Positions 1 to 64,000 of a DNA stretch of 64,000 nucleotides are shown piece after piece. Source of the stretch: Sulfuritalea hydrogenivorans sk43H. GTDB lineage: Bacteria > Pseudomonadota > Gammaproteobacteria > Burkholderiales > Rhodocyclaceae. The position numbers and the translations under genes are program-made. Each line of letters begins with the position of its first letter. The stretch's first letter is position 1. The stretch lies in contig NZ_AP012547.1 in the NCBI RefSeq assembly GCF_000828635.1, positions 1,116,001-1,180,000 of the forward strand, written 5' to 3'. The notes below the pieces were generated by a model. It searched no databases and was not told the origin of the DNA. It saw only the letters and a list, made by a program, of their open reading frames with translations.

Positions 1-574
1 AGGTGTTGGGGAAGCGAATCTTTGTTACGCCCATTTCCTCCTGGAGGAACTTGATCAGCTTCCTGGCGGGCGCCGATTCGGCCTGCCACTCGATGCCGCA
101 GTAAATGTCTTCGGTGTTCTCGCGGAAGATCACCATGTCGGTCTTGCTTGGATCCTTGAGCGGGGAGGGGATGCCCCTGAAGTAGCGTACAGGCCTCACG
201 CACTGGTACAAATCCATTTCCTGCCGCAAGGCGACATTGAGCGAACGGATACCGCCCCCGACCGGGGTGGTCAACGGCCCCTTGATGGAGACAGAGTATT
301 CCTTGCAAGCAGTGATTGTCTCCGCCGGCAGCCAGACATCCGGGCCGTACAGCCGGGTGGCCTTTTCTCCGGCATAGACCTCCATCCATGAAATCTTGCG
401 CTTGCCGCCGTAGGATTTCTGTACGGCGGCATCCACCACTTTTTGCATGACTGGCGTGATGTCCACACCAATGCCGTCGCCTTCGATGAAGGGAATGACC
501 GGATTGTCGGGAATCGGCTGACCTGGAATGATTTTCTGGCCTTGTGCGGGAACCTTGATAAGGGAAGTGCTCAT
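1..574 (-). CDS. icd: NADP-dependent isocitrate dehydrogenase, N-terminal part (cut by window edge)
   Basis: Oxidative decarboxylation of isocitrate to 2-oxoglutarate in the TCA cycle. Only the first 191 codons are in the window; the gene runs off the left edge. Translation from the ATG at 574 gives [15 protein letters not shown], then [15 protein letters not shown], the conserved [21 protein letters not shown] substrate-binding stretch (the serine of GGGIRSLN is the residue AceK phosphorylates in the E. coli enzyme), [11 protein letters not shown] and [14 protein letters not shown]. These identify the bacterial homodimeric NADP enzyme. It is divergent from aceK (gap about 160 bp), so the target and its regulator are neighbours. 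Confidence 0.95.
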
Positions 575-733
575 GCCTGCTCCGTTATTTGTGTGTTGAA
601 AATCGAGAGGGATGCGGGATAGACCGAGGTCGATTATCCTCCAAATCACACCGTGCTGCTGTCGGCTTCGTCGTCAGGCGATGGCTGTGCTCGCTGGTAG
701 AATCGATTCGGTTCGCCTACCGAGATTTTCTTC

Positions 734-2506
734 ATGGCCGCCGATCCCTCCGATACCCTGATCGCCGAATCCATCGCCAATGTTCTTGTCGATGGATTCA
801 ACAAGCACTATCGCCTGTTTCATGAAAGTTCGGCGCTTGCCAAGCAACGCTTCGAAGAGGCGCAGTGGCCGGAGGCGCAGCAGGCAGTTCGGGACCGCAT
901 CCAGTTTTATGACGATCGCGTCAAGGAGACCACGGACAAACTCCATCGCGCGTTCAACGCCGACAGCTTGAGCGACACCGTCTGGCAGCAGGCGAAGCTC
1001 CAGTACATAGGTTTGCTGACCAACCACAAGCAGCCCGAGTTGGCGGAAACATTCTTCAATTCGGTGTTTTGCCAGATTCTTCATCGAACCTATTTCCACA
1101 ACGATTTCATTTTCGTACGCCCGGCGGTGTCTACCGAATACATCGAGTCCGAGCCGCCAACCTATCGTTGCTACTATCCGAATGAAGCGGGTTTTCGCAC
1201 GTCGATTCGTCAAGTGTTTGTCGATTTTGGCTGGACGAGGGAATTTGACGACCTGGATCGGGATGTCGACTTCATTTTGCGCAGCATTGAATCTCATCTC
1301 GAAACCGTTCCGGCTCGTGAGGCCAACCTGCAGATACAGGTACTCAACTCGGCTTTCTATCGCAACAAGGGCGCCTATGTAATCGGCAAGGCCGTCAATG
1401 GTGCGTTTGAGTATCCATTTACTGTTCCCGTACTGCATTCGCCGGATGGCAAGCTCTATCTGGATACGATCATTCTTGACGCCTGGCGGATCGGAGTGCT
1501 GTTTTCACTTTCGCGCGCCTACTTCATGGTCGATATGGAAGTACCTTCGGGCTACGTCCAGTTTTTGCGGTCGATCATGCCCAACAAGCCGCGCTCGGAG
1601 CTTTACACCATGCTCGGCCTGGGCAAGCAGGGCAAGACGATGTTTTTCCGAGACCTGATATTTCATTTGCATCATTCGGCAGACCAGTTCATCGTCGCGC
1701 CCGGCATACGCGGCCTGGTCATGCTGGTGTTTACCCTGCCGTCCTACCCCTATGTGTTCAAGGTCATCAAGGACGTTTTCGGCAGTTCGAAGGAGGTCGA
1801 TCACGACACGGTACGGCGCAAGTATCAACTGGTGAAGCAGGTCGATCGCGTCGGCCGCATGGCGGACACCCTCGAGTTTTCAAAAGTAGCCCTGCCGCGC
1901 AAGCGTTTTTCGCAGGAATTGATCGATGAACTCTACAAGGAAGTGCCGTCCCTGATCGAAGAAGATGGCGACGACCTGATCATCAAGCATCTTTACATCG
2001 AGCGGCGCATGGAGCCGCTTAACATCTACCTTGAGAAGGCCGAAAAAGCGGGACGCGACGATCAGGTGGAGCATGCGGTGTGCGAATACGGCAATGCCAT
2101 CCGGGAGCTGGCGATCGCCAATATTTTCCCCGGCGACATGTTGTGGAAAAACTTCGGCGTCACTCGCTACGGGCGTGTCGTGTTTTATGACTACGATGAA
2201 ATCGAGTACATGACTGATTGCAGGTTTCGGCGAATTCCACCACCGCCAAATTTCGAGGCCGAAATGTCGGGTGAGGTCTGGTATTCGGTGTCGAGGCTGG
2301 ATGTGTTTCCCGAGGAATTCGAAACCTTTCTTCTGGTGTCGGACAAGATTCGCGACGCCTTCATGCGTCATCACTCCGACCTGTTCGATGCGTCGTTCTG
2401 GCAGGACACGCAAGAGCAGATTCGCAAGGGCGCAGTACAGGATTTCTTTCCCTATCCGGAGTCACAGCGCTTCTGCAACGTTTTTGGCAGCGGTTGTTCG
2501 GCTTGA
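734..2506 (+). CDS. aceK: Isocitrate dehydrogenase kinase/phosphatase AceK
   Basis: Bifunctional enzyme that phosphorylates and dephosphorylates Icd and so controls the split between the TCA cycle and the glyoxylate bypass. The 590-aa product is close to the E. coli length (578). The ATP-binding region [12 protein letters not shown] followed by [14 protein letters not shown] is intact at about residues 320-345, and the kinase core continues with [10 protein letters not shown] and [10 protein letters not shown], then [19 protein letters not shown], which are typical of the family. It lies divergently next to icd, its substrate, not in an aceBAK operon. The ATG at 734 is the first plausible start; no strong ribosome binding site is seen. 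Confidence 0.95.
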
Positions 2507-3147
2507 GTCGCGTCATCCTCTTCAACAAGCCGTATGGCGTCCTGACCCAGTTTACCGATGCGGACGGGCGGCCCACGCTGGCTGACTACATCCCCATTCC
2601 CAAGGTTTATGCTGCCGGACGGCTGGATGCCGATTCGGAAGGCTTGGTGGTATTGACTGATGATGGCGCCCTGCAAACACGGATTGCCGACCCTCGCCAC
2701 AAACTGGCAAAGCGGTACCTGGTTCAGGTTGATGGCTTGCCTACAGACGCGGCCCTGCACAAACTCAAGACAGGGGTTGATCTTGGCGACTTTCGCACAC
2801 GGCCCTGTCAAGTGTTCCGCATTGACGAGCCAGCAGGCCTTTGGCCACGAAATCCGCCGATCCGGTATCGGGCGGCGATTCCGACCAGTTGGCTGGAAAT
2901 CGTCCTGCGGGAGGGGAAGAACCGTCAAGTCAGGCGCATGACGGCCAGCGCAGGATTTCCGACGCTCAGGCTGATTCGCTGGCAGGTCGGCGAGTGGACC
3001 CTGGAAGGACTTGCGCCCGGTCAGTGGAGGGAAATTGAAATTTCAGGTCAACCTGGTTCAATGCAGCGCGTTAATGTGTCTAACGCCTCGAAAAATCGTG
3101 GTGTTATCAATACCCTACCTATACACAAATTAAAGGAAACACTATGA
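2503..3147 (+). CDS. rluE: 23S rRNA pseudouridine synthase, RluE-like (RsuA family)
   Basis: Makes pseudouridine in 23S rRNA. The protein starts [16 protein letters not shown], as in RluE, without an S4 domain, and carries the catalytic motif [19 protein letters not shown] with the essential Asp at about residue 40. [10 protein letters not shown] is the other family signature. I chose the TTG at 2503, which aligns with the RluE N terminus and overlaps the aceK stop by 4 nt; a TTG at 2494 is in frame as well. About 214 aa. The C-terminal 30 residues after GQPGS look unconserved. The stop overlaps the ATG of the next small gene (ATGA). Confidence 0.85.
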
Positions 3148-3365
3148 ACAAGCTTCTCGCTACCCTGGTTGCCGGCCTGATCGCCACTTCCGCTTTCGCC
3201 GCTGATGCTCCGAAGGCCGCCGCCGCTCCGGCCGCTGCTCCCGCTGCCGCCGCCGCTCCGGCTGCTGCTCCGGCCGCTGAAAAGAAGGCTGAAGCCGCTC
3301 CGGCCAAGGCTGAAAAGAAGGCCAAGAAGGCCAAGAAGGCCAAGAAAGCTGAAGCCGCCAAGTAA
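3144..3365 (+). CDS. Small exported Ala/Pro/Lys-rich protein
   Basis: A 73-aa protein. Residues 1-19 form a clean signal peptide ending SAFA|AD. The rest is low complexity: alternating AP/AA blocks, then AEKK and [11 protein letters not shown] runs, giving a strongly basic, probably disordered mature chain. A good ribosome binding site (aaagga, 3132-3137) and a strong terminator just downstream suggest it is a short, well expressed transcript unit of its own, even though the ATG overlaps the stop of the preceding gene. GCC/GCT and AAG codons dominate. The function is unknown; similar low-complexity exported peptides occur in related bacteria, but I cannot assign a family. Confidence 0.8.
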
Positions 3366-3382
3366 TTCCCCGTTTCGGGAAA

Positions 3383-3412
3383 AAAATGGCAGGGAAACCT
3401 GCCATTTTTTTT
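3383..3412 (+). terminator. Rho-independent terminator of the Ala/Lys-rich gene
   Basis: A perfect 9-bp stem (aatggcagg / cctgccatt) with a GAAA loop, preceded by an A-run and followed by eight T residues, 18 nt after the stop codon at 3365. Confidence 0.92.
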
Positions 3413-3510
3413 GCCTGTCGGCAGCCGAAAATTTCATTTAAGCTGTTGATCCAGCGGATTTTGAGTTCTTCCGGAAGACCTTGTTCGGGCTTTCGTAATG
3501 GAGATTGATC

Positions 3511-3957
3511 ATGTTTGTCAGGATGGCCCTGATAGTGTCGATGCTGGTGACTGGCATGTCCAGTCGGGCCCAGCAGCCGCAACTGCCCTTGGTCGAGTTG
3601 CTGGCCGGGATGCATCGCATCGAGGCCGAAGTCGCGGCGACTTCCGAGAGCAGGCAAATCGGGATGATGCAGCGCACAGTGATGCCGCCTCACCGTGGCA
3701 TGCTGTTCGTGTTCCCCGAGATGGCGAAGCATTGCATGTGGATGCGCAATACGCTCCTGCCGTTGTCGGTTGCCTTCCTTGATGAAAAAGGCGGGATCAT
3801 CAACATCGAGGACATGCAGCCGAGGACCGAAGTGAATCATTGTGCGACCAGGCCCGCGCGCTACGCCCTTGAGATGAATCTGGGCTGGTTCAGGAGCCGT
3901 GGTCTGGGTGCCGGATTCGCGATCACCGGAATCGAAAAGCTGCCTTCCGGTCGCTGA
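3511..3957 (+). CDS. DUF192 family exported protein
   Basis: A 148-aa product starting MFVRMALIVSMLVTGMSSRAQ, a signal peptide. The mature part shows the DUF192 hallmarks: EVAATSESRQIGMMQR, then GMLFVFPEMAKHCMWMRNTLLPLSVAFLD, and a C-terminal ALEMNLGWFRSRGLGAG. Members are small periplasmic or secreted proteins of unsettled function. The ATG at 3511 is preceded by ggag at 3500-3503; an in-frame TTG at 3505 is less likely. It is a single gene between a terminator and the convergent slyX. Confidence 0.85.
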   Translation: MFVRMALIVSMLVTGMSSRAQQPQLPLVELLAGMHRIEAEVAATSESRQIGMMQRTVMPPHRGMLFVFPEMAKHCMWMRNTLLPLSVAFLDEKGGIINIEDMQPRTEVNHCATRPARYALEMNLGWFRSRGLGAGFAITGIEKLPSGR

Positions 3958-3979
3958 GGAACGCCGCGCCGGACTGACC

Positions 3980-4180
3980 TCAGTAGTGCGGCGGGATTTC
4001 GTCGCGCAAATTGCGCGGTTCGGTCGGGTCCGTCGGCTGCATCAGTTGGTACAACTCGCGGATCTGTGCCTGCAGCAGATCAATTTGCTGCTGCTGCCTG
4101 AAGATGGTGCGGTTGAGTTCTTCCAGGTGATCCTCGCTCAGAGCAAGCTTGATCTCGAGCTCCGTAATTCTGGATTCCAT
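3980..4180 (-). CDS. slyX: SlyX family protein
   Basis: A 66-aa, almost wholly coiled-coil protein (ESRITELEIKLALSEDHLEELN followed by RTIFRQQQQIDLLQAQIRELYQ) ending DEIPPHY, the conserved tail of SlyX proteins. The role is unknown in most bacteria. It is read on the minus strand and follows sodB, from which it is separated by a hairpin terminator. Confidence 0.85.
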   Translation of the reverse strand: MESRITELEIKLALSEDHLEELNRTIFRQQQQIDLLQAQIRELYQLMQPTDPTEPRNLRDEIPPHY

Positions 4181-4197
4181 TGTGATTCCTCTTGTAA

Positions 4198-4225
4198 AAG
4201 CAAAGGGCGCCTTCCGGGCGCCCTT
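4198..4225 (-). terminator. Probable terminator of sodB
   Basis: An inverted repeat (aagggcgcc / ggcgccctt, 4203-4225) between sodB and slyX. Read on the minus strand, the stem is followed by a T-rich tail (tttgctttt), as expected for termination of sodB with some read-through into slyX possible. Confidence 0.6.
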
Positions 4226-4262
4226 CGCTGATTACGACATTGCTCTGACGCCGATGGCGTGA

Positions 4263-4847
4263 TCAGGCAAAATTCTTCGCCGCAAAATCCCAGTTTGCCA
4301 GGGAGGCGAGGAAGGTCTCGACGAACTTGGGCCGGGCATTGCGGTAATCGATGTAATAGGCGTGTTCCCAAACGTCGATGGTCAGCAGCGCCTTGTTTTC
4401 GGTATTCAGCGGTGTGCCGGCACCGGAGGTGTTGACGATATCGACGGAGCCATCCGGCTTCTTCACCAGCCAGGTCCAGCCCGATCCGAAGTTGCCGACG
4501 GCTGAGGCCTGGAAGGCTTTCTTGAACTCGTCGAAGCTGCCCCACTTCTTGTTGATCGCATCAGCCAGCGCGCCGGTCGGCGTGCCGCCACCGCCGACTT
4601 TCATGCTGTTCCAGAAGAAACTGTGGTTCCAGACCTGGGCCGAGTTGTTGAAAATGCCGCCGGCCGGAGCTTTCTTGATGATGGCCTCGAGGTCGAGACT
4701 CTCGTACTCGGTACCCTTGATCAGATTGTTGAGATTGGTGGCGTAAGCCTGATGGTGCTTGCCGTAGTGATATTCGAAGGTTTCCTTCGAAATGTGCGGA
4801 GCGAGGGCATCCATCGCGTAGGGCAGGGGGGGAAGGGTATGTTCCAT
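4263..4847 (-). CDS. sodB: Superoxide dismutase, Fe type
   Basis: Converts superoxide to hydrogen peroxide and oxygen in the cytoplasm. The 194-aa product has the typical length and all metal ligands: the His in [12 protein letters not shown], the His in [10 protein letters not shown], and Asp and His in [11 protein letters not shown]. The [13 protein letters not shown] segment is of the iron type (manganese enzymes usually read GGHANHSLFW). A ribosome binding site (aggag) lies before the ATG and a near-consensus sigma-70 promoter sits upstream. It is a single gene downstream of xseA on the same strand. Confidence 0.95.
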
Positions 4848-4892
4848 TTGGATTCTCCTGATGCTGTGGGGGTGAGGGCGATAAAGTTGACT

Positions 4893-4921
4893 ATTATAGT
4901 CAGGAATATTTCAGGTGGCAA
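4893..4921 (-). promoter_or_regulatory. Sigma-70-type promoter of sodB, with palindrome over the -10
   Basis: On the minus strand: TTGCCA (-35, 4916-4921), a 17-bp spacer, TATAAT (-10, 4893-4898). The -10 lies inside a perfect 13-nt palindrome, gactattatagtc (4889-4901), which could be a repressor site. It is about 45 bp upstream of the sodB start. Confidence 0.75.
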
Positions 4922-4925
4922 TTAG

Positions 4926-6257
4926 TCATCGGTCGGTAGTACTGCTCAGGATGCTGGCCTCGGCTGTACCGCGCGCTAGATGGAGGCTGACGGTTTGACC
5001 CGCATGCAAGCCGGCCGCGTCGGTGATCAGCTTGCCGTCGGCGTCGCGAATGATTGAAAAGCCGCGCGCCAGGGTTGCTTCCGGATTCAGGTGCATCAGT
5101 GCCGTTCCGATGTTTTCGAGTGCATTCCGGCGTTTCTGCTGTTGCGCGCGAAGGGCTGCATCCAGTCGCTGCGCCAGCATGCCGATGAACCCGCTGCGTT
5201 TCTCGGTGCGGGGAATCGTGCGTCCCAGTCCCAGTGCGGCACGGTTCAAGCGTTCCCGATGGCGACGCAGGCCGTGCGCCATCGACGCATCCAGTTGCGA
5301 CCCGCGCAGCGCAAGTCGGCTGCGCGCTTGCGCCAGCCTTGTCGCCGGGTGAATCAGGCGCAGCGACAGGTTGTCCAGCCCCTGCTGCTGTCGGGCGATG
5401 CGGTATTGCATGGATCGGCCCAGTGCCGTTCCCAGGCCTGCAATTTCTCCAGTCGCCTCGTGCCATCCTTGCGTGACCAGTTCGGCAGCCGCGGTGGGCG
5501 TTGCGGCACGCAGGTCGGAGACGTAATCAATGATCGTGGTATCCGTTTCGTGCCCGACGCCGCTGACAGTCGGCAGCGGACTGGCGGCGATAGCGCGCGC
5601 CACGATTTCTTCGTTGAACGCCCATAGGTCTTCGATGCTGCCGCCGCCGCGCACGATCAGCAGCAGATCGCATTCATTGCGCTGGCCTGCCACGGTGATG
5701 GCCTTGGCAATTTCTTCGGCGGCGTGATCGCCCTGCACCAGAGTCGGATAAAGGATCGCTGTCAGGTGCGGCGCGCGACGCTTGAGCGCCACCAGGCCAT
5801 CGTGCAAGGCTGCGGCGCGGGGCGAACTGATGATCCCGATGCGGTGCGGGAAGCGCGGCAGCGGCCGCTTGCGCCCGGCTTCAAAAAGCCCTTCGGCCTC
5901 CAGCCTGGCCTTCAATCTGGCGAAGGCCTCGAACAGTCGTCCGAGTCCGGCGCGGCGCAAGGCTTCGACGTTCAACTGGTAGTCACCACGCGGCTCATAG
6001 AGCGAGACCAGGGCGCGCGCTTCGACCTGCTGCCCGTTTTCCAGTCGCCAGGGAATTGACTGGGCGCGGGAGCGGAACATCACACACCGTGCCTGGGCGT
6101 TTTCATCCTTCAGCGAGAAATAGACATGACCTGAGGCGGCGCGGGTCAGGTTGGAAATTTCTCCCGACACCCAGAGTAGCGGGAACTCCCGTTCCAGGGT
6201 CTGGCGCGCCAGCCGGTTGAGCTCGCTGATGCTGACGACAGTTGCGGGATCGAACAT
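4926..6257 (-). CDS. xseA: Exodeoxyribonuclease VII large subunit
   Basis: Large subunit of the single-strand-specific exonuclease VII. The 443-aa product has an N-terminal OB fold (ISELNRLARQTLEREFPLLWVSGEIS, then FSLKDENAQARCVMFRS), a central catalytic domain with FPHRIGIISSPRAAALHD and LLIVRGGGSIEDLWAFNEE, then VSGVGHETDTTIIDYVSDLRAATPTAAAELV, and a long coiled coil. The C-terminal ARGFSIIRDADGKLITDA is also conserved. No xseB is nearby. The length is close to the E. coli enzyme (456). Confidence 0.95.
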   Translation of the reverse strand: MFDPATVVSISELNRLARQTLEREFPLLWVSGEISNLTRAASGHVYFSLKDENAQARCVMFRSRAQSIPWRLENGQQVEARALVSLYEPRGDYQLNVEALRRAGLGRLFEAFARLKARLEAEGLFEAGRKRPLPRFPHRIGIISSPRAAALHDGLVALKRRAPHLTAILYPTLVQGDHAAEEIAKAITVAGQRNECDLLLIVRGGGSIEDLWAFNEEIVARAIAASPLPTVSGVGHETDTTIIDYVSDLRAATPTAAAELVTQGWHEATGEIAGLGTALGRSMQYRIARQQQGLDNLSLRLIHPATRLAQARSRLALRGSQLDASMAHGLRRHRERLNRAALGLGRTIPRTEKRSGFIGMLAQRLDAALRAQQQKRRNALENIGTALMHLNPEATLARGFSIIRDADGKLITDAAGLHAGQTVSLHLARGTAEASILSSTTDR

Positions 6258-6583
6258 GGATTGGAGGCCCGGAGCCTAGGATCAACGCAATGGAAAAATT
6301 GTACAGCATCCACACATTGCGCCGGCCCGCACGGCAGGACATGCAAAGCCTCACTCTTGCTCGGTGCCTCCGTGTAACTTTATGATTAATTGTGATGTTT
6401 TCTTTGCTCCGAAATTGCTCGAAAAATGGAAAGCCCTTGCGGGAGGCCGGCTTAGCGCGTTATTCGCACTGCGATCCACAAACTTATCCACAGATTTTGT
6501 GGATAAGCTGCCCACTGTTCCCTCGCTTTGCAACGGGGCCAATCGACTACTGTACGCGGCATGTTCCGGTCCCGCTTTCCCGC
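6258..6583. other. Intergenic region with a DnaA-box palindrome
   Basis: 326 bp between the divergent xseA and Sel1 genes. It has an AT-rich stretch (about 6370-6410) and then two perfect DnaA boxes facing each other: TTATCCACA at 6484-6492 and its reverse complement at 6498-6506, forming a 10-bp inverted repeat with a 5-nt gap. A partial box (cgatccaca) lies at 6472-6480. There is no dnaA, dnaN, rpmH or gyrB here, so a chromosomal origin is not supported; a DnaA-binding regulatory or titration site is possible. Confidence 0.6.
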
Positions 6584-8569
6584 ATGAGCCATTCCCTGAT
6601 TCCGCTACCCGCAGGGGCCTTGATCGGCCTGCTGCGCGAGGCGCTTGAAAGTACGCTGGTCGAACGCGGCGTCGGGCAGGGACTGGAGCTGCTCGGTCAC
6701 GCCGAAGAATTCTGGGCGGCCTTGCCGCTGATGGAACTGCGGCGCATGGCCGAGGCCGGGAATCGCAATGCGCAAGCCGAACTGGCCTGGCGGCATGCCG
6801 TCGGCGAAGGCGTAACCAAGTCCCATGCCACCGCGCTTCGCTGGGCCTCGGCCAGTGCCGAACACGGCTGTCCGGCGGGTGAGGCCGTGCTGGGCTGGCT
6901 GCTGTACCAGGGCTTTGGGTTGCCGCGCGATTACAACGAGGCGGTGCGCTTGTTCGACTCGGCGGCACGGCAGGGTGACACGCGCGGCATGACGTGGCTG
7001 GCCTTGTGCCTGCTGCGCGGTCACGGAGTGAGTGTGGATGCGCCCCGCGCCGCCGGCCTGTTCGAGCAGGCCGGACAAAAAGGCGCACGTCTGGCCCAGT
7101 ACTGGCGGGGCCGTGTGCTGTATTTCGGCATCGGCATCGAACGCGATTTTTCGGCTGCCGTGCATTGGTTGCACCTGGCCGCCGCACAAGGAGAATCAAG
7201 CGCGAAGGACTTGCTCGCGCGTTGTTGCTTCTTCGGCCGCGGCTGCGATCAGGACCGTGCCGCTGCGGCAGGCTATTGGCGTCAGGCGGCCGCCGATGGG
7301 GTCGTCAGCGCAAGCTTCTGTCTGGGCATGTGCCTGTATGCCGGCGAAGGATTGCCTGCCGACGCTGCCGAAGCGGTGACCCATTTCCGTGTCGCGGCAC
7401 GCAAGGGGCTGGCCGGCGCGATGTTTCTCCTGGGTCAGTGCCATACCTTCGGCTTCGGCGTCACGCGCGATCCGGAGGCTGGTGTCGCCTGGTATCGGCG
7501 TGCCGCGGAAAAGGGCAGTCGCGAGGCCGAGTTTGAAATGGGCGAGTGCCTCGCCCAGGGGGTCGGCGCCGCGAGCCGTGACTACGAAGAGGCCTTGCGC
7601 TGGTGGCGCATGGCCGCACGCCGTGGCCATGCGCGGGCGCGCATCAAGATTGCCCATGCCTATCGCTGGGGCGATGGCGTTGCCGAAAACAAGGCGCTGG
7701 CGCTGGCGTGGTATCGGCGGGCGGCGGAGCAGGGCGACATTTCAGCGCGGGTCTGGCTGGGCGAGTGTTACGAGCACGGCGAAGGTGTGCGCGCCGATGC
7801 GAGTGTTGCCCTGACGCACTACCAGGCGGCGGCCGAAGCGGGCGATGCGCATGGGCAGGCCGAATACGGCCGCTGCCTGCTGCTCGGCATCGGCTGCGAG
7901 GCGCAGCCCGCGCGCGGTGAAGCCTTGCTGCGCAAAGCCGCGGGGGCTGGCTGGGCGCAGGCGCTGAAGGAACTCGAACGCCACGGTTTTGCGCAGGGGG
8001 AGCGCTTGCTGCGCGCCGCAACAAGTGCCGATGACCAGCGATTGATTGAAGCGGTCGCTTGCTTTCGCAGCGCCGCCGAACTCGGACATCGTCGAGCTGC
8101 TTTCATGCTTGCCGAGTGCCTGCGCCATGGCACCGGCACGGCTGTCGATGTGCCGCAGGCGATCATCTGGTACCGCAAGGCGGCGACGTTGTTCGATGCA
8201 AAGATCGTGCTTGGCGACCTGTTCTATTTCGGCCAGGGCGTGCCGCGCAATCTGCGCGAAGCCTTGCGCTGGTATGAGCAGGCGGCGACTCACGAAGATC
8301 CGTATGCGATGTACAGCCTTGGCTATTGCCTGCTGCATGGAGAGGGCGCGCCACGCGATCCCCGCGCCGGCGTGCACTGGCTGCGACAGGCGGCTTTGCA
8401 GGGGGAGGCGGATGCGCAGTATGAACTGGGCCTGGCGTACTACCGCGGCGACGGCTTGAAGGAAAGTTTGCGGCTGGCGGCGAAGTGGCTGCGGGCGGCG
8501 GCCCGTCTCGGTCATAACCCGGCGCGCGCCTTTCTGGAACGCATGGAGCGCGGCAGCCGGCTCAGCTAA
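6584..8569 (+). CDS. Sel1-repeat (SLR/TPR-like) protein
   Basis: A 661-aa protein made almost entirely of Sel1-like repeats of about 36 residues with the pattern A-x-LG-xx-Y-x-x-G-x-GV-xx-D...A-x-xW-x-x-A-A-x-x-G; I count about fifteen, for example LGWLLYQGFGLPRDYNEAVR and LGECYEHGEGVRADASVAL. Such solenoids are scaffolds for protein contacts; some act in signalling or envelope stress. No signal peptide or transmembrane helix is evident, so a cytoplasmic location is likely. The frame is open further upstream (to 6392), but that stretch lacks repeat character and crosses the DnaA-box palindrome, so I start at the ATG at 6584 (MSHSLIPLPAG). Confidence 0.85.
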   Translation: MSHSLIPLPAGALIGLLREALESTLVERGVGQGLELLGHAEEFWAALPLMELRRMAEAGNRNAQAELAWRHAVGEGVTKSHATALRWASASAEHGCPAGEAVLGWLLYQGFGLPRDYNEAVRLFDSAARQGDTRGMTWLALCLLRGHGVSVDAPRAAGLFEQAGQKGARLAQYWRGRVLYFGIGIERDFSAAVHWLHLAAAQGESSAKDLLARCCFFGRGCDQDRAAAAGYWRQAAADGVVSASFCLGMCLYAGEGLPADAAEAVTHFRVAARKGLAGAMFLLGQCHTFGFGVTRDPEAGVAWYRRAAEKGSREAEFEMGECLAQGVGAASRDYEEALRWWRMAARRGHARARIKIAHAYRWGDGVAENKALALAWYRRAAEQGDISARVWLGECYEHGEGVRADASVALTHYQAAAEAGDAHGQAEYGRCLLLGIGCEAQPARGEALLRKAAGAGWAQALKELERHGFAQGERLLRAATSADDQRLIEAVACFRSAAELGHRRAAFMLAECLRHGTGTAVDVPQAIIWYRKAATLFDAKIVLGDLFYFGQGVPRNLREALRWYEQAATHEDPYAMYSLGYCLLHGEGAPRDPRAGVHWLRQAALQGEADAQYELGLAYYRGDGLKESLRLAAKWLRAAARLGHNPARAFLERMERGSRLS

Positions 8570-8576
8570 CGCTCAT

Positions 8577-8787
8577 TCCGCGTTGGCGGCACCCACAGCA
8601 AATGAAACACGCGAAAACGAAGTTTCAGTGGAGGCTAACGCCGGCATCATCGGCGTTAAGCGTAGCGGCCGTAACTAAAGGCAAATTGAAGCCCCCCCCA
8701 CCCCCGTCCCCGCCCCAGGGCGGGGCTACTGTTCAGCTCGCTTCGCTCAACAATCACCCGTCGCTCCGAACGAGTTGTTTCACGTTA
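8577..8787 (-). repeat. Dispersed GC-rich palindromic element, copy A
   Basis: Intergenic stretch between convergent genes. Read on the minus strand it begins ttaacgtgaaacaactcgtt, continues with gagcgaagcgagc, a G/C-homopolymer hairpin (tagcccc...ggggacggggg), then ttttcgcgtgtttcat and ends near atgagcgtta. The same ordered blocks recur at 45421-45575 and 58205-58350, and in part at 53930-54030. The stop codon of the J-domain gene (8785-8787) lies in the first block. Confidence 0.7.
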
Positions 8788-10185
8788 AGCGCTTGCAGCG
8801 AACTGCTGCTGCAACTGCTTGAGGGTGTCGTCGAGCTTCTCGGCCATTTCAGCCAGGAGATCACGGCCTTGGCGCCGGGCCTGTCGTGCCGCGATGAACA
8901 GTTCGTAGAGCCTGGATCCAAACAGTTTCTGCAACTCTCGTTCGATTTCGAGCAGCCTTGCCCGCATGCGTTCCACCTGGCGTGCGAGAGTCGGCGCTGA
9001 CGCCACGGCGACGTTCTCGGCCAGAGGCTCGCGGCGGCCTTCCGGTCCCTCCTGCCACAGCGCCGCGACTTCCTGCAAGGCGGCTTCGTCGCCGGCGCGA
9101 TAGGCGCGATTGGCTTCCGACATGAGTTGGGTGCGCCAGGCACGGTCGGCTTCGTCGGTCGCGCGATCGGGATGGATTTTCTGTGCGATCTGGCGAAACA
9201 GCCGCTTCACGTCGGCGCTGGGCCGGAATGTGGCCGGTTCCTCCGCGCTGGCTTCTGCGAAGCGCTTGTTTTCCTGTGCCGACTGCTCGGCCTTTTCCTG
9301 TTTTGCCTTTGCCTCGGCGCGCACCTCGGGGTTCTCCGGTGCGCGCTCCGCGTGCTCGCGGGCAAGCCGGGCCTGGGCGGCGTCGAGTTCGACCATGCGA
9401 CGCCCCACCAGCTCGTAGTAGCGGCGCGTGAAGTCCGCAACTTCCGCCTGGGCCGTCGCCAGTTCAAGTTCGAGCTCGGCGACCTCCTGCGTCAGTTGGG
9501 CCAGTTCCATTTGCAACTGCAGATCGGCGTCGGCTACTGCAATGGAGCGATGGCGCGGCGTTTCTGCGCGGGCGCCGACCTGCAACAGGCTTCCGGGAGG
9601 AGCAATCAGCTCCGGCGGCGCGTCGCAGCGATAGAGTACCGTGATGTCGGAGTTCTTCTGCCTCAGGCTGCGATAGGCCTCGATCGGCAGAATGCGCACG
9701 GGAAACAGATCGGCAACCTGCTCCGGCCACTCGCTGCGATCGTTGCGGGCCACCCAGCGATGGGCTTCCTGCCAAAGGGCCTCGTTCTTCGCGATTCGCT
9801 CGCGTTGCTTCTGCCAGGCTGCACCCTGTTCGTCCTCGCCATCGCGCGCAAGGCGGCTTTTCATCAGCGACAGCGTGGCGCGCAGGGCGATGCGGGCGGC
9901 AAAATCGGCCGCCGGAAGTACCAGGCAAAGGGGGCGGATGGAAAGGTCGAGCGCGTTGGATATTTCAGGCAACTGCTGGTCGTCCGGCGACAGGACGACC
10001 AGCGTCCGTCCCTCTGCCAGGGCAATCGCGGCAAATGCGGCGAGCACCGCGAGAGGGCGCTGCGGAACTGCTTCTTCGTGCGGCATCGCCGCCAGCGAGG
10101 ATGTGGCGAAGTGCGCAAACCAAGCCGCTGCGACGAGCGCGGGATCAAGATCGGGTTTGGCGGTGGGCGCGGATAGCGAAGGCAT
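8785..10185 (-). CDS. J-domain-containing protein of unknown function
   Basis: A 466-aa protein. The first 250 residues match no family I recognise. From about 225 to 330 there is a charged coiled coil (QLTQEVAELELELATAQAEV and following). At about 330-390 lies a J domain with the essential HPD tripeptide (RLFRQIAQKIHPDRATDEAD), so it should stimulate an Hsp70. A second helical, coiled-coil region (LARQVERMRARLLEIERELQ) ends the protein. There is no zinc-finger or Gly/Phe region, so it is not DnaJ itself but a class III J protein, and no dnaK is close. It is divergent from exbB. Confidence 0.7.
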   Translation of the reverse strand: MPSLSAPTAKPDLDPALVAAAWFAHFATSSLAAMPHEEAVPQRPLAVLAAFAAIALAEGRTLVVLSPDDQQLPEISNALDLSIRPLCLVLPAADFAARIALRATLSLMKSRLARDGEDEQGAAWQKQRERIAKNEALWQEAHRWVARNDRSEWPEQVADLFPVRILPIEAYRSLRQKNSDITVLYRCDAPPELIAPPGSLLQVGARAETPRHRSIAVADADLQLQMELAQLTQEVAELELELATAQAEVADFTRRYYELVGRRMVELDAAQARLAREHAERAPENPEVRAEAKAKQEKAEQSAQENKRFAEASAEEPATFRPSADVKRLFRQIAQKIHPDRATDEADRAWRTQLMSEANRAYRAGDEAALQEVAALWQEGPEGRREPLAENVAVASAPTLARQVERMRARLLEIERELQKLFGSRLYELFIAARQARRQGRDLLAEMAEKLDDTLKQLQQQFAASA

Positions 10186-10341
10186 GTCCTTCCAAGTCTA
10201 TCCAGCCACAAACGGTTCCAGGCTTCGGATGAAAGCGGATTTCCGGCCCTGTTTAGGATTTCACCGGGGTATCCGTTTGTATTGCCGAATCGGGCCAGTC
10301 CGGCTAAAGTTGGCGCTTTCCTGCTTACCGGAGTCGTCCCC

Positions 10342-10947
10342 GTGTTTTCAATCATTCAGGCTGCCGGCTGGCCCATCTGGCCTCTGTTGTTCGCATCCAT
10401 AATCGCTGTGGCACTTATCATCGAGCGCGCCACGGCCCTGCGCCGCAACAAGATCGTCCCTGCCGGATTGCTGCATAGCGCGGTCGCCGATTATCGCCAG
10501 AGCGGTGTCTCCGACGCGCAGTTGGCTCGCCTCGAAGCCCATTCACCGCTGGGCCGGGTGCTCGCCGCCGGCATGCGCAATGCGAAGAGCTCGCGCGAAA
10601 TCATGAAAGAGGCGATCGAAGAAGCCGGACGCGGGGTCGCGCATGATCTGGAGCGCTTCCTCACCACGCTGGGCACCATCGCTTCCATCGCACCCTTGAT
10701 GGGGCTGTTCGGCACTGTAGTGGGCATGATCGAAATCTTCGGCTCGCCGACCTCCTCCGGCAACAATCCGCAGGCGCTGGCACACGGCATTTCGGTGGCG
10801 CTTTACAACACCGGCTTCGGCCTCATCATCGCCATTCCGAGCATGATTTTCTATCGCCACTTCCGGGCCCAGGTCGATGGTTTCCTGGTCGAGATGGAGC
10901 AGGAAGCAGTGAAGCTGGTCGAAGTCATGCAGGGCGAACGCAAGTAG
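10342..10947 (+). CDS. exbB: ExbB/TolQ-type proton channel subunit
   Basis: Inner-membrane proton-motive-force transducer working with ExbD (and a TonB) to energise outer-membrane receptors. The 201-aa product has three transmembrane helices (about residues 9-29, 105-130 and 150-172) and the conserved signatures TLGTIASIAPLMGLFGTVVGMI and NTGFGLIIAIPSMIFYRHF. I chose the GTG at 10342 (ggag at 10330-10333); the frame is open to 10282, but the added residues do not match the family. It is first in a run exbB-exbD-lpxK-UPF0434-kdsB. No tonB is adjacent. Confidence 0.9.
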   Translation: MFSIIQAAGWPIWPLLFASIIAVALIIERATALRRNKIVPAGLLHSAVADYRQSGVSDAQLARLEAHSPLGRVLAAGMRNAKSSREIMKEAIEEAGRGVAHDLERFLTTLGTIASIAPLMGLFGTVVGMIEIFGSPTSSGNNPQALAHGISVALYNTGFGLIIAIPSMIFYRHFRAQVDGFLVEMEQEAVKLVEVMQGERK

Positions 10948-10957
10948 GGATGGCGCG

Positions 10958-11377
10958 ATGAACTTCCAGCGAGGACGGCAGCGCGAAGAACTCGAGATCA
11001 ACCTGATCCCGATGATCGACGTGCTTTTGGTGATCCTGATCTTTCTCATGATCACCACCACGTATTCAAAGTTTTCCGGGCTGGAGATCAACCTGCCCAC
11101 CGCCGATGCGCCGCAAAACAAGGAACAGCCGAACGAGATCAACGTGGTGGTCACCGCGGCCGGCGAGATCATGGTGAACAAGGCGGCGCTGGGCGGTCGG
11201 GACATCGAAACCATCGCCAACGCGATGAAGCGCCTGACCGGCACCGGCAAGGAGCCGGTGGTCATCATCAACGCCGACGCGAAGGCCGCGCATCAAAGCG
11301 TCATCGATGTCATGCAGGCGGCGCAACAGGCCGGGCTGTCGCACATTTCCTTTGCCACCCAGCAGGCGCAACGCTGA
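10958..11377 (+). CDS. exbD: ExbD/TolR-type biopolymer transport protein
   Basis: A 139-aa partner of ExbB. It has a short cytoplasmic N terminus, one transmembrane helix (INLIPMIDVLLVILIFLMIT) with the proton-carrying Asp in PMIDV at about residue 23, and a periplasmic domain (NEINVVVTAAGEIMVNKAAL and following). It starts 10 nt after exbB and its 3' end overlaps lpxK, consistent with one operon. Confidence 0.93.
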   Translation: MNFQRGRQREELEINLIPMIDVLLVILIFLMITTTYSKFSGLEINLPTADAPQNKEQPNEINVVVTAAGEIMVNKAALGGRDIETIANAMKRLTGTGKEPVVIINADAKAAHQSVIDVMQAAQQAGLSHISFATQQAQR

Positions 11378-12380
11378 CGCCGGCGGTCTGGCCGCAGTCT
11401 GGCGGCGGCGTGGCCCGGGGGCCATCCTGCTGCTTCCCTTTTCGCTGCTGTTCATGATGCTCGTTGCCGCTCGGCGAGCCCTGTACCGCGCCGGTCTCCT
11501 GCGGCGCGAGCACCTTCCTGTGCCCGTGGTCGTGGTCGGCAACATTACCGTCGGCGGCACGGGCAAGACGCCGCTGGTGATCCATCTGGCGCAGTCCCTG
11601 CGCGCGTTCGGCCGTTACCCGGGAATCGTCAGTCGCGGTTATCGCAGCGATGCCGCGCATGTGGTGGAAGTGACGTCTGGCAGTGATCCCGGCGCGGTGG
11701 GCGACGAACCCCTGTTGCTGGCCCGGCGCAGTGGCTGCCCGGTCTTCATAGGCAGGGACAGGGCTGCAGCGGCCCTTGCCCTGCTAGCTCGGCACCCACA
11801 ATGCGATGTGATTCTTGCCGATGATGGTCTGCAGCACTATCGTCTGGATCGCACTGTCGAGATTGCGGTGTTCGATGAGCGCGGGGTGATGAACGGCTGG
11901 TGCTTGCCCGCGGGAGCCCTGCGGGAACCGGTCTCGCGCCTGGCGCTGGTGGACGCAGTGGTTCTGAATGGAATCGCCGTGCCACCAGCGCCGACTCTTG
12001 ATCGGCCCGTGTTCGCCATGCGCTTGCTGGGCGAAAGCTTCTATCGTCTGGACGATCCGCTGCTGACATGTGGAGCGGCTGACCTGACCGACAGGAAATT
12101 GCACGCGGTCGCCGGCATCGGTGCTCCGCAGCGCTTTTTCGATCGACTGGGGGCCATGGGGCTCAGCTTTACCGGGCACGCCTTCGACGATCATCATCAC
12201 TTTCGCGTCGAGGATCTCGCGTTTGCCGGCGACGCCATTCTGACGACGGAAAAGGATGCCGTAAAATTGGCCCGACTTTCCTTGTCTCTGCCGGTCTGGG
12301 TATTGCCCGTCACCGCCGAAACAAGTCCCGACCTCGCCGCATTTGTTCTGGAGAAGATCGATGGACGCCCGTCTGCTTGA
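11307..12380 (+). CDS. lpxK: Tetraacyldisaccharide 4'-kinase
   Basis: Phosphorylates the 4'-position of the lipid A disaccharide precursor at the inner membrane. The product shows an N-terminal membrane helix ([21 protein letters not shown]), then [17 protein letters not shown] with the P-loop, [21 protein letters not shown], the [11 protein letters not shown] motif and [12 protein letters not shown] near the end, all LpxK signatures. The start is uncertain: the ATG at 11307 lies 71 nt inside exbD, and a TTG at 11352 is an alternative; neither has a good ribosome binding site. It is coupled to exbD and to the zinc-ribbon gene downstream. Confidence 0.92.
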
Positions 12381-12537
12381 AATACTCGTTTGCCCCGTCT
12401 GCAAGGGACCGCTGGAAAACCGCAAGGCGGCTTCGGAACTCGTCTGCAAGGCCTGCAAGCTGGCCTATCCGGTCAAGGATGACATTCCGGTAATGCTCGA
12501 GGATGAAGCACGGCAGCTCGGGGCCGAAGAAACCTGA
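12361..12537 (+). CDS. UPF0434/Trm112-like zinc-ribbon protein (YcaR family)
   Basis: A 58-aa protein, [20 protein letters not shown] with two CxxC knuckles (CPVC and CKAC) and the conserved [13 protein letters not shown] stretch. Trm112-like proteins activate methyltransferases in eukaryotes and archaea; the bacterial role is unclear, but the gene is very commonly found between lpxK and kdsB, as here. It starts inside the 3' end of lpxK and its TGA overlaps the kdsB ATG (TGATG). Confidence 0.92.
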
Positions 12538-13310
12538 TGGGTCTGCGCGTCGTTATCCCGGCGCGTTATGCATCGACGCGCTTGCCGGGGAAACCCCTGG
12601 CCGATATCGCCGGCCAGCCGATGATCGTGCGTGTCGCGGCGGCAGCCCGCCGCGCAAAGACGGATGGCGTCTGGGTCGCGACCGATGACGAGCGGATTGC
12701 CGCTGCGGTTCGGCAGCACGGCTTCGACGCGGTGATGACCCGCGCCGATCATGCCAGCGGTACCGACCGCATCGCCGAAGTGGCGGAACAGCTTGCCTGG
12801 GACGACGAAGACATCGTGGTCAACGTGCAGGGTGACGAGCCGCTGCTGGATCCGGCTCTGATCGAAGCTGTTGCCGCGGCGTTGCACGGCGATCCGGATG
12901 CCGTCATGGCGACTGCTGCGCATCCTTTGGATGCCGCCGCCGATTTGTTCAATCCCAATGTGGTCAAGGTGGTGTGCGATTTACGCGGGCGCGCCCTGTA
13001 CTTCAGTCGCGCCCCCATCCCCTGGGATCGCGATCGATTTGCGAAAACGCGCGATCAACTGCCTGCCGATCTTCCCGCGCGGCGCCACATCGGCTTGTAT
13101 GCCTATCGCGTAAGCTTTCTGCGACGCTTTGGACAGCTTGCACCGTCACCGCTGGAGCGCTGCGAGTCGCTGGAACAGCTGCGCGCGCTCTGGCACGGTT
13201 ATCCGATCCAGGTTGTCAGCGTCGATCACCCGCCGGCGCCTGGAGTCGATACGCCGGAAGATCTGGAGCGCGTGCGCCGACTGTTTGACGCCGGCAAGGA
13301 TTCGGAGTAA
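12537..13310 (+). CDS. kdsB: 3-deoxy-manno-octulosonate cytidylyltransferase
   Basis: Activates KDO to CMP-KDO for lipopolysaccharide core synthesis. The 257-aa product starts [20 protein letters not shown] (nucleotide-binding loop) and has [39 protein letters not shown] and the terminal [11 protein letters not shown], all typical. It shares one base with the upstream gene's stop codon, so translation is probably coupled. Confidence 0.95.
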
Positions 13311-13362
13311 GTTTTGTCACGATCAAAAATATTCAAAAAAATCTTTTAAATCATCGAGATAA

Positions 13363-14037
<675 letters not shown>

Positions 14038-14074
14038 CGGATCCCCCGGCCGCATTCCCGACGCAGGAGTTCCC

Positions 14075-15184
14075 ATGTCCAGTCAAATTCGACGCATAGC
14101 TGTCTGCACCGGCGGGGGCGACGCCCCCGGTCTGAATGCCGTGATCCGGGCGGTTGTCATCGCTGCCGCCAATCGAGGCTGGGAATGCTATGGAATCCGG
14201 GAAGGCTTCAACGGCATCATGTTCCCGGAGCGTTATCCGGAAGGCGGCGTGTTTCGCCTGACGCGGGAAAAGGTCCGTGGCATCGGCCACTTGGGCGGCA
14301 CCATACTGGGTACCACCAACAAGGGCAACCCGATGCATTTCCCGATGAAAATGCCCGACGGAACGACCAAGGATCTGGACCGAACCGACGAGATCCTCGA
14401 GTTTTTCGCGAAGAAGGAACTCGATGCGCTGGTCTCGATAGGCGGCGATGGTTCGCTCACCATCGCCAATGCGCTGCATCAGAAGGGTTTGCGCGTCGTT
14501 GGCGTGCCCAAGACGATCGACAACGATCTGGACAAGACCTTCACCACCTTTGGTTTCGATACGGCGGTGGCCTTTGCCACCGAGTGCCTGGACCGTTTGC
14601 ACAGCACAGCCGAAAGCCACCAGAGGGTAATGGTGGTCGAGGTCATGGGGCGTTATGCCGGCTGGATTGCACTGCATGCGGGTATTTCCGGCAGCGCCCA
14701 CGCCATCCTGATCCCCGAGATTCCCTTCGACGTGGACAAGGTGGCCGCCAAGATCCGGGCTCGGGACAACGAAGGCAGGATGTATACCCTTGTGCTGGTC
14801 GCCGAGGGCGCCGAGCCGATTCACGGTCACCGGGAGGTCCTCGCGCCGGCCGAGATTGGTCACGCCGAGCGCTTGGGCGGCGTTGGTGAGCGAATTGCGA
14901 AGGTACTCGGCGAGCGGACCGGCAAGGACGTGCGGGTGGTCGTGTTGGGGCATCTGCTGCGCGGAGGCAGCCCGACCTCGTTTGATCGTCTCGCGGCCAT
15001 GCGCTTTGGCACTGCCGCGGTCAGGGCCCTGGAAGAGGGCCAATCGGGCGTCATGGTGGCCCTTGCATTTCCCAACGTGAACTACGTCGCGCTGGAAGAA
15101 GTCGCCGGCCGCATGAAGGGCGTCCCGCTCGACTGCGACACGCTCCAGACCGGCAGGGATCTGGGGATCAGTTTCGGCGACTGA
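14075..15184 (+). CDS. 6-phosphofructokinase with hybrid donor-site signature
   Basis: Phosphorylates fructose 6-phosphate. The 369-aa product has CTGGGDAPGLNAVIR, the donor motif SIGGDGSLTIA and the catalytic VPKTIDNDL, then VVEVMGRYAGWIA, LRGGSPTSFDR. In ATP enzymes the two diagnostic positions are Gly/Gly (GGDGS, PGTIDND), in PPi enzymes Asp/Lys (GGDDS, PKTIDND). Here they are Gly/Lys. That mixture occurs in some ATP-dependent members of the PPi-type lineage, so ATP is the likelier donor, but it cannot be settled from sequence. A ribosome binding site (caggag) precedes the ATG. It sits after adk and converges on a second, clearly PPi-type enzyme. Confidence 0.9.
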   Translation: MSSQIRRIAVCTGGGDAPGLNAVIRAVVIAAANRGWECYGIREGFNGIMFPERYPEGGVFRLTREKVRGIGHLGGTILGTTNKGNPMHFPMKMPDGTTKDLDRTDEILEFFAKKELDALVSIGGDGSLTIANALHQKGLRVVGVPKTIDNDLDKTFTTFGFDTAVAFATECLDRLHSTAESHQRVMVVEVMGRYAGWIALHAGISGSAHAILIPEIPFDVDKVAAKIRARDNEGRMYTLVLVAEGAEPIHGHREVLAPAEIGHAERLGGVGERIAKVLGERTGKDVRVVVLGHLLRGGSPTSFDRLAAMRFGTAAVRALEEGQSGVMVALAFPNVNYVALEEVAGRMKGVPLDCDTLQTGRDLGISFGD

Positions 15185-15206
15185 TCTGCACCGTCCGGCG
15201 CAGATC
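15183..15206. terminator. Possible bidirectional hairpin between convergent PFK genes
   Basis: Inverted repeat gatctgc / gcagatc with a 10-nt loop in the 44-bp gap between the two convergent phosphofructokinase genes. The T-tail is weak (ggttcttt on the plus strand), so this is only a candidate. Confidence 0.35.
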
Positions 15207-15228
15207 GGTTCTTTGCGGCTCGCCCGGC

Positions 15229-16497
15229 TTACTTGCCCGGGTTCAGGATTTTGGCGACCTTGTTGAGCCGCAGGCGGTAGGCGTCCGGCAGGCCGGAACC
15301 CAGCAAGGGCCGCAGATACATCCTGAATGCATCGGTGACATCGGTACCGCTGTCCGTGATGAACTCGTTTTCCATGACGCGGGTTTTGCCCGCCACCGAT
15401 TCCAGCGGAACCAGCTGATAATCGACCGAGTAGAAGCCTGTCCGCTTGATCGCCACGGAACCGTCGCGATCACCCCACATGGCGTATTGCACGGCTTTTT
15501 CCCCGACCTCGCGCGCCTCGCGCTGATCGACATCCGAAACGCAGCCCATGAATGAGCGTTGCAGATAGCCGAAGGTGTCGCCCCGCACGCGCTTGATGCC
15601 GAGCTTGTTCTTGATCTCGTCGCACAGCAGATCGGCCAGGGCACCGGTGCCGGAGAGTTGCACGTTGCCGTGGGCATCGCGCTCGACCTGGCTCATCAAC
15701 TGGGTGATGATCGGTGTGCCCTTGCTGTCATGGATGCCTTCCGAGGCCGCGATCACACAGCGGCCGTACTTCTCATAGGTCGTTTTTACGTCGGCCAGAA
15801 ACTTGTCGACGCTGAAGGTGCGTTCCGGAAGATAGATCAGGTGCGGACCATCGTCGGGGAATTTCTTGCCAAGTGCCGCTGCTGCGGTCAGGAAGCCGGC
15901 ATGACGGCCCATGACCACGCCCAGATAAACTCCTGTCAGCGCGGCATTGTCCAGATTGGCTCCCATGAAAGCCTGGGCGACAAAACGGGCGGCGGAGGGG
16001 AATCCCGGCGTGTGGTCATTGCCGACCAGATCGTTGTCGATGGTCTTCGGAATGTGGATGCAGCGCAGGGGATAGTCGGCCCGCCGCGCTTCTTCGCTGA
16101 CGATGCGCACCGTGTCGGACGAATCATTGCCGCCAATGTAGAAAAAATACCCGATGTCGTGGGCCTTGAGAACCTTGAATATCTCCTGGCAATACTTCAG
16201 ATCAGGCTTGTCGCGTGTCGACCCGAGTGCGGAGGATGGCGTGTTGGCCACCATTTCAAGGTTGTGGCTGGTTTCCTGGGTGAGGTCGAGGAACTCTTCA
16301 TTTACGATGCCGGACACTCCGTGGTAGGCGCCATAGACCAGTTCGACGTTGCGAAACTTGCGGGCTTCGAGAACCACGCCGGCCATCGACTGATTGATGA
16401 CGGCGGTTGGCCCGCCGCCCTGGGCGACCAATACCTTGCCGCGCGGCATGGTCCTGCGTTCGATTCGGTTTGTCGGGCTGGATTGATTGTCGGTCAT
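15229..16497 (-). CDS. pfp: Pyrophosphate-dependent phosphofructokinase
   Basis: Reversible PPi-dependent phosphorylation of fructose 6-phosphate. The 422-aa product has AQGGGPTAVINQSMAG, YIGGNDSSDT (Asp at the position that excludes ATP) and IPKTIDNDLVGNDHTPGF (the PPi-type Lys), followed by VVMGRHAGFLTA and YLQRSFMGCVSDVDQREA. These mark the PPi-type enzyme. I start at the ATG at 16497 (MTDNQSSPTN); the frame is open to 16569, but that extension is not family-like. It is divergent from hppA, which makes or consumes PPi at the membrane, and convergent with a second PFK, so PPi metabolism is concentrated here. Confidence 0.92.
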   Translation of the reverse strand: MTDNQSSPTNRIERRTMPRGKVLVAQGGGPTAVINQSMAGVVLEARKFRNVELVYGAYHGVSGIVNEEFLDLTQETSHNLEMVANTPSSALGSTRDKPDLKYCQEIFKVLKAHDIGYFFYIGGNDSSDTVRIVSEEARRADYPLRCIHIPKTIDNDLVGNDHTPGFPSAARFVAQAFMGANLDNAALTGVYLGVVMGRHAGFLTAAAALGKKFPDDGPHLIYLPERTFSVDKFLADVKTTYEKYGRCVIAASEGIHDSKGTPIITQLMSQVERDAHGNVQLSGTGALADLLCDEIKNKLGIKRVRGDTFGYLQRSFMGCVSDVDQREAREVGEKAVQYAMWGDRDGSVAIKRTGFYSVDYQLVPLESVAGKTRVMENEFITDSGTDVTDAFRMYLRPLLGSGLPDAYRLRLNKVAKILNPGK

Positions 16498-16781
16498 GTG
16501 AGTAGATCCATCTTCAATATTGAGCCTTGCTGGCTGGGAAACTACATATTTTTTTACTATATCCGCCATTTTCGTTGCCGAGCATCCATCAACCGGATTT
16601 GGTCATCAATTGAATTTCTTCGCTCTTGGCGCCGCCTGATGCACTATGCGATTTCATCCGTGCGACCGGGGGATTCGCGGAATCCGAAGCCGCAAAACTT
16701 GACGCTTCCGGAGGCTGCATAGTTCGGATCGCATGATAAAATAACGTGTTGAGTTCATTAATTATCTGAGGGGGAACGTTT

Positions 16782-18887
16782 ATGTCAGCAGGACTGATCT
16801 TTGCGCTGGTCTGTGCCGTGGCGGCCATCGCCTACGGGTGGATCATGAGCCAGTGGATTCTGGCGCAACCGGCGGGCAATGACCGCATGAAGGAAATTGC
16901 GGCGGCCATTCAGGAAGGCGCCCAAGCCTATCTGAATCGCCAATACACGACGATCGGTATCGTCGGTGCAGTGCTTGCGGTCCTCATCCTGATATTTCTC
17001 GGGACAAAGACGGCCATTGGTTTCGTGATTGGTGCCGTGTTGTCCGGCGCTGCCGGCTACATCGGCATGAACGTTTCGGTTCGTGCCAACGTCCGCACGG
17101 CACAGGCGGCAACCGTCGGCCTGAACGAGGCGCTGAACGTGGCCTTCAAGGGCGGCGCCATCACCGGCATGCTGGTGGTTGGCCTCGGCTTGCTGGGTGT
17201 CGCCGGCTACTACGCCGTGCTGAAAATGATGGGCGGCCCGGGCATCAAACTGGAAGACATCATCCATCCGCTGGTCGGCCTCGGTTTCGGCTCTTCGCTG
17301 ATTTCGATCTTCGCCCGTCTTGGCGGCGGCATCTTCACCAAGGGCGCCGACGTCGGCGCCGACTTGGTGGGCAAGGTGGAAGCCGGCATCCCCGAGGACG
17401 ATCCGCGCAACCCGGCGGTGATCGCCGACAACGTCGGCGACAACGTCGGCGACTGCGCCGGCATGGCAGCCGACCTGTTCGAAACCTATGCGGTGACGAC
17501 GGTGGCGACCATGCTGCTGGGTGTGCTGTTGCTGAAGGCGAGTCCGACCTTCGCCGAGCAGGCTGTCATCTATCCGCTGGCCCTCGGCGGCTTTTCGATC
17601 ATCGCCTCGATCATCGGCGTGATGTTTGTAAAGGCGCGTGACGGCGGCAAGATCATGAACGCGCTATATCGGGGTCTGGCGGTTGCCGGTGTTCTGGCGT
17701 TGGTGGCCTTCTACCCGATGACCACCATGCTGATCGACGATCACTTGCTCGACAGCGTGCTGAACATCAGCGGCGGTTCGCATCTGCGCCTCTACGGTGC
17801 TGCGGTGATCGGTCTGGTTCTGACCGGCCTGATGGTGTACATCACCGAGTACTACACCGGTACGGAGTTCAAGCCGGTGCAGCATGTCGCGGAAGCTTCG
17901 ACCACGGGTCACGGCACCAACATCATCGCCGGTCTCGGCGTGTCGATGAAGTCCACTGCATGGCCGGTGCTTTCCGTTTGTGCCGCCATCTGGGCCTCCT
18001 ACGCCATGGGCGGTTTGTACGGTATTGCCATCGCAGCGACTTCCATGTTGTCGATGGCAGGCATCGTGGTCGCACTTGACGCCTACGGCCCGATCACCGA
18101 CAACGCCGGCGGCATTGCCGAAATGTCGGAACTGCCGCCTTCCGTGCGCGCCATCACCGACCCGCTCGACGCGGTGGGCAACACCACCAAGGCGGTCACC
18201 AAGGGCTATGCCATTGGTTCCGCCGGCCTTGCCGCACTGGTGCTGTTCGCCGACTTCACGCACGGGCTGGAGTCGCTCAAGCCGGGCATCAAGTTCGCCT
18301 TCGACCTGTCCGATCCAGCCGTCATCATCGGCCTCTTCGTCGGCGGCATGGTGCCCTACCTCTTTGCTGCAATGGGCATGGAAGCAGTGGGCCGCGCCGC
18401 CGGCTCCGTGGTGGTCGAAGTGCGCCGCCAGTTCAAGGAGATCAAGGGGATCATGGAAGGCACGGCCAAGCCCGAATACGGCACCTGTGTCGACATGCTG
18501 ACCAAGGCCGCGATCAAGGAAATGATGATCCCGTCGCTGCTGCCGGTGCTGGTTCCGGTCGTGGTTGCCGTCATCATGAACTTCCTCATGCCTTCGCTGA
18601 ATGGCGTCGGAGCGGGCGTTCGCGCCTTGGGCGGTGTGCTGATGGGCACCATCGTCACCGGCCTGTTCGTTGCCATTTCGATGACCACCGGCGGCGGCTG
18701 CTGGGATAACGCCAAGAAGTACATCGAGGACGGCCACTTCGGCGGCAAGGGTTCCGAGGCACACAAGGCGGCCGTGACCGGCGACACCGTGGGTGATCCG
18801 TACAAGGATACGGCGGGTCCCGCAGTGAATCCGCTGATCAAGATCATCAACATCGTGGCTCTGCTGATCCTGCCGCTGGTGGTGTGA
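16782..18887 (+). CDS. hppA: Membrane-bound proton-translocating pyrophosphatase, K+-independent type
   Basis: Couples PPi hydrolysis to proton export across the inner membrane. The 701-aa product is highly hydrophobic (about 16 helices). The catalytic segment [20 protein letters not shown] is followed by [20 protein letters not shown], and a second acidic site is [16 protein letters not shown]. In [17 protein letters not shown] the position that is Ala in K+-dependent enzymes is Lys, so this should be the K+-independent H+ pump, as in Rhodospirillum. It ends at a strong terminator. The ribosome binding site is gaggggga. The gene is divergent from pfp. Confidence 0.95.
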
Positions 18888-18898
18888 TTCTTCACGAC

Positions 18899-20665
18899 AT
18901 GTTTGATCGAACGGGCAGCCTGCGGGCTGCCCGTTTTTTATTGGTCTTTGCCGTCCTGGCACGGGCCATCGCGAGCTGGGCCCAGGTCGCGCAGCCGGAA
19001 GCGGCCAGCGGCTTTGCTGTACGAGCGGCGGTTGCCGGCAAGGGCTTCATGGCGGTCACCGCGAATCCTTACGCCACCGATGCTGCGGCCGAAATCCTGC
19101 AGCTTGGCGGCAATGCGCTCGATGCCGCGATCGCCGCACAGTGGGTATTGAATCTGGTCGAGCCGCAATCGTCCGGAATCGGCGGCGGCGGATTCATGCT
19201 GCATTGGGATGCCACGCGACGCGAGGTCGCAGCCTGGGATGGCCGCGAGACCGCTCCCCGTGGCGCCAGCGCCCTCCCCGGGGAAACCGCTTCACATAGC
19301 TTTGCCAGGCGGCCCGATGGCAGTCTCGCGAAATACCACGAAGTGCTCGCGACGGGGCGGGCAGTTGGTGTTCCCGGGCTGGTTGCGATGCTCGAAGCGG
19401 CGCACCGACGCCACGGTAAATTGAAATGGGAGCGTCTCTTCCGCCCGGCAATTCGTCTCGCAGAAAACGGCTTTGCCGTCTCGCCGCGCCTGCACCTGTT
19501 GTTGCGCGATGATTCGCTTCTGCGCCGCGATGCGGCGGCTCGGGCCCTCTATTATCGTGAAGACGGCCAGGCCCGGCAGGTCGGCGAAACCCTGCGCAAC
19601 CCGGATCTTGCCGCGACCCTGCGAGGCATTGCGGCAGCAGGTGCGGATGCGCTGCATCGCGGCGAAGCGGCGAATCGCATTGCCACAGCGGTCAAGCAGC
19701 GTGGCGGGGCGCTGACGGCGGCAGACATTGGCGACTACCGCCCGAAGCAGCGCGATGCGGTTTGCGGCCTGTATCGACGCTGGCACATCTGCGGCATGCC
19801 GCCGCCTTCATCGGGAGGCATTGGCGTCCTGCAATTGATGGGCTTGCTGGAACGCAGTGATGCGGCGACGCGTGATCCTGCTGCGCCGGATCATGTGCAT
19901 CTGTTCGCCGAAGCCGGACGACTGGTTTACGCCGATCGGGCACGCTATCTGGCGGATCCTGACTTCGTTGCGGTACCGCAGCGTGCCATGCTCGATCCCG
20001 GATATCTGGAGCAGCGCGCACGACTGATGGACTCCCGGCGCAGCATGGGCATCGCGGCACCGGGAAAGCTTCCGGCAGGCCATGCGCAGGCTGACGATGA
20101 TGCCCCGGAACTTCCTGCGACGACGCATGTTTCGATTGTCGATCAGACCGGCAATGCGGTGGCTCTGACCAGTTCGATTGAAAGTGCATTCGGCAGCCGA
20201 ATCCAGGTCGACGGCTTTCTGCTCAACAATCAACTCACCGATTTTTCCCTTGCTTCCGAGCAGGACGGCCGCCCGGTTGCCAATCGCCTCGAACCCGGCA
20301 AGCGGCCGCTGTCATCGATGGCGCCCACCTTCGTCTTCGATGCCGATGGGCGGCTCCATGCCGTTCTCGGCTCGCCCGGAGGCGGCCGCATCATCAACTA
20401 TGTGGCACGTACTCTGGTCGCCTTGCTGGACGGTGGTATGGATCCGGCCATGGCGGTTTCTTTGCCGCACGTCGGCAACCGTAACGGCGCCACGGAAATC
20501 GAGCGTGGCCGTGTGCCGGAGACACTGGCACAGGAACTGGAAAGGCGTGGGCATGCGTTGCAGCGCAGTGACATGACCAGCGGCCTGCATCTGATCGTGC
20601 GCGTCGGCGACGCCTGGGTCGGAGCGGTCGATCCGCGCCGTGAAGGGACTGCCCGTGGCGAGTGA
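18899..20665 (+). CDS. ggt: Gamma-glutamyltransferase (glutathione hydrolase), exported
   Basis: Cleaves the gamma-glutamyl bond of glutathione in the periplasm; made as a proenzyme that cuts itself before a Thr. From the ATG at 18899 the protein begins MFDRTGSLRAAR then FLLVFAVLARAIASWAQ, a signal peptide. NPYATDAAAEILQLGGNALDA and VEPQSSGIGGGGFMLHWD are family signatures, and PATTHVS holds the processing nucleophile (second Thr, about residue 409). GSPGGGRIINYVARTLV is also conserved. The hppA terminator hairpin lies inside the first 14 codons; a TTG at 18941 or the GTG at 18884 are alternative starts. It converges tail-to-tail on murJ. Confidence 0.92.
   Translation: MFDRTGSLRAARFLLVFAVLARAIASWAQVAQPEAASGFAVRAAVAGKGFMAVTANPYATDAAAEILQLGGNALDAAIAAQWVLNLVEPQSSGIGGGGFMLHWDATRREVAAWDGRETAPRGASALPGETASHSFARRPDGSLAKYHEVLATGRAVGVPGLVAMLEAAHRRHGKLKWERLFRPAIRLAENGFAVSPRLHLLLRDDSLLRRDAAARALYYREDGQARQVGETLRNPDLAATLRGIAAAGADALHRGEAANRIATAVKQRGGALTAADIGDYRPKQRDAVCGLYRRWHICGMPPPSSGGIGVLQLMGLLERSDAATRDPAAPDHVHLFAEAGRLVYADRARYLADPDFVAVPQRAMLDPGYLEQRARLMDSRRSMGIAAPGKLPAGHAQADDDAPELPATTHVSIVDQTGNAVALTSSIESAFGSRIQVDGFLLNNQLTDFSLASEQDGRPVANRLEPGKRPLSSMAPTFVFDADGRLHAVLGSPGGGRIINYVARTLVALLDGGMDPAMAVSLPHVGNRNGATEIERGRVPETLAQELERRGHALQRSDMTSGLHLIVRVGDAWVGAVDPRREGTARGE
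18911..18939 (+). terminator. Terminator after hppA, overlapping the ggt signal-peptide region
   Basis: Perfect 10-bp stem acgggcagcc / ggctgcccgt with a TGCG loop and a run of six T residues, 24 nt after the hppA stop. It overlaps the likely N-terminal codons of ggt. Confidence 0.9.
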
Positions 20666-22201
20666 TCAGGCCGCCTTGCGGCGGAAATCGCGGAGCCGGA
20701 AACCCAGCAGCCACAATGTGGCGAAGTAACTGGCGACCCCTCCCAGCACCACTCCTGAAAGCTTCAGCACGCGCTGGCCACCGTTCATCGCCAGCCACGA
20801 GGCGTCGTCGGCGCAGGCGAACCACAGTACTGATCCCAACACAGTCAGTGCGGCTGCGAGTTTCAGCATGAATGTCCCCCAGCCGGCCTGTGGCTGATAG
20901 ACACCGCGCTGACGCAGGCCACGCCAGAGCAGCCATGCATTAAGGCAGGAAGCCAGTCCGATCGACAAGGCCAGGCCGGCATGCTTGAGCCAGCCGATAA
21001 AAGCGATGTTCATCAACTGGGTCAGCGCCAAGGTGATCAGGGCGATCTTTACCGGTGTGCGGATGTCCTGCCGGGCGTAGAAGCCGGGCGCCAGCACCTT
21101 GACCAGAATCAGGCCGGTCAGGCCAATGGAATAGGCGACCAGTGCCTCGCGGGTGCGCAGCACGTCGGCCGCGGCAAACGCTCCGTATTGAAACAGTGTC
21201 GACAGCAGCGGGACGGCAAGCATGGCCAAGGCCAGAGACGCCGGCAGGGTCAGCATCAGGGTCAGGCGCAGTCCCCAGTCGAGCAAGGCCGAGAAATCTT
21301 CTGTTTGTCCGCTGGCATGGGTTTTGGCCAGGCTGGGCAGCAGGATGGTACCCAGCGCGGCGCCAAGGAGGCCGGCGGGGAACTCCATCAATCGATCCGC
21401 ATAGTAGAGCCAGGATACGCTGCCGCTTTCCAGGAACGAGGCAAATATGGTGTTGATCAGCAGGCTGATCTGGGATACGGAAACTCCCAGTACCGCCGGC
21501 GCCATGAGTTTGAGGATGCGCTGCACGCCTTCATCGCGCCAAAGCGGGTCAAAGCGCGGCAGCATGCCGATTTTTGCCAGGGCTGGAAGTTGAATCGCCA
21601 GTTGCAGCCCGCCACCCAGAAATACCGCCCACGCCAGTGCCAGAACAGGCGGATCAAACCAGGGCGCGGCGAAAAGCGCCATGCCGATGAAGGACAGGTT
21701 CAGCAGGACCGGCGTGAAGGCGGGCAGTGCAAATCGGCTCCAGGTATTGAGGATTCCGGCAGAAAGTGCCACCAATGACATGAACAGGATGTAGGGGAAG
21801 GTGATGCGTGTCAGCTCCACGGTCAGCTGGAATTTCTCGGCGTCAGCGCTGAAGCCGGGGGCAGTCATTGCGATCAGCAAGGGTGCGGCGGCCATGCCGA
21901 GCGCGCTGACGGCAATCAGGATCAGGAACAGCATGCTGGCGACGCGATCGACGAGGCTCTTGGTTTCCGCCTCTCCCCGGCGATTGCGGTATTCGGCGAG
22001 GATGGGCACGAATGCCTGGGAAAAGGCGCCCTCGGCAAACAGGCGGCGCAACAGGTTGGGCAAGCGGAAGGCAACGAAGAAGGCGTCGGTCATCATCCCG
22101 GCGCCGAAGCTCCTGGCAATGACGAAGTCGCGGAGGAAGCCCAGAATGCGGGACAGCAGGGTCATCCCGCTGACGGTGGCCAAGGCGCGGAGCAGATTCA
22201 T
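20666..22201 (-). CDS. murJ: Lipid II flippase MurJ (MviN)
   Basis: Moves the peptidoglycan precursor lipid II across the inner membrane. The 511-aa product has about 14 transmembrane helices and the family N terminus [20 protein letters not shown], then [15 protein letters not shown] and [20 protein letters not shown], and [13 protein letters not shown] further on. The frame is open upstream to 22588, but that part crosses the rpsT promoter and coding region on the other strand, so the ATG at 22201 is taken. It is divergent from rpsT and its stop abuts that of ggt. Confidence 0.95.
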
Positions 22202-22241
22202 TTGCCGGTATGGTATCCGGGATGTGGCCGACAGAAGCGGC

Positions 22242-22270
22242 TTGCAAAGGGCGGAAGACCCCTTTATAAT
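22242..22270 (+). promoter_or_regulatory. Sigma-70 promoter of rpsT
   Basis: TTGCAA (22242-22247), 17-bp spacer, TATAAT (22265-22270), a near-consensus promoter 34 bp upstream of the rpsT ATG, followed by a GC-rich start region as in other ribosomal protein promoters. Confidence 0.8.
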
Positions 22271-22303
22271 CCCGCGCTTTCCCCAGATCCACCGGATATC
22301 GAT

Positions 22304-22564
22304 ATGGCCAATACCGCCCAAGCTCGCAAACGTGCCCGTCAAGCAATCGAGCAGCGTGCTCACAACATGAGCCAGCGCTCCACGTTGCGTACTGCAATCA
22401 AGAAGGTCCGCAAGGCGATTGATGCTGGCGACAAGAGCGCCGCACAAGCCGTGTTCAAGGAATCGCAGTGCGTGATCGACTCGATCGCCGACAAGAACAT
22501 CGTGCACAAGAACCTTGCCGCGCGCCAGAAGAGCCGCCTCTCGGCTGCCATCAAGGCACTCTAA
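22304..22564 (+). CDS. rpsT: 30S ribosomal protein S20
   Basis: Binds 16S rRNA early in 30S assembly. The 86-aa product [20 protein letters not shown] followed by [19 protein letters not shown] and ending [17 protein letters not shown] is standard S20. It is flanked by its own strong promoter and by a rho-independent terminator, so it is monocistronic, divergent from murJ as in many proteobacteria. Confidence 0.97.
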
Positions 22565-22594
22565 GCCGCCAAGCTTCTGTAGCTTCAAGCACTC

Positions 22595-22630
22595 AAAAAG
22601 GCCGCCCCGGATACCGGGGCGGCCTTTTTG
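22595..22630 (+). terminator. Terminator of rpsT
   Basis: Stem aaaaaggccgccccgg / cggggcggccttttt with loop ATAC, 30 nt after the rpsT stop. The A/T runs on both sides could also make it work on the other strand. Confidence 0.92.
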
Positions 22631-22788
22631 TTTTGTGTTTCCCGCTCATCTGCGAGGCTCGAATCCCGGCTTTCCCCCCCCCATGGCTCGAAGCTCGGAT
22701 CCTTCCCATGTGCGTCTGCCCGGTTTTCCGCCAAAACAACCATTGGCATGACGTCCTTTAAAATATGCTTCGAAATTAAAGAAATAGG

Positions 22789-22817
22789 TTGAGTTTGCCG
22801 AAATCACTACATATAAT
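22789..22817 (+). promoter_or_regulatory. Sigma-70 promoter of the small gene at 22849
   Basis: TTGAGT (22789-22794), 17-bp spacer, TATAAT (22812-22817), within an AT-rich stretch; the ATG follows 31 bp later with a ribosome binding site (aaagggg). Confidence 0.75.
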
Positions 22818-22848
22818 CACCAGACCTTGTTGAAGTGAAAGGGGTTTC

Positions 22849-23070
22849 ATGCAATCCCATCAGTTCATAAAATACGCATTCCGTATCCGCACTCGTCTTG
22901 GCGTGGTTGTGGATAATTTGATGATTCACGGTCGTGATGAATACGATGCCCAGCGCAAGTTGCGGCAGGTGTATCACGATTGCCAGATTATCGAGTGTGT
23001 TTGCCATCACGGCAGCGTCCGCATACCGGTGGCCAGCTTCGAGGAAGTTGCAAACCTCATTGTTCGTTGA
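22849..23070 (+). CDS. Small conserved-looking cytoplasmic protein, unknown
   Basis: A 73-aa protein (MQSHQFIKYAFRIRTRLGVV, then DNLMIHGRDEYDAQRKLRQV) with mixed alpha/beta character, no signal peptide and no transmembrane segment. The DEYDAQRKLRQVYHDCQIIEC part resembles small beta-alpha-beta domains in which an element is repeated, but I cannot name a family. A near-consensus promoter and a good ribosome binding site precede it, so it is very probably real. It converges on the parA-like gene. Confidence 0.75.
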   Translation: MQSHQFIKYAFRIRTRLGVVVDNLMIHGRDEYDAQRKLRQVYHDCQIIECVCHHGSVRIPVASFEEVANLIVR

Positions 23071-23119
23071 GGTTGTGCCCGGCGTCAGCCGGGTGTAGAT
23101 CGCGGCGCTCTCCCCAGAA

Positions 23120-23953
23120 TCAGAGGAATCGCGCTGCCCGTAGTTCTTCCATCAGCGCCTGATAGTCCACTGCCCCCCGGCTGGTCGGGCTATGGTTGAA
23201 AATGTCGAGGCTCATGGCCGGCGCTTCGGCGATCGCCACGTTCTCGGAAATTACCGTTTCGCATAGTTCGGCGCCGAACTGCGCACGCAGGCGGTCCTGA
23301 ATCTCGAAGCTCATCTTGCGCCGTCGGTCGAACCGCGTCAGCAGGTAGCGGCGTTCGATGCGCCGTTTGAGTACCGGTTCCAGGGCTTTCAAGGTGCGCT
23401 CGATCTGCAGCGCGCCGCGCAAGGATAGATAGTCTGACGATACGGGCACGAGTATCCGGTCGGAAGCGAAGATTGCATTGAGCGAGAGGACGCCCAGAAA
23501 CGGGCAGCAATCGATTACCGCCGTGCTTTCGCCGCCGGAAGCTTCAAGAGCCTGCAAGCCGAAGTTGAGCCGGTTGAGAATTGCCGGCCCCTTGCCGAAT
23601 ATGGAATCGACCTTGATCAGTTCCGCATGGGCCGGGACCAGCCGGCCCACGTCGTTCCACGTCACGGTCAGTTCTTCCAGTGGCCGGTTGTCCTGATACA
23701 GCGCGAACACGCTGTTGTGAGCTTCTTCCGGGGTCTTGCCGTGTATCGCAGTCAGGTGCGCTTGTGGATCGAGGTCGACCAGCAATGTGGGTGCCGAATC
23801 CCGTGCCAGTGCAGCGGCGAGATTGAGGGCGGTGGTCGTCTTGCCGACCCCGCCTTTTTGATTGAAAACGGCCATCCTCACTGCTGGATCCTCTGTCTCC
23901 CTGCTCTGTACAGGGGCTGGTTTTTCACTTAGTATAGAGCCGTTATCAAGCAC
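23120..23953 (-). CDS. ParA/Soj-family ATPase (orphan)
   Basis: A 277-aa P-loop ATPase with the deviant Walker A motif AVFNQKGGVGKTTTALNLAA, TLLVDLDPQAHLTAIHG, the Walker B-like TAVIDCCPFLGVLSLNA and VPVSSDYLSLRGALQIERTL. Such ATPases position DNA or protein clusters on the nucleoid or membrane. There is no parB, no parS-like repeat and no chemotaxis or flagellar gene next to it, so the cargo is unknown. The start is uncertain: the ATG at 23953 gives a 26-residue tail before MAVFNQKGG, and the inner ATG at 23875 is the alternative. Confidence 0.85.
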   Translation of the reverse strand: MLDNGSILSEKPAPVQSRETEDPAVRMAVFNQKGGVGKTTTALNLAAALARDSAPTLLVDLDPQAHLTAIHGKTPEEAHNSVFALYQDNRPLEELTVTWNDVGRLVPAHAELIKVDSIFGKGPAILNRLNFGLQALEASGGESTAVIDCCPFLGVLSLNAIFASDRILVPVSSDYLSLRGALQIERTLKALEPVLKRRIERRYLLTRFDRRRKMSFEIQDRLRAQFGAELCETVISENVAIAEAPAMSLDIFNHSPTSRGAVDYQALMEELRAARFL

Positions 23954-23987
23954 GGCGGCCGCGTTGCTCTTCGGCCGCCGTATGTTT
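23953..23987 (+). terminator. Terminator-like hairpin between parA-like gene and argD
   Basis: Inverted repeat cggcggccg / cggccgccg with a 10-nt loop followed by a T-run (tatgtttttt) on the plus strand, about 95 bp before the argD start. No plus-strand gene ends just before it, so it could be an attenuator for argD or a barrier against read-through. Confidence 0.45.
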
Positions 23988-24080
23988 TTTGCGTGGAGCT
24001 TTTAGTTGCGGTCGCGGCGCTTGACGCCGATATGGCCGGCGTTACCCTACACTGAAACAATGTTTTCGCGGAGTGCTTTC

Positions 24081-25253
24081 ATGCCGCATTTGATGAATAC
24101 CTACGGGCGGCTGCCGGTTGCCTTTACCCATGGACAGGGTTGCCGGCTGTTCGACGAACAGGGCAAGTCCTATCTCGATGCCCTGGCCGGAATCGCCGTA
24201 AACACGCTGGGCCACAATCACCCCCGGTTGGTGAAGGCGCTGAGCAATCAGGTCGCCCGCCTTATCCATACTTCCAATCTCTATCGCATCAGCGAAGCCG
24301 AAGCGGCGTCCGACCGCCTCGCCGCCCTGTCCGGCATGGACGAGGTGTTTTTCTGCAACTCGGGTTGCGAGGCCAACGAGGCCGCAATCAAGCTCGCGCG
24401 GATGTACGGTCATCAGCAGGGCGTCGAGCAGCCAGCCATCATTGTCATGGAGCACGCCTTCCATGGCCGCACCCTGGCGACGCTTTCCGCTACCGGCAAC
24501 CGCAAGGTGCAGGCCGGTTTCGAGCCCCTGGTTTCCGGCTTCGTGCGAGTGCCGTTCGACGATCTGGCGGCCATCGAGCAACTTGCCGAACGCAACCCCA
24601 ATGTCGTGGCCGTGCTGTTCGAACCCATCCAGGGTGAAGGCGGGATCAACCTTGCACATAATGATTTCATGCGTGCGTTGCGGAAAATTTGCGACCGCAA
24701 GAACTGGTTGTTCATGGTCGACGAGGTCCAGTGCGGCATTGGCCGCACCGGAGTCTGGTTTGCCCATCAGCACGCCGGTATCCTTCCCGATGTCATGACC
24801 CTGGCGAAAGGCCTCGGCTCGGGCGTGCCGATCGGCGCGTGCCTGGCCGCCGGGCGAGCGGCCGGCGTGTTCAAACCAGGCAATCACGGTTCGACCTTCG
24901 GTGGCAATCCGCTGGCCTGCGTTGCCGCATTGACCACGCTGGACGTTGTCGAAGCCGACGGCCTCATGGCGCGTGCGACCATGCTGGGCGAGACGATCCG
25001 CGGCGGTCTGCGCAGCGGCTTGGCGGGAACTTCCGGCTTTGTCGAGGTGCGCGGCGACGGCTTGATGATCGGCATCGAACTGGATCGCCCCTGTGGCGAT
25101 CTCGTCAGGCGCGGACTGGAAAGCGGCTTGCTGATCAATGTCACTGCCGACAAGGTGGTGCGCCTGCTGCCGGCACTGGTGATGAGCGATGCCGAGGGGG
25201 CGGAGCTGGTGACCGGGCTGGTGGCGCTGATCAAAGAGTTTCTCGGAGCCTGA
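24081..25253 (+). CDS. argD: Acetylornithine aminotransferase
   Basis: PLP-dependent transaminase of arginine (and lysine) synthesis. About 390 aa from the ATG at 24081, preceded by cggag at 24069-24073; another ATG at 24060 is in frame. It has the N terminus MNTYGRLPVAFTHGQGCRLF, then FFCNSGCEANEAAIKLAR, AFHGRTLATLSATGN, the VDEVQCGIGRTG cofactor aspartate, the PLP lysine in LAKGLGSGVPIGA and HGSTFGGNPLA. First gene of argD-argF-argG; argF begins 3 nt after its stop. Confidence 0.93.
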   Translation: MPHLMNTYGRLPVAFTHGQGCRLFDEQGKSYLDALAGIAVNTLGHNHPRLVKALSNQVARLIHTSNLYRISEAEAASDRLAALSGMDEVFFCNSGCEANEAAIKLARMYGHQQGVEQPAIIVMEHAFHGRTLATLSATGNRKVQAGFEPLVSGFVRVPFDDLAAIEQLAERNPNVVAVLFEPIQGEGGINLAHNDFMRALRKICDRKNWLFMVDEVQCGIGRTGVWFAHQHAGILPDVMTLAKGLGSGVPIGACLAAGRAAGVFKPGNHGSTFGGNPLACVAALTTLDVVEADGLMARATMLGETIRGGLRSGLAGTSGFVEVRGDGLMIGIELDRPCGDLVRRGLESGLLINVTADKVVRLLPALVMSDAEGAELVTGLVALIKEFLGA

Positions 25254-25255
25254 TC

Positions 25256-26179
25256 ATGGCGGCGCCGCGGCATTTTCTGCAGTTGAAGGATCTCTCGCGC
25301 GACGAGCTCGACCATGTCTTCGAGCGCACCCGGTCGATCAAGGCGCGCTTCAAGGCCTATCAGCGCTATTGGCCCCTGCAGGACCGCACGCTGGTGATGA
25401 TTTTCGAGAAGGCCAGCACGCGCACGCGCCTGTCGTTCGAGGCCGGCATGCAGCAGCTGGGCGGATCGGCGATCTACCTGAATACGCGGGACTCGCAGCT
25501 TGGACGCGGCGAGCCGGTCGAGGATGCGGCCCAGGTTATTTCGCGCATGAGCGACATCGTCATGATCCGCACCTTCGAGCAGGAAATCATCGAGCGCTTT
25601 GCCGGTCACTCGCGGGTGCCGGTGATCAACGGCCTGACCAACGAATATCATCCCTGCCAGATCCTCGCCGACATCTTCACCTTCATCGAGCAGCGTGGTC
25701 CGATTCAGGGCAGGACCGTGGCCTGGATCGGCGATTCGAACAATGTCTGCAACACCTGGCTGCAGGCGGCCGAGGTGTTCGACTTCAATGTCCATGTTTC
25801 GACACCGCCGGGCTACGAGGTCGAGCCCGAGCGTGCCGGTCTATATGGCACGGGTCACTTCGAGGAATTCGCCGATCCGATGGATGCGGCGCGCGGCGCC
25901 GATCTGGTGACCACCGACGTGTGGACCTCGATGGGCTTCGAGGCCGAGAACGACGAGCGCCTGCGCGACTTCGCCGACTGGCAGGTCGATGCCGACATGA
26001 TGCACGCCGCAAAACCGGAGGCTGTGTTCATGCACTGCCTGCCGGCGCATCGCGGCGAGGAAGTCGCCGCCGAGGTGATCGACGGCGCGCAAAGCGTGGT
26101 GTGGGACGAGGCCGAGAACCGGCTGCACGTGCAGAAAGCATTGATGGAATTCCTGCTCCTGGGCAGGGTGAATGATTGA
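25256..26179 (+). CDS. argF: Ornithine carbamoyltransferase
   Basis: Makes citrulline from ornithine and carbamoyl phosphate. The 307-aa product has the carbamoyl phosphate motif [12 protein letters not shown], the HPCQILAD motif, the SMG loop ([11 protein letters not shown]) that binds ornithine, and the catalytic [12 protein letters not shown] near the C terminus. It lies 2 nt after the argD stop and overlaps the region before argG, so all three are one transcript. Confidence 0.96.
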
Positions 26180-26189
26180 AGGAAGAACG

Positions 26190-27458
<1,269 letters not shown>

Positions 27459-27490
27459 TCGCGTACCGGAAGCAATAAAGGAAGCCGCCG

Positions 27491-27700
27491 ATGTTGGGCA
27501 TTTCCGAGGAGCAGTTGGCAGAGTTCGGCATGACTTTCGGCCTTGGGGCCTTCATGCTCTACATGCTGTTCATCATCGGCGAGCTGGCCTGGAAATCCAA
27601 GGCCGGCAAGCTCGGTACCTTCGTCTTGTTTTTCGTCCTGGCGTTCGGCATGCTCGGCTTTGTCGCCAAATTCATCATCCAGAAAATGTGGGGAATCTGA
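27491..27700 (+). CDS. Small membrane protein, DUF2788 type
   Basis: A 69-aa protein with two transmembrane helices (about residues 14-33 and 43-63) and the conserved linker [20 protein letters not shown]. This pattern matches the DUF2788 family of betaproteobacterial and gammaproteobacterial membrane proteins of unknown role. A ribosome binding site (aaaggaag) precedes the ATG. It follows argG by 32 nt and overlaps closely with ppnP downstream. Confidence 0.8.
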
Positions 27701-27701
27701 T

Positions 27702-28013
27702 ATGTCGCAATTCGATAACGTCTCCGTGGTCAAGAAGGCCAACGTCTATTTCGACGGCAAGTGCATCAGCCATACGGTGCAGCTGCCCGACGGCACGAAA
27801 AAAAGCGTCGGCGTGATCCTGCCGTCGACCCTGACCTTCAACACCGGTGTGGCGGAAATCATGGAGTGCGTTTCCGGCGTCTGCCGCTATCGCATCAAGG
27901 GCGAAGACTGGAAGAGCAGCGGCGCCGGCCAGAGCTTCAAGGTGCCGGGCAACTCGAGCTTCGAGATCGAAGTCAGCGGCGAGCCCTATCACTACGTTTG
28001 TCATTTCGCCTGA
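27702..28013 (+). CDS. ppnP: Pyrimidine/purine nucleoside phosphorylase PpnP
   Basis: Small cupin-fold phosphorolytic enzyme (YaiE/DUF1255 family) acting on several nucleosides in nucleotide salvage. The 103-aa product has the family features [40 protein letters not shown] and [16 protein letters not shown], ending YHYVCHFA. The ATG at 27702 starts one base after the stop of the upstream gene; a longer open frame exists but is not family-like. Confidence 0.9.
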
Positions 28014-28028
28014 TCACGGGAGAGCGGC

Positions 28029-28523
28029 ATGCCTTCATTCGACATCACTTCCGAAGCAGATCTGGTGGCCCTGAAGAACGCCGTGGATGTGGCCGGGCGC
28101 CACATCGGCAATCGCTATGACTTCAAGGGCACCTCGGCGCGCGCCGAGCTGAACGAGAAGGACAAGACCATCACGATTCATGGTGACTCCGAATTCCAGC
28201 TCGGGCAGGTCAAGGACATCCTGTTTCCGGAGATGGAAAAAAAGGAGCGCGAGAGTACCAAGCGGCTCGACCACGGTCCGGTGCAGTCGGTCGGCGGCAA
28301 CAAGTCCAAGCAGGTGCTGACCATCAAGGTCGGCATCGAGCAGGAGCTGGCGAAGAAGATCGTCAAGATGATCAAGGACAGCAAGCTCAAGGTGCAGGCC
28401 AGCATCCAGGGCGACGCCGTGCGCGTCACCGGCGCCAAGCGCGACCTGCTGCAGGAAGTCATCGCGCTGGTGAAGAAGTCGGTCACCGACTTTCCCCTCC
28501 AGTACGGCAACTTCCGCGACTAA
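28029..28523 (+). CDS. YajQ family nucleotide-binding protein
   Basis: A 164-aa protein, MPSFDITSEADLVALKNAVD followed by RYDFKGTSA, GNKSKQVLTIKVGIEQELAK and QASIQGDAVRVTGAKRDLLQ, a textbook YajQ. In Xanthomonas and Pseudomonas the homologue binds cyclic di-GMP and works with a LysR-type regulator; in E. coli it binds nucleotides. It lies 15 nt after ppnP with a weak ribosome binding site. Confidence 0.92.
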   Translation: MPSFDITSEADLVALKNAVDVAGRHIGNRYDFKGTSARAELNEKDKTITIHGDSEFQLGQVKDILFPEMEKKERESTKRLDHGPVQSVGGNKSKQVLTIKVGIEQELAKKIVKMIKDSKLKVQASIQGDAVRVTGAKRDLLQEVIALVKKSVTDFPLQYGNFRD

Positions 28524-28532
28524 ACCCGTGCG

Positions 28533-28560
28533 GCGCCGTACCGCCGGCGCCGACTTTCAG
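28533..28560 (-). repeat. Short dispersed repeat (GTCGGCGCTGGCGG type), copy 1
   Basis: Read on the minus strand, aaagtcggcgccggcggtac followed by ggcgc. Related copies lie at 35040-35064, 35753-35781 and 43785-43813. This copy is itself palindromic (CGGCGCC...GGCGCCG) and sits between two convergent genes. Confidence 0.6.
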
Positions 28561-29255
28561 TTCCGGCGCAGGCCTTCGATCCAGCGTCCGTAGAGCCGGT
28601 CCGCCACCGCGCGCATTGCCGCGATGCGCGCCCCCATGTTTTCTTCCATTTGTTCCGGCGTCTGCACCGAGGCCGAGGGCGGCACGCCTTCCGCCGTCCA
28701 CTGCCGGCACCAGCTCTGGATCATGGTATCCGTCATTTCCACATGGCATTGCATGGCCAGGTGCGGCCCGCGCACGAAGGCCTGGTTGGCGCAATGGGTG
28801 CTGTGCAGAAGGCGGCTGGCGCCTTGCGGGATAGTGAACGTCTCGCCGTGCCAGTGGAAGGCCTCGAAGCGGGCGATGTCGCCCAGCCAATCCTTCGCCG
28901 CATCGGTCGTCGCCACCTCGCCCCAGCCGATTTCCTTCACGGGATTGCGGCCCACCGTGGCGCCGAAGGCCCTGGCCATGAGCTGTCCGCCGAGGCAATG
29001 GCCGATCACCGGGATGCCGGCAGCATCGGCCTGGCGGATCAGGGCCAGCGTCAGCGGAATCCACGGCAGGTCGTCATTGACGCTCATCGGCCCGCCCATG
29101 AAGCACAGCCCCGAAAATTCGTCGGGAGTCGGCGGTGGCGACACGCCGTCATCGATCTTGAACAAGGTCCACGGCAGGGAATGCCGGTCGAGGAATGTGG
29201 CAAAATAGCCCGGTCCCTCGCCGGGGCTATGACGGAATATTGCGATCGGTTTCAT
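28557..29255 (-). CDS. Class I glutamine amidotransferase (GMP synthase-like)
   Basis: A 232-aa stand-alone amidotransferase domain. It has the oxyanion region LCFMGGPMSVNDD, the nucleophile elbow VIGHCLGGQLMARAFG with the catalytic Cys at about residue 87, and FHWHGETF with AMQCHVEMT giving the catalytic His and Glu. The substrate partner is unknown; such proteins act on glutathione, gamma-glutamyl compounds or nucleotides. The ATG at 29255 overlaps the first ATG of the divergent Nudix gene. The frame remains open upstream across the Nudix gene but loses family similarity. Confidence 0.88.
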   Translation of the reverse strand: MKPIAIFRHSPGEGPGYFATFLDRHSLPWTLFKIDDGVSPPPTPDEFSGLCFMGGPMSVNDDLPWIPLTLALIRQADAAGIPVIGHCLGGQLMARAFGATVGRNPVKEIGWGEVATTDAAKDWLGDIARFEAFHWHGETFTIPQGASRLLHSTHCANQAFVRGPHLAMQCHVEMTDTMIQSWCRQWTAEGVPPSASVQTPEQMEENMGARIAAMRAVADRLYGRWIEGLRRN

Positions 29256-29898
29256 GCCGGAGTCTCTCGTTAGCGCAAGCCCGAATTCTAGCGGAGGCTT
29301 GCTTTCCCTGATGCGTCGTCGGTTCAGCGAAGGCTTCGTTACGCCCCCTGTATGCGAGTCGTGGGTGACTGCGGAGAAGGATCCGATCGCCGCCGCCGTG
29401 CTGGTGCCGGTGGTCGTGCGCGACACCGGGTTGACCATGTTGCTGACCCAGCGCACGGCACATTTGCGCGATCATGCCGGGCAGGTCAGCTTTCCGGGCG
29501 GGCGCTGCGAGGAACATGACGCCTCGCCCGAGGCCACTGCCTTGCGCGAAGCCGAGGAGGAAGTCGGCATTGCTTCTTCGCAGGTGGAAATCCTCGGTCG
29601 CCTGCCGGAATATCGCACCGGAACGGGCTTTGTCATCACGCCGGTAGTGGGTCTGGTGACCCCGCCGCTGAACCTGAAACTCGACGATTTCGAGGTGGCC
29701 GAGGTTTTCGAGCCGCCGCTCGAATTCCTGCTTGACAGCGCCAACCATCAGCGCCAGAGCATCGAGGTACGCGGCGTCAAGCACGAGTACTGGGCCATGC
29801 CATGGCAGGGCTATTTCATCTGGGGCGCAACCGCCGGCATGCTGGTCACCTTGCATCGCCTTCTGCATTCCGAGGCCGGGGGGAGGGTCGTCAGATGA
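29254..29898 (+). CDS. Nudix hydrolase, CoA pyrophosphatase-like (NudL family)
   Basis: Probably cleaves CoA or acyl-CoA to 4'-phosphopantetheine and 3',5'-ADP. It has the CoA-type signature LLTQRTAHLRDHAGQVSFPG immediately followed by the Nudix box GGRCEEHDASPEATALREAE with EEVGI. YFIWGATAGML near the end is typical of NudL. 214 aa from the ATG at 29254; the ATG at 29311 (195 aa, ggagg upstream at 29293) matches the usual length better and may be the real start. Its stop overlaps the next gene (ATGA). Confidence 0.88.
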   Translation: MPESLVSASPNSSGGLLSLMRRRFSEGFVTPPVCESWVTAEKDPIAAAVLVPVVVRDTGLTMLLTQRTAHLRDHAGQVSFPGGRCEEHDASPEATALREAEEEVGIASSQVEILGRLPEYRTGTGFVITPVVGLVTPPLNLKLDDFEVAEVFEPPLEFLLDSANHQRQSIEVRGVKHEYWAMPWQGYFIWGATAGMLVTLHRLLHSEAGGRVVR

Positions 29899-30830
29899 CC
29901 CTGATCTCCATTGTCATCGCCCTGATTCTCGAACAGCTGCACGCGCTTTCGGTTCAGAGCGTGGTGCGCGGGCCCGTTTCGAGGCTGGCGGCCCTCCTCG
30001 AAGACAAGTTCAACGACGGCGGGGGCAACCATGGCGCCATCGCCTGGGGACTCGGCGTGGCCCTGCCCGCGGCGCTGCTTGCGCTGGTACATGCCCTGCT
30101 GGCGTACTTCCAGCCGCTTCTGGCATTTCTGCTGGGAATCGGCGTGCTGTACCTGACCATGGGTTTTCGCCAGTTCAGCCATTTCTTCACCGGCATTCAT
30201 CTGGCGCTGCGGCTGGGCGAAGTCGAACAGGCGCGGCAGCTGCTCGCGCAATGGCGCGGACGCGGCGGCGACCGCCTGACGGCGAGCGAGATCGCGCGCC
30301 TGTCCATCGAACAGGCTTTGCTCGCATCGCATCGGCACGTCTTCGCGCCGCTGCTGTGGTTTGCGGTATTCGGCCCGGCCGGGGCATTGCTCTACCGGCT
30401 GGCGCATTCGTTCGACGAGCTTTGGGGCGAACGCAGCGAGATGGAATTCGGCCAGTTCGGCGAGTTCGCGCATCAGGCGTTCGCGCTGATCGACTGGCTG
30501 CCCTTGCGCGTCACGGCGGCGTCATTCGCCGTGGTCGGCGATTTCGAGGACGCGGTGCATTGCTGGCGCACCCAGGCTGTAAGGTGGCCGGAAGCCGGCT
30601 CCGGTATACTTTTGGCCAGTGGTGCCGGCGCGCTCGGTGTGCGCCTGGGGATGCCGGTACATGACGTAATTCAAGACACGGGCGACGCTAGCGATCGCCC
30701 GGAACTGGGATTGGGGGAGGACGCCGATCCCGACTTCATGCAGAGCACCATAGGCCTCGTTTGGCGCAGTCTCGTGCTCGGTTTGGCCGTACTGGCCCTG
30801 GTCTGGATTTCCGGCTGGGTCGGCAGTTGA
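29895..30830 (+). CDS. CobD/CbiB-family membrane protein
   Basis: A 311-aa integral membrane protein with an N-terminal helix (MTLISIVIALILEQLHAL), two more at about 55-95, a VFAPLLWFAVFGPAGALLYRL helix in the middle and a C-terminal one. The order and the FGPAGALLYR motif match the CobD/CbiB family of cobalamin synthesis, but no other cobalamin gene is near, and proteobacteria carry stand-alone relatives (including AmpE-like proteins) of unproven function. I therefore do not call it cobD. ATGA overlap with the Nudix gene implies coupling. Confidence 0.75.
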   Translation: MTLISIVIALILEQLHALSVQSVVRGPVSRLAALLEDKFNDGGGNHGAIAWGLGVALPAALLALVHALLAYFQPLLAFLLGIGVLYLTMGFRQFSHFFTGIHLALRLGEVEQARQLLAQWRGRGGDRLTASEIARLSIEQALLASHRHVFAPLLWFAVFGPAGALLYRLAHSFDELWGERSEMEFGQFGEFAHQAFALIDWLPLRVTAASFAVVGDFEDAVHCWRTQAVRWPEAGSGILLASGAGALGVRLGMPVHDVIQDTGDASDRPELGLGEDADPDFMQSTIGLVWRSLVLGLAVLALVWISGWVGS

Positions 30831-30852
30831 TATCTAATTAAGGAGTTTCGTA

Positions 30853-32040
30853 ATGGCTGACAAGAGAGAAGTCGTAGTACTGAGTGCCGTTCGTGCCGCG
30901 GTAGGCACCTTCATGGGTTCGCTGTCCGGCATGGAACCCGCCGACCTGGGCGGCCTGGTGGTCAAGGAGGCCATTGCCCGTTCCGGCGTCGATCCCAAGG
31001 CCGTTACCTTTGCCACCGTCGGCAATGTGATCCCCACCGAATCGCGTTATCCCTACGTTGCGCGCAACGCCACGATCCAGGGCGGCATGACGATGGAATC
31101 GGTTACCTTCGCCGTCAATCGGCTGTGCGGTTCCTCGCAGCAGGCGGTCGTCAGCTCGGCGCAGGCCATCCTGCTCGGCGATGCCGACTTTGCCATCGGC
31201 GGCGGCGTCGAAGTCATGTCGCGCGGCGCCTACCTGTCGCCGGCGATGCGCTCCGGTGCGCGCATGGGCGACACCAAGATGGTCGATGCCATGGTCGCCG
31301 CGCTGACCGACCCGTTCGGCGCCGGCCACATGGGCATCACCGCCGAGAACCTGGCGAAGAAGCACAACCTCACGCGCGAAATGCAGGACGAGTTTGCCTG
31401 CGAATCGCAGCGCCGCGCCGCCGCCGCCGTTGCCGCCGGCTACTTCAAGGAACAGATCGTGCCGATCACGCTCAAGACCCGCAAGGGCGACGTGGTGTTC
31501 GACACCGACGAACACATCAAGGCCAATACCACCATGGAATCGCTGGCCAAGATGAAGCCGGCCTTCGACAAGGCCGGCACCGTCACCGCCGGCAATGCGT
31601 CCGGCATCAACGACGGCGCCGCCTTCCTGGTGCTGGCCGACGCCGCCAAGGCGGCCGCCGGCGGCCACAAGCCGATGGCGCGTCTGGTGTCCTACGGTAT
31701 CGGCGGCGTGTCGCACGAGGTCATGGGCGAAGGCCCGATTCCGTCGACCCTCATTGCGCTGGCCAAGGCCGGCCTCAAGATCGCCGACATCGGCGTCGTC
31801 GAATCCAACGAAGCCTTCGCCGCCCAGTCGCTGACCGTGGCCAAGGTGCTCGGCCTCGACCCGAAGAAGACCAACCCCAACGGCGGCGCGATCGCCATCG
31901 GCCACCCGATCGGCGCCTCCGGCGCGGTGATCATCACCAAGGCCCTCTACGAAGCCAGGCGCGTCGGCAGCAAGTACTGCCTCGCCACCATGTGCATCGG
32001 TGGCGGCCAGGGCATCACCACGATCTGGGAAATGATCTAG
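30853..32040 (+). CDS. Acetyl-CoA C-acyltransferase (beta-ketothiolase)
   Basis: A 395-aa thiolase. The acyl-binding Cys lies in [12 protein letters not shown] (about residue 92), the catalytic His in [16 protein letters not shown] and the second Cys in [10 protein letters not shown]. It is of the biosynthetic/BktB-like kind (condensation or cleavage of 3-ketoacyl-CoA; PHB synthesis or fatty acid degradation). A strong ribosome binding site (aaggag) and a downstream terminator suggest a separate unit. The window carries a second thiolase at 46358-47536 inside the catabolic cluster. Confidence 0.92.
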
Positions 32041-32064
32041 GCCGGATCGGGTTTCCTCTCAACC

Positions 32065-32093
32065 AAAAAAGCCCGGCAGTGCCGGGCTTTTTT
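32065..32093 (+). terminator. Terminator after the thiolase
   Basis: Stem aaaaaagcccggca / tgccgggctttttt with a 2-3 nt loop, 25 nt after the thiolase stop, flanked by A- and T-runs. Confidence 0.9.
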
Positions 32094-32278
32094 GTGTCCA
32101 CTGGCTGCTTGATTTCGGTCCGTACGCCGTTCTGATTTGCTGCTAGAGTGGTCGCTTGGGATGCATACCGTTGATAGCCTGGGCGCGCGCTCTGCAACCG
32201 CAGGGTTTGTCCTGCGTTGCGGCCGCATCGCGGCCGGTTATCGGTTGCTTGTCGAAATCGGGTAGCGGGAGTGATCGA

Positions 32279-34993
32279 ATGAGCTTGAAGACCAGAACAA
32301 AACTGATTCTGATGGGGGCGGTTCCTACCCTCGCCCTGCTGTATTTCGCCGTTTCGGGAACCGTCGACAAGGCCGCGGTGGCCGCCGAGATGACCAAGCT
32401 GGAAGCGCTGGTCGAAGTCTCGGTCAAGATCGGCGAACTGGCCCATGAATTGCAGAAGGAGCGCGGCCTGAGCGCGGGGTTCATCAGCAGCAAGGGTGCC
32501 AGGAATGTCGCCGAACTGCCTGCCCAGCGCGCGGAAACCGACAAGAAGAGCCAGGTTCTGGGCGAAGCCCTGAAAAGTTTCGATGCCGCGCGCTACGGCG
32601 ACGAACTCAAGGCCCTGCTCGGCAGCGCCGAGAGCAACCTTCAGGAACTGGCCGCCAAACGCAGTGCCGTCAGCGCACTGCGCATCGAGGCACCCGAGTC
32701 GGCCGCCTATTACACCAAGACCATCGCCGGATTTCTCAAGGCGCCGGCAGCCGTTTCCACGCTCAGCAGCAGCGGCGAGATTTCCCGCCTGAGCTCGGCC
32801 TATTCGAGCCTGCTCGAAGCCAAGGAGCGCGCGGGCAGGGAGCGCGCGATGCTGGCCGCGGTATTCACCGTCGACAAGTTCACGCCCGCCACTTTGACCG
32901 GCTTCCTCAAGAACCTTGCCGCGCAGGAAGTCTACATCGACGAGTTTTTCCACTACGCGCTGGATCGCCAGAAGGCATTCTTCAAGGAGAAGATTGCCGG
33001 GCAGGTCGTCGAGGAAGTCGCGCGGATCAAGAAGCTTGCCGCCGACGGCGCCAGCCAGCCGGCGCTGGGTGTCGATCCCGCGCACTGGTTCAAGGCATCC
33101 ACCGACCGCATCAATCTTCTCAAGGAGGTCGAGAACCGGCTGGCCGACGACCTGCTCGGCGAGCAGGCCCGGCTCAAGAGCAGCGCAAACAGCACCATGA
33201 CGCTGTTCATCGTGCTGACCATCGTCGCCGTGCTGGTGACGGCGGTGCTGGCAATCTACCTGACACGCAGCATCCTGCGCCAGCTGGGCGGCGAGCCGGA
33301 TTATGCAGCCGACATCACGCGCAACATCGCCACCGGCAAGCTGGACAACCACATCGAGGTCGCGGCCGGCGATACCGGCAGCCTGGTGGCCTCCATCCGG
33401 TCGATGCAGGAGCAGTTGCTGCAGCGAATCACCGCCGACAAGAAAATCGCCGACGAAAACCTGCGCATCCGCATTGCGCTGGACAACGTCAGCACCGGGG
33501 TGATGATCGCCGATAACGACCGCACCATCATTTACGCCAACAAGTCGGTGCTGGGCATTCTCAAGGGCGCGGAAGCGTCGCTTCGCAAGCAGCTGCCGAG
33601 CTTCGACGCCAGCAAGGTGATGGGCGAGAACATCGACAGCTTCCACAAGAACCCGGCGCACCAGGCCAATCTGCTCGCCACCTTCACCAGCACCTACACG
33701 GCCAATCTCGAAGTCGGCGGCAGTTTCCTGCGCGTGATCGCCAGCCCGGTGAGCAACGAGCTCAACGAGCGACTCGGCGTCGTCGCCGAATGGCACGACC
33801 GCACGGCGGAAGTCACCGTCGAGCGTGAAGTGGCGGCAATAGTGGAAGGGGCGTTGCGCGGCGATTTCAACCAGCGCCTGGCCCTGGAAGGGAAGACCGG
33901 CTTCTTCAGGCAACTGGCCGAAGGACTCAACAAGCTCTCGGAAACCACGTCGACCGGCCTCAACGACGTGGCGGGTGCGCTGCGGGCCATTGCCCAGGGC
34001 GACCTGACGCACACGATCGAAGCCGAGTACCAGGGCATCTTCGGTCAGCTCAAGGACGACACCAACACCACGGTTGCGCGGCTTTGCGAAGTGGTCGGCC
34101 GCATCAAGGAAGCCACCGAGGCGATCAATATCGCGTCGCAGGAAATTGCCGCCGGCAACCAGGATTTGTCCGGGCGCACCGAACAGCAGGCCAGCAGCCT
34201 CGAAGAGACGGCGAGCGCGATGGAACAGCTCAACTCCACCGTCAGGCTCAATGCCGACAATGCCAAGCACGCGCAGGGGCTGGCGCAAGCCACCAGCACC
34301 GCCGCCGCGCGCGGTGGCGAAATGGTGAAGGGCGTCGTCACCACCATGAACGGCATCCAGGGCAGTTCGAAGAAAATTTCCGACATCATCGGCGTCATCG
34401 ACAGCATCGCCTTCCAGACCAACATCCTGGCCCTGAACGCCGCGGTGGAAGCCGCCCGTGCCGGCGAGCAGGGCCGCGGTTTTGCCGTGGTGGCCACCGA
34501 AGTGCGCAACCTGGCGCAGCGCAGCGCCACGGCGGCGAAGGAAATCGCCACCCTGATCGCCGAATCCGTCGAGCAGGTCGAAAGCGGCGTCGCACTGGTG
34601 AATCAGGCAGGGCAGAGCATCGACAAGGTGGTTGAGGGCTTCCAGGAAGTCGCCGGGCTGGTTACCGAAATTGCCAGTGCCAGCCGCGAGCAAAGTTCTG
34701 GCATCGAGCAGACCACCCAGGCCGTCAGCCAGATGGATGAAGTGACGCAGCAGAACGCCGCGCTGGTCGAAGAGGCGGCGGCGGCGGCCGAGAGCCTCGA
34801 AGAGCAGGCGCGCGGCCTGGTGCAGGCGGTGCGGATGTTCAAGCTGCCCGGCGACGGTGGCCGCTCGCCCGCCGCGCCCCTGCGCACCATTCCCCAGCCG
34901 ACCCGGCTGGGTGGCGGCCAGGCGACGAGCAAGGCATCAAAGGGCACGCCGGCGCGCCTGGCCAAATCCGACGAAAGCTGGGAAGAGTTCTGA
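32279..34993 (+). CDS. Methyl-accepting chemotaxis protein with nitrate/nitrite-sensor (NIT) domain and PAS domain
   Basis: A 904-aa chemoreceptor. Order: transmembrane helix 1 (about 9-27), periplasmic NIT-type helical domain (about 45-290, with [21 protein letters not shown], the hallmark of nitrate/nitrite sensors), transmembrane helix 2 (305-328), HAMP (330-383), PAS (394-510, beginning [19 protein letters not shown]), a second HAMP-like segment, then the signalling domain with the hairpin tip [20 protein letters not shown] (about 705-735). The last residues SWEEF resemble the xWxxF pentapeptide that tethers CheR/CheB. The ATG at 32279 has gggag upstream. No che genes adjoin it. Confidence 0.92.
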
Positions 34994-35039
34994 CCGCCGC
35001 AATCGCCGGGCGGCGGGCGCCGCAAACCCCGCATGAACA

Positions 35040-35064
35040 GTCGGCGCTGGCGGGACGGCGATAC
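35040..35064 (+). repeat. Short dispersed repeat, copy 2
   Basis: gtcggcgctggcgggacggc then gatac, directly abutting the left end of the IS3-family remnant. An inverted copy lies at 35753-35781 on the other side of the remnant. Confidence 0.6.
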
Positions 35065-35127
35065 TGAATCGCCCCGGAACCCGTAGACGCTCTGAAGCCT
35101 TATTCTTAGGCAAACTCAGGAGGCGTC

Positions 35128-35406
35128 ATGAGCAGCAAGCGATACCCGGAAGAATTCAAGATCGAAGCGGTCAAGCAGGTCACGGAACGAGGCCACTCGG
35201 CACCGGATGTGGCGAAGCGGTTGGGGGTCTCACAGCCGACCTTGTATGAATGGATCAAGCGTTACAGCCTGCCGGAGTCGGATCGGATCGAGCAGCAGGG
35301 CCAGGCCGCCGAGATCCGGCGACTCAAGATGGAGCTGAAGCGCGTCACCGAGGAGCGCGACATCCTAAAAAAGGCCGCAGCGTACTTTGCCAAGGAGTCC
35401 CGGTAA
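35128..35406 (+). CDS. IS3-family transposase OrfA
   Basis: A 92-aa protein: helix-turn-helix of the transposase_8 type (KRYPEEFKIEAVKQVTERGH, then VAKRLGVSQPTLYEWIKRY) and a leucine zipper (EIRRLKMELKRVTEERDILK). The A6G heptamer aaaaaag at about 35369-35375 near its end is the standard site for -1 frameshifting into orfB. A ribosome binding site (aggagg) precedes the ATG. Alone it is a regulator of transposition, not an active transposase. Confidence 0.93.
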   Translation: MSSKRYPEEFKIEAVKQVTERGHSAPDVAKRLGVSQPTLYEWIKRYSLPESDRIEQQGQAAEIRRLKMELKRVTEERDILKKAAAYFAKESR

Positions 35407-35552
35407 GGTACGCGTTCATCGCGAAGCACGAAGATCAGTTCCCGGTGCGGCGCCTGTGCCACACCTTGTCTGTGCATCCGAGCGGCTACTACGCCTGGAA
35501 GCATGAACCGAAGTCAGCACGGCAGAAGGACGATCAGCGGCTGTGCGGATTG
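35366..35552 (+). pseudogene. IS3-family transposase OrfB, truncated
   Basis: In the -1 frame relative to OrfA the reading continues KKGRSVLCQGVPVRYAFIAK then HEDQFPVRRLCHTLSVHPSG and YYAWKHEPKSARQKDDQRL, which is the N terminus of IS3-family OrfB. The similarity stops after DQRLCGL (about 35552); the whole DDE catalytic domain is missing, so no functional transposase can be made. Confidence 0.85.
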
Positions 35553-35752
35553 ACCTTGCTGACTGTCTTTCCCATTCGACACCTCCAAAGATATTGTCTA
35601 CCTTCAAATGTGTCCGGGAAAGCCGGTCTACCTCAGCTTCGGATTAATTTCCAAGCCCAAAAGAGGCAGCGTCATTTGACTTTCTGCACATCCAATATGC
35701 AGCCAGCCAAAGAAATCGACACCACCCCGGTTTCGGGATGCCGGCACCCAAT

Positions 35753-35781
35753 TCGCCGTACCGTCAGCGCCGACTTTCCAG
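35753..35781 (-). repeat. Short dispersed repeat, copy 3
   Basis: Read on the minus strand, ggaaagtcggcgctgacggt then acggcga; an inverted copy of the element at 35040-35064, so the IS3 remnant and its debris are bracketed by it. It ends just after the stop of the SulP fusion gene. Confidence 0.6.
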
Positions 35782-35788
35782 TGAGGCT

Positions 35789-38365
35789 TTAGCCTATCTG
35801 GTCGTCGGCGGTCTTGGTGGCCGCGCCGACCAGCAACACCGGAATCCGCGCGCGGCGGATGACTTCTTCGCTGACGCTGCCAAGCAATTTGCGGCTGAGG
35901 CCGCCGCGGGTGTGGCGATAGAGCACGATCAGGTCGGCCTGCGTTTCTTCCGCGGCGGCAAGGATGCCGTCGGCGATTCTCGCCTGCCTGACCATCAGCT
36001 CGCCGGCAATGCCTTCCAGCTTGAGCGTGGCGATCGCCAGCTGCGCGGCGTCATCGATGGCCTGCGGCAAGTTCCCCTTGCGGTCGGATACCGAGAACAG
36101 CGTGACCGGCAGTTGCGCCGGCTTGGCCAATTGCCCGGCGAGATCGTAGGCCGCCATCGCGGCATCGCTGCCGTCGAAGGGCACCAGGATGCGCCGCTGC
36201 CACAGGTGCGCATCGGGCGTGACGACCAGCACGTGGCAGGGCGCGGTGGCGAGGATGCGCTGCGCCACGGGGCCGAGCTCCTTCGCCGTGTCGGGCATGA
36301 CGCGGCGCCCGATCACCAGCAGTTGCGTGTTTGCCTGCATGGCCGCGGCATGAATCTCGTGCGCGAGGTCGTTACCCTGCCGCGTGATGAGTTCGCAGGA
36401 GACATCGGCGGCAACGCCCGCGACGCGGATTGCGGCGAGGCGCGCGGCGACGGCGTCGGCCTGTTCCGCATGGGTGACGACGCCGGCGACGTCGAGCGTG
36501 ACGCCGAGCTGGCTCGCCAGCGCGATGGCCAGTTCGCGCGGCGCGGCCGCCATCTCGCTGCCGTCGGCGGCGAGCATCAGGCGCAGGCGCCGGTCGCCGT
36601 CGGGCAAATGGCCGCTCTTGCAGTTGGCGAAGATGCGCGTCTTGCAGGTTCGACAGACATTGGGGTCCAGTGTCCAGTACAGCGCTTCGGTCGGGTTGGT
36701 CTTGACTTCGAAGAAGGCGCCTTCGCCGATGTCGCCGACATAGCCGCCTTTGCGCAGCAGCTCGTAGGGCGTCGATTTCATGCGATAGAAATACAGGCCG
36801 CCACCCATGCGCCGGCGCCGCCGCGCTTCCTGGGCGAACATCTCGGCGCCGGCGACGTCGATGAAGTTCATGCCGAGCGAGACGACCAGCACCGACTTCT
36901 GCCGCGGATTTTCCGCATCGATGGCCTGCAGCGTGCTTTGAATGTGATCCACGGCGCCGAAATAGGCCGAGCCGTTGATGCGCAGGATGCGCAACTGCGG
37001 GCACTCGGGCTTGCCGCGCGCCTCGACGAAATGGTGGCCGCTGGCATCGACTGCCGGCACCAGCGGTTCGATGCCGGGGCGCGAGGTGCGGTTTAGGTAC
37101 AGCAGCAGCGAGAGCAGCACGCCGGCAACGATGCCGGCTTCGAGGTTCATCAGCGTGCCGATCACGGTGACCCAGAGGATGGCCGATTCGGAGCGGCTGG
37201 TTTTCCAGATCGAGGCGATGTGGTGGAAATCGATCAGCCCCCACGCCACCAGGAACAGGATGCCGGCCATCGCCGCGTTGGGCAGGTAGGCGGCAAGCGG
37301 GGCGACGATCAGCAGGATCAGCACCAGGAAGATCGAGGCGAAGATGGTGGCGAGCGGGGTGCGCGCGCCGGCTTCGTAGTTCACCCCGGAGCGGTTGAAG
37401 GAGCCCGACGAGGCGTAGCCGGAGAAGAAGGCGCCGACGATGTTGGACAGGCCCTGGCCGATGAATTCCTGGTTGCCGTCGATGCGTTGTTCCGAGCGCA
37501 CGGCGATGGCGCGGGCGATCGATACCGCCTCGGTGAGCGCCAGCATGGTGATGACCAGCGCCGGGCCGAAGGTCTTCTTCAGCGCGGCGAACGAGAAATC
37601 CGGCAGCGAGAGCGGCGGCAGCCCGGCGGGCAGCGCGCCGACCGTCTTGATGCCGGTTTCGGCCTGGCCGATCAGGGTGTTGAGGGCATAGGCGGCGACG
37701 CCCCCCGCCAGCATCGCGGCGATCATGTAGGGGAATTTTTTCCAGTAGCGCCGGGTCAGCATGCCGGCGGCCAGCGTGACGGCGCCGACCCCGGTGACCC
37801 ACGGATTGATGTGGTCGAGCTGAACGAAGAACTGGTGCAGGATTTCGTAGAAAGGCACGCCACGCGGAATGTCGATGCCGAAGAAGCTGCGGATCTGGCT
37901 CGCCGCGATCAACACCGCCGCGCCGGTGGTGAAGCCGATCACCACGGTATGCGAAATGAAATTGACCAGCGCGCCCATGCGCGCGAGGCCCAGTGCCAGC
38001 TGGAAGATGCCGACCTGCAGCGTGAGCGTCAGCACCAGCCCGATGTACTGCGGCGTGCCGGGTTCGGCCAGATGATGGATGGCGGCATACAGCGCGATCG
38101 AGATCGCCGTGGTGGGGCCGGAAACCAGGTGCCACGAGGAGCCGAACAGCGCTGCGACGATGGCCGGCACCATTGCCGCATAGAGGCCGTATTGCGGCGG
38201 CAGGCCGGCGATGGTGGCGAAGGCCACGCCTTGCGGCAGGACGATCATGGCGCCGGTGAAGCCGGCCAGCAGGTCGTCCTTCAGGGTGCTGCGGGAGACC
38301 AGCGGCCACCAGCGCAGGAAGGGAAGGACGCGGGCAAGTTGCGCGCGGCGGGCGGCGGTGGTCAT
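35789..38365 (-). CDS. SulP-family anion transporter fused to STAS and two universal stress protein domains
   Basis: From the ATG at 38365 (MTTAARRAQLARVLPFLRWW) the protein is 858 aa; the frame opens at 38413. Order: SulP transporter (about residues 30-440, with LPQGVAFATIAGLPPQYGLY and GSFNRSGVNYEAGARTPLA), a STAS domain (about 455-560), a Cys cluster CRTCKTRIFANC (about 575-590), a first USP domain (about 595-720, LMLAADGSEMAAA...LLVIGRR) and a second USP domain (about 730-855, ILVPFDGSDAAMAA...LIVLYRHTRGG). SulP proteins carry sulfate, bicarbonate or other anions. The double USP tail suggests nucleotide or stress control. It stands alone. Confidence 0.9.
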   Translation of the reverse strand: MTTAARRAQLARVLPFLRWWPLVSRSTLKDDLLAGFTGAMIVLPQGVAFATIAGLPPQYGLYAAMVPAIVAALFGSSWHLVSGPTTAISIALYAAIHHLAEPGTPQYIGLVLTLTLQVGIFQLALGLARMGALVNFISHTVVIGFTTGAAVLIAASQIRSFFGIDIPRGVPFYEILHQFFVQLDHINPWVTGVGAVTLAAGMLTRRYWKKFPYMIAAMLAGGVAAYALNTLIGQAETGIKTVGALPAGLPPLSLPDFSFAALKKTFGPALVITMLALTEAVSIARAIAVRSEQRIDGNQEFIGQGLSNIVGAFFSGYASSGSFNRSGVNYEAGARTPLATIFASIFLVLILLIVAPLAAYLPNAAMAGILFLVAWGLIDFHHIASIWKTSRSESAILWVTVIGTLMNLEAGIVAGVLLSLLLYLNRTSRPGIEPLVPAVDASGHHFVEARGKPECPQLRILRINGSAYFGAVDHIQSTLQAIDAENPRQKSVLVVSLGMNFIDVAGAEMFAQEARRRRRMGGGLYFYRMKSTPYELLRKGGYVGDIGEGAFFEVKTNPTEALYWTLDPNVCRTCKTRIFANCKSGHLPDGDRRLRLMLAADGSEMAAAPRELAIALASQLGVTLDVAGVVTHAEQADAVAARLAAIRVAGVAADVSCELITRQGNDLAHEIHAAAMQANTQLLVIGRRVMPDTAKELGPVAQRILATAPCHVLVVTPDAHLWQRRILVPFDGSDAAMAAYDLAGQLAKPAQLPVTLFSVSDRKGNLPQAIDDAAQLAIATLKLEGIAGELMVRQARIADGILAAAEETQADLIVLYRHTRGGLSRKLLGSVSEEVIRRARIPVLLVGAATKTADDQIG

Positions 38366-38500
38366 GGCGGGGCAGGTCGGCCGGAACTGATCAATGTCCC
38401 GGAATGGTAACACCGACCATCACTATCGCTTATGAGGATTGCTTATGGCCGGTATCAGCGCGCCGCCGTTGGCCAAGGCGTTCCGGCGGCGCACATGACC

Positions 38501-40168
38501 TCAGGCGGCGCTTGCAGCTTCCTTTTCCTGCAGTGCGCGCCACATCACTTTGCCAGTGGCGGACTTGGGCAGGGTTTCGACGAACTCGACGATGCGCGGC
38601 GACTTGTAGGCTGCCATGTTGGCGTGCGCCCAGTCGATGATTTCCTGCTCGCTGACCTTGCCGCGCTGGGCCTCCTTGATCACCACGACGGCCTTGACGG
38701 TTTCACCGCGATGCGGATCCCTGACGCCGATCACGCAGGCTTCCTGGATTGCCGGGTGCTGGTACATCAGGGCTTCGACCTCGGCCGGCCAGACCTTGAA
38801 GCCGGAGGCGTTGATCATGCGCTTCAGGCGGTCGACCATGAAGAAATAGCCGTCCTCGTCGACGCGGCCCAGGTCGCCGGTGCGGAACCACTGCTTGCCG
38901 TCGATGTCGACGAAGGCATTGTGCGTCGCTTCAGGATTGTTCCAGTAGCCGAGGAAGACCTGCGGCCCGCGCGTGACGATCTCGCCAACCTCATTGGCGG
39001 GCAGTTCCTTGAAGGTATTGGGGTCGACCACCATCGATTCGGTGTCGAAGATCGGGACGCCGAGGCACTGCTTCTTGGCCCGGTCCGGCGGGTTGATGTG
39101 CGAGGGCGCGATGGTTTCCGACAGGCCGTAGCCTTCGACGTAGGTGATGCCCATGTCGAGCAGCTTTTGCGCGATTGCCTCGGGCATCGCCGCGCCGCCG
39201 CCGCTCATGCGCGTGATGGTGGACAGGTCGTAGTCGCCGAGCTTCGGATTCATCAGGAAGTCGATCACCATGGTCGGGATCGAGGTCCATGAGGTGACGC
39301 CGTAGCGCGCAATGCACTGCGCCGCCGCGTCGCGGTCCCAGCGCGGCAGCAGCACCACGGTGGCGCCGGCCTGCAAGGGGCCGCTCATGCTGCCTTGCAT
39401 GCCGGTGACGTGGAAGAAAGGCAGTACGGCGAGGTACACCGCGTCCTGCTGGATGCCGAACCACTGGTAGCCCGCCATCATGGTATGCATCACCGTGCGG
39501 TGGCTGTGCATGCAACCCTTCGGGTGGCCGGTGGTGCCCGAGGTGTAGGGCATCACGCACAGATCGTCGGGACCGACGGTGATCGGGCCGGGGCGCAGGT
39601 TCGCCGCCAGTACTTCGTTCCACGGCGTGACGCCCGCATCGCCGATGGCCTGGCGCGGCGCCTTGATGAAGTCCGGCACCTTGAGGTCGGTTGCCGCCTT
39701 GAGGTAATCGGCATAGGCGGCAACGACGATCTGTTGCAGGCCCTGGTCGGCACCGTTCCCCAGCAGCGGCTTCATCTGCGGGTAGATGTCCTGCGCCGCG
39801 ATGGCCACCGTGGCGCCGCTGTCCTTGACATAATGGCGCAATTCCTTCGTCATGTTCATCGGATTGACCGGCACCACTACGGCATTGGCGCGCAGGATGG
39901 CGTAATAGGCCAGCACGAACTGCGGGCTGTTCTGCATGTAGAGCAGCACGCGGTCGCCCTTCTTCACGCCCTGCTTTTCCAGCCAGCCGGCGAGGCGTTC
40001 GGCTTCGTCCTTGAATTCGGCGAAGGTGATTTTGGCGTCGTAGAACACCAGATAGGGTTTGTTCGGGTAGCGCCGCGCCGAAACCTCGACGTTGTAGAAC
40101 AGGTCGGTCTCGGGCACGCTCATGTGGCGTGGCAGGCCCTTGGGCCAGAACGCGAAGTGACGGTCGGA
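38501..40168 (-). CDS. Acyl-CoA ligase (AMP-forming), fatty-acid or related acid
   Basis: Activates a carboxylic acid to its CoA thioester. The 555-aa product has the P-loop-like motif MPYTSGTTGHPKGCMHSH, the LPFFHVTGMQGSM core, YGLSET, the adenylate motif WFRTGDLGRVDEDGYFFMVD with RLKRMINASGFKVWPAEVE, and the C-terminal catalytic Lys in LPKSATGKVMWR. The ATG at 40168 (MSDRHFAFWPKGLP) fits the family; the frame opens 11 codons earlier. It is the last gene of the minus-strand catabolic run and is separated from the acyl-CoA dehydrogenase by a hairpin element. Confidence 0.9.
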   Translation of the reverse strand, partial: SDRHFAFWPKGLPRHMSVPETDLFYNVEVSARRYPNKPYLVFYDAKITFAEFKDEAERLAGWLEKQGVKKGDRVLLYMQNSPQFVLAYYAILRANAVVVPVNPMNMTKELRHYVKDSGATVAIAAQDIYPQMKPLLGNGADQGLQQIVVAAYADYLKAATDLKVPDFIKAPRQAIGDAGVTPWNEVLAANLRPGPITVGPDDLCVMPYTSGTTGHPKGCMHSHRTVMHTMMAGYQWFGIQQDAVYLAVLPFFHVTGMQGSMSGPLQAGATVVLLPRWDRDAAAQCIARYGVTSWTSIPTMVIDFLMNPKLGDYDLSTITRMSGGGAAMPEAIAQKLLDMGITYVEGYGLSETIAPSHINPPDRAKKQCLGVPIFDTESMVVDPNTFKELPANEVGEIVTRGPQVFLGYWNNPEATHNAFVDIDGKQWFRTGDLGRVDEDGYFFMVDRLKRMINASGFKVWPAEVEALMYQHPAIQEACVIGVRDPHRGETVKAVVVIKEAQRGKVSEQEIIDWAHANMAAYKSPRIVEFVETLPKSATGKVMWRALQEKEAASAA

Positions 40169-40213
40169 CATAGATTTCCTCACTGCCTTGGTTGTGCTCA
40201 CATCAAATTCCTC

Positions 40214-40320
40214 ACCGCGGAGGCGCAGAGGCGCAGAGAAAGGCGACGCAGAGAAATCAATCGAGGATATTTGCTTCTGTCTTCCTCTGCGTGATCTCTG
40301 CGTCTCCGCGCCTCCGCGGT
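40214..40320. repeat. Intercistronic inverted repeat, type 1, copy 1
   Basis: Arms of 26 nt: accgcggaggcgcagaggcg then cagaga (40214-40239) and its imperfect complement (40295-40320), differing at two positions, with a 55-nt loop that has a further cgcagaga / tcctctgcg pairing. Followed by aaagggtttg, as is the copy at 47563. Confidence 0.85.
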
Positions 40321-40331
40321 AAAGGGTTTGC

Positions 40332-41555
<1,224 letters not shown>

Positions 41556-41602
41556 GATGTGTCCTCGGTGGTGTGGTTCGTATCAGGTTAAAAGAGGCAG
41601 TT

Positions 41603-41682
41603 GATCCGCAGATTTCGCAGATTACGCAGATGGATCAATGAAGGCCGAGTGTTCATCTGTGAAAATCTGCGTAATCTGCGGA
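41603..41682. repeat. Intercistronic inverted repeat, type 2, copy 1
   Basis: Left arm gatccgcagatttcgcagat then tacgcagatg (41603-41632), right arm catctgtgaaaatctgcgta then atctgcgga (41654-41682), forming a long imperfect hairpin between the acyl-CoA dehydrogenase and the kinase gene. Confidence 0.85.
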
Positions 41683-41691
41683 AACCGGGTT

Positions 41692-42759
41692 TCAGTGGCT
41701 TGCCAGCAGGCGTTCGACCTGACGCCAGGCTTCTTCGGCCAGTGGCCGGGCGCGCTTGCCGGTTTCGATGGCTTCGGTGCTCGACGCGTTGCCTTGCAGG
41801 GCGCGCGCCATGATGCCTTGCAGGATGCCGGCCAGGCGGAACATGTTGAAGGCCATGTAGTACTCCCATTCCTTCGGCGGAATCGGTGCGCGGCCGGTAC
41901 GTTTGCAGTAGGCGGCGACGTAATCGGCTTCGGCCGGAATGCCCAGCGCGGCGAGGTCGTTGCCGGCGAGGCCGCGGAACTGGCCCGGCGACAACCGCCA
42001 GGTCATGCAGTGGTAGGCGAAGTCGGCCAAAGGATGGCCCAGGGTCGACAACTCCCAGTCGAGCACGGCGAGGATGCGCGGTTCGGTGGGGTGGAACACC
42101 GTGTTGTCGAGGCGGAAGTCGCCATGCACGACGCTGGTTTCGTCACCGGCCGGAATGTTCTGCGGCAACCAGTCGATCAGCTTGTCCATGGCCTCGATCT
42201 TTTCGGTTTCCGAGGCGCGGTACTGCTTGCTCCAGCGCGCCACCTGGCGTTCGAGATACTGGCCTGGCTTGCCGTAGTCGGCGAGGCCAACGGCGGCGTA
42301 ATCCACCCGGTGCAGTGCGGCGATGACGCGGTTCATCTCGTCGAAGATCGCGCCGCGCTGTGCCGGCGTCATGCCGGGCAGCGACGGGTCCCACATGATG
42401 CGGCCGTCGACGCAATCCATGATGTAGAACATGGTGCCGATCACGGAGTCGTCTTCGCACAGGGCCCAGGCCTTCGCCACCGGCACGTCGGTGGCGGCCA
42501 GCGCCGAGATCACCTTGTATTCCCGGTCCACCGCGTGGGCGCTGGGCAGCAGCTTGCCTGGCGGCTTGCGGCGCAGCACGTACTTGCGGCCGCCGGCCGT
42601 GAGCAGGAAGGTCGGGTTGGATTGCCCGCCCTTGAACTTCTCGACCTGCAAGTCGCCGGCGAAACCCTCGACGTGGCTTCTCATCCATGCCGCAAGGCTG
42701 GCGGTGTCGAGGGCGTCTTTCTCCGTGACCGGACGCGTACCGGTATGCGCGTTGCTCAT
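41692..42759 (-). CDS. Aminoglycoside-phosphotransferase-like kinase, probable hydroxyacyl-CoA kinase
   Basis: A 355-aa protein kinase-like fold enzyme: FKGGQSNPTFLLTAGGRKYV with the ATP-binding Lys in VLRRKP, the catalytic loop SVVHGDFRLDNTVFHP and the metal site AVLDWELSTLGHPLADFAYH. Together with a neighbouring acyl-CoA dehydrogenase this matches the kinase half of human ACAD10/11 and LvaA, which phosphorylate the 4-hydroxyl of 4-hydroxyacyl-CoAs. It is not an antibiotic-resistance enzyme by context. The ATG at 42759 begins MSNAHTGTRPV; it ends 2 nt before the oxidoreductase stop on the same strand. Confidence 0.88.
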   Translation of the reverse strand: MSNAHTGTRPVTEKDALDTASLAAWMRSHVEGFAGDLQVEKFKGGQSNPTFLLTAGGRKYVLRRKPPGKLLPSAHAVDREYKVISALAATDVPVAKAWALCEDDSVIGTMFYIMDCVDGRIMWDPSLPGMTPAQRGAIFDEMNRVIAALHRVDYAAVGLADYGKPGQYLERQVARWSKQYRASETEKIEAMDKLIDWLPQNIPAGDETSVVHGDFRLDNTVFHPTEPRILAVLDWELSTLGHPLADFAYHCMTWRLSPGQFRGLAGNDLAALGIPAEADYVAAYCKRTGRAPIPPKEWEYYMAFNMFRLAGILQGIMARALQGNASSTEAIETGKRARPLAEEAWRQVERLLASH

Positions 42760-42761
42760 TT

Positions 42762-43757
42762 TCAGGTCAGCTTTACGAGTTGCTTGCCGAAGTTGCCGCC
42801 CTTGAGCAGGCTGATGAAGGCGGCGGGTGCGGCGGCGAGGCCATCGGCCACGCTCTCGCGGTACTTGATGCGGCCAGAGGCGACGTGGCCGGCGAGTTCC
42901 TTCAGCGCCGGGGGCCAGCGCGAGAGGTCGTCGGAGACGATGAAGCCCTGCATCCTGATGCGGTTGATCAGCACCGCGCCGATGTTCTGCATCGGGTAGG
43001 GCGCCGAGTTGTATTGCGCGATCAGGCCGCAGACAGCGATGCGCGAGAAGGGGTTCATGCGCGTCAGCAGGGTGTCGAAAATCTCGCCGCCGACGTTTTC
43101 GAACAGGCAGTCGATGCCTTTTGGCGTGGCTTCCTTCAGGTCGCCGCGCAGATTGCCGGCCTTGTAGTCGATGCAGGCGTCGAAGCCAAGCTCCTCCACC
43201 ACGTAGCGGCACTTCTCCGCGCCGCCGGCGATGCCGACCGCGCGCGCGCCGTGGATCTTCGCCAGTTGGCCGACCACGCTGCCCACCGCTCCGGAGGCGG
43301 CGGTGACCACCACGGTTTCGCCGGCTTTCGGTGCGCAGATGTCCATCAACCCGACCCAGGCGGTGACGCCGGGCATGCCGAGCACGCCGAGGTAGGCGGA
43401 CAGCGGCACGGCACTGGCGTCGACCTTTTGCAAGGCGGCGCCGTCGGCGACGGCCCATGTTTGCCAGCCCATTGCACCGACCACGGTGTCGCCGACGGCG
43501 AACTTGGGATGATTCGACTTGACGACTTCGCCGGCGGTGCCGCCGACCATGACTTCGCCGATCTCGACCGACTTGGCGTAGGACTTGGCTTCGGACATGC
43601 GGCCGCGCATGTAGGGGTCGAGCGACAGCCAGCGGTTCCTGACCAGCACCTGGTTGGCGCCGGGTTCCGGAATCGGGCTTTCTTCAAGGCGGAAATTGCT
43701 TTCCTCGACCCAGGCCGCGGGGCGGTTGGCGAGGACGATTTTCTGGTTCTTTTCCAT
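42762..43757 (-). CDS. NADP-dependent medium-chain oxidoreductase (MDR/leukotriene B4 dehydrogenase-like, CurA type)
   Basis: A 331-aa zinc-free MDR enzyme reducing an activated double bond or related substrate. MEKNQKIVLANRPAAWVEES, LSLDPYMRGRMSEAKSY, the Rossmann motif VVVTAASGAVGSVVGQLAKI, GIDCLFENVGGEIFDTLL and RIAVCGLIAQYN are diagnostic of the CurA/PTGR family. It is located between the kinase and the thioesterase on the same strand, so it is probably part of the same pathway. Confidence 0.88.
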   Translation of the reverse strand: MEKNQKIVLANRPAAWVEESNFRLEESPIPEPGANQVLVRNRWLSLDPYMRGRMSEAKSYAKSVEIGEVMVGGTAGEVVKSNHPKFAVGDTVVGAMGWQTWAVADGAALQKVDASAVPLSAYLGVLGMPGVTAWVGLMDICAPKAGETVVVTAASGAVGSVVGQLAKIHGARAVGIAGGAEKCRYVVEELGFDACIDYKAGNLRGDLKEATPKGIDCLFENVGGEIFDTLLTRMNPFSRIAVCGLIAQYNSAPYPMQNIGAVLINRIRMQGFIVSDDLSRWPPALKELAGHVASGRIKYRESVADGLAAAPAAFISLLKGGNFGKQLVKLT

Positions 43758-43784
43758 GGTGGGGAGGACCTGTTGGTTTGGGTT

Positions 43785-43813
43785 GGAAAGTCGGCGCTGG
43801 CGCTACGGCGATT
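43785..43813 (+). repeat. Short dispersed repeat, copy 4
   Basis: ggaaagtcggcgctggcgct then acggcgatt, in the 63-bp gap between the oxidoreductase and the thioesterase genes. Confidence 0.6.
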
Positions 43814-43820
43814 GCTGTCT

Positions 43821-44225
43821 CTATTCTGTCTTTGCGCGGGTTTCGCGGCGCAGCTTGAAGGTGCCGAGCGATTTTGCGATCAGTTCGCCGGACTCGTCGA
43901 AGGCCTCGCCCTCGCAGAAGTGCAGCGAGTTGCCGCCGCGCAGCAGCTTGCCCTCGGCGACGATGCGGCCTTTCGCCGAACGGATGAAACTGAGCGACAT
44001 GTCGATGGTCATGACGCCGCCGACATGGTCGTGCGCGGTGCGCGCCGCGACGGCCATGGCGACGTCGAGCATGGTCATGATGACGCCGCCGTGGGAGACC
44101 TCGAAGCTGTTCATCAGCTCCGGGCGCAGTTCGAGCGAGATACGCGAGCGCCCGCCCTCGGCCATCTCGGCCTTGACGCCGAGATGCTTGAGGAAGGGAA
44201 CCTTGAGGCCGAAGAAGTCGGACAT
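43821..44225 (-). CDS. PaaI-family hotdog thioesterase
   Basis: Hydrolyses acyl- or aryl-CoA thioesters. The 134-aa hotdog-fold protein has the conserved MNSFEVSHGGVIMTMLDVAM segment with the active-site helix, MTIDMSLSFIRSAKGRIVAEG and GEAFDESGELIAKSLGTFKL. The coding region looks complete, but an IS5-family element is inserted so that its 4-bp target duplication (TTAA) lies directly before the ATG; no ribosome binding site remains, so expression is probably reduced or depends on the element. Confidence 0.88.
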   Translation of the reverse strand: MSDFFGLKVPFLKHLGVKAEMAEGGRSRISLELRPELMNSFEVSHGGVIMTMLDVAMAVAARTAHDHVGGVMTIDMSLSFIRSAKGRIVAEGKLLRGGNSLHFCEGEAFDESGELIAKSLGTFKLRRETRAKTE

Positions 44226-45424
44226 TTAAGGAAATGCTGAACAAGCCACCGCAAAAAACGGCGACGGGCTGAAATAGAGACGAAACTGTGACGGAAATGC
44301 CATATTCATGGGGTGCTTGGCCCATTCGGGAGCGGATAAGGGGGAATTCTCCCTTGTCTTGCTCATGCCGGACGCACCTCTCCCGTCAATGGTCGTGCCC
44401 ACATGCTGACGTTGAGCATCGCCAGCATGGCAAAGGCGCGATTGGCGTTCTTTGCCAGACCGCGATAGCGAACCTTGGCAAAGCCCCACAGGCGCTTCAC
44501 GGTCAGGAACGGGTGCTCGACCTTGGATCGCACGCTGGACTTGCGGCGGTTGGTTTCCTTGTCGGCGTCCGTCAGCGGGTTGTTCCGATAGGCGCGCTTG
44601 TTGGTGAAGTCCTTCGCCTTCGGCGCGATGACCTTCAGCCGCTTACGCTGCTCTTGGCCCCGATAGGCGCTGTCGCCGTAGAAGCGAGTTTCCGCACCAT
44701 GCAGCAGGTTCGGCACTTGGTGGCTGTCATGAACGTTGGCGGCCGTGACGCTGGCGCTATGGACCAGTCCGCTCTGGCTGTCCGTGCCGATGTGCAGCTT
44801 CATGCCGAAGTGCCACTCGTTGCCCTTCTTGGTCTGGTGCATCTCCGGGTCGCGGCTCTTCTCCTGGTTCTTGGTCGAGGGCGGCGCGGCAATCAGGGTG
44901 GCATCGACAATCGTGCCGCCGGAGAGCTTCATGCCGTTGGCCAGCAGCAATTCGCCGATCTTGGCGAACATGGCGGCTCCCAGATCGTGACGTTCCAGAA
45001 GATGCCGAAAGTGCAGCAGGGTCGTGGCGTCTGGCACCCGTTCCCGGCCCAGGTCGATGCGGCAGAACTCACGAAACACGGGGACATCGTAGAGGGCGTC
45101 TTCACAGGCTTCGTCGGCCAGGTTGAACCAGTTGGCGACGCAGTACATCCGCAGCATGCGCTCCAGTCCCACCGGTGGCCGGCCATTCCCGGCCTTCGGG
45201 TAATGCGGTTCAATCACGGCGCAGAACTCGGCCCACGGCATCAGGCGATCCATCCGCGCCAGAAACTCCGCCTTGCGCGTCGCACGGTTGTGCTTCTCGA
45301 ATCCTCGTGTCGCCGCCAGCGTCATTTGTTTCATCGTTCTATCCCTTGTGATCAACACTCTTTGTCTGACCCAATGACGATGAGATCGTTCACAGTGTTT
45401 GTACCTTATTCAGTGTTTCCTTAA
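44226..45424 (-). mobile_element. IS5-family insertion sequence, complete, with TTAA target duplication
   Basis: Terminal inverted repeats GGAAATGCTGAACAAG (44230-44245) and, at the right, the complement of GGAAACACTGAATAAG (45405-45420), 12 of 16 identical. They are flanked by TTAA on both sides (44226-44229, 45421-45424), fitting the YTAR 4-bp target typical of IS5. The element proper is 1191 bp with one transposase gene. It lies between the thioesterase ATG and the dispersed element copy B. Confidence 0.9.
44363..45358 (-). CDS. IS5-family transposase
   Basis: A full-length DDE transposase (331 aa; an inner ATG at 45334 gives MKQMTLAATRGFEKHNRATR). It has the N-terminal DUF772-type domain with YPKAGNGRPPVGLERMLRMY, the first catalytic Asp in GGTIVDATLIAAPPSTKN, the second in FYGDSAYRGQEQRKRL and the Glu in RSKVEHPFLTVKRLWGFAKV. 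No frameshift or stop is seen, so the element may still be active. Confidence 0.94.
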   Translation of the reverse strand: MLITRDRTMKQMTLAATRGFEKHNRATRKAEFLARMDRLMPWAEFCAVIEPHYPKAGNGRPPVGLERMLRMYCVANWFNLADEACEDALYDVPVFREFCRIDLGRERVPDATTLLHFRHLLERHDLGAAMFAKIGELLLANGMKLSGGTIVDATLIAAPPSTKNQEKSRDPEMHQTKKGNEWHFGMKLHIGTDSQSGLVHSASVTAANVHDSHQVPNLLHGAETRFYGDSAYRGQEQRKRLKVIAPKAKDFTNKRAYRNNPLTDADKETNRRKSSVRSKVEHPFLTVKRLWGFAKVRYRGLAKNANRAFAMLAMLNVSMWARPLTGEVRPA

Positions 45425-45575
45425 CGTGAAACAGCTTGTTCGGGGCGACTGGCATTGGTCGAGCGAAGCGAGCAAATCGGTAGCCCCCCGTGAGGGGGGA
45501 CGGGGGGGCGGGCCACTAATTTGCTTTTCGCGTGTTTCATCTTCTGCGGATGGAGCTTGCTGGCATGAGCGTTAA
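45421..45575 (+). repeat. Dispersed GC-rich palindromic element, copy B
   Basis: ttaacgtgaaacagcttgtt, then gagcgaagcgagc, the hairpin tagccccccgtgagggggga, a G-run, ttttcgcgtgtttcatcttc and catgagcgtta. Same ordered blocks as copies A (opposite strand) and C. Its left edge shares TTAA with the IS5 target duplication; its right edge reaches the SDR gene stop. Confidence 0.75.
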
Positions 45576-46345
45576 AAAGTCATGCTGCCGCCATCGACGG
45601 CCAGCGCCTGGCCGGTGATGTGGCGCCCGGCTTCGGAGGCGAGCAGAACCACCGTGCCCTTCAGGTCCTCGTCGCCGCCGACGCGGCCCAGCGCGGTGCC
45701 GGCGATGATGCGGTCGCCGAGTTTTTCCATGATGCCGCTGGCCATCTTCGAGGGGAAGAAGCCTGGGCAGATGGCATTGACGTTGATGTTGTACCTGCCC
45801 CATTCGGCGGCCAGGGTGCGCACGAAATTGACGTCGGCGCCCTTGCTGGTGTTGTAGGCGATGGTCTGCATGTCCGGCGGATTGCCGCGCAGGCCGGCGA
45901 TCGAGGCGGTGACGATGACCTTGCCCGACTTCTGCGGGATGAAGGCGCGCTTGCCGACTTCCTGCGTCAGGAAGAACATGCCATTGACGTTGAGGTTGAT
46001 CACCTTCATCCAGGCGTCGAAGGGATAGTCCTCGGCCGGCGCACCCCAGGTGGCGCCGGCGTTATTCACCAGGATGTCGATCCTGCCGTAGTGCTCCAGA
46101 ACCTTGGTCACGAGGCCGGGAATCTGGTCGAACTTCGACAGGTCGTTGGTCACGGTGAGCACCTCGACACCGAGCTTTTCGAGGTGGGACTTGGCTTCCG
46201 CCAGTTCGTCGGTCTTGCGCGCCGTGATGGCGAGCTTGGCGCCCATTTCACCGAGTGCCTCGGCCATCTGCAAGCCGAGGCCGCGCGAGCCGCCGGTGAT
46301 GATCGCGACCTTGCCGGTCAGATCGAATAACTGTTTCACGCCCAT
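45572..46345 (-). CDS. Short-chain dehydrogenase/reductase
   Basis: NAD(P)-dependent oxidoreductase, 257 aa: IITGGSRGLGLQMAEALGEM (cofactor motif), ILVNNAGATW, the active-site Ser in TASIAG and Tyr/Lys in YNTSKGADVNFVRTLAAEWG, and VNAICPGFFPSKM; ending GQALAVDGGSMTF as in glucose/3-hydroxyacyl-type SDRs. In this cluster it may oxidise a hydroxyacyl-CoA or hydroxyacid intermediate. It lies 12 nt after the thiolase on the same strand. Confidence 0.88.
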   Translation of the reverse strand: MGVKQLFDLTGKVAIITGGSRGLGLQMAEALGEMGAKLAITARKTDELAEAKSHLEKLGVEVLTVTNDLSKFDQIPGLVTKVLEHYGRIDILVNNAGATWGAPAEDYPFDAWMKVINLNVNGMFFLTQEVGKRAFIPQKSGKVIVTASIAGLRGNPPDMQTIAYNTSKGADVNFVRTLAAEWGRYNINVNAICPGFFPSKMASGIMEKLGDRIIAGTALGRVGGDEDLKGTVVLLASEAGRHITGQALAVDGGSMTF

Positions 46346-46357
46346 TTTCGTATCCCC

Positions 46358-47536
46358 TCAAACAACTTCAAACAAACCGGCTGCACCTTGCCCGCCGCCA
46401 ATGCACATGGTGACGACGACGAGCTTCGCGCCGCGCCGCTTGCCCTCGATCAGCGCATGGCCGACCAGGCGCGCGCCGGAGACGCCGTAGGGATGGCCGA
46501 CGGCGATCGCGCCGCCATTCACATTGAGGCGATCCAGCGGGATGCCCAGCGTGTCGGCGCTGTAGAGCACCTGCACGGCGAAGGCTTCGTTGAGTTCCCA
46601 TAGGTCGATGTCCGCCACTGTGAGCCCGGCCTTCTTCAACAGCTTGGGTACCGCGAACACCGGGCCGATGCCCATCTCGTCGGGCTCGCAGCCGGCCACT
46701 GCAAAGCCGCGGAAGATGCCCAGCGGGGTCAGGCCCTTTCTTTCCGCGACGGTGGCGTTCATCACCACGGAAGCCGAGGAGCCGTCGGAGAACTGGCTGG
46801 CGTTGCCGGCGGTGATGACGCCGCCCGGCAGCGCCGAGCGGATCTTGGAGACACCTTCCAGCGTCGTGTCGGGGCGGATGCCCTCGTCGGCGGCGATGGT
46901 GACTTCCTTTGTCGACAATGCGCCGGTGGCCTTGTCGGCGACACCCATGGTCACGGTCATCGGTACGATCTCGTCGGCGAACTTTCCTGCGGCCTGACCG
47001 GCAGCGGCGCGCAACTGGCTGTTCACGCCGTATTCGTCCTGGCGATCCTTGCCGATCTTGTAGCGCTTGGCCACCTGTTCGGCGGTCTGCAGCATGCTCC
47101 AGTACACCTCGGGCTTGATTTTCAGCAGCGCGGGGTCGGTGATCATGTGGCGATTGGCTTCCTGCTGCACGCAGGAAATGCTCTCGACGCCGCCCGCGAC
47201 CAGGATGTCGCACTCGCCGGCGATGATGCGCTGGGCCGCCATGGCGATGGTCTGCAGCCCCGAGGAGCAGAAGCGGTTGACCGTGGCGCCGGGCACCGTC
47301 ACCGGCAGGCCGGCGGCCAGCGCGATCTGGCGTGCGATGTTGCTGCCTGTCGCGCCTTCCGGCGTGGCGCAGCCCATCAGCACGTCTTCGACCTCGGCCG
47401 GATCGATTTTGGCGCGGGCCACGGCGTGCTTCACGGAATGCGCGCCGAGGGTGGCGCCATGGGTCATGTTGAAAGCGCCTTTCCAGGACTTGGCCAGTCC
47501 GGTGCGGGCGGTGGATACGATAACGGCATCAGTCAT
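46358..47536 (-). CDS. Acetyl-CoA acyltransferase (thiolase), beta-oxidation type
   Basis: Thiolytic cleavage of 3-ketoacyl-CoA, 392 aa. Active-site Cys in [20 protein letters not shown], His in [20 protein letters not shown] and second Cys in [15 protein letters not shown]. The CSSGL sequence and the neighbour FadB-type gene point to fatty-acid beta-oxidation (FadA-like). It follows the FadB gene across a hairpin element in one transcriptional direction. Confidence 0.92.
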
Positions 47537-47562
47537 GTGATTCTCCTAAAACCTAATAATCC

Positions 47563-47674
47563 ACCGCGGAGGCGCAGAGGCGCAGAGAAAAACACGCAGA
47601 GGAAAAGCTATGCAAACAGGAGCTTGCACTGTGCCTTTCTCTGCGCATCCTCTGCGCCTCCGCGCCTCTGCGGT
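47563..47674. repeat. Intercistronic inverted repeat, type 1, copy 2
   Basis: Left arm accgcggaggcgcagaggcg then cagagaaa (47563-47590), right arm tctgcgcctccgcgcctctg then cggt (47651-47674), with the same trailing aaagggtttg as the copy at 40214. Between the thiolase and FadB-type genes. Confidence 0.85.
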
Positions 47675-47686
47675 AAAGGGTTTGTT

Positions 47687-49780
47687 TCAAGTAAGCGACT
47701 TTCCGTCGGCGACGCGCTTGGCGATCAGCGGCGCCGGTTCCCAGAAGGCGTCGCCGGACGTGGCGGCGAACTCCTTCATGCTCCGCGCGACGTTGTAGAG
47801 GCCCACCTCGTCGGCATAGAGCATCGGGCCGCCGCGATGCAGCGGGAAGCCGTAGCCGGTCAGGTAGATCATGTCGATGTCGGAGGCGCGGGCGGCGATG
47901 CCTTCCTCGAGGATGCGCGCGCCTTCATTGACCAGCGCGTAGATGCAGCGCTGGACGATTTCGGCATCGCTGATCTTGCGCGGCGTGATGCCGAGTTCCT
48001 TGCGGTAGGCCTCCAGCATCGTGTCGACTTCCGGATCGGGGATGGCCTTGCGGTTGCCCGGCTGATAGAGATACCAGCCCTTGCCGGTCTTCTGGCCGTA
48101 GCGGCCCTGTTCGCAAAGCTTGTCGGCGAACTTCGCGTAGCGGATCGATGGCTTCTCGACATAGCGGCGCTTGCGGATCGCCCAGCCGATGTCGTTGCCG
48201 GCGAGGTCGCCCATGCGGAACGGGCCCATGGCCATGCCCCACTTTTCCAGCGCCTTGTCCACCTGCGCCGGCGTCGCGCCTTCTTCCAGCAGGAAGCCGG
48301 CGACGCGGCCGTAGTGCTCGATCATGCGGTTGCCGATGAAGCCGTCGCAAACGCCCGAGACGACGGCGGTCTTCTTGATCTTCTTCGCCACCTGCATCAC
48401 CGTGGCCATGACGTCCTTGGCGGTCGCCGCGCCGCGCACCACTTCCAGCAGCTTCATGACATTGGCCGGACTGAAGAAGTGCATGCCGACCACATCCTGC
48501 GGGCGCTTGGTGAAATTGGCGATCTTGTTCACGTCGAGCGTCGAGGTGTTGGAGGCGAGGATCGCGCCGGGCTTGGCGATGGCGTCGAGCTGCTTGAACA
48601 CGGCTTCCTTGACGCTGATTTCCTCGAACACCGCCTCGATGATCAGGTCGGCGTCCTTGAAGTCGTCGTAGGACAGGGTGCCGCTCAGCATGCCCATGCG
48701 CTGGTCCAGTTTCTCCTGGGTCAGCTTGCCCTTCTTCATGCTGTTTTCGTAGTTCTTGCGGATCGTGGCGATGCCCTTGTCCAGCGCCTCCTGCTTCATT
48801 TCGAGCATCGTCACGGGGATGCCGGCATTGAGGAAGTTCATGGTGATGCCGCCGCCCATGGTACCGGCGCCGATCACGCCCACCCTGGCGATCTTGCGCG
48901 CAGGGGTGTCGTCCGGCACGTCGGGAATCTTCGAAGCGGCGCGCTCGCCGGTGAAGGCGTGGCGCAGCGCGCGCGACTCGGGCGTACCCATGAGTTCGAT
49001 GAAGCAGGCGCGCTCGAACTTCATGCCTTCGTCGAAGGGTTTGGTCAGCGCCGCCTGCACGGCGTCGATGCACTTGAAGGGCGCGGGGAAGGGGCCGGCG
49101 ACGCCCTTGACCATGTTGCGCGAGAACTGGAAGAAGGCCTCCTGTCCCGGGTAATCGATCCTGATGTCGCGGATGCGCTTCAACGGACGCTTTTCGGCGA
49201 CCACCTTGTCGGCAAAGGCCAGCGCACCCTTGAGCAGATCGCCGCCGTTACCCTCGATGAATTCGTCGAACAGCGGCGTGCCCTTGAACTTTTCGGAGGG
49301 GACCGGATTGCCGGAGAGGATCAGGTTCAACGCCGCCTCGACGCCGACGATGCGCGGCATGCGCTGCGTGCCGCCGGCGCCGGGCAGCAGGCCCAGTTTG
49401 ATCTCCGGCAGCGCGATCGAGGCGCCGGCGATGGCGACGCGGAAGTGGCAGCCCAGCGTGAGTTCCAGGCCGCCGCCCATGCAGACGCCGCCGATCGCGG
49501 CGACCACCGGCTTGGGGCAGGCCTCGACGATGCGGATCACGGTCAGCAGGTTGGGTTCGGCATAGGACTTCGGCGAGCCGAATTCGCGGATGTCGGCGCC
49601 GCCCGAAAAGGCGCGGTCGGAACCGATCAGCACCACGGCCTTGACGGCGGGATCCGCCGTTGCCTGGTCGATGCCGGCGACGATGCCGCACCGCAGGTCG
49701 TAGCCCAGACCGTTGACCGGCGGATTGTCGAGGGTGATGACGGCGGTGCTGCCGTGCAGTTGGTAGTTGGTGCTGCTCAT
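47687..49780 (-). CDS. 3-hydroxyacyl-CoA dehydrogenase / enoyl-CoA hydratase, FadB/FadJ type
   Basis: A 697-aa bifunctional beta-oxidation enzyme. N-terminal hydratase half (1-190): VVLIGSDRAFSGGADIREFG oxyanion loop and GGVCMGGGLELTLGCHFRVA, with ALPEIKLGLLPGAGGTQRMP. Dehydrogenase half (from about 295): Rossmann motif VGVIGAGTMGGGITMNFLNA, ASNTSTLDVNKIANFTKRPQ, then VGMHFFSPANVMKLLEVVRG and the substrate region around VCDGFIGNRM. Both catalytic Glu residues of the hydratase (EL, EI) are present. It is first of the beta-oxidation genes after the transporter genes. Confidence 0.94.
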   Translation of the reverse strand: MSSTNYQLHGSTAVITLDNPPVNGLGYDLRCGIVAGIDQATADPAVKAVVLIGSDRAFSGGADIREFGSPKSYAEPNLLTVIRIVEACPKPVVAAIGGVCMGGGLELTLGCHFRVAIAGASIALPEIKLGLLPGAGGTQRMPRIVGVEAALNLILSGNPVPSEKFKGTPLFDEFIEGNGGDLLKGALAFADKVVAEKRPLKRIRDIRIDYPGQEAFFQFSRNMVKGVAGPFPAPFKCIDAVQAALTKPFDEGMKFERACFIELMGTPESRALRHAFTGERAASKIPDVPDDTPARKIARVGVIGAGTMGGGITMNFLNAGIPVTMLEMKQEALDKGIATIRKNYENSMKKGKLTQEKLDQRMGMLSGTLSYDDFKDADLIIEAVFEEISVKEAVFKQLDAIAKPGAILASNTSTLDVNKIANFTKRPQDVVGMHFFSPANVMKLLEVVRGAATAKDVMATVMQVAKKIKKTAVVSGVCDGFIGNRMIEHYGRVAGFLLEEGATPAQVDKALEKWGMAMGPFRMGDLAGNDIGWAIRKRRYVEKPSIRYAKFADKLCEQGRYGQKTGKGWYLYQPGNRKAIPDPEVDTMLEAYRKELGITPRKISDAEIVQRCIYALVNEGARILEEGIAARASDIDMIYLTGYGFPLHRGGPMLYADEVGLYNVARSMKEFAATSGDAFWEPAPLIAKRVADGKSLT

Positions 49781-49820
49781 GGTGACTCCTTGCGGGGATG
49801 ATCGGGATTCAGAAGCATTT

Positions 49821-49898
49821 GATCCGCAGATTACGCAGATTTGCGCAGATTACTCAGTGTCTTGGCTCATCTGCGTAAATCTGCGAAATCTGCGGATC
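49821..49898. repeat. Intercistronic inverted repeat, type 2, copy 2
   Basis: gatccgcagattacgcagat then ttgcgcagat (49821-49850) pairs with atctgcgtaaatctgcgaaa then tctgcggatc (49869-49898). The left flank agaagcatttgatcc equals the complement of the right flank of copy 3, so the element occurs in both orientations. Confidence 0.88.
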
Positions 49899-49916
49899 GA
49901 CCTTGGATTTTCGGAT

Positions 49917-50624
49917 TCATACTTCCAGCCATTCCTTGCGGATGGCTTCGTTGTTCTTGAGGTCGGCCGGCGTGCCTTCGAAGACGATGCGGCCATGGCC
50001 CATGAGGTAGAGCCGCTCCGAGATGTCGAGCGCGATGGCCAGCTTCTGTTCGATCAGCAGGATCGAGACGCCGCGCTTGCGAATCTCCTGGAGGAATTCT
50101 CCGACCAGTTCGACGATCTTCGGCGCGAGGCCCTCGGTCGGCTCGTCGATCATGATCAGGTCCGGGTCGCCCATCAGCGTACGACACAAGGTCAGCATCT
50201 GCTGTTCGCCACCGGAGAGCACGCCGCCCGGCGTGTTTTCGCGCTCCCTGAGGCGCGGGAAGAGGGCGTACATGTCGTCGATGTTCCAGCGCCCGACCGC
50301 CTTGGTGTCCTTGACGCCGAGCATCAGGTTCTGCTTGACGGTCAGGTCGGGAAAGATCGAGCGGTCTTCCGGCACCAGGCCGATGCCGAGGCGGGCGACT
50401 TCGTAGGCCTTCAGGCCGAGGATGTCGCGGTCCTTGAAGCTGATTCTGCCGCGCGCGACGACCTGGCCCATCACGGCCTTGGCCGTGGTCGAGCGGCCGA
50501 CGCCGTTCCTGCCGAGCAGGCAGACGATTTCTCCGGGATTGACGTGCAGGTTGACGCCATGGAGGACGTGACTCTTGCCGTAATAGGCGTGGAGGTCGGC
50601 AACTTCCAGCATGGGCTTGGTCAT
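49917..50624 (-). CDS. livF: Branched-chain amino acid-type ABC transporter ATPase LivF, Walker A Lys replaced by Arg
   Basis: ATPase subunit, 235 aa: HAYYGKSHVLHGVNLHVNPG, signature motif LSGGEQQMLTLCRTLMGDPD, Walker B LIMIDEPTEGLAP. The Walker A reads GRNGVGRST, with Arg where the catalytic Lys normally is (GxGKST). The rest is conserved, so the protein is probably made and folded; whether this site hydrolyses ATP is open. The ATG overlaps the livG stop (ATGA). Adjacent genes are livG, livM, livH and livK. Confidence 0.93.
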   Translation of the reverse strand: MTKPMLEVADLHAYYGKSHVLHGVNLHVNPGEIVCLLGRNGVGRSTTAKAVMGQVVARGRISFKDRDILGLKAYEVARLGIGLVPEDRSIFPDLTVKQNLMLGVKDTKAVGRWNIDDMYALFPRLRERENTPGGVLSGGEQQMLTLCRTLMGDPDLIMIDEPTEGLAPKIVELVGEFLQEIRKRGVSILLIEQKLAIALDISERLYLMGHGRIVFEGTPADLKNNEAIRKEWLEV

Positions 50625-51388
50625 GACTCATTTTCCAGATGTGCGCTGGTACCAAGATAGGCTTCCTGCACGGCGGCATTGCAGCGGATCGCCGCTGGCG
50701 CGTCGGTGGCGATGATCTGGCCATAGACCAGCACCGAGATGCGGTCGGCCAGCCCGAACACCACGCCCATGTCATGCTCGACCATGACCAGCGTCTTGCC
50801 TTCGGTGACGCGGCGGATCAGCGCCACGGCGTCGTCGGTTTCGGAACGGCTCATGCCGGCGGTGGGTTCGTCGAGCAGGATCACGTCGGCGCCGCTGGCG
50901 ATGGTGATGCCGATTTCCAGCGCGCGTTGCTCGGCGTAGGAGAGGATGCCGGCTGGCGTGTCGCGGCGTTTGGCCAGCCCGATGTCCTCCATCACGGCCT
51001 CGGCGCGCAGGCGCGCGTCCGCAAGCCCGGCCAGGCGCTGCCAGAACGAGTAGCGATAGCCCAGCGACCACAGCACGGCGCAGCGCAGGTTCTCGAACAC
51101 CGACAGGTTGTGGAAGATGTTGGTGATCTGGAAGCTGCGCGAGAGGCCCTTGCGGTTGATCTCGAAGGGCTTGAGGCCGATCACGTTTTCGCCCTTGAGC
51201 TCGATGGCGCCGGAGGACACCGGCAGGCGCGCGCTGATCAGGTGGAACAGCGTGGACTTGCCGGCGCCGTTGGGACCGATGATGGCGTGGCGCTCGCCGC
51301 GATGGATGTCGAGATCGACGCCGCGGATGATTTCGCTGGCGCCGAAGTTTTTCTTCAGGCCGCTGATGCGGATCGCGGGAGAACTCAT
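50621..51388 (-). CDS. livG: Branched-chain amino acid-type ABC transporter ATPase LivG
   Basis: ATPase subunit, 255 aa: normal Walker A IIGPNGAGKSTLFHLISARL, signature LSYAEQRALEIGITIASGAD (LSYxEQ form typical of LivG), Walker B VILLDEPTAGMS and the terminal His switch MVEHDMGVVFGLADRISVL. It pairs with LivF, whose Walker A is altered, so hydrolysis may rest on this subunit. A hairpin element separates it from livM upstream. Confidence 0.94.
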   Translation of the reverse strand: MSSPAIRISGLKKNFGASEIIRGVDLDIHRGERHAIIGPNGAGKSTLFHLISARLPVSSGAIELKGENVIGLKPFEINRKGLSRSFQITNIFHNLSVFENLRCAVLWSLGYRYSFWQRLAGLADARLRAEAVMEDIGLAKRRDTPAGILSYAEQRALEIGITIASGADVILLDEPTAGMSRSETDDAVALIRRVTEGKTLVMVEHDMGVVFGLADRISVLVYGQIIATDAPAAIRCNAAVQEAYLGTSAHLENES

Positions 51389-51406
51389 TTTGGAAACCTT
51401 GGTTTC

Positions 51407-51503
51407 ATCCGCAGATTACGCAGATTATCCAGAGAGACGAGCGAAGCGGCCGGCGCCAAGCAATGCCCCGATCCATCTGCGTAAATCTGCGAAATCTGCG
51501 GAT
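51407..51503. repeat. Intercistronic inverted repeat, type 2, copy 3
   Basis: atccgcagattacgcagatt (51407-51426) pairs with atctgcgtaaatctgcgaaa then tctgcggat (51475-51503), with a 48-nt loop. Right flank caaatgcttcttgcagg matches copy 4 almost exactly. Confidence 0.88.
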
Positions 51504-51521
51504 CAAATGCTTCTTGCAGGC

Positions 51522-52796
51522 TCACGATTTATCTCCATGCAGTGTCGCCAGTGTCGAATTCCACGCCGCGCGAGTCCGGCCGCCGATCCAGCGCGTCAGC
51601 GCGAGGCCAGCCGCCGTGACGCCCAGCGCCGCCAGCCACGGGACGGCTGTGTTGAGGTGGAGTTCCATCTTCATTACCTTCGTCGCCGTGTCGCCAGCGC
51701 CGACTCCCTCGCCGGCGAGCAGGGCATAGCTCATCTCGACCAGGCCGACCAGGCCGGCCAGCAGGATCAGGATGGGCACGGCGACGGCGAGGTAATGCGG
51801 CACCATGCGGCCGAACAGTCCCGCCATCCACAGGTTGCGCTGGATCGCGATGACGCTGGCGATGCCGCCCGGCGCCATCAGCACCATGAACAGGAAGAAC
51901 AGGCCGAAGTACAGCAGCCAGGCGTGCGTCATGCCGCCGACCACGATCTGCATCACGGTGATCAGGATGGCGCCGATGATCGGGCCGTAGAAAAAGCCGA
52001 TGCCGCCGACGAAGCTCATCAGCAGCACCACGCCCGAGGTATGCGCGTTGAGGGTTTCCGCGGTGACGATCTCATAGTTGAGTGCCGTCAGGCCGCCGGC
52101 GACACCGGCGAAGAAGCCGGACAGGATGAGCATCAGGTAGCGCACGCGCTGCGTGTCGTAGCCGACGAACTCGGCGCGTTCCGGATTGTCGCGCACCGCA
52201 TTGGCCATGCGGCCCAGCGGCGTCTGCGTCAGGGCGAACATGGCGACGGTGGCGAGGAAGGCCCAGGCCACGATCAACCCGTACATCTCGACCTGCGGTC
52301 CCCAGGTGAAGCCGAGGAAGCTCTGCTTGGCGATCACGCGATTGCCGGAGACGCCGCCTTCGCCGCCGAAGAAGCCGGGGAACATCAGTGCGCAGGCCGC
52401 GACCAGTTCGCCGATGCCGAGCGAGATCATGGCGAAGGTGGTGCCGGCCTTCTTGGTCGTGACGTAGCCGAGCACCACGCCGGCCAGCAGCCCGGCGAGG
52501 CCGCCAACCAGCGGCAGCAGGGCGACCAGCAGCGGACTGCCGTCCTTGCCGATGTAGTTCAGCGTGTGCATGGTGATGAAGGCGCCGATGCCGTAATAGA
52601 CCGCATGGCCGAAGGAAAGCAGGCCGGTCTGGCCCAGCAGCATGTTGTAGGAGAGCGCGAACACCACCATGACGCCCATCTGGCACAGCAGCGAGATCAT
52701 GAAGCCGCTCTTGAACGCCAGCGGCAGGGCGACAACGAGGGCGAGGCAACTGCCCCAGAGCAGCAGGCGGCCGCGCGGAAATATGGCGCTGTTCAT
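51522..52796 (-). CDS. livM: Branched-chain amino acid-type ABC transporter permease LivM
   Basis: Integral membrane permease, 424 aa, about 10 transmembrane helices (MVVFALSYNMLLGQTGLLSF, GHAVYYGIGAFITMHTL near the N terminus), with the permease loop GRMANAVRDNPERAEFVGYD. The C-terminal third (after about residue 330) is a non-standard extension with further helices and a sequence at 51682-51705 that resembles the short dispersed repeat (GVGAGDTAT region). It pairs with LivH. Confidence 0.92.
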   Translation of the reverse strand: MNSAIFPRGRLLLWGSCLALVVALPLAFKSGFMISLLCQMGVMVVFALSYNMLLGQTGLLSFGHAVYYGIGAFITMHTLNYIGKDGSPLLVALLPLVGGLAGLLAGVVLGYVTTKKAGTTFAMISLGIGELVAACALMFPGFFGGEGGVSGNRVIAKQSFLGFTWGPQVEMYGLIVAWAFLATVAMFALTQTPLGRMANAVRDNPERAEFVGYDTQRVRYLMLILSGFFAGVAGGLTALNYEIVTAETLNAHTSGVVLLMSFVGGIGFFYGPIIGAILITVMQIVVGGMTHAWLLYFGLFFLFMVLMAPGGIASVIAIQRNLWMAGLFGRMVPHYLAVAVPILILLAGLVGLVEMSYALLAGEGVGAGDTATKVMKMELHLNTAVPWLAALGVTAAGLALTRWIGGRTRAAWNSTLATLHGDKS

Positions 52797-52814
52797 ACTA
52801 AAAACCCCAGTTCA

Positions 52815-52943
52815 ATCCGCAGATGACGCAGATTTCGCAGATTGAACAGCGAAGTGGCCCGTACCCACGGCTCATCCGGCAGGCGGTCCGACCCGACCAG
52901 GCAAGGCCCTGATTCATCTGCGTCAATCGGCGAAATCTGCGGA
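52815..52943. repeat. Intercistronic inverted repeat, type 2, copy 4
   Basis: atccgcagatgacgcagatt then tcgcagatt (52815-52843) pairs with atctgcgtcaatcggcgaaa then tctgcggac (52916-52943), with a 72-nt loop, between livM and livH. Right flank caaatgctttttgcagg. Confidence 0.85.
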
Positions 52944-52962
52944 CCAAATGCTTTTTGCAGGT

Positions 52963-53901
52963 TCATGATTCGCGCGCCCCCATCAGGCCGCGCGGGCGGA
53001 AGACCAGGATCGCCACCATCAGCATGTAGGGCAGCACCGGTGCCAACTGCGTAATGGTCAGCCGCGCCACTTGCGAACCTTCGGGCAGCGTGACGCCGAT
53101 CAGGGCGAAGACATCGGTGATGGATATCGTCAGCGCGATCGAGAAGGTCTGGATGCAACCGATCAGCAGCGAGGCGACGAAGGCGCCGCCCAGCGAGCCG
53201 AGGCCGCCGACGACGACGACGACGAAGACGATGCTGCCGACCGCCGCCGCCATGCCCGGTTCGGTGACGAAGGCATTGCCGCCGATGACGCCGGCCAGCC
53301 CCGCCAGCGCGGTGCCGCCGCCGAAGACCAGCATGAAGATGCGTGGCACGTTGTGGCCCAGCGCCTCGACCATGTCCGGCTTGGTCAGCGCGGCCTGGAT
53401 GATGAGTCCGATGCGGGTGCGCGTCAGCAGCGCATAGAGGGCCACCAGCATGCCGACCGAAACCAGCATCATGAAGCCCTTGTAAATCGGGAAATCGGTT
53501 GCGAACAGGGTGAACAGCGTGCCGTCGAGTTCCGCGGGAATCCGGTAGTCGACCGCCACCTTGCCCCAGATCAGGTGCACGATTTCCTCGACCAGGAAGG
53601 CCAGGCCGAAGGTGAACAAGAGTTCCGCGACGTGGCCGTACCTGTGCGCGCGGCGCAGGCCGTAGCGCTCCACGGCCGCGCCGACGGCGCCGACCAGCAG
53701 CGGGGCCACCAGCAGGCCGGGCCAGAAGCCGACCCAGGTGCTGATCTGGTAGGCGAAGTAGGCGCCGAGCATGTAGAAACTGGCGTGGGCGAAATTGAGG
53801 ATGCCCATCATGCTGAAAATCAGCGTCAGTCCGCTGGACAACATGAACAGCAGCAAGCCGTAGGTAATGCCGTTCAGCAGCGATATGGCGACGAATTCCA
53901 T
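52963..53901 (-). CDS. livH: Branched-chain amino acid-type ABC transporter permease LivH
   Basis: Integral membrane permease, 312 aa, about 8 helices: MEFVAISLLNGITYGLLLFM, ILNFAHASFYMLGAYFAY, FGLAFLVEEIVHLIWGK and the loop TRIGLIIQAALTKPDMVEAL with VPRIFMLVFGGGTALAGLAG. The sequence is typical of the LivH/HAAT family. It lies between livK and livM; a repeat-like stretch separates it from livK. Confidence 0.93.
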   Translation of the reverse strand: MEFVAISLLNGITYGLLLFMLSSGLTLIFSMMGILNFAHASFYMLGAYFAYQISTWVGFWPGLLVAPLLVGAVGAAVERYGLRRAHRYGHVAELLFTFGLAFLVEEIVHLIWGKVAVDYRIPAELDGTLFTLFATDFPIYKGFMMLVSVGMLVALYALLTRTRIGLIIQAALTKPDMVEALGHNVPRIFMLVFGGGTALAGLAGVIGGNAFVTEPGMAAAVGSIVFVVVVVGGLGSLGGAFVASLLIGCIQTFSIALTISITDVFALIGVTLPEGSQVARLTITQLAPVLPYMLMVAILVFRPRGLMGARES

Positions 53902-53929
53902 TTCATCCTCTAGGCGTGTTCAGGACGGT

Positions 53930-54030
53930 TGGTGATCGTGAATCCGGGGTGATTGCCGAGCGTAGCGAGCCAATCAATCGCCTCCCCCGCGAGGGGGGCG
54001 AGGCGGGAATTCGCGACGCATGCGTCGCGC
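53930..54030 (+). repeat. Dispersed GC-rich palindromic element, partial copy D
   Basis: Contains ggtgattgccgagcgtagcg then agcc, and the hairpin cctcccccgcgaggggggcg aggcggg, matching the central blocks of copies A-C, but without the ttaacgtgaaac and cgtgtttcat ends. It lies between livK and livH (240-bp gap). Confidence 0.5.
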
Positions 54031-54141
54031 CGCCGCAGCCGGCTGGCTGTGCAAAGCCAGCCGTGGGCCGCGTAGCGGTTGGGAGGGTTGAACTTGGAAA
54101 ACCCCAGGGCAAGGTCCTCTCTGCTTGTCCGGCTCGCCCGG

Positions 54142-55380
54142 TCAGGGACGTTCCATGATGCAGGAGGTCGGCAACTGCGAGTCGCGCTGCGAGATCGTCG
54201 CCAGCGTCTTCCAGCCGTAGCCCGTGCCTTCCGAATCATGCTTGACCGTCTTGCCGTCCTTCTTGCTGAAGATCGAGATGTACAGCGGTTGCATGGCCTG
54301 GTGGTCGCTCTTGCGCATCCAGACTTCGCCGGTGTCGACCGGCATGCGCATGTCTTCCAGCGCCAGGGCCACGGCCTTGGGGTCGGTCGATTTGGCGGTG
54401 TTCATGGCCTGGGCCACCATCTGCACCATGTTGTTCACCCGCAGGTAGTAGAACCAGACGCCGGGATACTTCTTGTTGAAGTCCAGGGCGAACTTCTCGG
54501 TGTTCTTGGTCGGCACGTTCATGTGCCATTCGGTGAGCTGGATGACCTGGTTTTCGCCGGCCGCGCCCATCGCCTGCGGCGTGCCGAGGCCGCCCGCGTA
54601 GTAGGTGAAGAAGCGTGCCTTGAGGCCGGCATCCTTGGCCGCCTTGATCAGCAGCGAGAGGTCGTTGCCCCAGTTGCCGGTCATCACGGTGTCGGCGCCC
54701 GAGGCCTTGATCTTGGCGATGTAGGGCGCGAAGTCCTTGACGCGGCCGATCGGATGCAGATCCTCGCCGACAATCTTGATGTCCTTGCGCTTCTTGGCCA
54801 GCATCTCCTTGGTATACTTGGCCACCTGATGGCCGTGGGCATAGTCCTGGCCGATGATGAAGACCTTCTTGATCTTCTTGTCCTTCTCCATGAAGTTGCT
54901 GATCGCCTCCATCTTCATTTCGGTGTTGGCGTCGAAGCGGAAATGCCAGAAGCTGCACTTCTCGTTGGTCAGTGTCGGATCGACGGCCGCGTAGTTGAAG
55001 AACAGTACCGTCTTGTCCGGGTTGCGCGCGTTCCACTTGTTCACCGCGTCGATCAGCGAATGCGCGGCGCCCGAGCCGTTGCCCAGCGTGACGAAGCGGA
55101 AGCCCTGGTCGATCGCGGCCTTCAGCTGGATCTGGGTTTCCTGCGGGCTGCCCTTGTTGTCGAAGCCGGTGAACTCAAGCTTCTGGCCCATGATGCCGCC
55201 CTTCTGGTTCACCAGGATTTCGGCGGCTTCCTTGAAGCCCTTGAGACCGGCTTCGCCGACGTTGGCGAACGGACCCGACAGCGGGTCGATGTAGGCGATC
55301 TTGACCTGGGCGAAGGCGTTGCTGCCGATCAGCAGCGTGCTCGCGGCAAGCGCGAGGCGTTTTGCAAGCGTGTATTTCAT
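54142..55380 (-). CDS. livK: Periplasmic substrate-binding protein of the Liv-type transporter
   Basis: A 412-aa solute-binding protein (peripla_BP_6 type). Signal peptide MKYTLAKRLALAASTLLIGS then NAFA, followed by the mature start QVKIAYIDPLSGPFANVGEA. VTLGNGSGAAHSLIDAVNKW and FIIGQDYAHGHQVAKYTKEM are typical. In proteobacteria this family also binds short-chain or aromatic acids, and the position next to an acyl-CoA catabolic operon makes an acid substrate plausible; amino acids cannot be excluded. It has its own promoter and an aggag site. Confidence 0.92.
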   Translation of the reverse strand: MKYTLAKRLALAASTLLIGSNAFAQVKIAYIDPLSGPFANVGEAGLKGFKEAAEILVNQKGGIMGQKLEFTGFDNKGSPQETQIQLKAAIDQGFRFVTLGNGSGAAHSLIDAVNKWNARNPDKTVLFFNYAAVDPTLTNEKCSFWHFRFDANTEMKMEAISNFMEKDKKIKKVFIIGQDYAHGHQVAKYTKEMLAKKRKDIKIVGEDLHPIGRVKDFAPYIAKIKASGADTVMTGNWGNDLSLLIKAAKDAGLKARFFTYYAGGLGTPQAMGAAGENQVIQLTEWHMNVPTKNTEKFALDFNKKYPGVWFYYLRVNNMVQMVAQAMNTAKSTDPKAVALALEDMRMPVDTGEVWMRKSDHQAMQPLYISIFSKKDGKTVKHDSEGTGYGWKTLATISQRDSQLPTSCIMERP

Positions 55381-55473
55381 GGATGTCTTCTCCTGTATGT
55401 AATCCGGTCCGGACTCGGGCGGCTGAATCTTGTAGTTCTGCGTAGCGGAACATAGTTCTGTAATACACGCCAA

Positions 55474-55502
55474 ATGATACTGATTGTGTCTCGGGCTGTA
55501 AA
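55474..55502 (-). promoter_or_regulatory. Candidate sigma-70 promoter of livK
   Basis: On the minus strand TTTACA (-35, 55497-55502), 17-bp spacer, TATCAT (-10, 55474-55479), about 95 bp upstream of the livK ATG. It would drive the whole transporter and catabolic run. The rest of the 291-bp gap (55381-55671) shows no gene. Confidence 0.55.
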
Positions 55503-55671
55503 CGATTTTTTTGCGCCGTGCGCTGGTGCTTGCGCGCACCGTGATGCCCGCGTGTCAGCGCTTGCGGCCGGTCGGCGCACGCGCTTGGCGACGGGCGCCA
55601 GGAAGCAAGCCCACCTTGAAATGCTGCACTGCGGAATAGCGGCGCCGGTTCGGCATTTCAGTCGCAGGCGC

Positions 55672-58176
55672 CTATTTCGCCTTGGTTTTCCGGGATGGCG
55701 GGGCCTTGGCTTTGGCTGCGGGAACCGTTTTGGCCACCGGAGGCGGTTCCGGTTCGGGCGCCTTGGCCGCGACATACTGGCCGCCATCCGGATTGCCCAG
55801 CAACTGGAACGGCGCCCAGAAGAACGGTTGCGGACGCTTGCCCTTGAGCTCCAGCTGGGCCTGGCGCAGGGCGTCGAGTTTGCCGGTCCGGCTCAGGTTG
55901 CTGTAGAAGGCCCGCATCAGGTCCGAGGTGGCCTGATCGTCGACTTTCCACAGGCTGGCGACAATGGTGGCGGCCCCGGCATAGAGGAAGCCGCGCGTCA
56001 GGCCGACCACGTCGTCGCCGTTGGCGATCTTGCCCAGCCCCGTTTCGCAGGCCGACAGGGTGACCAGGTCGGTATCGAAGCGCATCGAGTACAGTTTGCT
56101 GACAGTGAGCAGGCCGTCGTCCTGATCGTCTTTCGACAGGTAGAGCGCCGAGGCGAGCGGATTGTCGGCCTTGAATTCGCCGTGGGTGGCGAAATGCAGG
56201 TAGCGGAAGCCCTGGCCGTACTTGCGCAACGCCGCCGTGTTGGCCTCCTTGCGCAGGAAGGCGCGCGACTGGGGCACCATCTTCGCGATGGCGACCGCCT
56301 CCTGCTGGGCGAACTCCAGATCGAGGCGCGGATCGCCCAGGTCCGGATTGCCCAGAGTCAAGGCGCCGGCCGGGTAGTTCGCCTCGCCGCTGCGCAGGTA
56401 TTTCATCACGCTGGCGCTGGGCAGCAGGCGCACGGTGAATTTGTCGAGCAGGTATTCGTTGCCGCTGTGGAGTGCCGCCAGCGGCACGTAATGCAGCACC
56501 CCGTGCGCGACGAAGGTGATGCGCGGGCGGTCGAGCTGGCCCAGGATCGGCGCCACCAGTTTCCCGTACAGGGATTGCGCCAGCGGCAGCTGCGTCTTGC
56601 CCTGCGGGTCTTCCAGGGCGGCGCGCCAGGTCCGCACCTCCGCTTCCAGATCTCCGGCGTCCACCCGCATGGCACTCAGGCTCTCGCGATTGAGGACAAA
56701 GGCATAGAGCGATTTCTCGTCATAGTAGTACTCGACCAGGGTTTCATCCGGCCGCAGCCTGGCCTGGATCTCCGCGATCGGGGTGGCGCTGACCGAAACC
56801 AGCGTCGCCAGTTCCGGCGCCTGTTCGCGCAGCACTTCCGCCGGCGCGGCAACACTGAGGGTCCGGCTGCGGCTTTCCACTCCCTGGGCGAGGCTGGCGA
56901 TTTCGGACTGCTCCGCTTGCGCGAGCAAGTCGCGGATTTTCTCCGCGTCGCCGGTGACCACCGCGAAATCCTTCTTCGAGGCGAGCATGTCGACCAGGGC
57001 GCGCGACTTCGAGCGCTCCAGGTAGTCGAAGGCCTCGGCGAACTGGCCGGTCGCATGCAGGCCGCCGATCAGGCGGCCGTAGACGGCCTGCTTGTCGCCG
57101 ACAAAGCCGATCTTGTTGGCCTCGGTGTTGATCGACGAGCGCTGGTGCTCGATGATCTCCACCGCCTCGCGCCAGAGCTTCACGGCTTGCGCCATGTCGC
57201 CCTCGCCGGCGGCGATGCGGCCGCGGTCATACAGCAGCAGCCAGTAGATCTCGCCGTTGCCCTGGGTGCGCTTGTCCTTCAGCAGCTTGTCGAAACCTTC
57301 CCTGGCCTCCTTGACCTGGCCGATTTCGAACTGCGTCTTGTAGAGCAGGAATTCCTTGGGCAGCTCGACATAGGAAAACATGCTGTCGCCCACGTCCATG
57401 CCGGCAATCGCGTCCGCCAGGCCGACCGCGAGCGAGCCGATCAGCGAGCTGGTATCCTCTTTCAGCGCTGCGTTGGCCTTGACGAAATCACCGACCGAAA
57501 CATAGATGCGCGCCACGCCGTGCCATTTCTCGGCCGCGAGCAGCGAGTAGGGATAGGACGTGCCGACGGCGGCCAGCTCCTCCGCAACCTTGACCGCTGC
57601 CTCGCGGTTGCCGCCGAAGCCTTCGGCCAGGCCATTGGCGGTCAGCGTCATGATGCGCATGCTGCGCTCCACGCTCCATCCCGTCGGGATCGACTTGGTC
57701 GCGGCCTGGGCCGCGGCCACGGCCTTGGGATAGTCGCGCAGCTCGTTCCAGGCTTCCGCCTTCATCAGGTGCACAAAGGGCACCACGGTGCCGGCAAGCA
57801 GCAGTTCGCTGCTGGTGGAGCCCCCGGCGATGCCGGCGCCCATGCGTGCGAGGCCGGTAAGGAACGGACTGTCCTTTGCCATTTCCTCCAGGTCGTTCAT
57901 CGCCGTGTCGCCCTTGGCGATGTTTGCTTCCATCCTGGCCAGGCAGGGGAACAGCTTGTTGTAACGCTTGAGCTTGCTGAAGGCGGCGCACTGGAACATC
58001 AGCTTGGCGTTCTTCGGATCCGGATCGTCGCCGATTTCCTTTTCCATGAGCTTTTCCAGCTCGGCATAGCGCCCGGCGGTGAACAGCTTCTGGCGTTCGG
58101 GGATCAGGGCCGCGTCGGCCGTTGCGGGCAGCAGCGGCGCGAGCAGCAGCAGGGCCAGGAGCAATGAGCGCAGCAT
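55672..58176 (-). CDS. Exported TPR-like protein with C-terminal CHAT protease domain
   Basis: An 834-aa protein. Signal peptide MLRSLLLALLLLAPLLPATA then DAA; helical repeat region (about 25-480) with TPR-like pairs such as AEAWNELRDYPKAVAAAQAA; CHAT domain (about 510-785) with the catalytic His in LHFATHGEFKADNPLASALY (about 665) and Cys in LVTLSACETGLGKIANGDDV (about 710), ending FYSNL...PFFWAPFQLLGNPDG. The last 30 residues are Pro/Ala/Lys-rich. CHAT domains are caspase-like proteases; here the protein should act outside the cytoplasm. Next to a lipid-kinase gene on the other strand. Confidence 0.88.
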   Translation of the reverse strand: MLRSLLLALLLLAPLLPATADAALIPERQKLFTAGRYAELEKLMEKEIGDDPDPKNAKLMFQCAAFSKLKRYNKLFPCLARMEANIAKGDTAMNDLEEMAKDSPFLTGLARMGAGIAGGSTSSELLLAGTVVPFVHLMKAEAWNELRDYPKAVAAAQAATKSIPTGWSVERSMRIMTLTANGLAEGFGGNREAAVKVAEELAAVGTSYPYSLLAAEKWHGVARIYVSVGDFVKANAALKEDTSSLIGSLAVGLADAIAGMDVGDSMFSYVELPKEFLLYKTQFEIGQVKEAREGFDKLLKDKRTQGNGEIYWLLLYDRGRIAAGEGDMAQAVKLWREAVEIIEHQRSSINTEANKIGFVGDKQAVYGRLIGGLHATGQFAEAFDYLERSKSRALVDMLASKKDFAVVTGDAEKIRDLLAQAEQSEIASLAQGVESRSRTLSVAAPAEVLREQAPELATLVSVSATPIAEIQARLRPDETLVEYYYDEKSLYAFVLNRESLSAMRVDAGDLEAEVRTWRAALEDPQGKTQLPLAQSLYGKLVAPILGQLDRPRITFVAHGVLHYVPLAALHSGNEYLLDKFTVRLLPSASVMKYLRSGEANYPAGALTLGNPDLGDPRLDLEFAQQEAVAIAKMVPQSRAFLRKEANTAALRKYGQGFRYLHFATHGEFKADNPLASALYLSKDDQDDGLLTVSKLYSMRFDTDLVTLSACETGLGKIANGDDVVGLTRGFLYAGAATIVASLWKVDDQATSDLMRAFYSNLSRTGKLDALRQAQLELKGKRPQPFFWAPFQLLGNPDGGQYVAAKAPEPEPPPVAKTVPAAKAKAPPSRKTKAK

Positions 58177-58204
58177 GGTTTTCTCCTCGCATCGTTAATA
58201 TGAA

Positions 58205-58350
58205 AAACCTTGTTCGAAGTCTCCGGTACAGAACGCGCGCAGCGCGCCGACTGGTAACCCCCCGTGAGGGGGGGAAGGGGGGCGGGTGACCACTTCGCCT
58301 TTCGCGTGTTTCATCTTCGGCGGGCGGCACTCGGTGCCATGAGCGTTCGG
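58205..58350 (+). repeat. Dispersed GC-rich palindromic element, copy C
   Basis: accttgttcgaagtctccgg, then ggtaaccccccgtgaggggg, a G-run, gcctttcgcgtgtttcatct then tcggcgg and ccatgagcgttc. It matches copy B in its hairpin, cgcgtgtttcatctt and catgagcgtt blocks; the first block (ttaacgtgaaac) is altered. Between the divergent CHAT and lipid-kinase genes. Confidence 0.7.
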
Positions 58351-58429
58351 TTGGCAACCATCATAGACCCTCCCTCGTTCCCGTGTCGCGGCGCTGGACG
58401 CCGCCCTTTCGACGCAGCAAAATCCGCCC

Positions 58430-59347
58430 ATGAACCCCGTCGATGCTTCGCGCTGGCTGCTGCTGCTGAACCCGGTGTCCGGGCGCGGCCAGGGGCTGCG
58501 CGACCGCGATCGCATCCTGGCGGCGGCGTGCGCGGCCGGGCTGGCGTGTGACGTTGCCGTATCGGCGCACGCGGGGCATTGCATCCAGCTCGTGAGCGAG
58601 GGCATTGCCGCCGGCTACCGGCGCTTTCTGGTCGGTGGCGGCGACGGCAGCCTTTCCGAGGCCGTCAACGGCGTCATGGGACAGAACGAAGTGCCGGCGG
58701 CGGACATCACCCTCGCGTTGCTGCCCGTCGGCACCGGCAACGACTGGGCACGCGGCCAGGGCATCAGCCGCGCCTACGCCACGGCCCTGGCCGTGGCGGC
58801 GGCGGGCCATGTTCGCCGCTTCGATGTGGGCGTCATCGATTTCGAAGGCGGCGGGCGGCGCTGGTTCATCAATGTCGCCGGCATCGGCTTCGACGCCGGG
58901 GTGGTGGAAAACATGCCCTCGCGCTCGCTGGGGCGGCTGGCCTACCTGATCGGCCTGTTGCGCGAGCTGGCGGCCTACCGGCCGCTGCCATTGCGCCTTC
59001 GCGCCGACGCGGAGCCGGTCGCGGCATCGGCCATGCTGCTGTTCGCTTGCCTCGGCCGCTATTGCGGCGGCGGCATGCTGGTGGCGCCCGAGGCGCGCGC
59101 CGACGACGGCGCGCTCGATCTGGTGCTGATCCGCCACATGCCCTTGCATCGGGTGCTGCGGGCCTTGCCGCGCCTGTTCGACGGCCGCATCGCCAGTCAT
59201 CCGGAAGTCAGCGCCTGGCGCTGCCGGGCCCTGGAAATCGAGGCCCCGGCGGGCGCGCCGATGGAAGCCGACGGCGAACTGGTGGGTTACGCTCCGGCGC
59301 GCATCAGCGTTCTGCCGCGCGCCGTCGGCATCGTCGTGCCGGCCTGA
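58430..59347 (+). CDS. Diacylglycerol/lipid kinase family protein (YegS/DagK type)
   Basis: A 305-aa lipid kinase: LLLLNPVSGRGQGLRDRDRI, the nucleotide motif FLVGGGDGSLSEAVNGVMGQ and LALLPVGTGNDWARGQGI, then FINVAGIGFDAGVVENM, and the C-terminal MEADGELVGYAPARISVLP. These are the conserved blocks of DAGK_cat proteins such as YegS. The lipid substrate is not evident. It is divergent from one CHAT gene and convergent with another. Confidence 0.92.
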   Translation: MNPVDASRWLLLLNPVSGRGQGLRDRDRILAAACAAGLACDVAVSAHAGHCIQLVSEGIAAGYRRFLVGGGDGSLSEAVNGVMGQNEVPAADITLALLPVGTGNDWARGQGISRAYATALAVAAAGHVRRFDVGVIDFEGGGRRWFINVAGIGFDAGVVENMPSRSLGRLAYLIGLLRELAAYRPLPLRLRADAEPVAASAMLLFACLGRYCGGGMLVAPEARADDGALDLVLIRHMPLHRVLRALPRLFDGRIASHPEVSAWRCRALEIEAPAGAPMEADGELVGYAPARISVLPRAVGIVVPA

Positions 59348-59531
59348 AGGCTTGCGAAAATGGATGTCGGAATGGCGGTTGATGGACGAGCCGCCTGCCG
59401 TGGCGTGGCCGCAATTGATGTTTGCCGCGTCAGACTATTGGAAACAGCGATGTCTCCGATGTGCCCATTGCTGCCATATACCACTCGCATAAGCAATGGC
59501 CGTTTCTCGCTTCTATGCAGCCATCCAAAGT

Positions 59532-62500
59532 CTACTTTCCCATTCCATCCCCAACCAGCGAAAAAGGTGCCCAAAAGGCGGGATGCGCATAACTCAGACC
59601 AGCCTTGGGGTCGCCTGTCTTCATCACGTCCAGCATTGCTTGACGCAAAGCCTCAGCCCTTGGCAGGGATGGGTTCTCAACCTCACGTCGGAATAGTGCG
59701 GTGGTCAATTGGCGAGCCGACGTGGTTTCCACCGCCCAACTTGACACCAACAGACTACGGGCGCCAGCGAAGAAGAAGGCTCGGCCGAGACCGGAAACTG
59801 CCTCAGAAGCTTTGCCATCTGGACTGGCCGTATTGCACGCCGACAGCACCACCCAGTCGGCATCCAGCTTCAGTCCGAGCACTTCGTCCATGGTAAAGAA
59901 TCCATCTGCATCGGCCTCCCCGGTCAGTGCGGGATTCGAGAGCACAAGTGCCGGCTGATCGAGGCCTGCGACTTCGCCGGACGCAATCCCGTGAGTTGCA
60001 AAGGCCACCACGCGCCGATCATCGAGTTTGGTTTGCTTGACTTGGCTCTCTGTGGCTCGGCGTCCCACATAGACGTCACGACCAGGATCAGCCTTGAGTG
60101 CCGCCGCAATTTCCATCAGTTCGTCGCTGGTATCGGGCAGGGACGGCATTAGCCTGAAGGCATTTGCCAGAAGACGACTCGCGTCCACTCGGGGTTTGGA
60201 CTCAATGGTGGAACTACTCCCAGCCTGCAAAGAGAGTTGTTCGTCAACAGCATTGCCTTCCCTGCCTATCGAGAGATTCCGTGCGCGGCCACGCTTGCTG
60301 GCAACACCCTCCGTTGCGACGAACAGCGGATCACCAAAGCCGATGAAGGGCGTCCGTCCGGCACGCGCCAGTGGGGAACGTCTCAGCGCCAGGAATGCGG
60401 TCGCCGAGGGCAGCTGGGCCAGCGCAACTTTCCGAATCAGCCATGGTGTGTTGCGAAAAATTCCCTGATCGTCATCACCTGTGCGAGCCGTCTCGGTTGG
60501 CAGCAGTGAAAAAGGAATCTGACCTAACGATCCATGAGGAATAACGGAAAGCACCTTGGCCTGCCGCCAAAGTTCAGCATCAGGGGCCAGGAATGCTTGA
60601 TAGAGTTTGCTTGCACGAGTCAAATCGAATGAAGAGGGCCGAACGTCGTCATCATCAAACATCAAACCGGCGCGCAATTTCGCCACATCGGCGTCGACTT
60701 CGGCGCGGCCAATGGGCACAACCCGAAAGCCCGTCTTGCCCTGGTCTCCCACCGTCCAAACGTAGGATTGGGCTTTGCCTAGATAAATGGAAACCAGAGC
60801 TTCGCCTGGAGCGAGGGCTTTCCTGACCTCAGCCAGCGTGGCAGGCTTGGGGGCAATCAGATCGCCGAATTCCGGGAAGCGCCGATGGATGTCGTCTTGC
60901 AGAGCAAGGTGTTCCTTTCGCAAGCGCTCAACCTCTGTCCGCATGTCGGCGATGATCTTGTTCAGCCGCTCCGCCTCGGGTGCAGTAACCAGCTTTGCCA
61001 GTATCTTGTCGAGCGCGACGGCCTGGTTCTGGGTGTCCTGATCGCGCCGCACCAAACCAGCCAACTCTACGTTCGGAAGCTGCGCCCGTGTTGCACTCGC
61101 AGCGATGGCGGCTTGTACACTTGAGCCTCTCGCCAGATCGGCGGTGCGAAAGGATTCTGCAATCGCATCAAGACCCGGCGGTACCTTGCCTTCTGTTTGA
61201 AGTCTTGCCAGCAGATCGACATAGGCTTCCAGAATCTCAGTGCGCCAAAAAACTCGCGTAACACCGGCACCCTCAGCCGCACTGTTATCCGAGTCCGACC
61301 GGACCATTTCCGGCAACGCTTGCTGAAAAGCTGCCAGCGCCCCCGGCAAATCTCCGAGGCTCGTCAATGTCATGCCCAGTACCCCCCGCTGACGGGCGAC
61401 GTGGTAGGAGTTTGGAACAGACCGCTGATGCTGGATAGCGATGAGTCGTTCGGCCATGTCCTTAGCAGCTTGCGACGACCCAGACCGATGAAGCGCCAAC
61501 GCCCAGGCAATAGAATCCGTACGAAGTTGCGTCGCCGGATCGGATTGAAGGTCTTCGGCCCTCTCCTTGAAAACATTCATCGCCGCATGCCAGCGCTCCT
61601 GTTCAACCAGTAGCTCGCCTAGGGATAGTCGCGCCTTTGGGGTACCACCTGATTTCAGCGCGACCGTTAAGGCGTGGCGGTAGAGCTTTTCCGCACCGAC
61701 TAAATTGCCGGACTGATGCCGGATATATGCAAGGAGCCCAAGTACCTGGGCAGTTTGAATCGAACTGGGACCCGCGTACTTGATGGCATCTTCCACCGTT
61801 GCTTGGGCAAAAAACTCTGCTTCTCCAAACTTGCCTCGCGCCACCAGAACTGCTGCCAAGTCGCCCCTAGCGTATGCAAGATTCTCCGCAGCAACTCTTA
61901 GCCACTTAGCGGAACGCAACTGCAGATTGAAATCTTCCTGAGCATTGTCAAGAGCAAGTCTTCTAAGGCGTTCCGCTTCCCGCATATTGCCTTGGGCGGC
62001 CATGAAGTGAGCATGCCGGGCCTGATTCAAATAGATCTGGTTGTACTTTAGCCATCCCCAGTCATTGCGGTTCGCCATTTGTCTTAGTGTTTCGTCGGCG
62101 TCCTTCAGCGACTGTTCCGCACTAGCGAAATCTCCAAGGCTCAGGTGCACCCGTGCGAGCATGAGCTTCGCTAGATGGTGCTCAGACCAGTTTGACGGGT
62201 ACTGAGCGGCAAGACTTTGCCAGTGCACATTTTCGGAAAGCAGATCGCCCTTTCTGCGCAATGAAGTGCCCAAGTCATTTTGCAGACGCCAGAGATCGCC
62301 CCATCCACTAACCGCGATACGGCTTGGCATGTTGTTCCGCAAAGCGATTTGCAGATCATTCACCGATTGATCATAGTTACCCAATGTGTAATGGGCCATG
62401 CCCCGTTTGTGGTGGAAGACCGCAATCTCATGCTTGTCATCGGTTTGTGGTGGCGCCATTGCCGCTTGCTCTTGGGCTTTACGGGTGGCAGTGCTATTTT

Positions 62501-62606
62501 GAAGGCGGTCGATCAGACCGGAGGCTGCATCTTCCTGCGCCCATGCCGGGGCAGCCAAGCCGCACAACAAAATCGAGCAGCGGATGAATCGTTGGTAAAT
62601 CGTCAT
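59532..62606 (-). CDS. Exported TPR protein with C-terminal CHAT protease domain (large)
   Basis: A 1024-aa protein. Signal peptide MTIYQRFIRCSILLCGLAAP then AWAQ; TPR region (about 50-450) with AVFHHKRGMAHYTLGNYDQS and LGLLAYIRHQSGNLVGAEKL; coiled coil (about 540-590); CHAT domain (about 640-1020) with His in RRVVAFATHGIASGEVAGLD (about 872) and Cys in WVVLSACNTASPDGKASEAV (about 924). The end SYAHPAFWAPFSLVGDG is typical. It is a diverged relative of the protein starting at 62976. Base composition is poorer in GC than in the upstream genes. A small ORF overlaps its start by 4 nt. Confidence 0.9.
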   Translation of the reverse strand: MTIYQRFIRCSILLCGLAAPAWAQEDAASGLIDRLQNSTATRKAQEQAAMAPPQTDDKHEIAVFHHKRGMAHYTLGNYDQSVNDLQIALRNNMPSRIAVSGWGDLWRLQNDLGTSLRRKGDLLSENVHWQSLAAQYPSNWSEHHLAKLMLARVHLSLGDFASAEQSLKDADETLRQMANRNDWGWLKYNQIYLNQARHAHFMAAQGNMREAERLRRLALDNAQEDFNLQLRSAKWLRVAAENLAYARGDLAAVLVARGKFGEAEFFAQATVEDAIKYAGPSSIQTAQVLGLLAYIRHQSGNLVGAEKLYRHALTVALKSGGTPKARLSLGELLVEQERWHAAMNVFKERAEDLQSDPATQLRTDSIAWALALHRSGSSQAAKDMAERLIAIQHQRSVPNSYHVARQRGVLGMTLTSLGDLPGALAAFQQALPEMVRSDSDNSAAEGAGVTRVFWRTEILEAYVDLLARLQTEGKVPPGLDAIAESFRTADLARGSSVQAAIAASATRAQLPNVELAGLVRRDQDTQNQAVALDKILAKLVTAPEAERLNKIIADMRTEVERLRKEHLALQDDIHRRFPEFGDLIAPKPATLAEVRKALAPGEALVSIYLGKAQSYVWTVGDQGKTGFRVVPIGRAEVDADVAKLRAGLMFDDDDVRPSSFDLTRASKLYQAFLAPDAELWRQAKVLSVIPHGSLGQIPFSLLPTETARTGDDDQGIFRNTPWLIRKVALAQLPSATAFLALRRSPLARAGRTPFIGFGDPLFVATEGVASKRGRARNLSIGREGNAVDEQLSLQAGSSSTIESKPRVDASRLLANAFRLMPSLPDTSDELMEIAAALKADPGRDVYVGRRATESQVKQTKLDDRRVVAFATHGIASGEVAGLDQPALVLSNPALTGEADADGFFTMDEVLGLKLDADWVVLSACNTASPDGKASEAVSGLGRAFFFAGARSLLVSSWAVETTSARQLTTALFRREVENPSLPRAEALRQAMLDVMKTGDPKAGLSYAHPAFWAPFSLVGDGMGK

Positions 62607-62761
62607 GTAGCTCGCACCCTTCGCTTAGTGCCAATCGCCTGCCAGATTGAAAGGGGCCCAATTAGAACGAACGGCGCGGTTGAAAGGTTGCGCGAACTAT
62701 CTTCGGCAAAGGCACCTGAACAACCGAGTACCGTAGTGATTGGCAAGACTTTCTTGATCAT
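62603..62761 (-). CDS. Small exported or membrane ORF coupled to the large CHAT gene
   Basis: A 52-aa open frame (MIKKVLPITTVLGCSGAFAE, DSSRNLSTAPFVLIGPLSIW then QAIGTKRRVRAT). Residues 1-19 look like a signal peptide (cleavage near AFA|ED); residues 28-41 are hydrophobic and followed by a basic tail (KRRVR). Its TGA overlaps the CHAT ATG (ATGA), the usual layout of translationally coupled genes. A weak ribosome binding site (ggaca) lies before the ATG. The frame is open further upstream to 62890. It may be a real membrane peptide or chance. Confidence 0.4.
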   Translation of the reverse strand: MIKKVLPITTVLGCSGAFAEDSSRNLSTAPFVLIGPLSIWQAIGTKRRVRAT

Positions 62762-62975
62762 TGTGTTCTGTCCAAAAATTGAGGTCGACGCTGTTCTCAG
62801 CCCCCAAAACAGCTTGCAGGTCCAAGTGCGCATGAAGGGAAAGCTTAGGATGTTATTGGCGCTATGCCAATTGCACATATTATTGAACATGTTATAGGAA
62901 TCGCAATCGACAAGCCATTGAGCGACGGCTATAGTGGCGAAAAGTCACAAACGGCATAAATTTCAGGGGGATCTG
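62607..62975. other. Divergent intergenic region between CHAT-related genes
   Basis: 369 bp between the large CHAT gene (minus) and the TPR gene at 62976 (plus), AT-rich compared with the surroundings. Apart from the small ORF at 62603-62761 it shows no gene. The stretch ttgcacatattattgaacat (62870-62889) and gttatagg could belong to a promoter for either direction, but no clear -35/-10 pair is found. Confidence 0.5.
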
Positions 62976-64000
62976 ATGCGTTTTCATCTACTTATTGCGG
63001 CTGTACCGCTCCTACTCGCGTTCAGGGGGCAGGCACAAACGCCGCCAGCTCCGCCCCGCAACGTGGCCGATATTCTTGCGGTACTGGATGAGTACAAGCC
63101 AGATCCAGCGGCAGTGGAGAAACTGCGCGCCCAAGCATCTGCACAACCGCCCTCTGCGACGAGTGGTCAAGAACTTGCCGTCTTCTTTCATCGGCGCGGC
63201 CACGCCAACAAGATTTTGGGAAATGCGAAGCAACAAATCGCTGATTTTGGCCAAGCGCTCGAAACTGTGCGTCCTAACGCCATGCCAGAAAATGAAGGCA
63301 TTGGCGACCGCAATCGAATTCTCATGGATTTGGCTGAGGCTGAGTTCGCTGCAGGAAACTGGATTCGTTCAATTTCGGTTGCTAAGGAATTGGCAATTGA
63401 CACCAGAGGCAGTGGTTTCGTTGGCTTGTACTTCATCGCCCAGAATCTTGCAGCGCTCTCCGATCAGGAGCGGACTCGAATTGCTTTGCGTGATCTTGAC
63501 CAGAGGTACTCGCAACTTGGTTCAAATTTGGTCTACCAAGCGATGCACGAGCGCGTCCACGGTATGGGTTTGGATCTGCAAGGGAATCTTGGTGAGGCCG
63601 AGCGACGTCATCGTAAATCGATGGAGTTAAACGAACTGGCCTACGCTCAGTCAAAAAAATCTATTGTATCTAGTCGCTATGCGCGAGCTCAGAGCACTGC
63701 ACTGATGTCGTGGTCTGTGTCAGAAAGGTTGCTTGCTCGCAATTTGAAAAACCAAGGTCGTGGAGCGGAGGCAGAGTATCACTCGCGAAATACTCTGTTG
63801 CGCATGCTGCAGGGCTACGGGCGCTACTCAAGCTACACGGGTTCATTTATCTATGAACTCGGTCTTGTCGTTATGGAATCTGGACGGTTCCGGGACGCTG
63901 AGTTGCTGGCTCGATCCGCCGTCGAGAGTTTCGAAAAGTCTGGCTCAGTCCCGTATGCGTTCCATTTGGCCCGCGCTAGAGGCGTTCTTGGCGAAGCGCT
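62976..64000 (+). CDS. Exported TPR protein, likely N-terminal part of a CHAT-domain protein (cut by window edge)
   Basis: Starts at the ATG at 62976 (ggggg at 62966-62970 upstream): MRFHLLIAAVPLLLAFRGQA is a signal peptide. About 341 codons are in the window and the frame is still open at the edge. AVFFHRRGHANKILGNAKQQ aligns with AVFHHKRGMAHYTLGNYDQS of the divergent CHAT protein, so the two are paralogues. TPR-like repeats follow (for example LVVMESGRFRDAELLARSAV). A CHAT domain should follow downstream by analogy; it is not in the window. Confidence 0.8.
   Translation, partial: MRFHLLIAAVPLLLAFRGQAQTPPAPPRNVADILAVLDEYKPDPAAVEKLRAQASAQPPSATSGQELAVFFHRRGHANKILGNAKQQIADFGQALETVRPNAMPENEGIGDRNRILMDLAEAEFAAGNWIRSISVAKELAIDTRGSGFVGLYFIAQNLAALSDQERTRIALRDLDQRYSQLGSNLVYQAMHERVHGMGLDLQGNLGEAERRHRKSMELNELAYAQSKKSIVSSRYARAQSTALMSWSVSERLLARNLKNQGRGAEAEYHSRNTLLRMLQGYGRYSSYTGSFIYELGLVVMESGRFRDAELLARSAVESFEKSGSVPYAFHLARARGVLGEA

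Follow-up and report, generated by a model that had tools for sequence, protein, structure and literature searches.

The 64,000-nucleotide stretch of Sulfuritalea hydrogenivorans sk43H DNA analyzed here (the window) carries three genes for exported TPR-CHAT proteins, A1, B1, and B2, which we predict, with about even confidence, to be periplasmic limited proteases resembling Csx29, orphans in this genome and members of a class with clients elsewhere. The proposal draws on computed domains, export signals, a conserved His/Cys pair, cysteine depletion, the fold of B1, the history of the locus, and partner linkage in relatives. The features of the region are given below.

55672–58176, minus strand: A1, exported TPR-CHAT protein of 834 aa with His665/Cys710, clade A (open reading frame, Pfam CHAT, tree)
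58187–64000, and on to about 66310 in the extended contig, no strand: insert (kinase, B1, and B2) relative to the same-genus genome G125, from a blastn comparison of the extended contig with same-genus loci
58430–59347, plus strand: YegS/DAGK-type lipid kinase (PF00781, 80.9 bits; PF19279, 125.6 bits)
59532–62606, minus strand: B1, exported TPR-CHAT protein of 1024 aa with His872/Cys924, clade B, atypical codon use
62607–62975, no strand: intergenic stretch between divergent B1 and B2, with three sigma-70-like matches in 62400–63100
62976 onward, plus strand: B2, exported TPR-CHAT gene, 1042 aa from 62976, with His886/Cys938; the in-window part runs to 64000

Open reading frames and Pfam agree with the sequence-only reading on two complete TPR-CHAT proteins of 834 and 1024 aa, with His/Cys at 665/710 and 872/924. 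The CHAT domain (PF12770, gathering cut-off 24) scores 235.8 bits in A1 (E 9e-70) and 163.4 bits in B1 (E 1.1e-47). A third gene had been read as starting at 62976 in the opposite direction; the same start was recovered, and extension of the contig past the window edge gives a full gene that ends at C1:1182104 (equivalent of 66104), with its CHAT domain at C1:1181013–1182092 (equivalent of 65013–66092; 175.3 bits, E 2e-51, same cut-off). An in-frame GTG lies at 62934, ahead of this start. The TPR-like repeats claimed for the complete proteins are strong in B1 (TPR_12, 59.3 bits) but marginal in A1 (TPR_2, 27.7 bits against a cut-off of 27).

The CHAT motifs are FATHG/LSACET in A1 and FATHG/LSACNT in B1 and B2. 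The intact pair reported for the two complete proteins is also present in B2 (886/938) and extends well beyond this genome. Both motifs are invariant across the 57 rows of the B-protein alignment (B1 and 56 other B proteins), and His and Cys occupy the B1 positions in 84/85 of the B-type CHAT genes that were called across the named loci, the exception being a broken B1 ortholog in locus L118. This genome has seven CHAT places above the Pfam cut-off, none with an internal stop, and two more below it; the two weak matches (250035 and 3324770) have much higher scores as C14 caspases and were set aside. Around the divergent B1 and B2 starts, the three sigma-70-like matches, which are consensus matches only, compare with a mean of 0.5 in shuffles. 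A 95-aa open reading frame at 62603–62890 has a signal-like stretch. It was rejected as a conserved peptide upstream of B1, as it aligns poorly with the sequence preceding the B1 ortholog of L062, the one locus compared; L118 yielded no start by the pattern used.

The proposed export of the CHAT proteins finds support in all three. Each passes the strict form of a home-made signal-peptide rule (not SignalP; starts within 45 residues), as do 44/76 B proteins and 36/57 of the family sample, against 161/1275 neighboring control proteins. With starts of up to 110 residues allowed, the rule is passed by 46/76 B proteins and 196/1275 controls. Failures under the strict rule number 32/76 B proteins, B3 of this genome included, and some arise only through cut contigs or gene starts. 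Cysteine content adds a second feature. B1 has cysteines at positions 10 and 15, inside the signal peptide, and at 924 only, so the mature protein keeps solely the catalytic one; in B2, Cys938 is the sole cysteine of the whole protein. In 47/76 B proteins, the last 880 aa hold a single cysteine, whereas 432 neighbors lead one to expect about 8.8 such proteins. Prokaryotic homologs of C14 caspases that are likely to bear signal peptides have already been published (PMC3501461), and a B. fragilis CHAT protein has been described as apparently transmembrane. Among the open-access papers listed for CHAT with outer membrane, none describes an exported CHAT system in its title or abstract start.

The predicted structure of B1 (pLDDT 87.6) places helical repeats directly after the signal peptide on the N-terminal side, and the model has a caspase/separase-type fold. 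It matches Csx29 (7y9x) with Z 28.7, separase (5fby) with Z 24.9 and an rmsd of 3.4 over 320 residues, DdvA (8rw5) with Z 20.7, and gingipain RgpB with Z 17.6. Like B1, Csx29 (type III-E CRISPR, Craspase) combines a TPR superhelix with CHAT and has His/Cys at matching positions by structure and profile, the CHAT profile aligning the motifs of the window proteins with its His615/Cys658. According to PMC10028731, the double alanine mutant of these residues loses Csx30 cleavage, and Csx29 makes one cut in a single partner, at a loop, the partner gene being in the same locus. However, Csx29 works with Cas7-11, whereas the window proteins bear signal peptides. No cas match, including Cas7-11 (gRAMP), occurs among the 10 neighboring proteins scanned with PADLOC, and the NCBIfam Csx29 model NF041237 (cut-off 300 bits) gives 55.8 bits for A1 and no match for B1 or B2. 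Separase shares helical repeats and a caspase-like protease domain with B1, although it is eukaryotic and has 10–14% identity to B1 among the matches listed. HetF of Anabaena, the CHAT founder, also joins CHAT and TPR in one protein, located at the cell periphery according to PMC8406250. HetF has CHAT within residues 1–555 and one predicted TM segment, whereas the window proteins run from export signal through TPRs to CHAT.

In the proteolytic mechanism that we propose, signal peptides would export A1, B1, and B2 to the periplasm or the envelope, each with a predicted fold in which a TPR superhelix precedes a CHAT domain of the caspase/separase type whose His-Cys pair is intact. The superhelix would most likely capture an exported client. 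By analogy with target binding in Csx29, client binding would align the active site, and the enzyme would then cleave the client to a limited extent, within a flexible loop. Likely clients in relatives would be the next-door products, namely a secreted TpsA-type protein with a ShlB-type transporter, a protein predicted to form an outer-membrane barrel, or the small exported Ig-like protein with its TRGI-x-RGP loop; the window copies, without such a neighbor, would act in trans. Proteolysis itself, client identity, activation by binding, and cleavage at Arg are what we infer. Cleavage after Arg or Lys is common among clan CD proteases. For orthocaspases, such cleavage is described in PMC6426788.

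The neighborhoods of relatives supply these candidates. Under expectations that assume 4-Mb genomes and independence, and with counts inflated by close relatives, CHAT lies within 12 kb of ShlB at 9/150 places among those listed (about 1.4 expected), of a predicted barrel protein at 6/14 places (0.19 expected; six places in five genera), and of a small exported protein at 7/11 places (0.15 expected; seven places in four genera). Two-partner secretion genes, encoding a TpsA-type protein and a ShlB-type transporter, are recurrent CHAT neighbors in one clade. Pfam confirms TpsA in one locus and ShlB in one, and the other loci were assigned by family search or clustering. One of the nine ShlB neighbors is L028, which together with L033 and L035 makes up the 3/62 family rows in which a simple His or Cys motif is missing. 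The predicted barrel protein (420 aa) recurs in one A subclade and is probably an outer-membrane barrel.

Among the named B loci, 32/78 hold a gene for the small exported Ig-like protein, and 32/78 hold one for a zinc-ribbon membrane protein. An alignment of 22 small-protein sequences reveals a near-invariant TRGI-x-RGP loop between the N-terminal segment and the Ig-like domain. The small-protein gene is uncalled in 41/78 B loci though the contig continues, and L138, one of these, holds it by another search. Twelve B loci, mostly from Polynucleobacter, have the CHAT operon with the same housekeeping neighbors. Hence, the earlier statement that the CHAT proteins have no recognizable partner holds for the window, whose CHAT genes lack any such neighbor in a genome without the small protein and without the barrel family, but fails for the class, since relatives have recurrent envelope neighbors. 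Linkage to CHASE2 was noted among the places listed.

A wider proposal is put forward tentatively, as possible and no stronger than that. Proteobacteria may possess a widespread extracytoplasmic counterpart of Craspase, in which periplasmic TPR-CHAT endopeptidases would serve clade-specific exported clients and convert a surface event into one envelope cut, with the window genes as mobile members. The client would be TpsA together with a ShlB-type transporter, a barrel of the outer membrane, or an Ig-like protein that is cleaved at TRGI-x-RGP and coupled to the membrane protein with the zinc ribbon. The roles discussed for CHAT proteases are those of effectors in death, defense, or differentiation. 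If true, a large exported CHAT class would add proteolytic signaling in the envelope to these known roles, and its features would be a retained catalytic cysteine, depletion of other cysteines, and an association with outer-membrane export and with small exported proteins. With the small TRGI-x-RGP protein, one inexpensive in vitro assay would address both the protease activity of exported CHAT proteins and their target.

It is unlikely, in our assessment, that the window proteins are instead extracytoplasmic sensors or scaffolds whose CHAT domain binds and does not cut, in signaling or envelope assembly, as the large domain of DdvA may do. DdvA gives the closest end-to-end structural match to B1: its structures 8rw5 and 8rot are the first and third Foldseek matches of the model and align nearly from end to end, over 629–630 residues with an rmsd of 5.1–5.3. 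As this match is an anti-sigma factor, a sensor without proteolysis is conceivable, and the three family rows without a simple motif point the same way. DdvA was studied in Myxococcus xanthus, and PMC4374960 reports the external signal that inactivates it as unknown, which would suit such a sensor; the open-access literature yielded no publication on its structure. PDB titles identify DdvA as a transmembrane anti-sigma factor, whereas B1 is a signal-peptide protein. Each window protein starts with a signal peptide, none has an anti-sigma Pfam match, and the N-terminal cytoplasmic sigma-binding part and TM anchor of the DdvA type are absent. The DdvA chain was not found by sequence search at E up to 10. 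Moreover, retention of the catalytic cysteine while others were lost, together with the near-complete conservation of His and Cys in B genes, is more than a pure scaffold would need.

Secreted conflict effectors, acting in competition or phage defense within the producer's own envelope or on neighbors and gained or lost as single cargo genes, are quite improbable. Such cargo would fit the patchy distribution of CHAT (56/121 family and 14/21 same-genus genomes), the orthologs of B1 and B2 at other places in relatives, the atypical codon use of both genes, and the two-partner secretion link in one clade. B1 and B2 represent distinct lineages, and their composition is atypical. The tree of 62 rows, built without L070, L073, and L075 (other CHAT types) and with L033, L039, and L069 outside the clades counted, places A1 in clade A, B1 with L062 (G008), and B2 with L050 (G069), and a recent duplicate pair was rejected on this basis. 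Their low codon rank against 36 reference genes is partly built in, as the references lean to typical genes and come from a codon-based gene-calling script that left B1 uncalled. On the other hand, PADLOC is blank for B1 and B2 and reaches 14.9 bits (Csx1) for A1, and PHROGs has no match for the three window CHAT proteins; a known anti-phage defense system was rejected on these scores. For the 10 neighboring genes, PADLOC showed nothing beyond cross-matches of two ABC ATPases, and the constant housekeeping neighbors of the 12 B loci are unlike those of a mobile weapon. Among the other four CHAT proteins of this genome, PADLOC gives BovA at 29.2 bits for B3.

Nonfunctional drift, in which the window copies were laterally acquired, are clientless, and head to loss, is very improbable. 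It would suit G069, where a 20-aa piece of the A1 C terminus remains, as well as the broken ortholog in L118 and the absence of partner genes here, whereas the three frames are intact (834–1042 codons), the catalytic pair is kept, and the CHAT places of this genome above the cut-off are free of internal stops.

The lipid kinase between the CHAT genes had been read as DAGK-type and grouped with them in one possible system. Its identity is borne out, as Pfam and TIGR00147 (164.9 bits, cut-off 118.65) make it an ordinary member of the YegS/DAGK kinases. Its partnership with the CHAT proteins is rejected: in 121 family genomes, 1/42 DAGK places lies within 12 kb of CHAT (0.33 expected), that one being the window itself, and the other 41 are without a CHAT link. 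Loci L016 to L195 contain no tblastn match to the kinase at E 1e-10. The locus is readable in 14/20 sampled same-genus genomes, the other six being without a close copy of the binding-protein gene used to read it and some genomes being incomplete. A1 alone is present in 2/14 and the kinase, B1, and B2 in 0/14, so that co-conservation of the gene group, set beforehand as a test, is absent from the genomes examined. No further head-to-head CHAT pair appears among the listed family and genus places or in 79 named loci. A single envelope proteolysis or signaling system of A1, kinase, B1, and B2 is barely credible, as physical clustering in this genome favors it but G125 (85% identity) and G126 (77% identity) carry A1 at the locus without the other three, the kinase stands beside CHAT nowhere else in the sample, B1 and B2 are not sister genes, and the GC content of the kinase is 0.72 against 0.57 for B1 and 0.61 for B2. 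In our reading, the kinase is a later neighbor or bystander and not a conserved partner. In G125, the insert is missing and A1 lies about 110 bases from a YlqF-type GTPase gene.

Every test made identifies the proteins of the window genes as CHAT proteins. The three genes and the lipid kinase gene among them are:

55672-58176, minus strand: A1, with signal peptide, helical repeats and C-terminal CHAT domain
58430-59347: YegS-type lipid kinase, between A1 and B1
59532-62606, minus strand: B1, with signal peptide, helical repeats and C-terminal CHAT domain
62976 onward, plus strand: B2, with signal peptide, helical repeats and C-terminal CHAT domain

The architecture that the sequence-only reading assigned to the complete A1 and B1 is confirmed, as is its expectation of a third CHAT gene. 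With the contig extended rightward, B2 ends 2.1 kb beyond the window and carries its CHAT domain at contig positions 1181013-1182092 (E 2e-51). Of the seven CHAT places above the Pfam cut-off in the whole genome, type A (short CHAT, LSACET) accounts for three and type B (long CHAT, LSACNT) for four.

The His/Cys pair also appears intact, as previously read. Gene calling at the named loci gave 85 CHAT genes of type B, and 84 of these have both residues at the B1 His872/Cys924 positions, the exception being a broken gene (L118). They are invariant in all 57 rows of alignment A4 (B1 with 56 other B proteins) and across 11 CHAT domains from four clades; both simple motifs occur in 59/62 family rows (exceptions L028, L033, L035). 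The CHAT profile places these motifs on residues 615 and 658 (positions counted by hand) of Csx29, the TPR-CHAT protein of type III-E CRISPR. The Csx29 report describes a single cut of Csx30 within a small flexible loop, abolished in the H615A/C658A double mutant (PMC10028731).

A structure model of B1 (57 sequences, pLDDT 87.6, pTM 0.88) matches Csx29 (7y9x, Z 28.7, 570 residues, rmsd 9.5) and separase (5fby, Z 24.9, 320 residues, rmsd 3.4). The most likely mechanism is that of Csx29, operating in the envelope: an exported client would be bound by the TPR superhelix, binding would align the His-Cys pair, and one single cut in the client would follow. The main rival is a sensor acting without proteolysis. 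It draws on the nearly end-to-end match of the B1 model to DdvA (8rw5, Z 20.7, 629 residues, rmsd 5.3), a transmembrane anti-sigma factor. The CHAT nature of the window proteins places them in a known family; what sets them apart is predicted export together with neighbours that differ from those of the CHAT systems met in literature searches.

Export is indicated in two ways. A home-made strict signal rule, positive in 161/1275 neighbouring control proteins, is passed by all three window proteins, by 44/76 named B proteins and by 36/57 CHAT proteins of the family sample. The signal is thus enriched, yet many members fail, some owing to truncated contigs or gene starts. Cysteine scarcity provides a sign independent of this rule. 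Cys938 is the sole cysteine of B2, B1 has two within the signal peptide and thereafter Cys924 alone, and A1 has three (63, 78, 710). The last 880 residues of B proteins contain one cysteine in 47/76 and at most three in 75/76; 8.8 are expected from 432 neighbouring proteins of at least 300 aa, 13% of which are equally poor. In contrast, 17 and 20 cysteines occur in two very large CHAT proteins from relatives, both lacking a clear export signal and belonging to another type (DUF7379, lipase-like, CHAT and TPR-S). We read this depletion as a probable adaptation to an oxidising compartment in which the active thiol is kept.

Relatives do appear, from gene neighbourhoods, to possess partners, which differ by clade. 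The clade B survey covered 79 named loci from Rhodocyclaceae, Polynucleobacter and other Burkholderiales, 78 with a called CHAT gene. Two uncharacterised families follow these genes, exemplified by:

L182:11021-11934: small exported Ig-like protein
L181:11449-12240: zinc-ribbon membrane protein

Neither scored above the Pfam or NCBIfam cut-off in the examples scanned. The small gene occurs in 32/78 loci, starting -89 to +132 bases from the CHAT stop in 30 of them, and the zinc-ribbon gene in 32/78, two genes from CHAT in 29. No small gene was called in 41 loci despite a continuing contig, one of which (L138) holds it by family search; in 5 the contig ends after CHAT. Among the family sample, 7 of 11 small-gene copies lie near CHAT. 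The small protein is predicted to consist of an N-terminal segment, a loop carrying the TRGI-x-RGP motif and a sandwich domain of Ig-like type (CopC- and PKD-like matches, E near 1e-3). Arg42, Gly43, Arg46, Gly47 and Pro48 are invariant in 22 aligned copies; a more distant copy (L047) deviates from the motif. Cleavage after Arg or Lys is common among CHAT-related proteases, which makes this loop the first candidate for a cleavage site.

Clade C (10 tree rows) carries TpsA-type and ShlB/FhaC-type genes close to CHAT. Among the matches listed, ShlB lies within 12 kb in 8/10 rows, the other two being at contig ends; Pfam confirmed one TpsA and one ShlB, the latter in L028, outside clade C. In an A subclade, the gene directly upstream of CHAT in 6/6 rows, one clipped by a contig end, encodes an exported protein of 420 aa with GYWF at its C terminus. 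This protein has no Pfam match, and we take it for a predicted outer-membrane barrel. One A-type gene (L016) adjoins TamB and a TamA-like gene. As a side observation at two single loci, CHASE2-cyclase genes (L031:13489-15282 and L058:13849-15696) stand two places from exported CHAT genes. No client gene was found beside the window CHAT genes, and neither the small protein nor the barrel family was found in this genome.

The proposal that A1, kinase, B1 and B2 form one system finds no evidence in co-conservation across same-genus and family genomes. The interval 55375-66280 (extended contig) is a variable-content locus in the genus, bounded by a binding-protein gene at 54142 and a GTPase gene at L010:4281-5180 that has MMR_HSR1 as its Pfam match and was assigned by eye to the YlqF type. 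Both ends share a contig in 14/20 sampled same-genus genomes, 0.36 to 4.4 kb apart, and lie 10.9 kb apart here. In G125 (85% identity) and G126 (77%) an A1 ortholog is the sole member of the cluster, and G069 retains an A1 tail of 20 residues. The interval in G001, G127 and G122 measures 0.36 to 0.52 kb and contains no gene of its own; several others carry different cargo. Across the 14 readable genomes the kinase has no match at the locus, and B1 and B2 match solely via A1 orthologs. Since G125 and G126 hold A1 alone and none of the 14 holds the rest there, A1 is evidently the older resident and kinase, B1 and B2 later arrivals, in an insert of ~8.1 kb from 58187 to the equivalent of 66310.

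Codon use of B1 (GC 0.570) and B2 (0.608) scores below all 36 reference genes, which lean towards typical genes; the kinase (GC 0.722) does not. The tree groups B1 with L062, a Propionivibrio MAG gene from the contig of L117. B2 groups with L050, which comes from a same-genus genome and adjoins an mraZ-like gene (named by eye). The broken L118 gene, a B1 ortholog (78% identical), has a lipid A acyltransferase gene on either side. We regard the lipid kinase as a bystander, near CHAT at just 1/42 DAGK places in 121 family genomes. No second head-to-head CHAT pair was seen in the loci examined; tandem CHAT genes occur in five named loci (L140, L160, L179, L182, L185), with three B-type genes (1104, 1061 and 1054 aa) at L185:4324-14114.

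A 156-base repeat (74% identity) lies at 58192-58347, at the insert's left edge before A1, and at 45418-45573. Short repeat families of ~50-75 bases, mostly between housekeeping genes, occur at 49850-49923, 51456-51529 and 52897-52970, and at 40189/47538 and 40278/47632.

The very large CHAT proteins of relatives, 1800-2000 aa with DUF7379, a lipase-like part and TPR-S but no clear signal for export, are encoded at L073:6239-11695 and L075:8462-14266; similarly long open frames turn up repeatedly among the family's CHAT places. L070:8216-10606 fuses CHAT with an FGE-sulfatase domain. Three apparently exported (by eye) C14 caspase proteins are encoded in the window genome (L013:11170-13227, L014:9693-12818, L015:8603-10348), and WD40 repeats occur in two of the three. 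The L013 gene is two genes away from that of B4, a further type B CHAT protein, with a DUF2145 gene in between.
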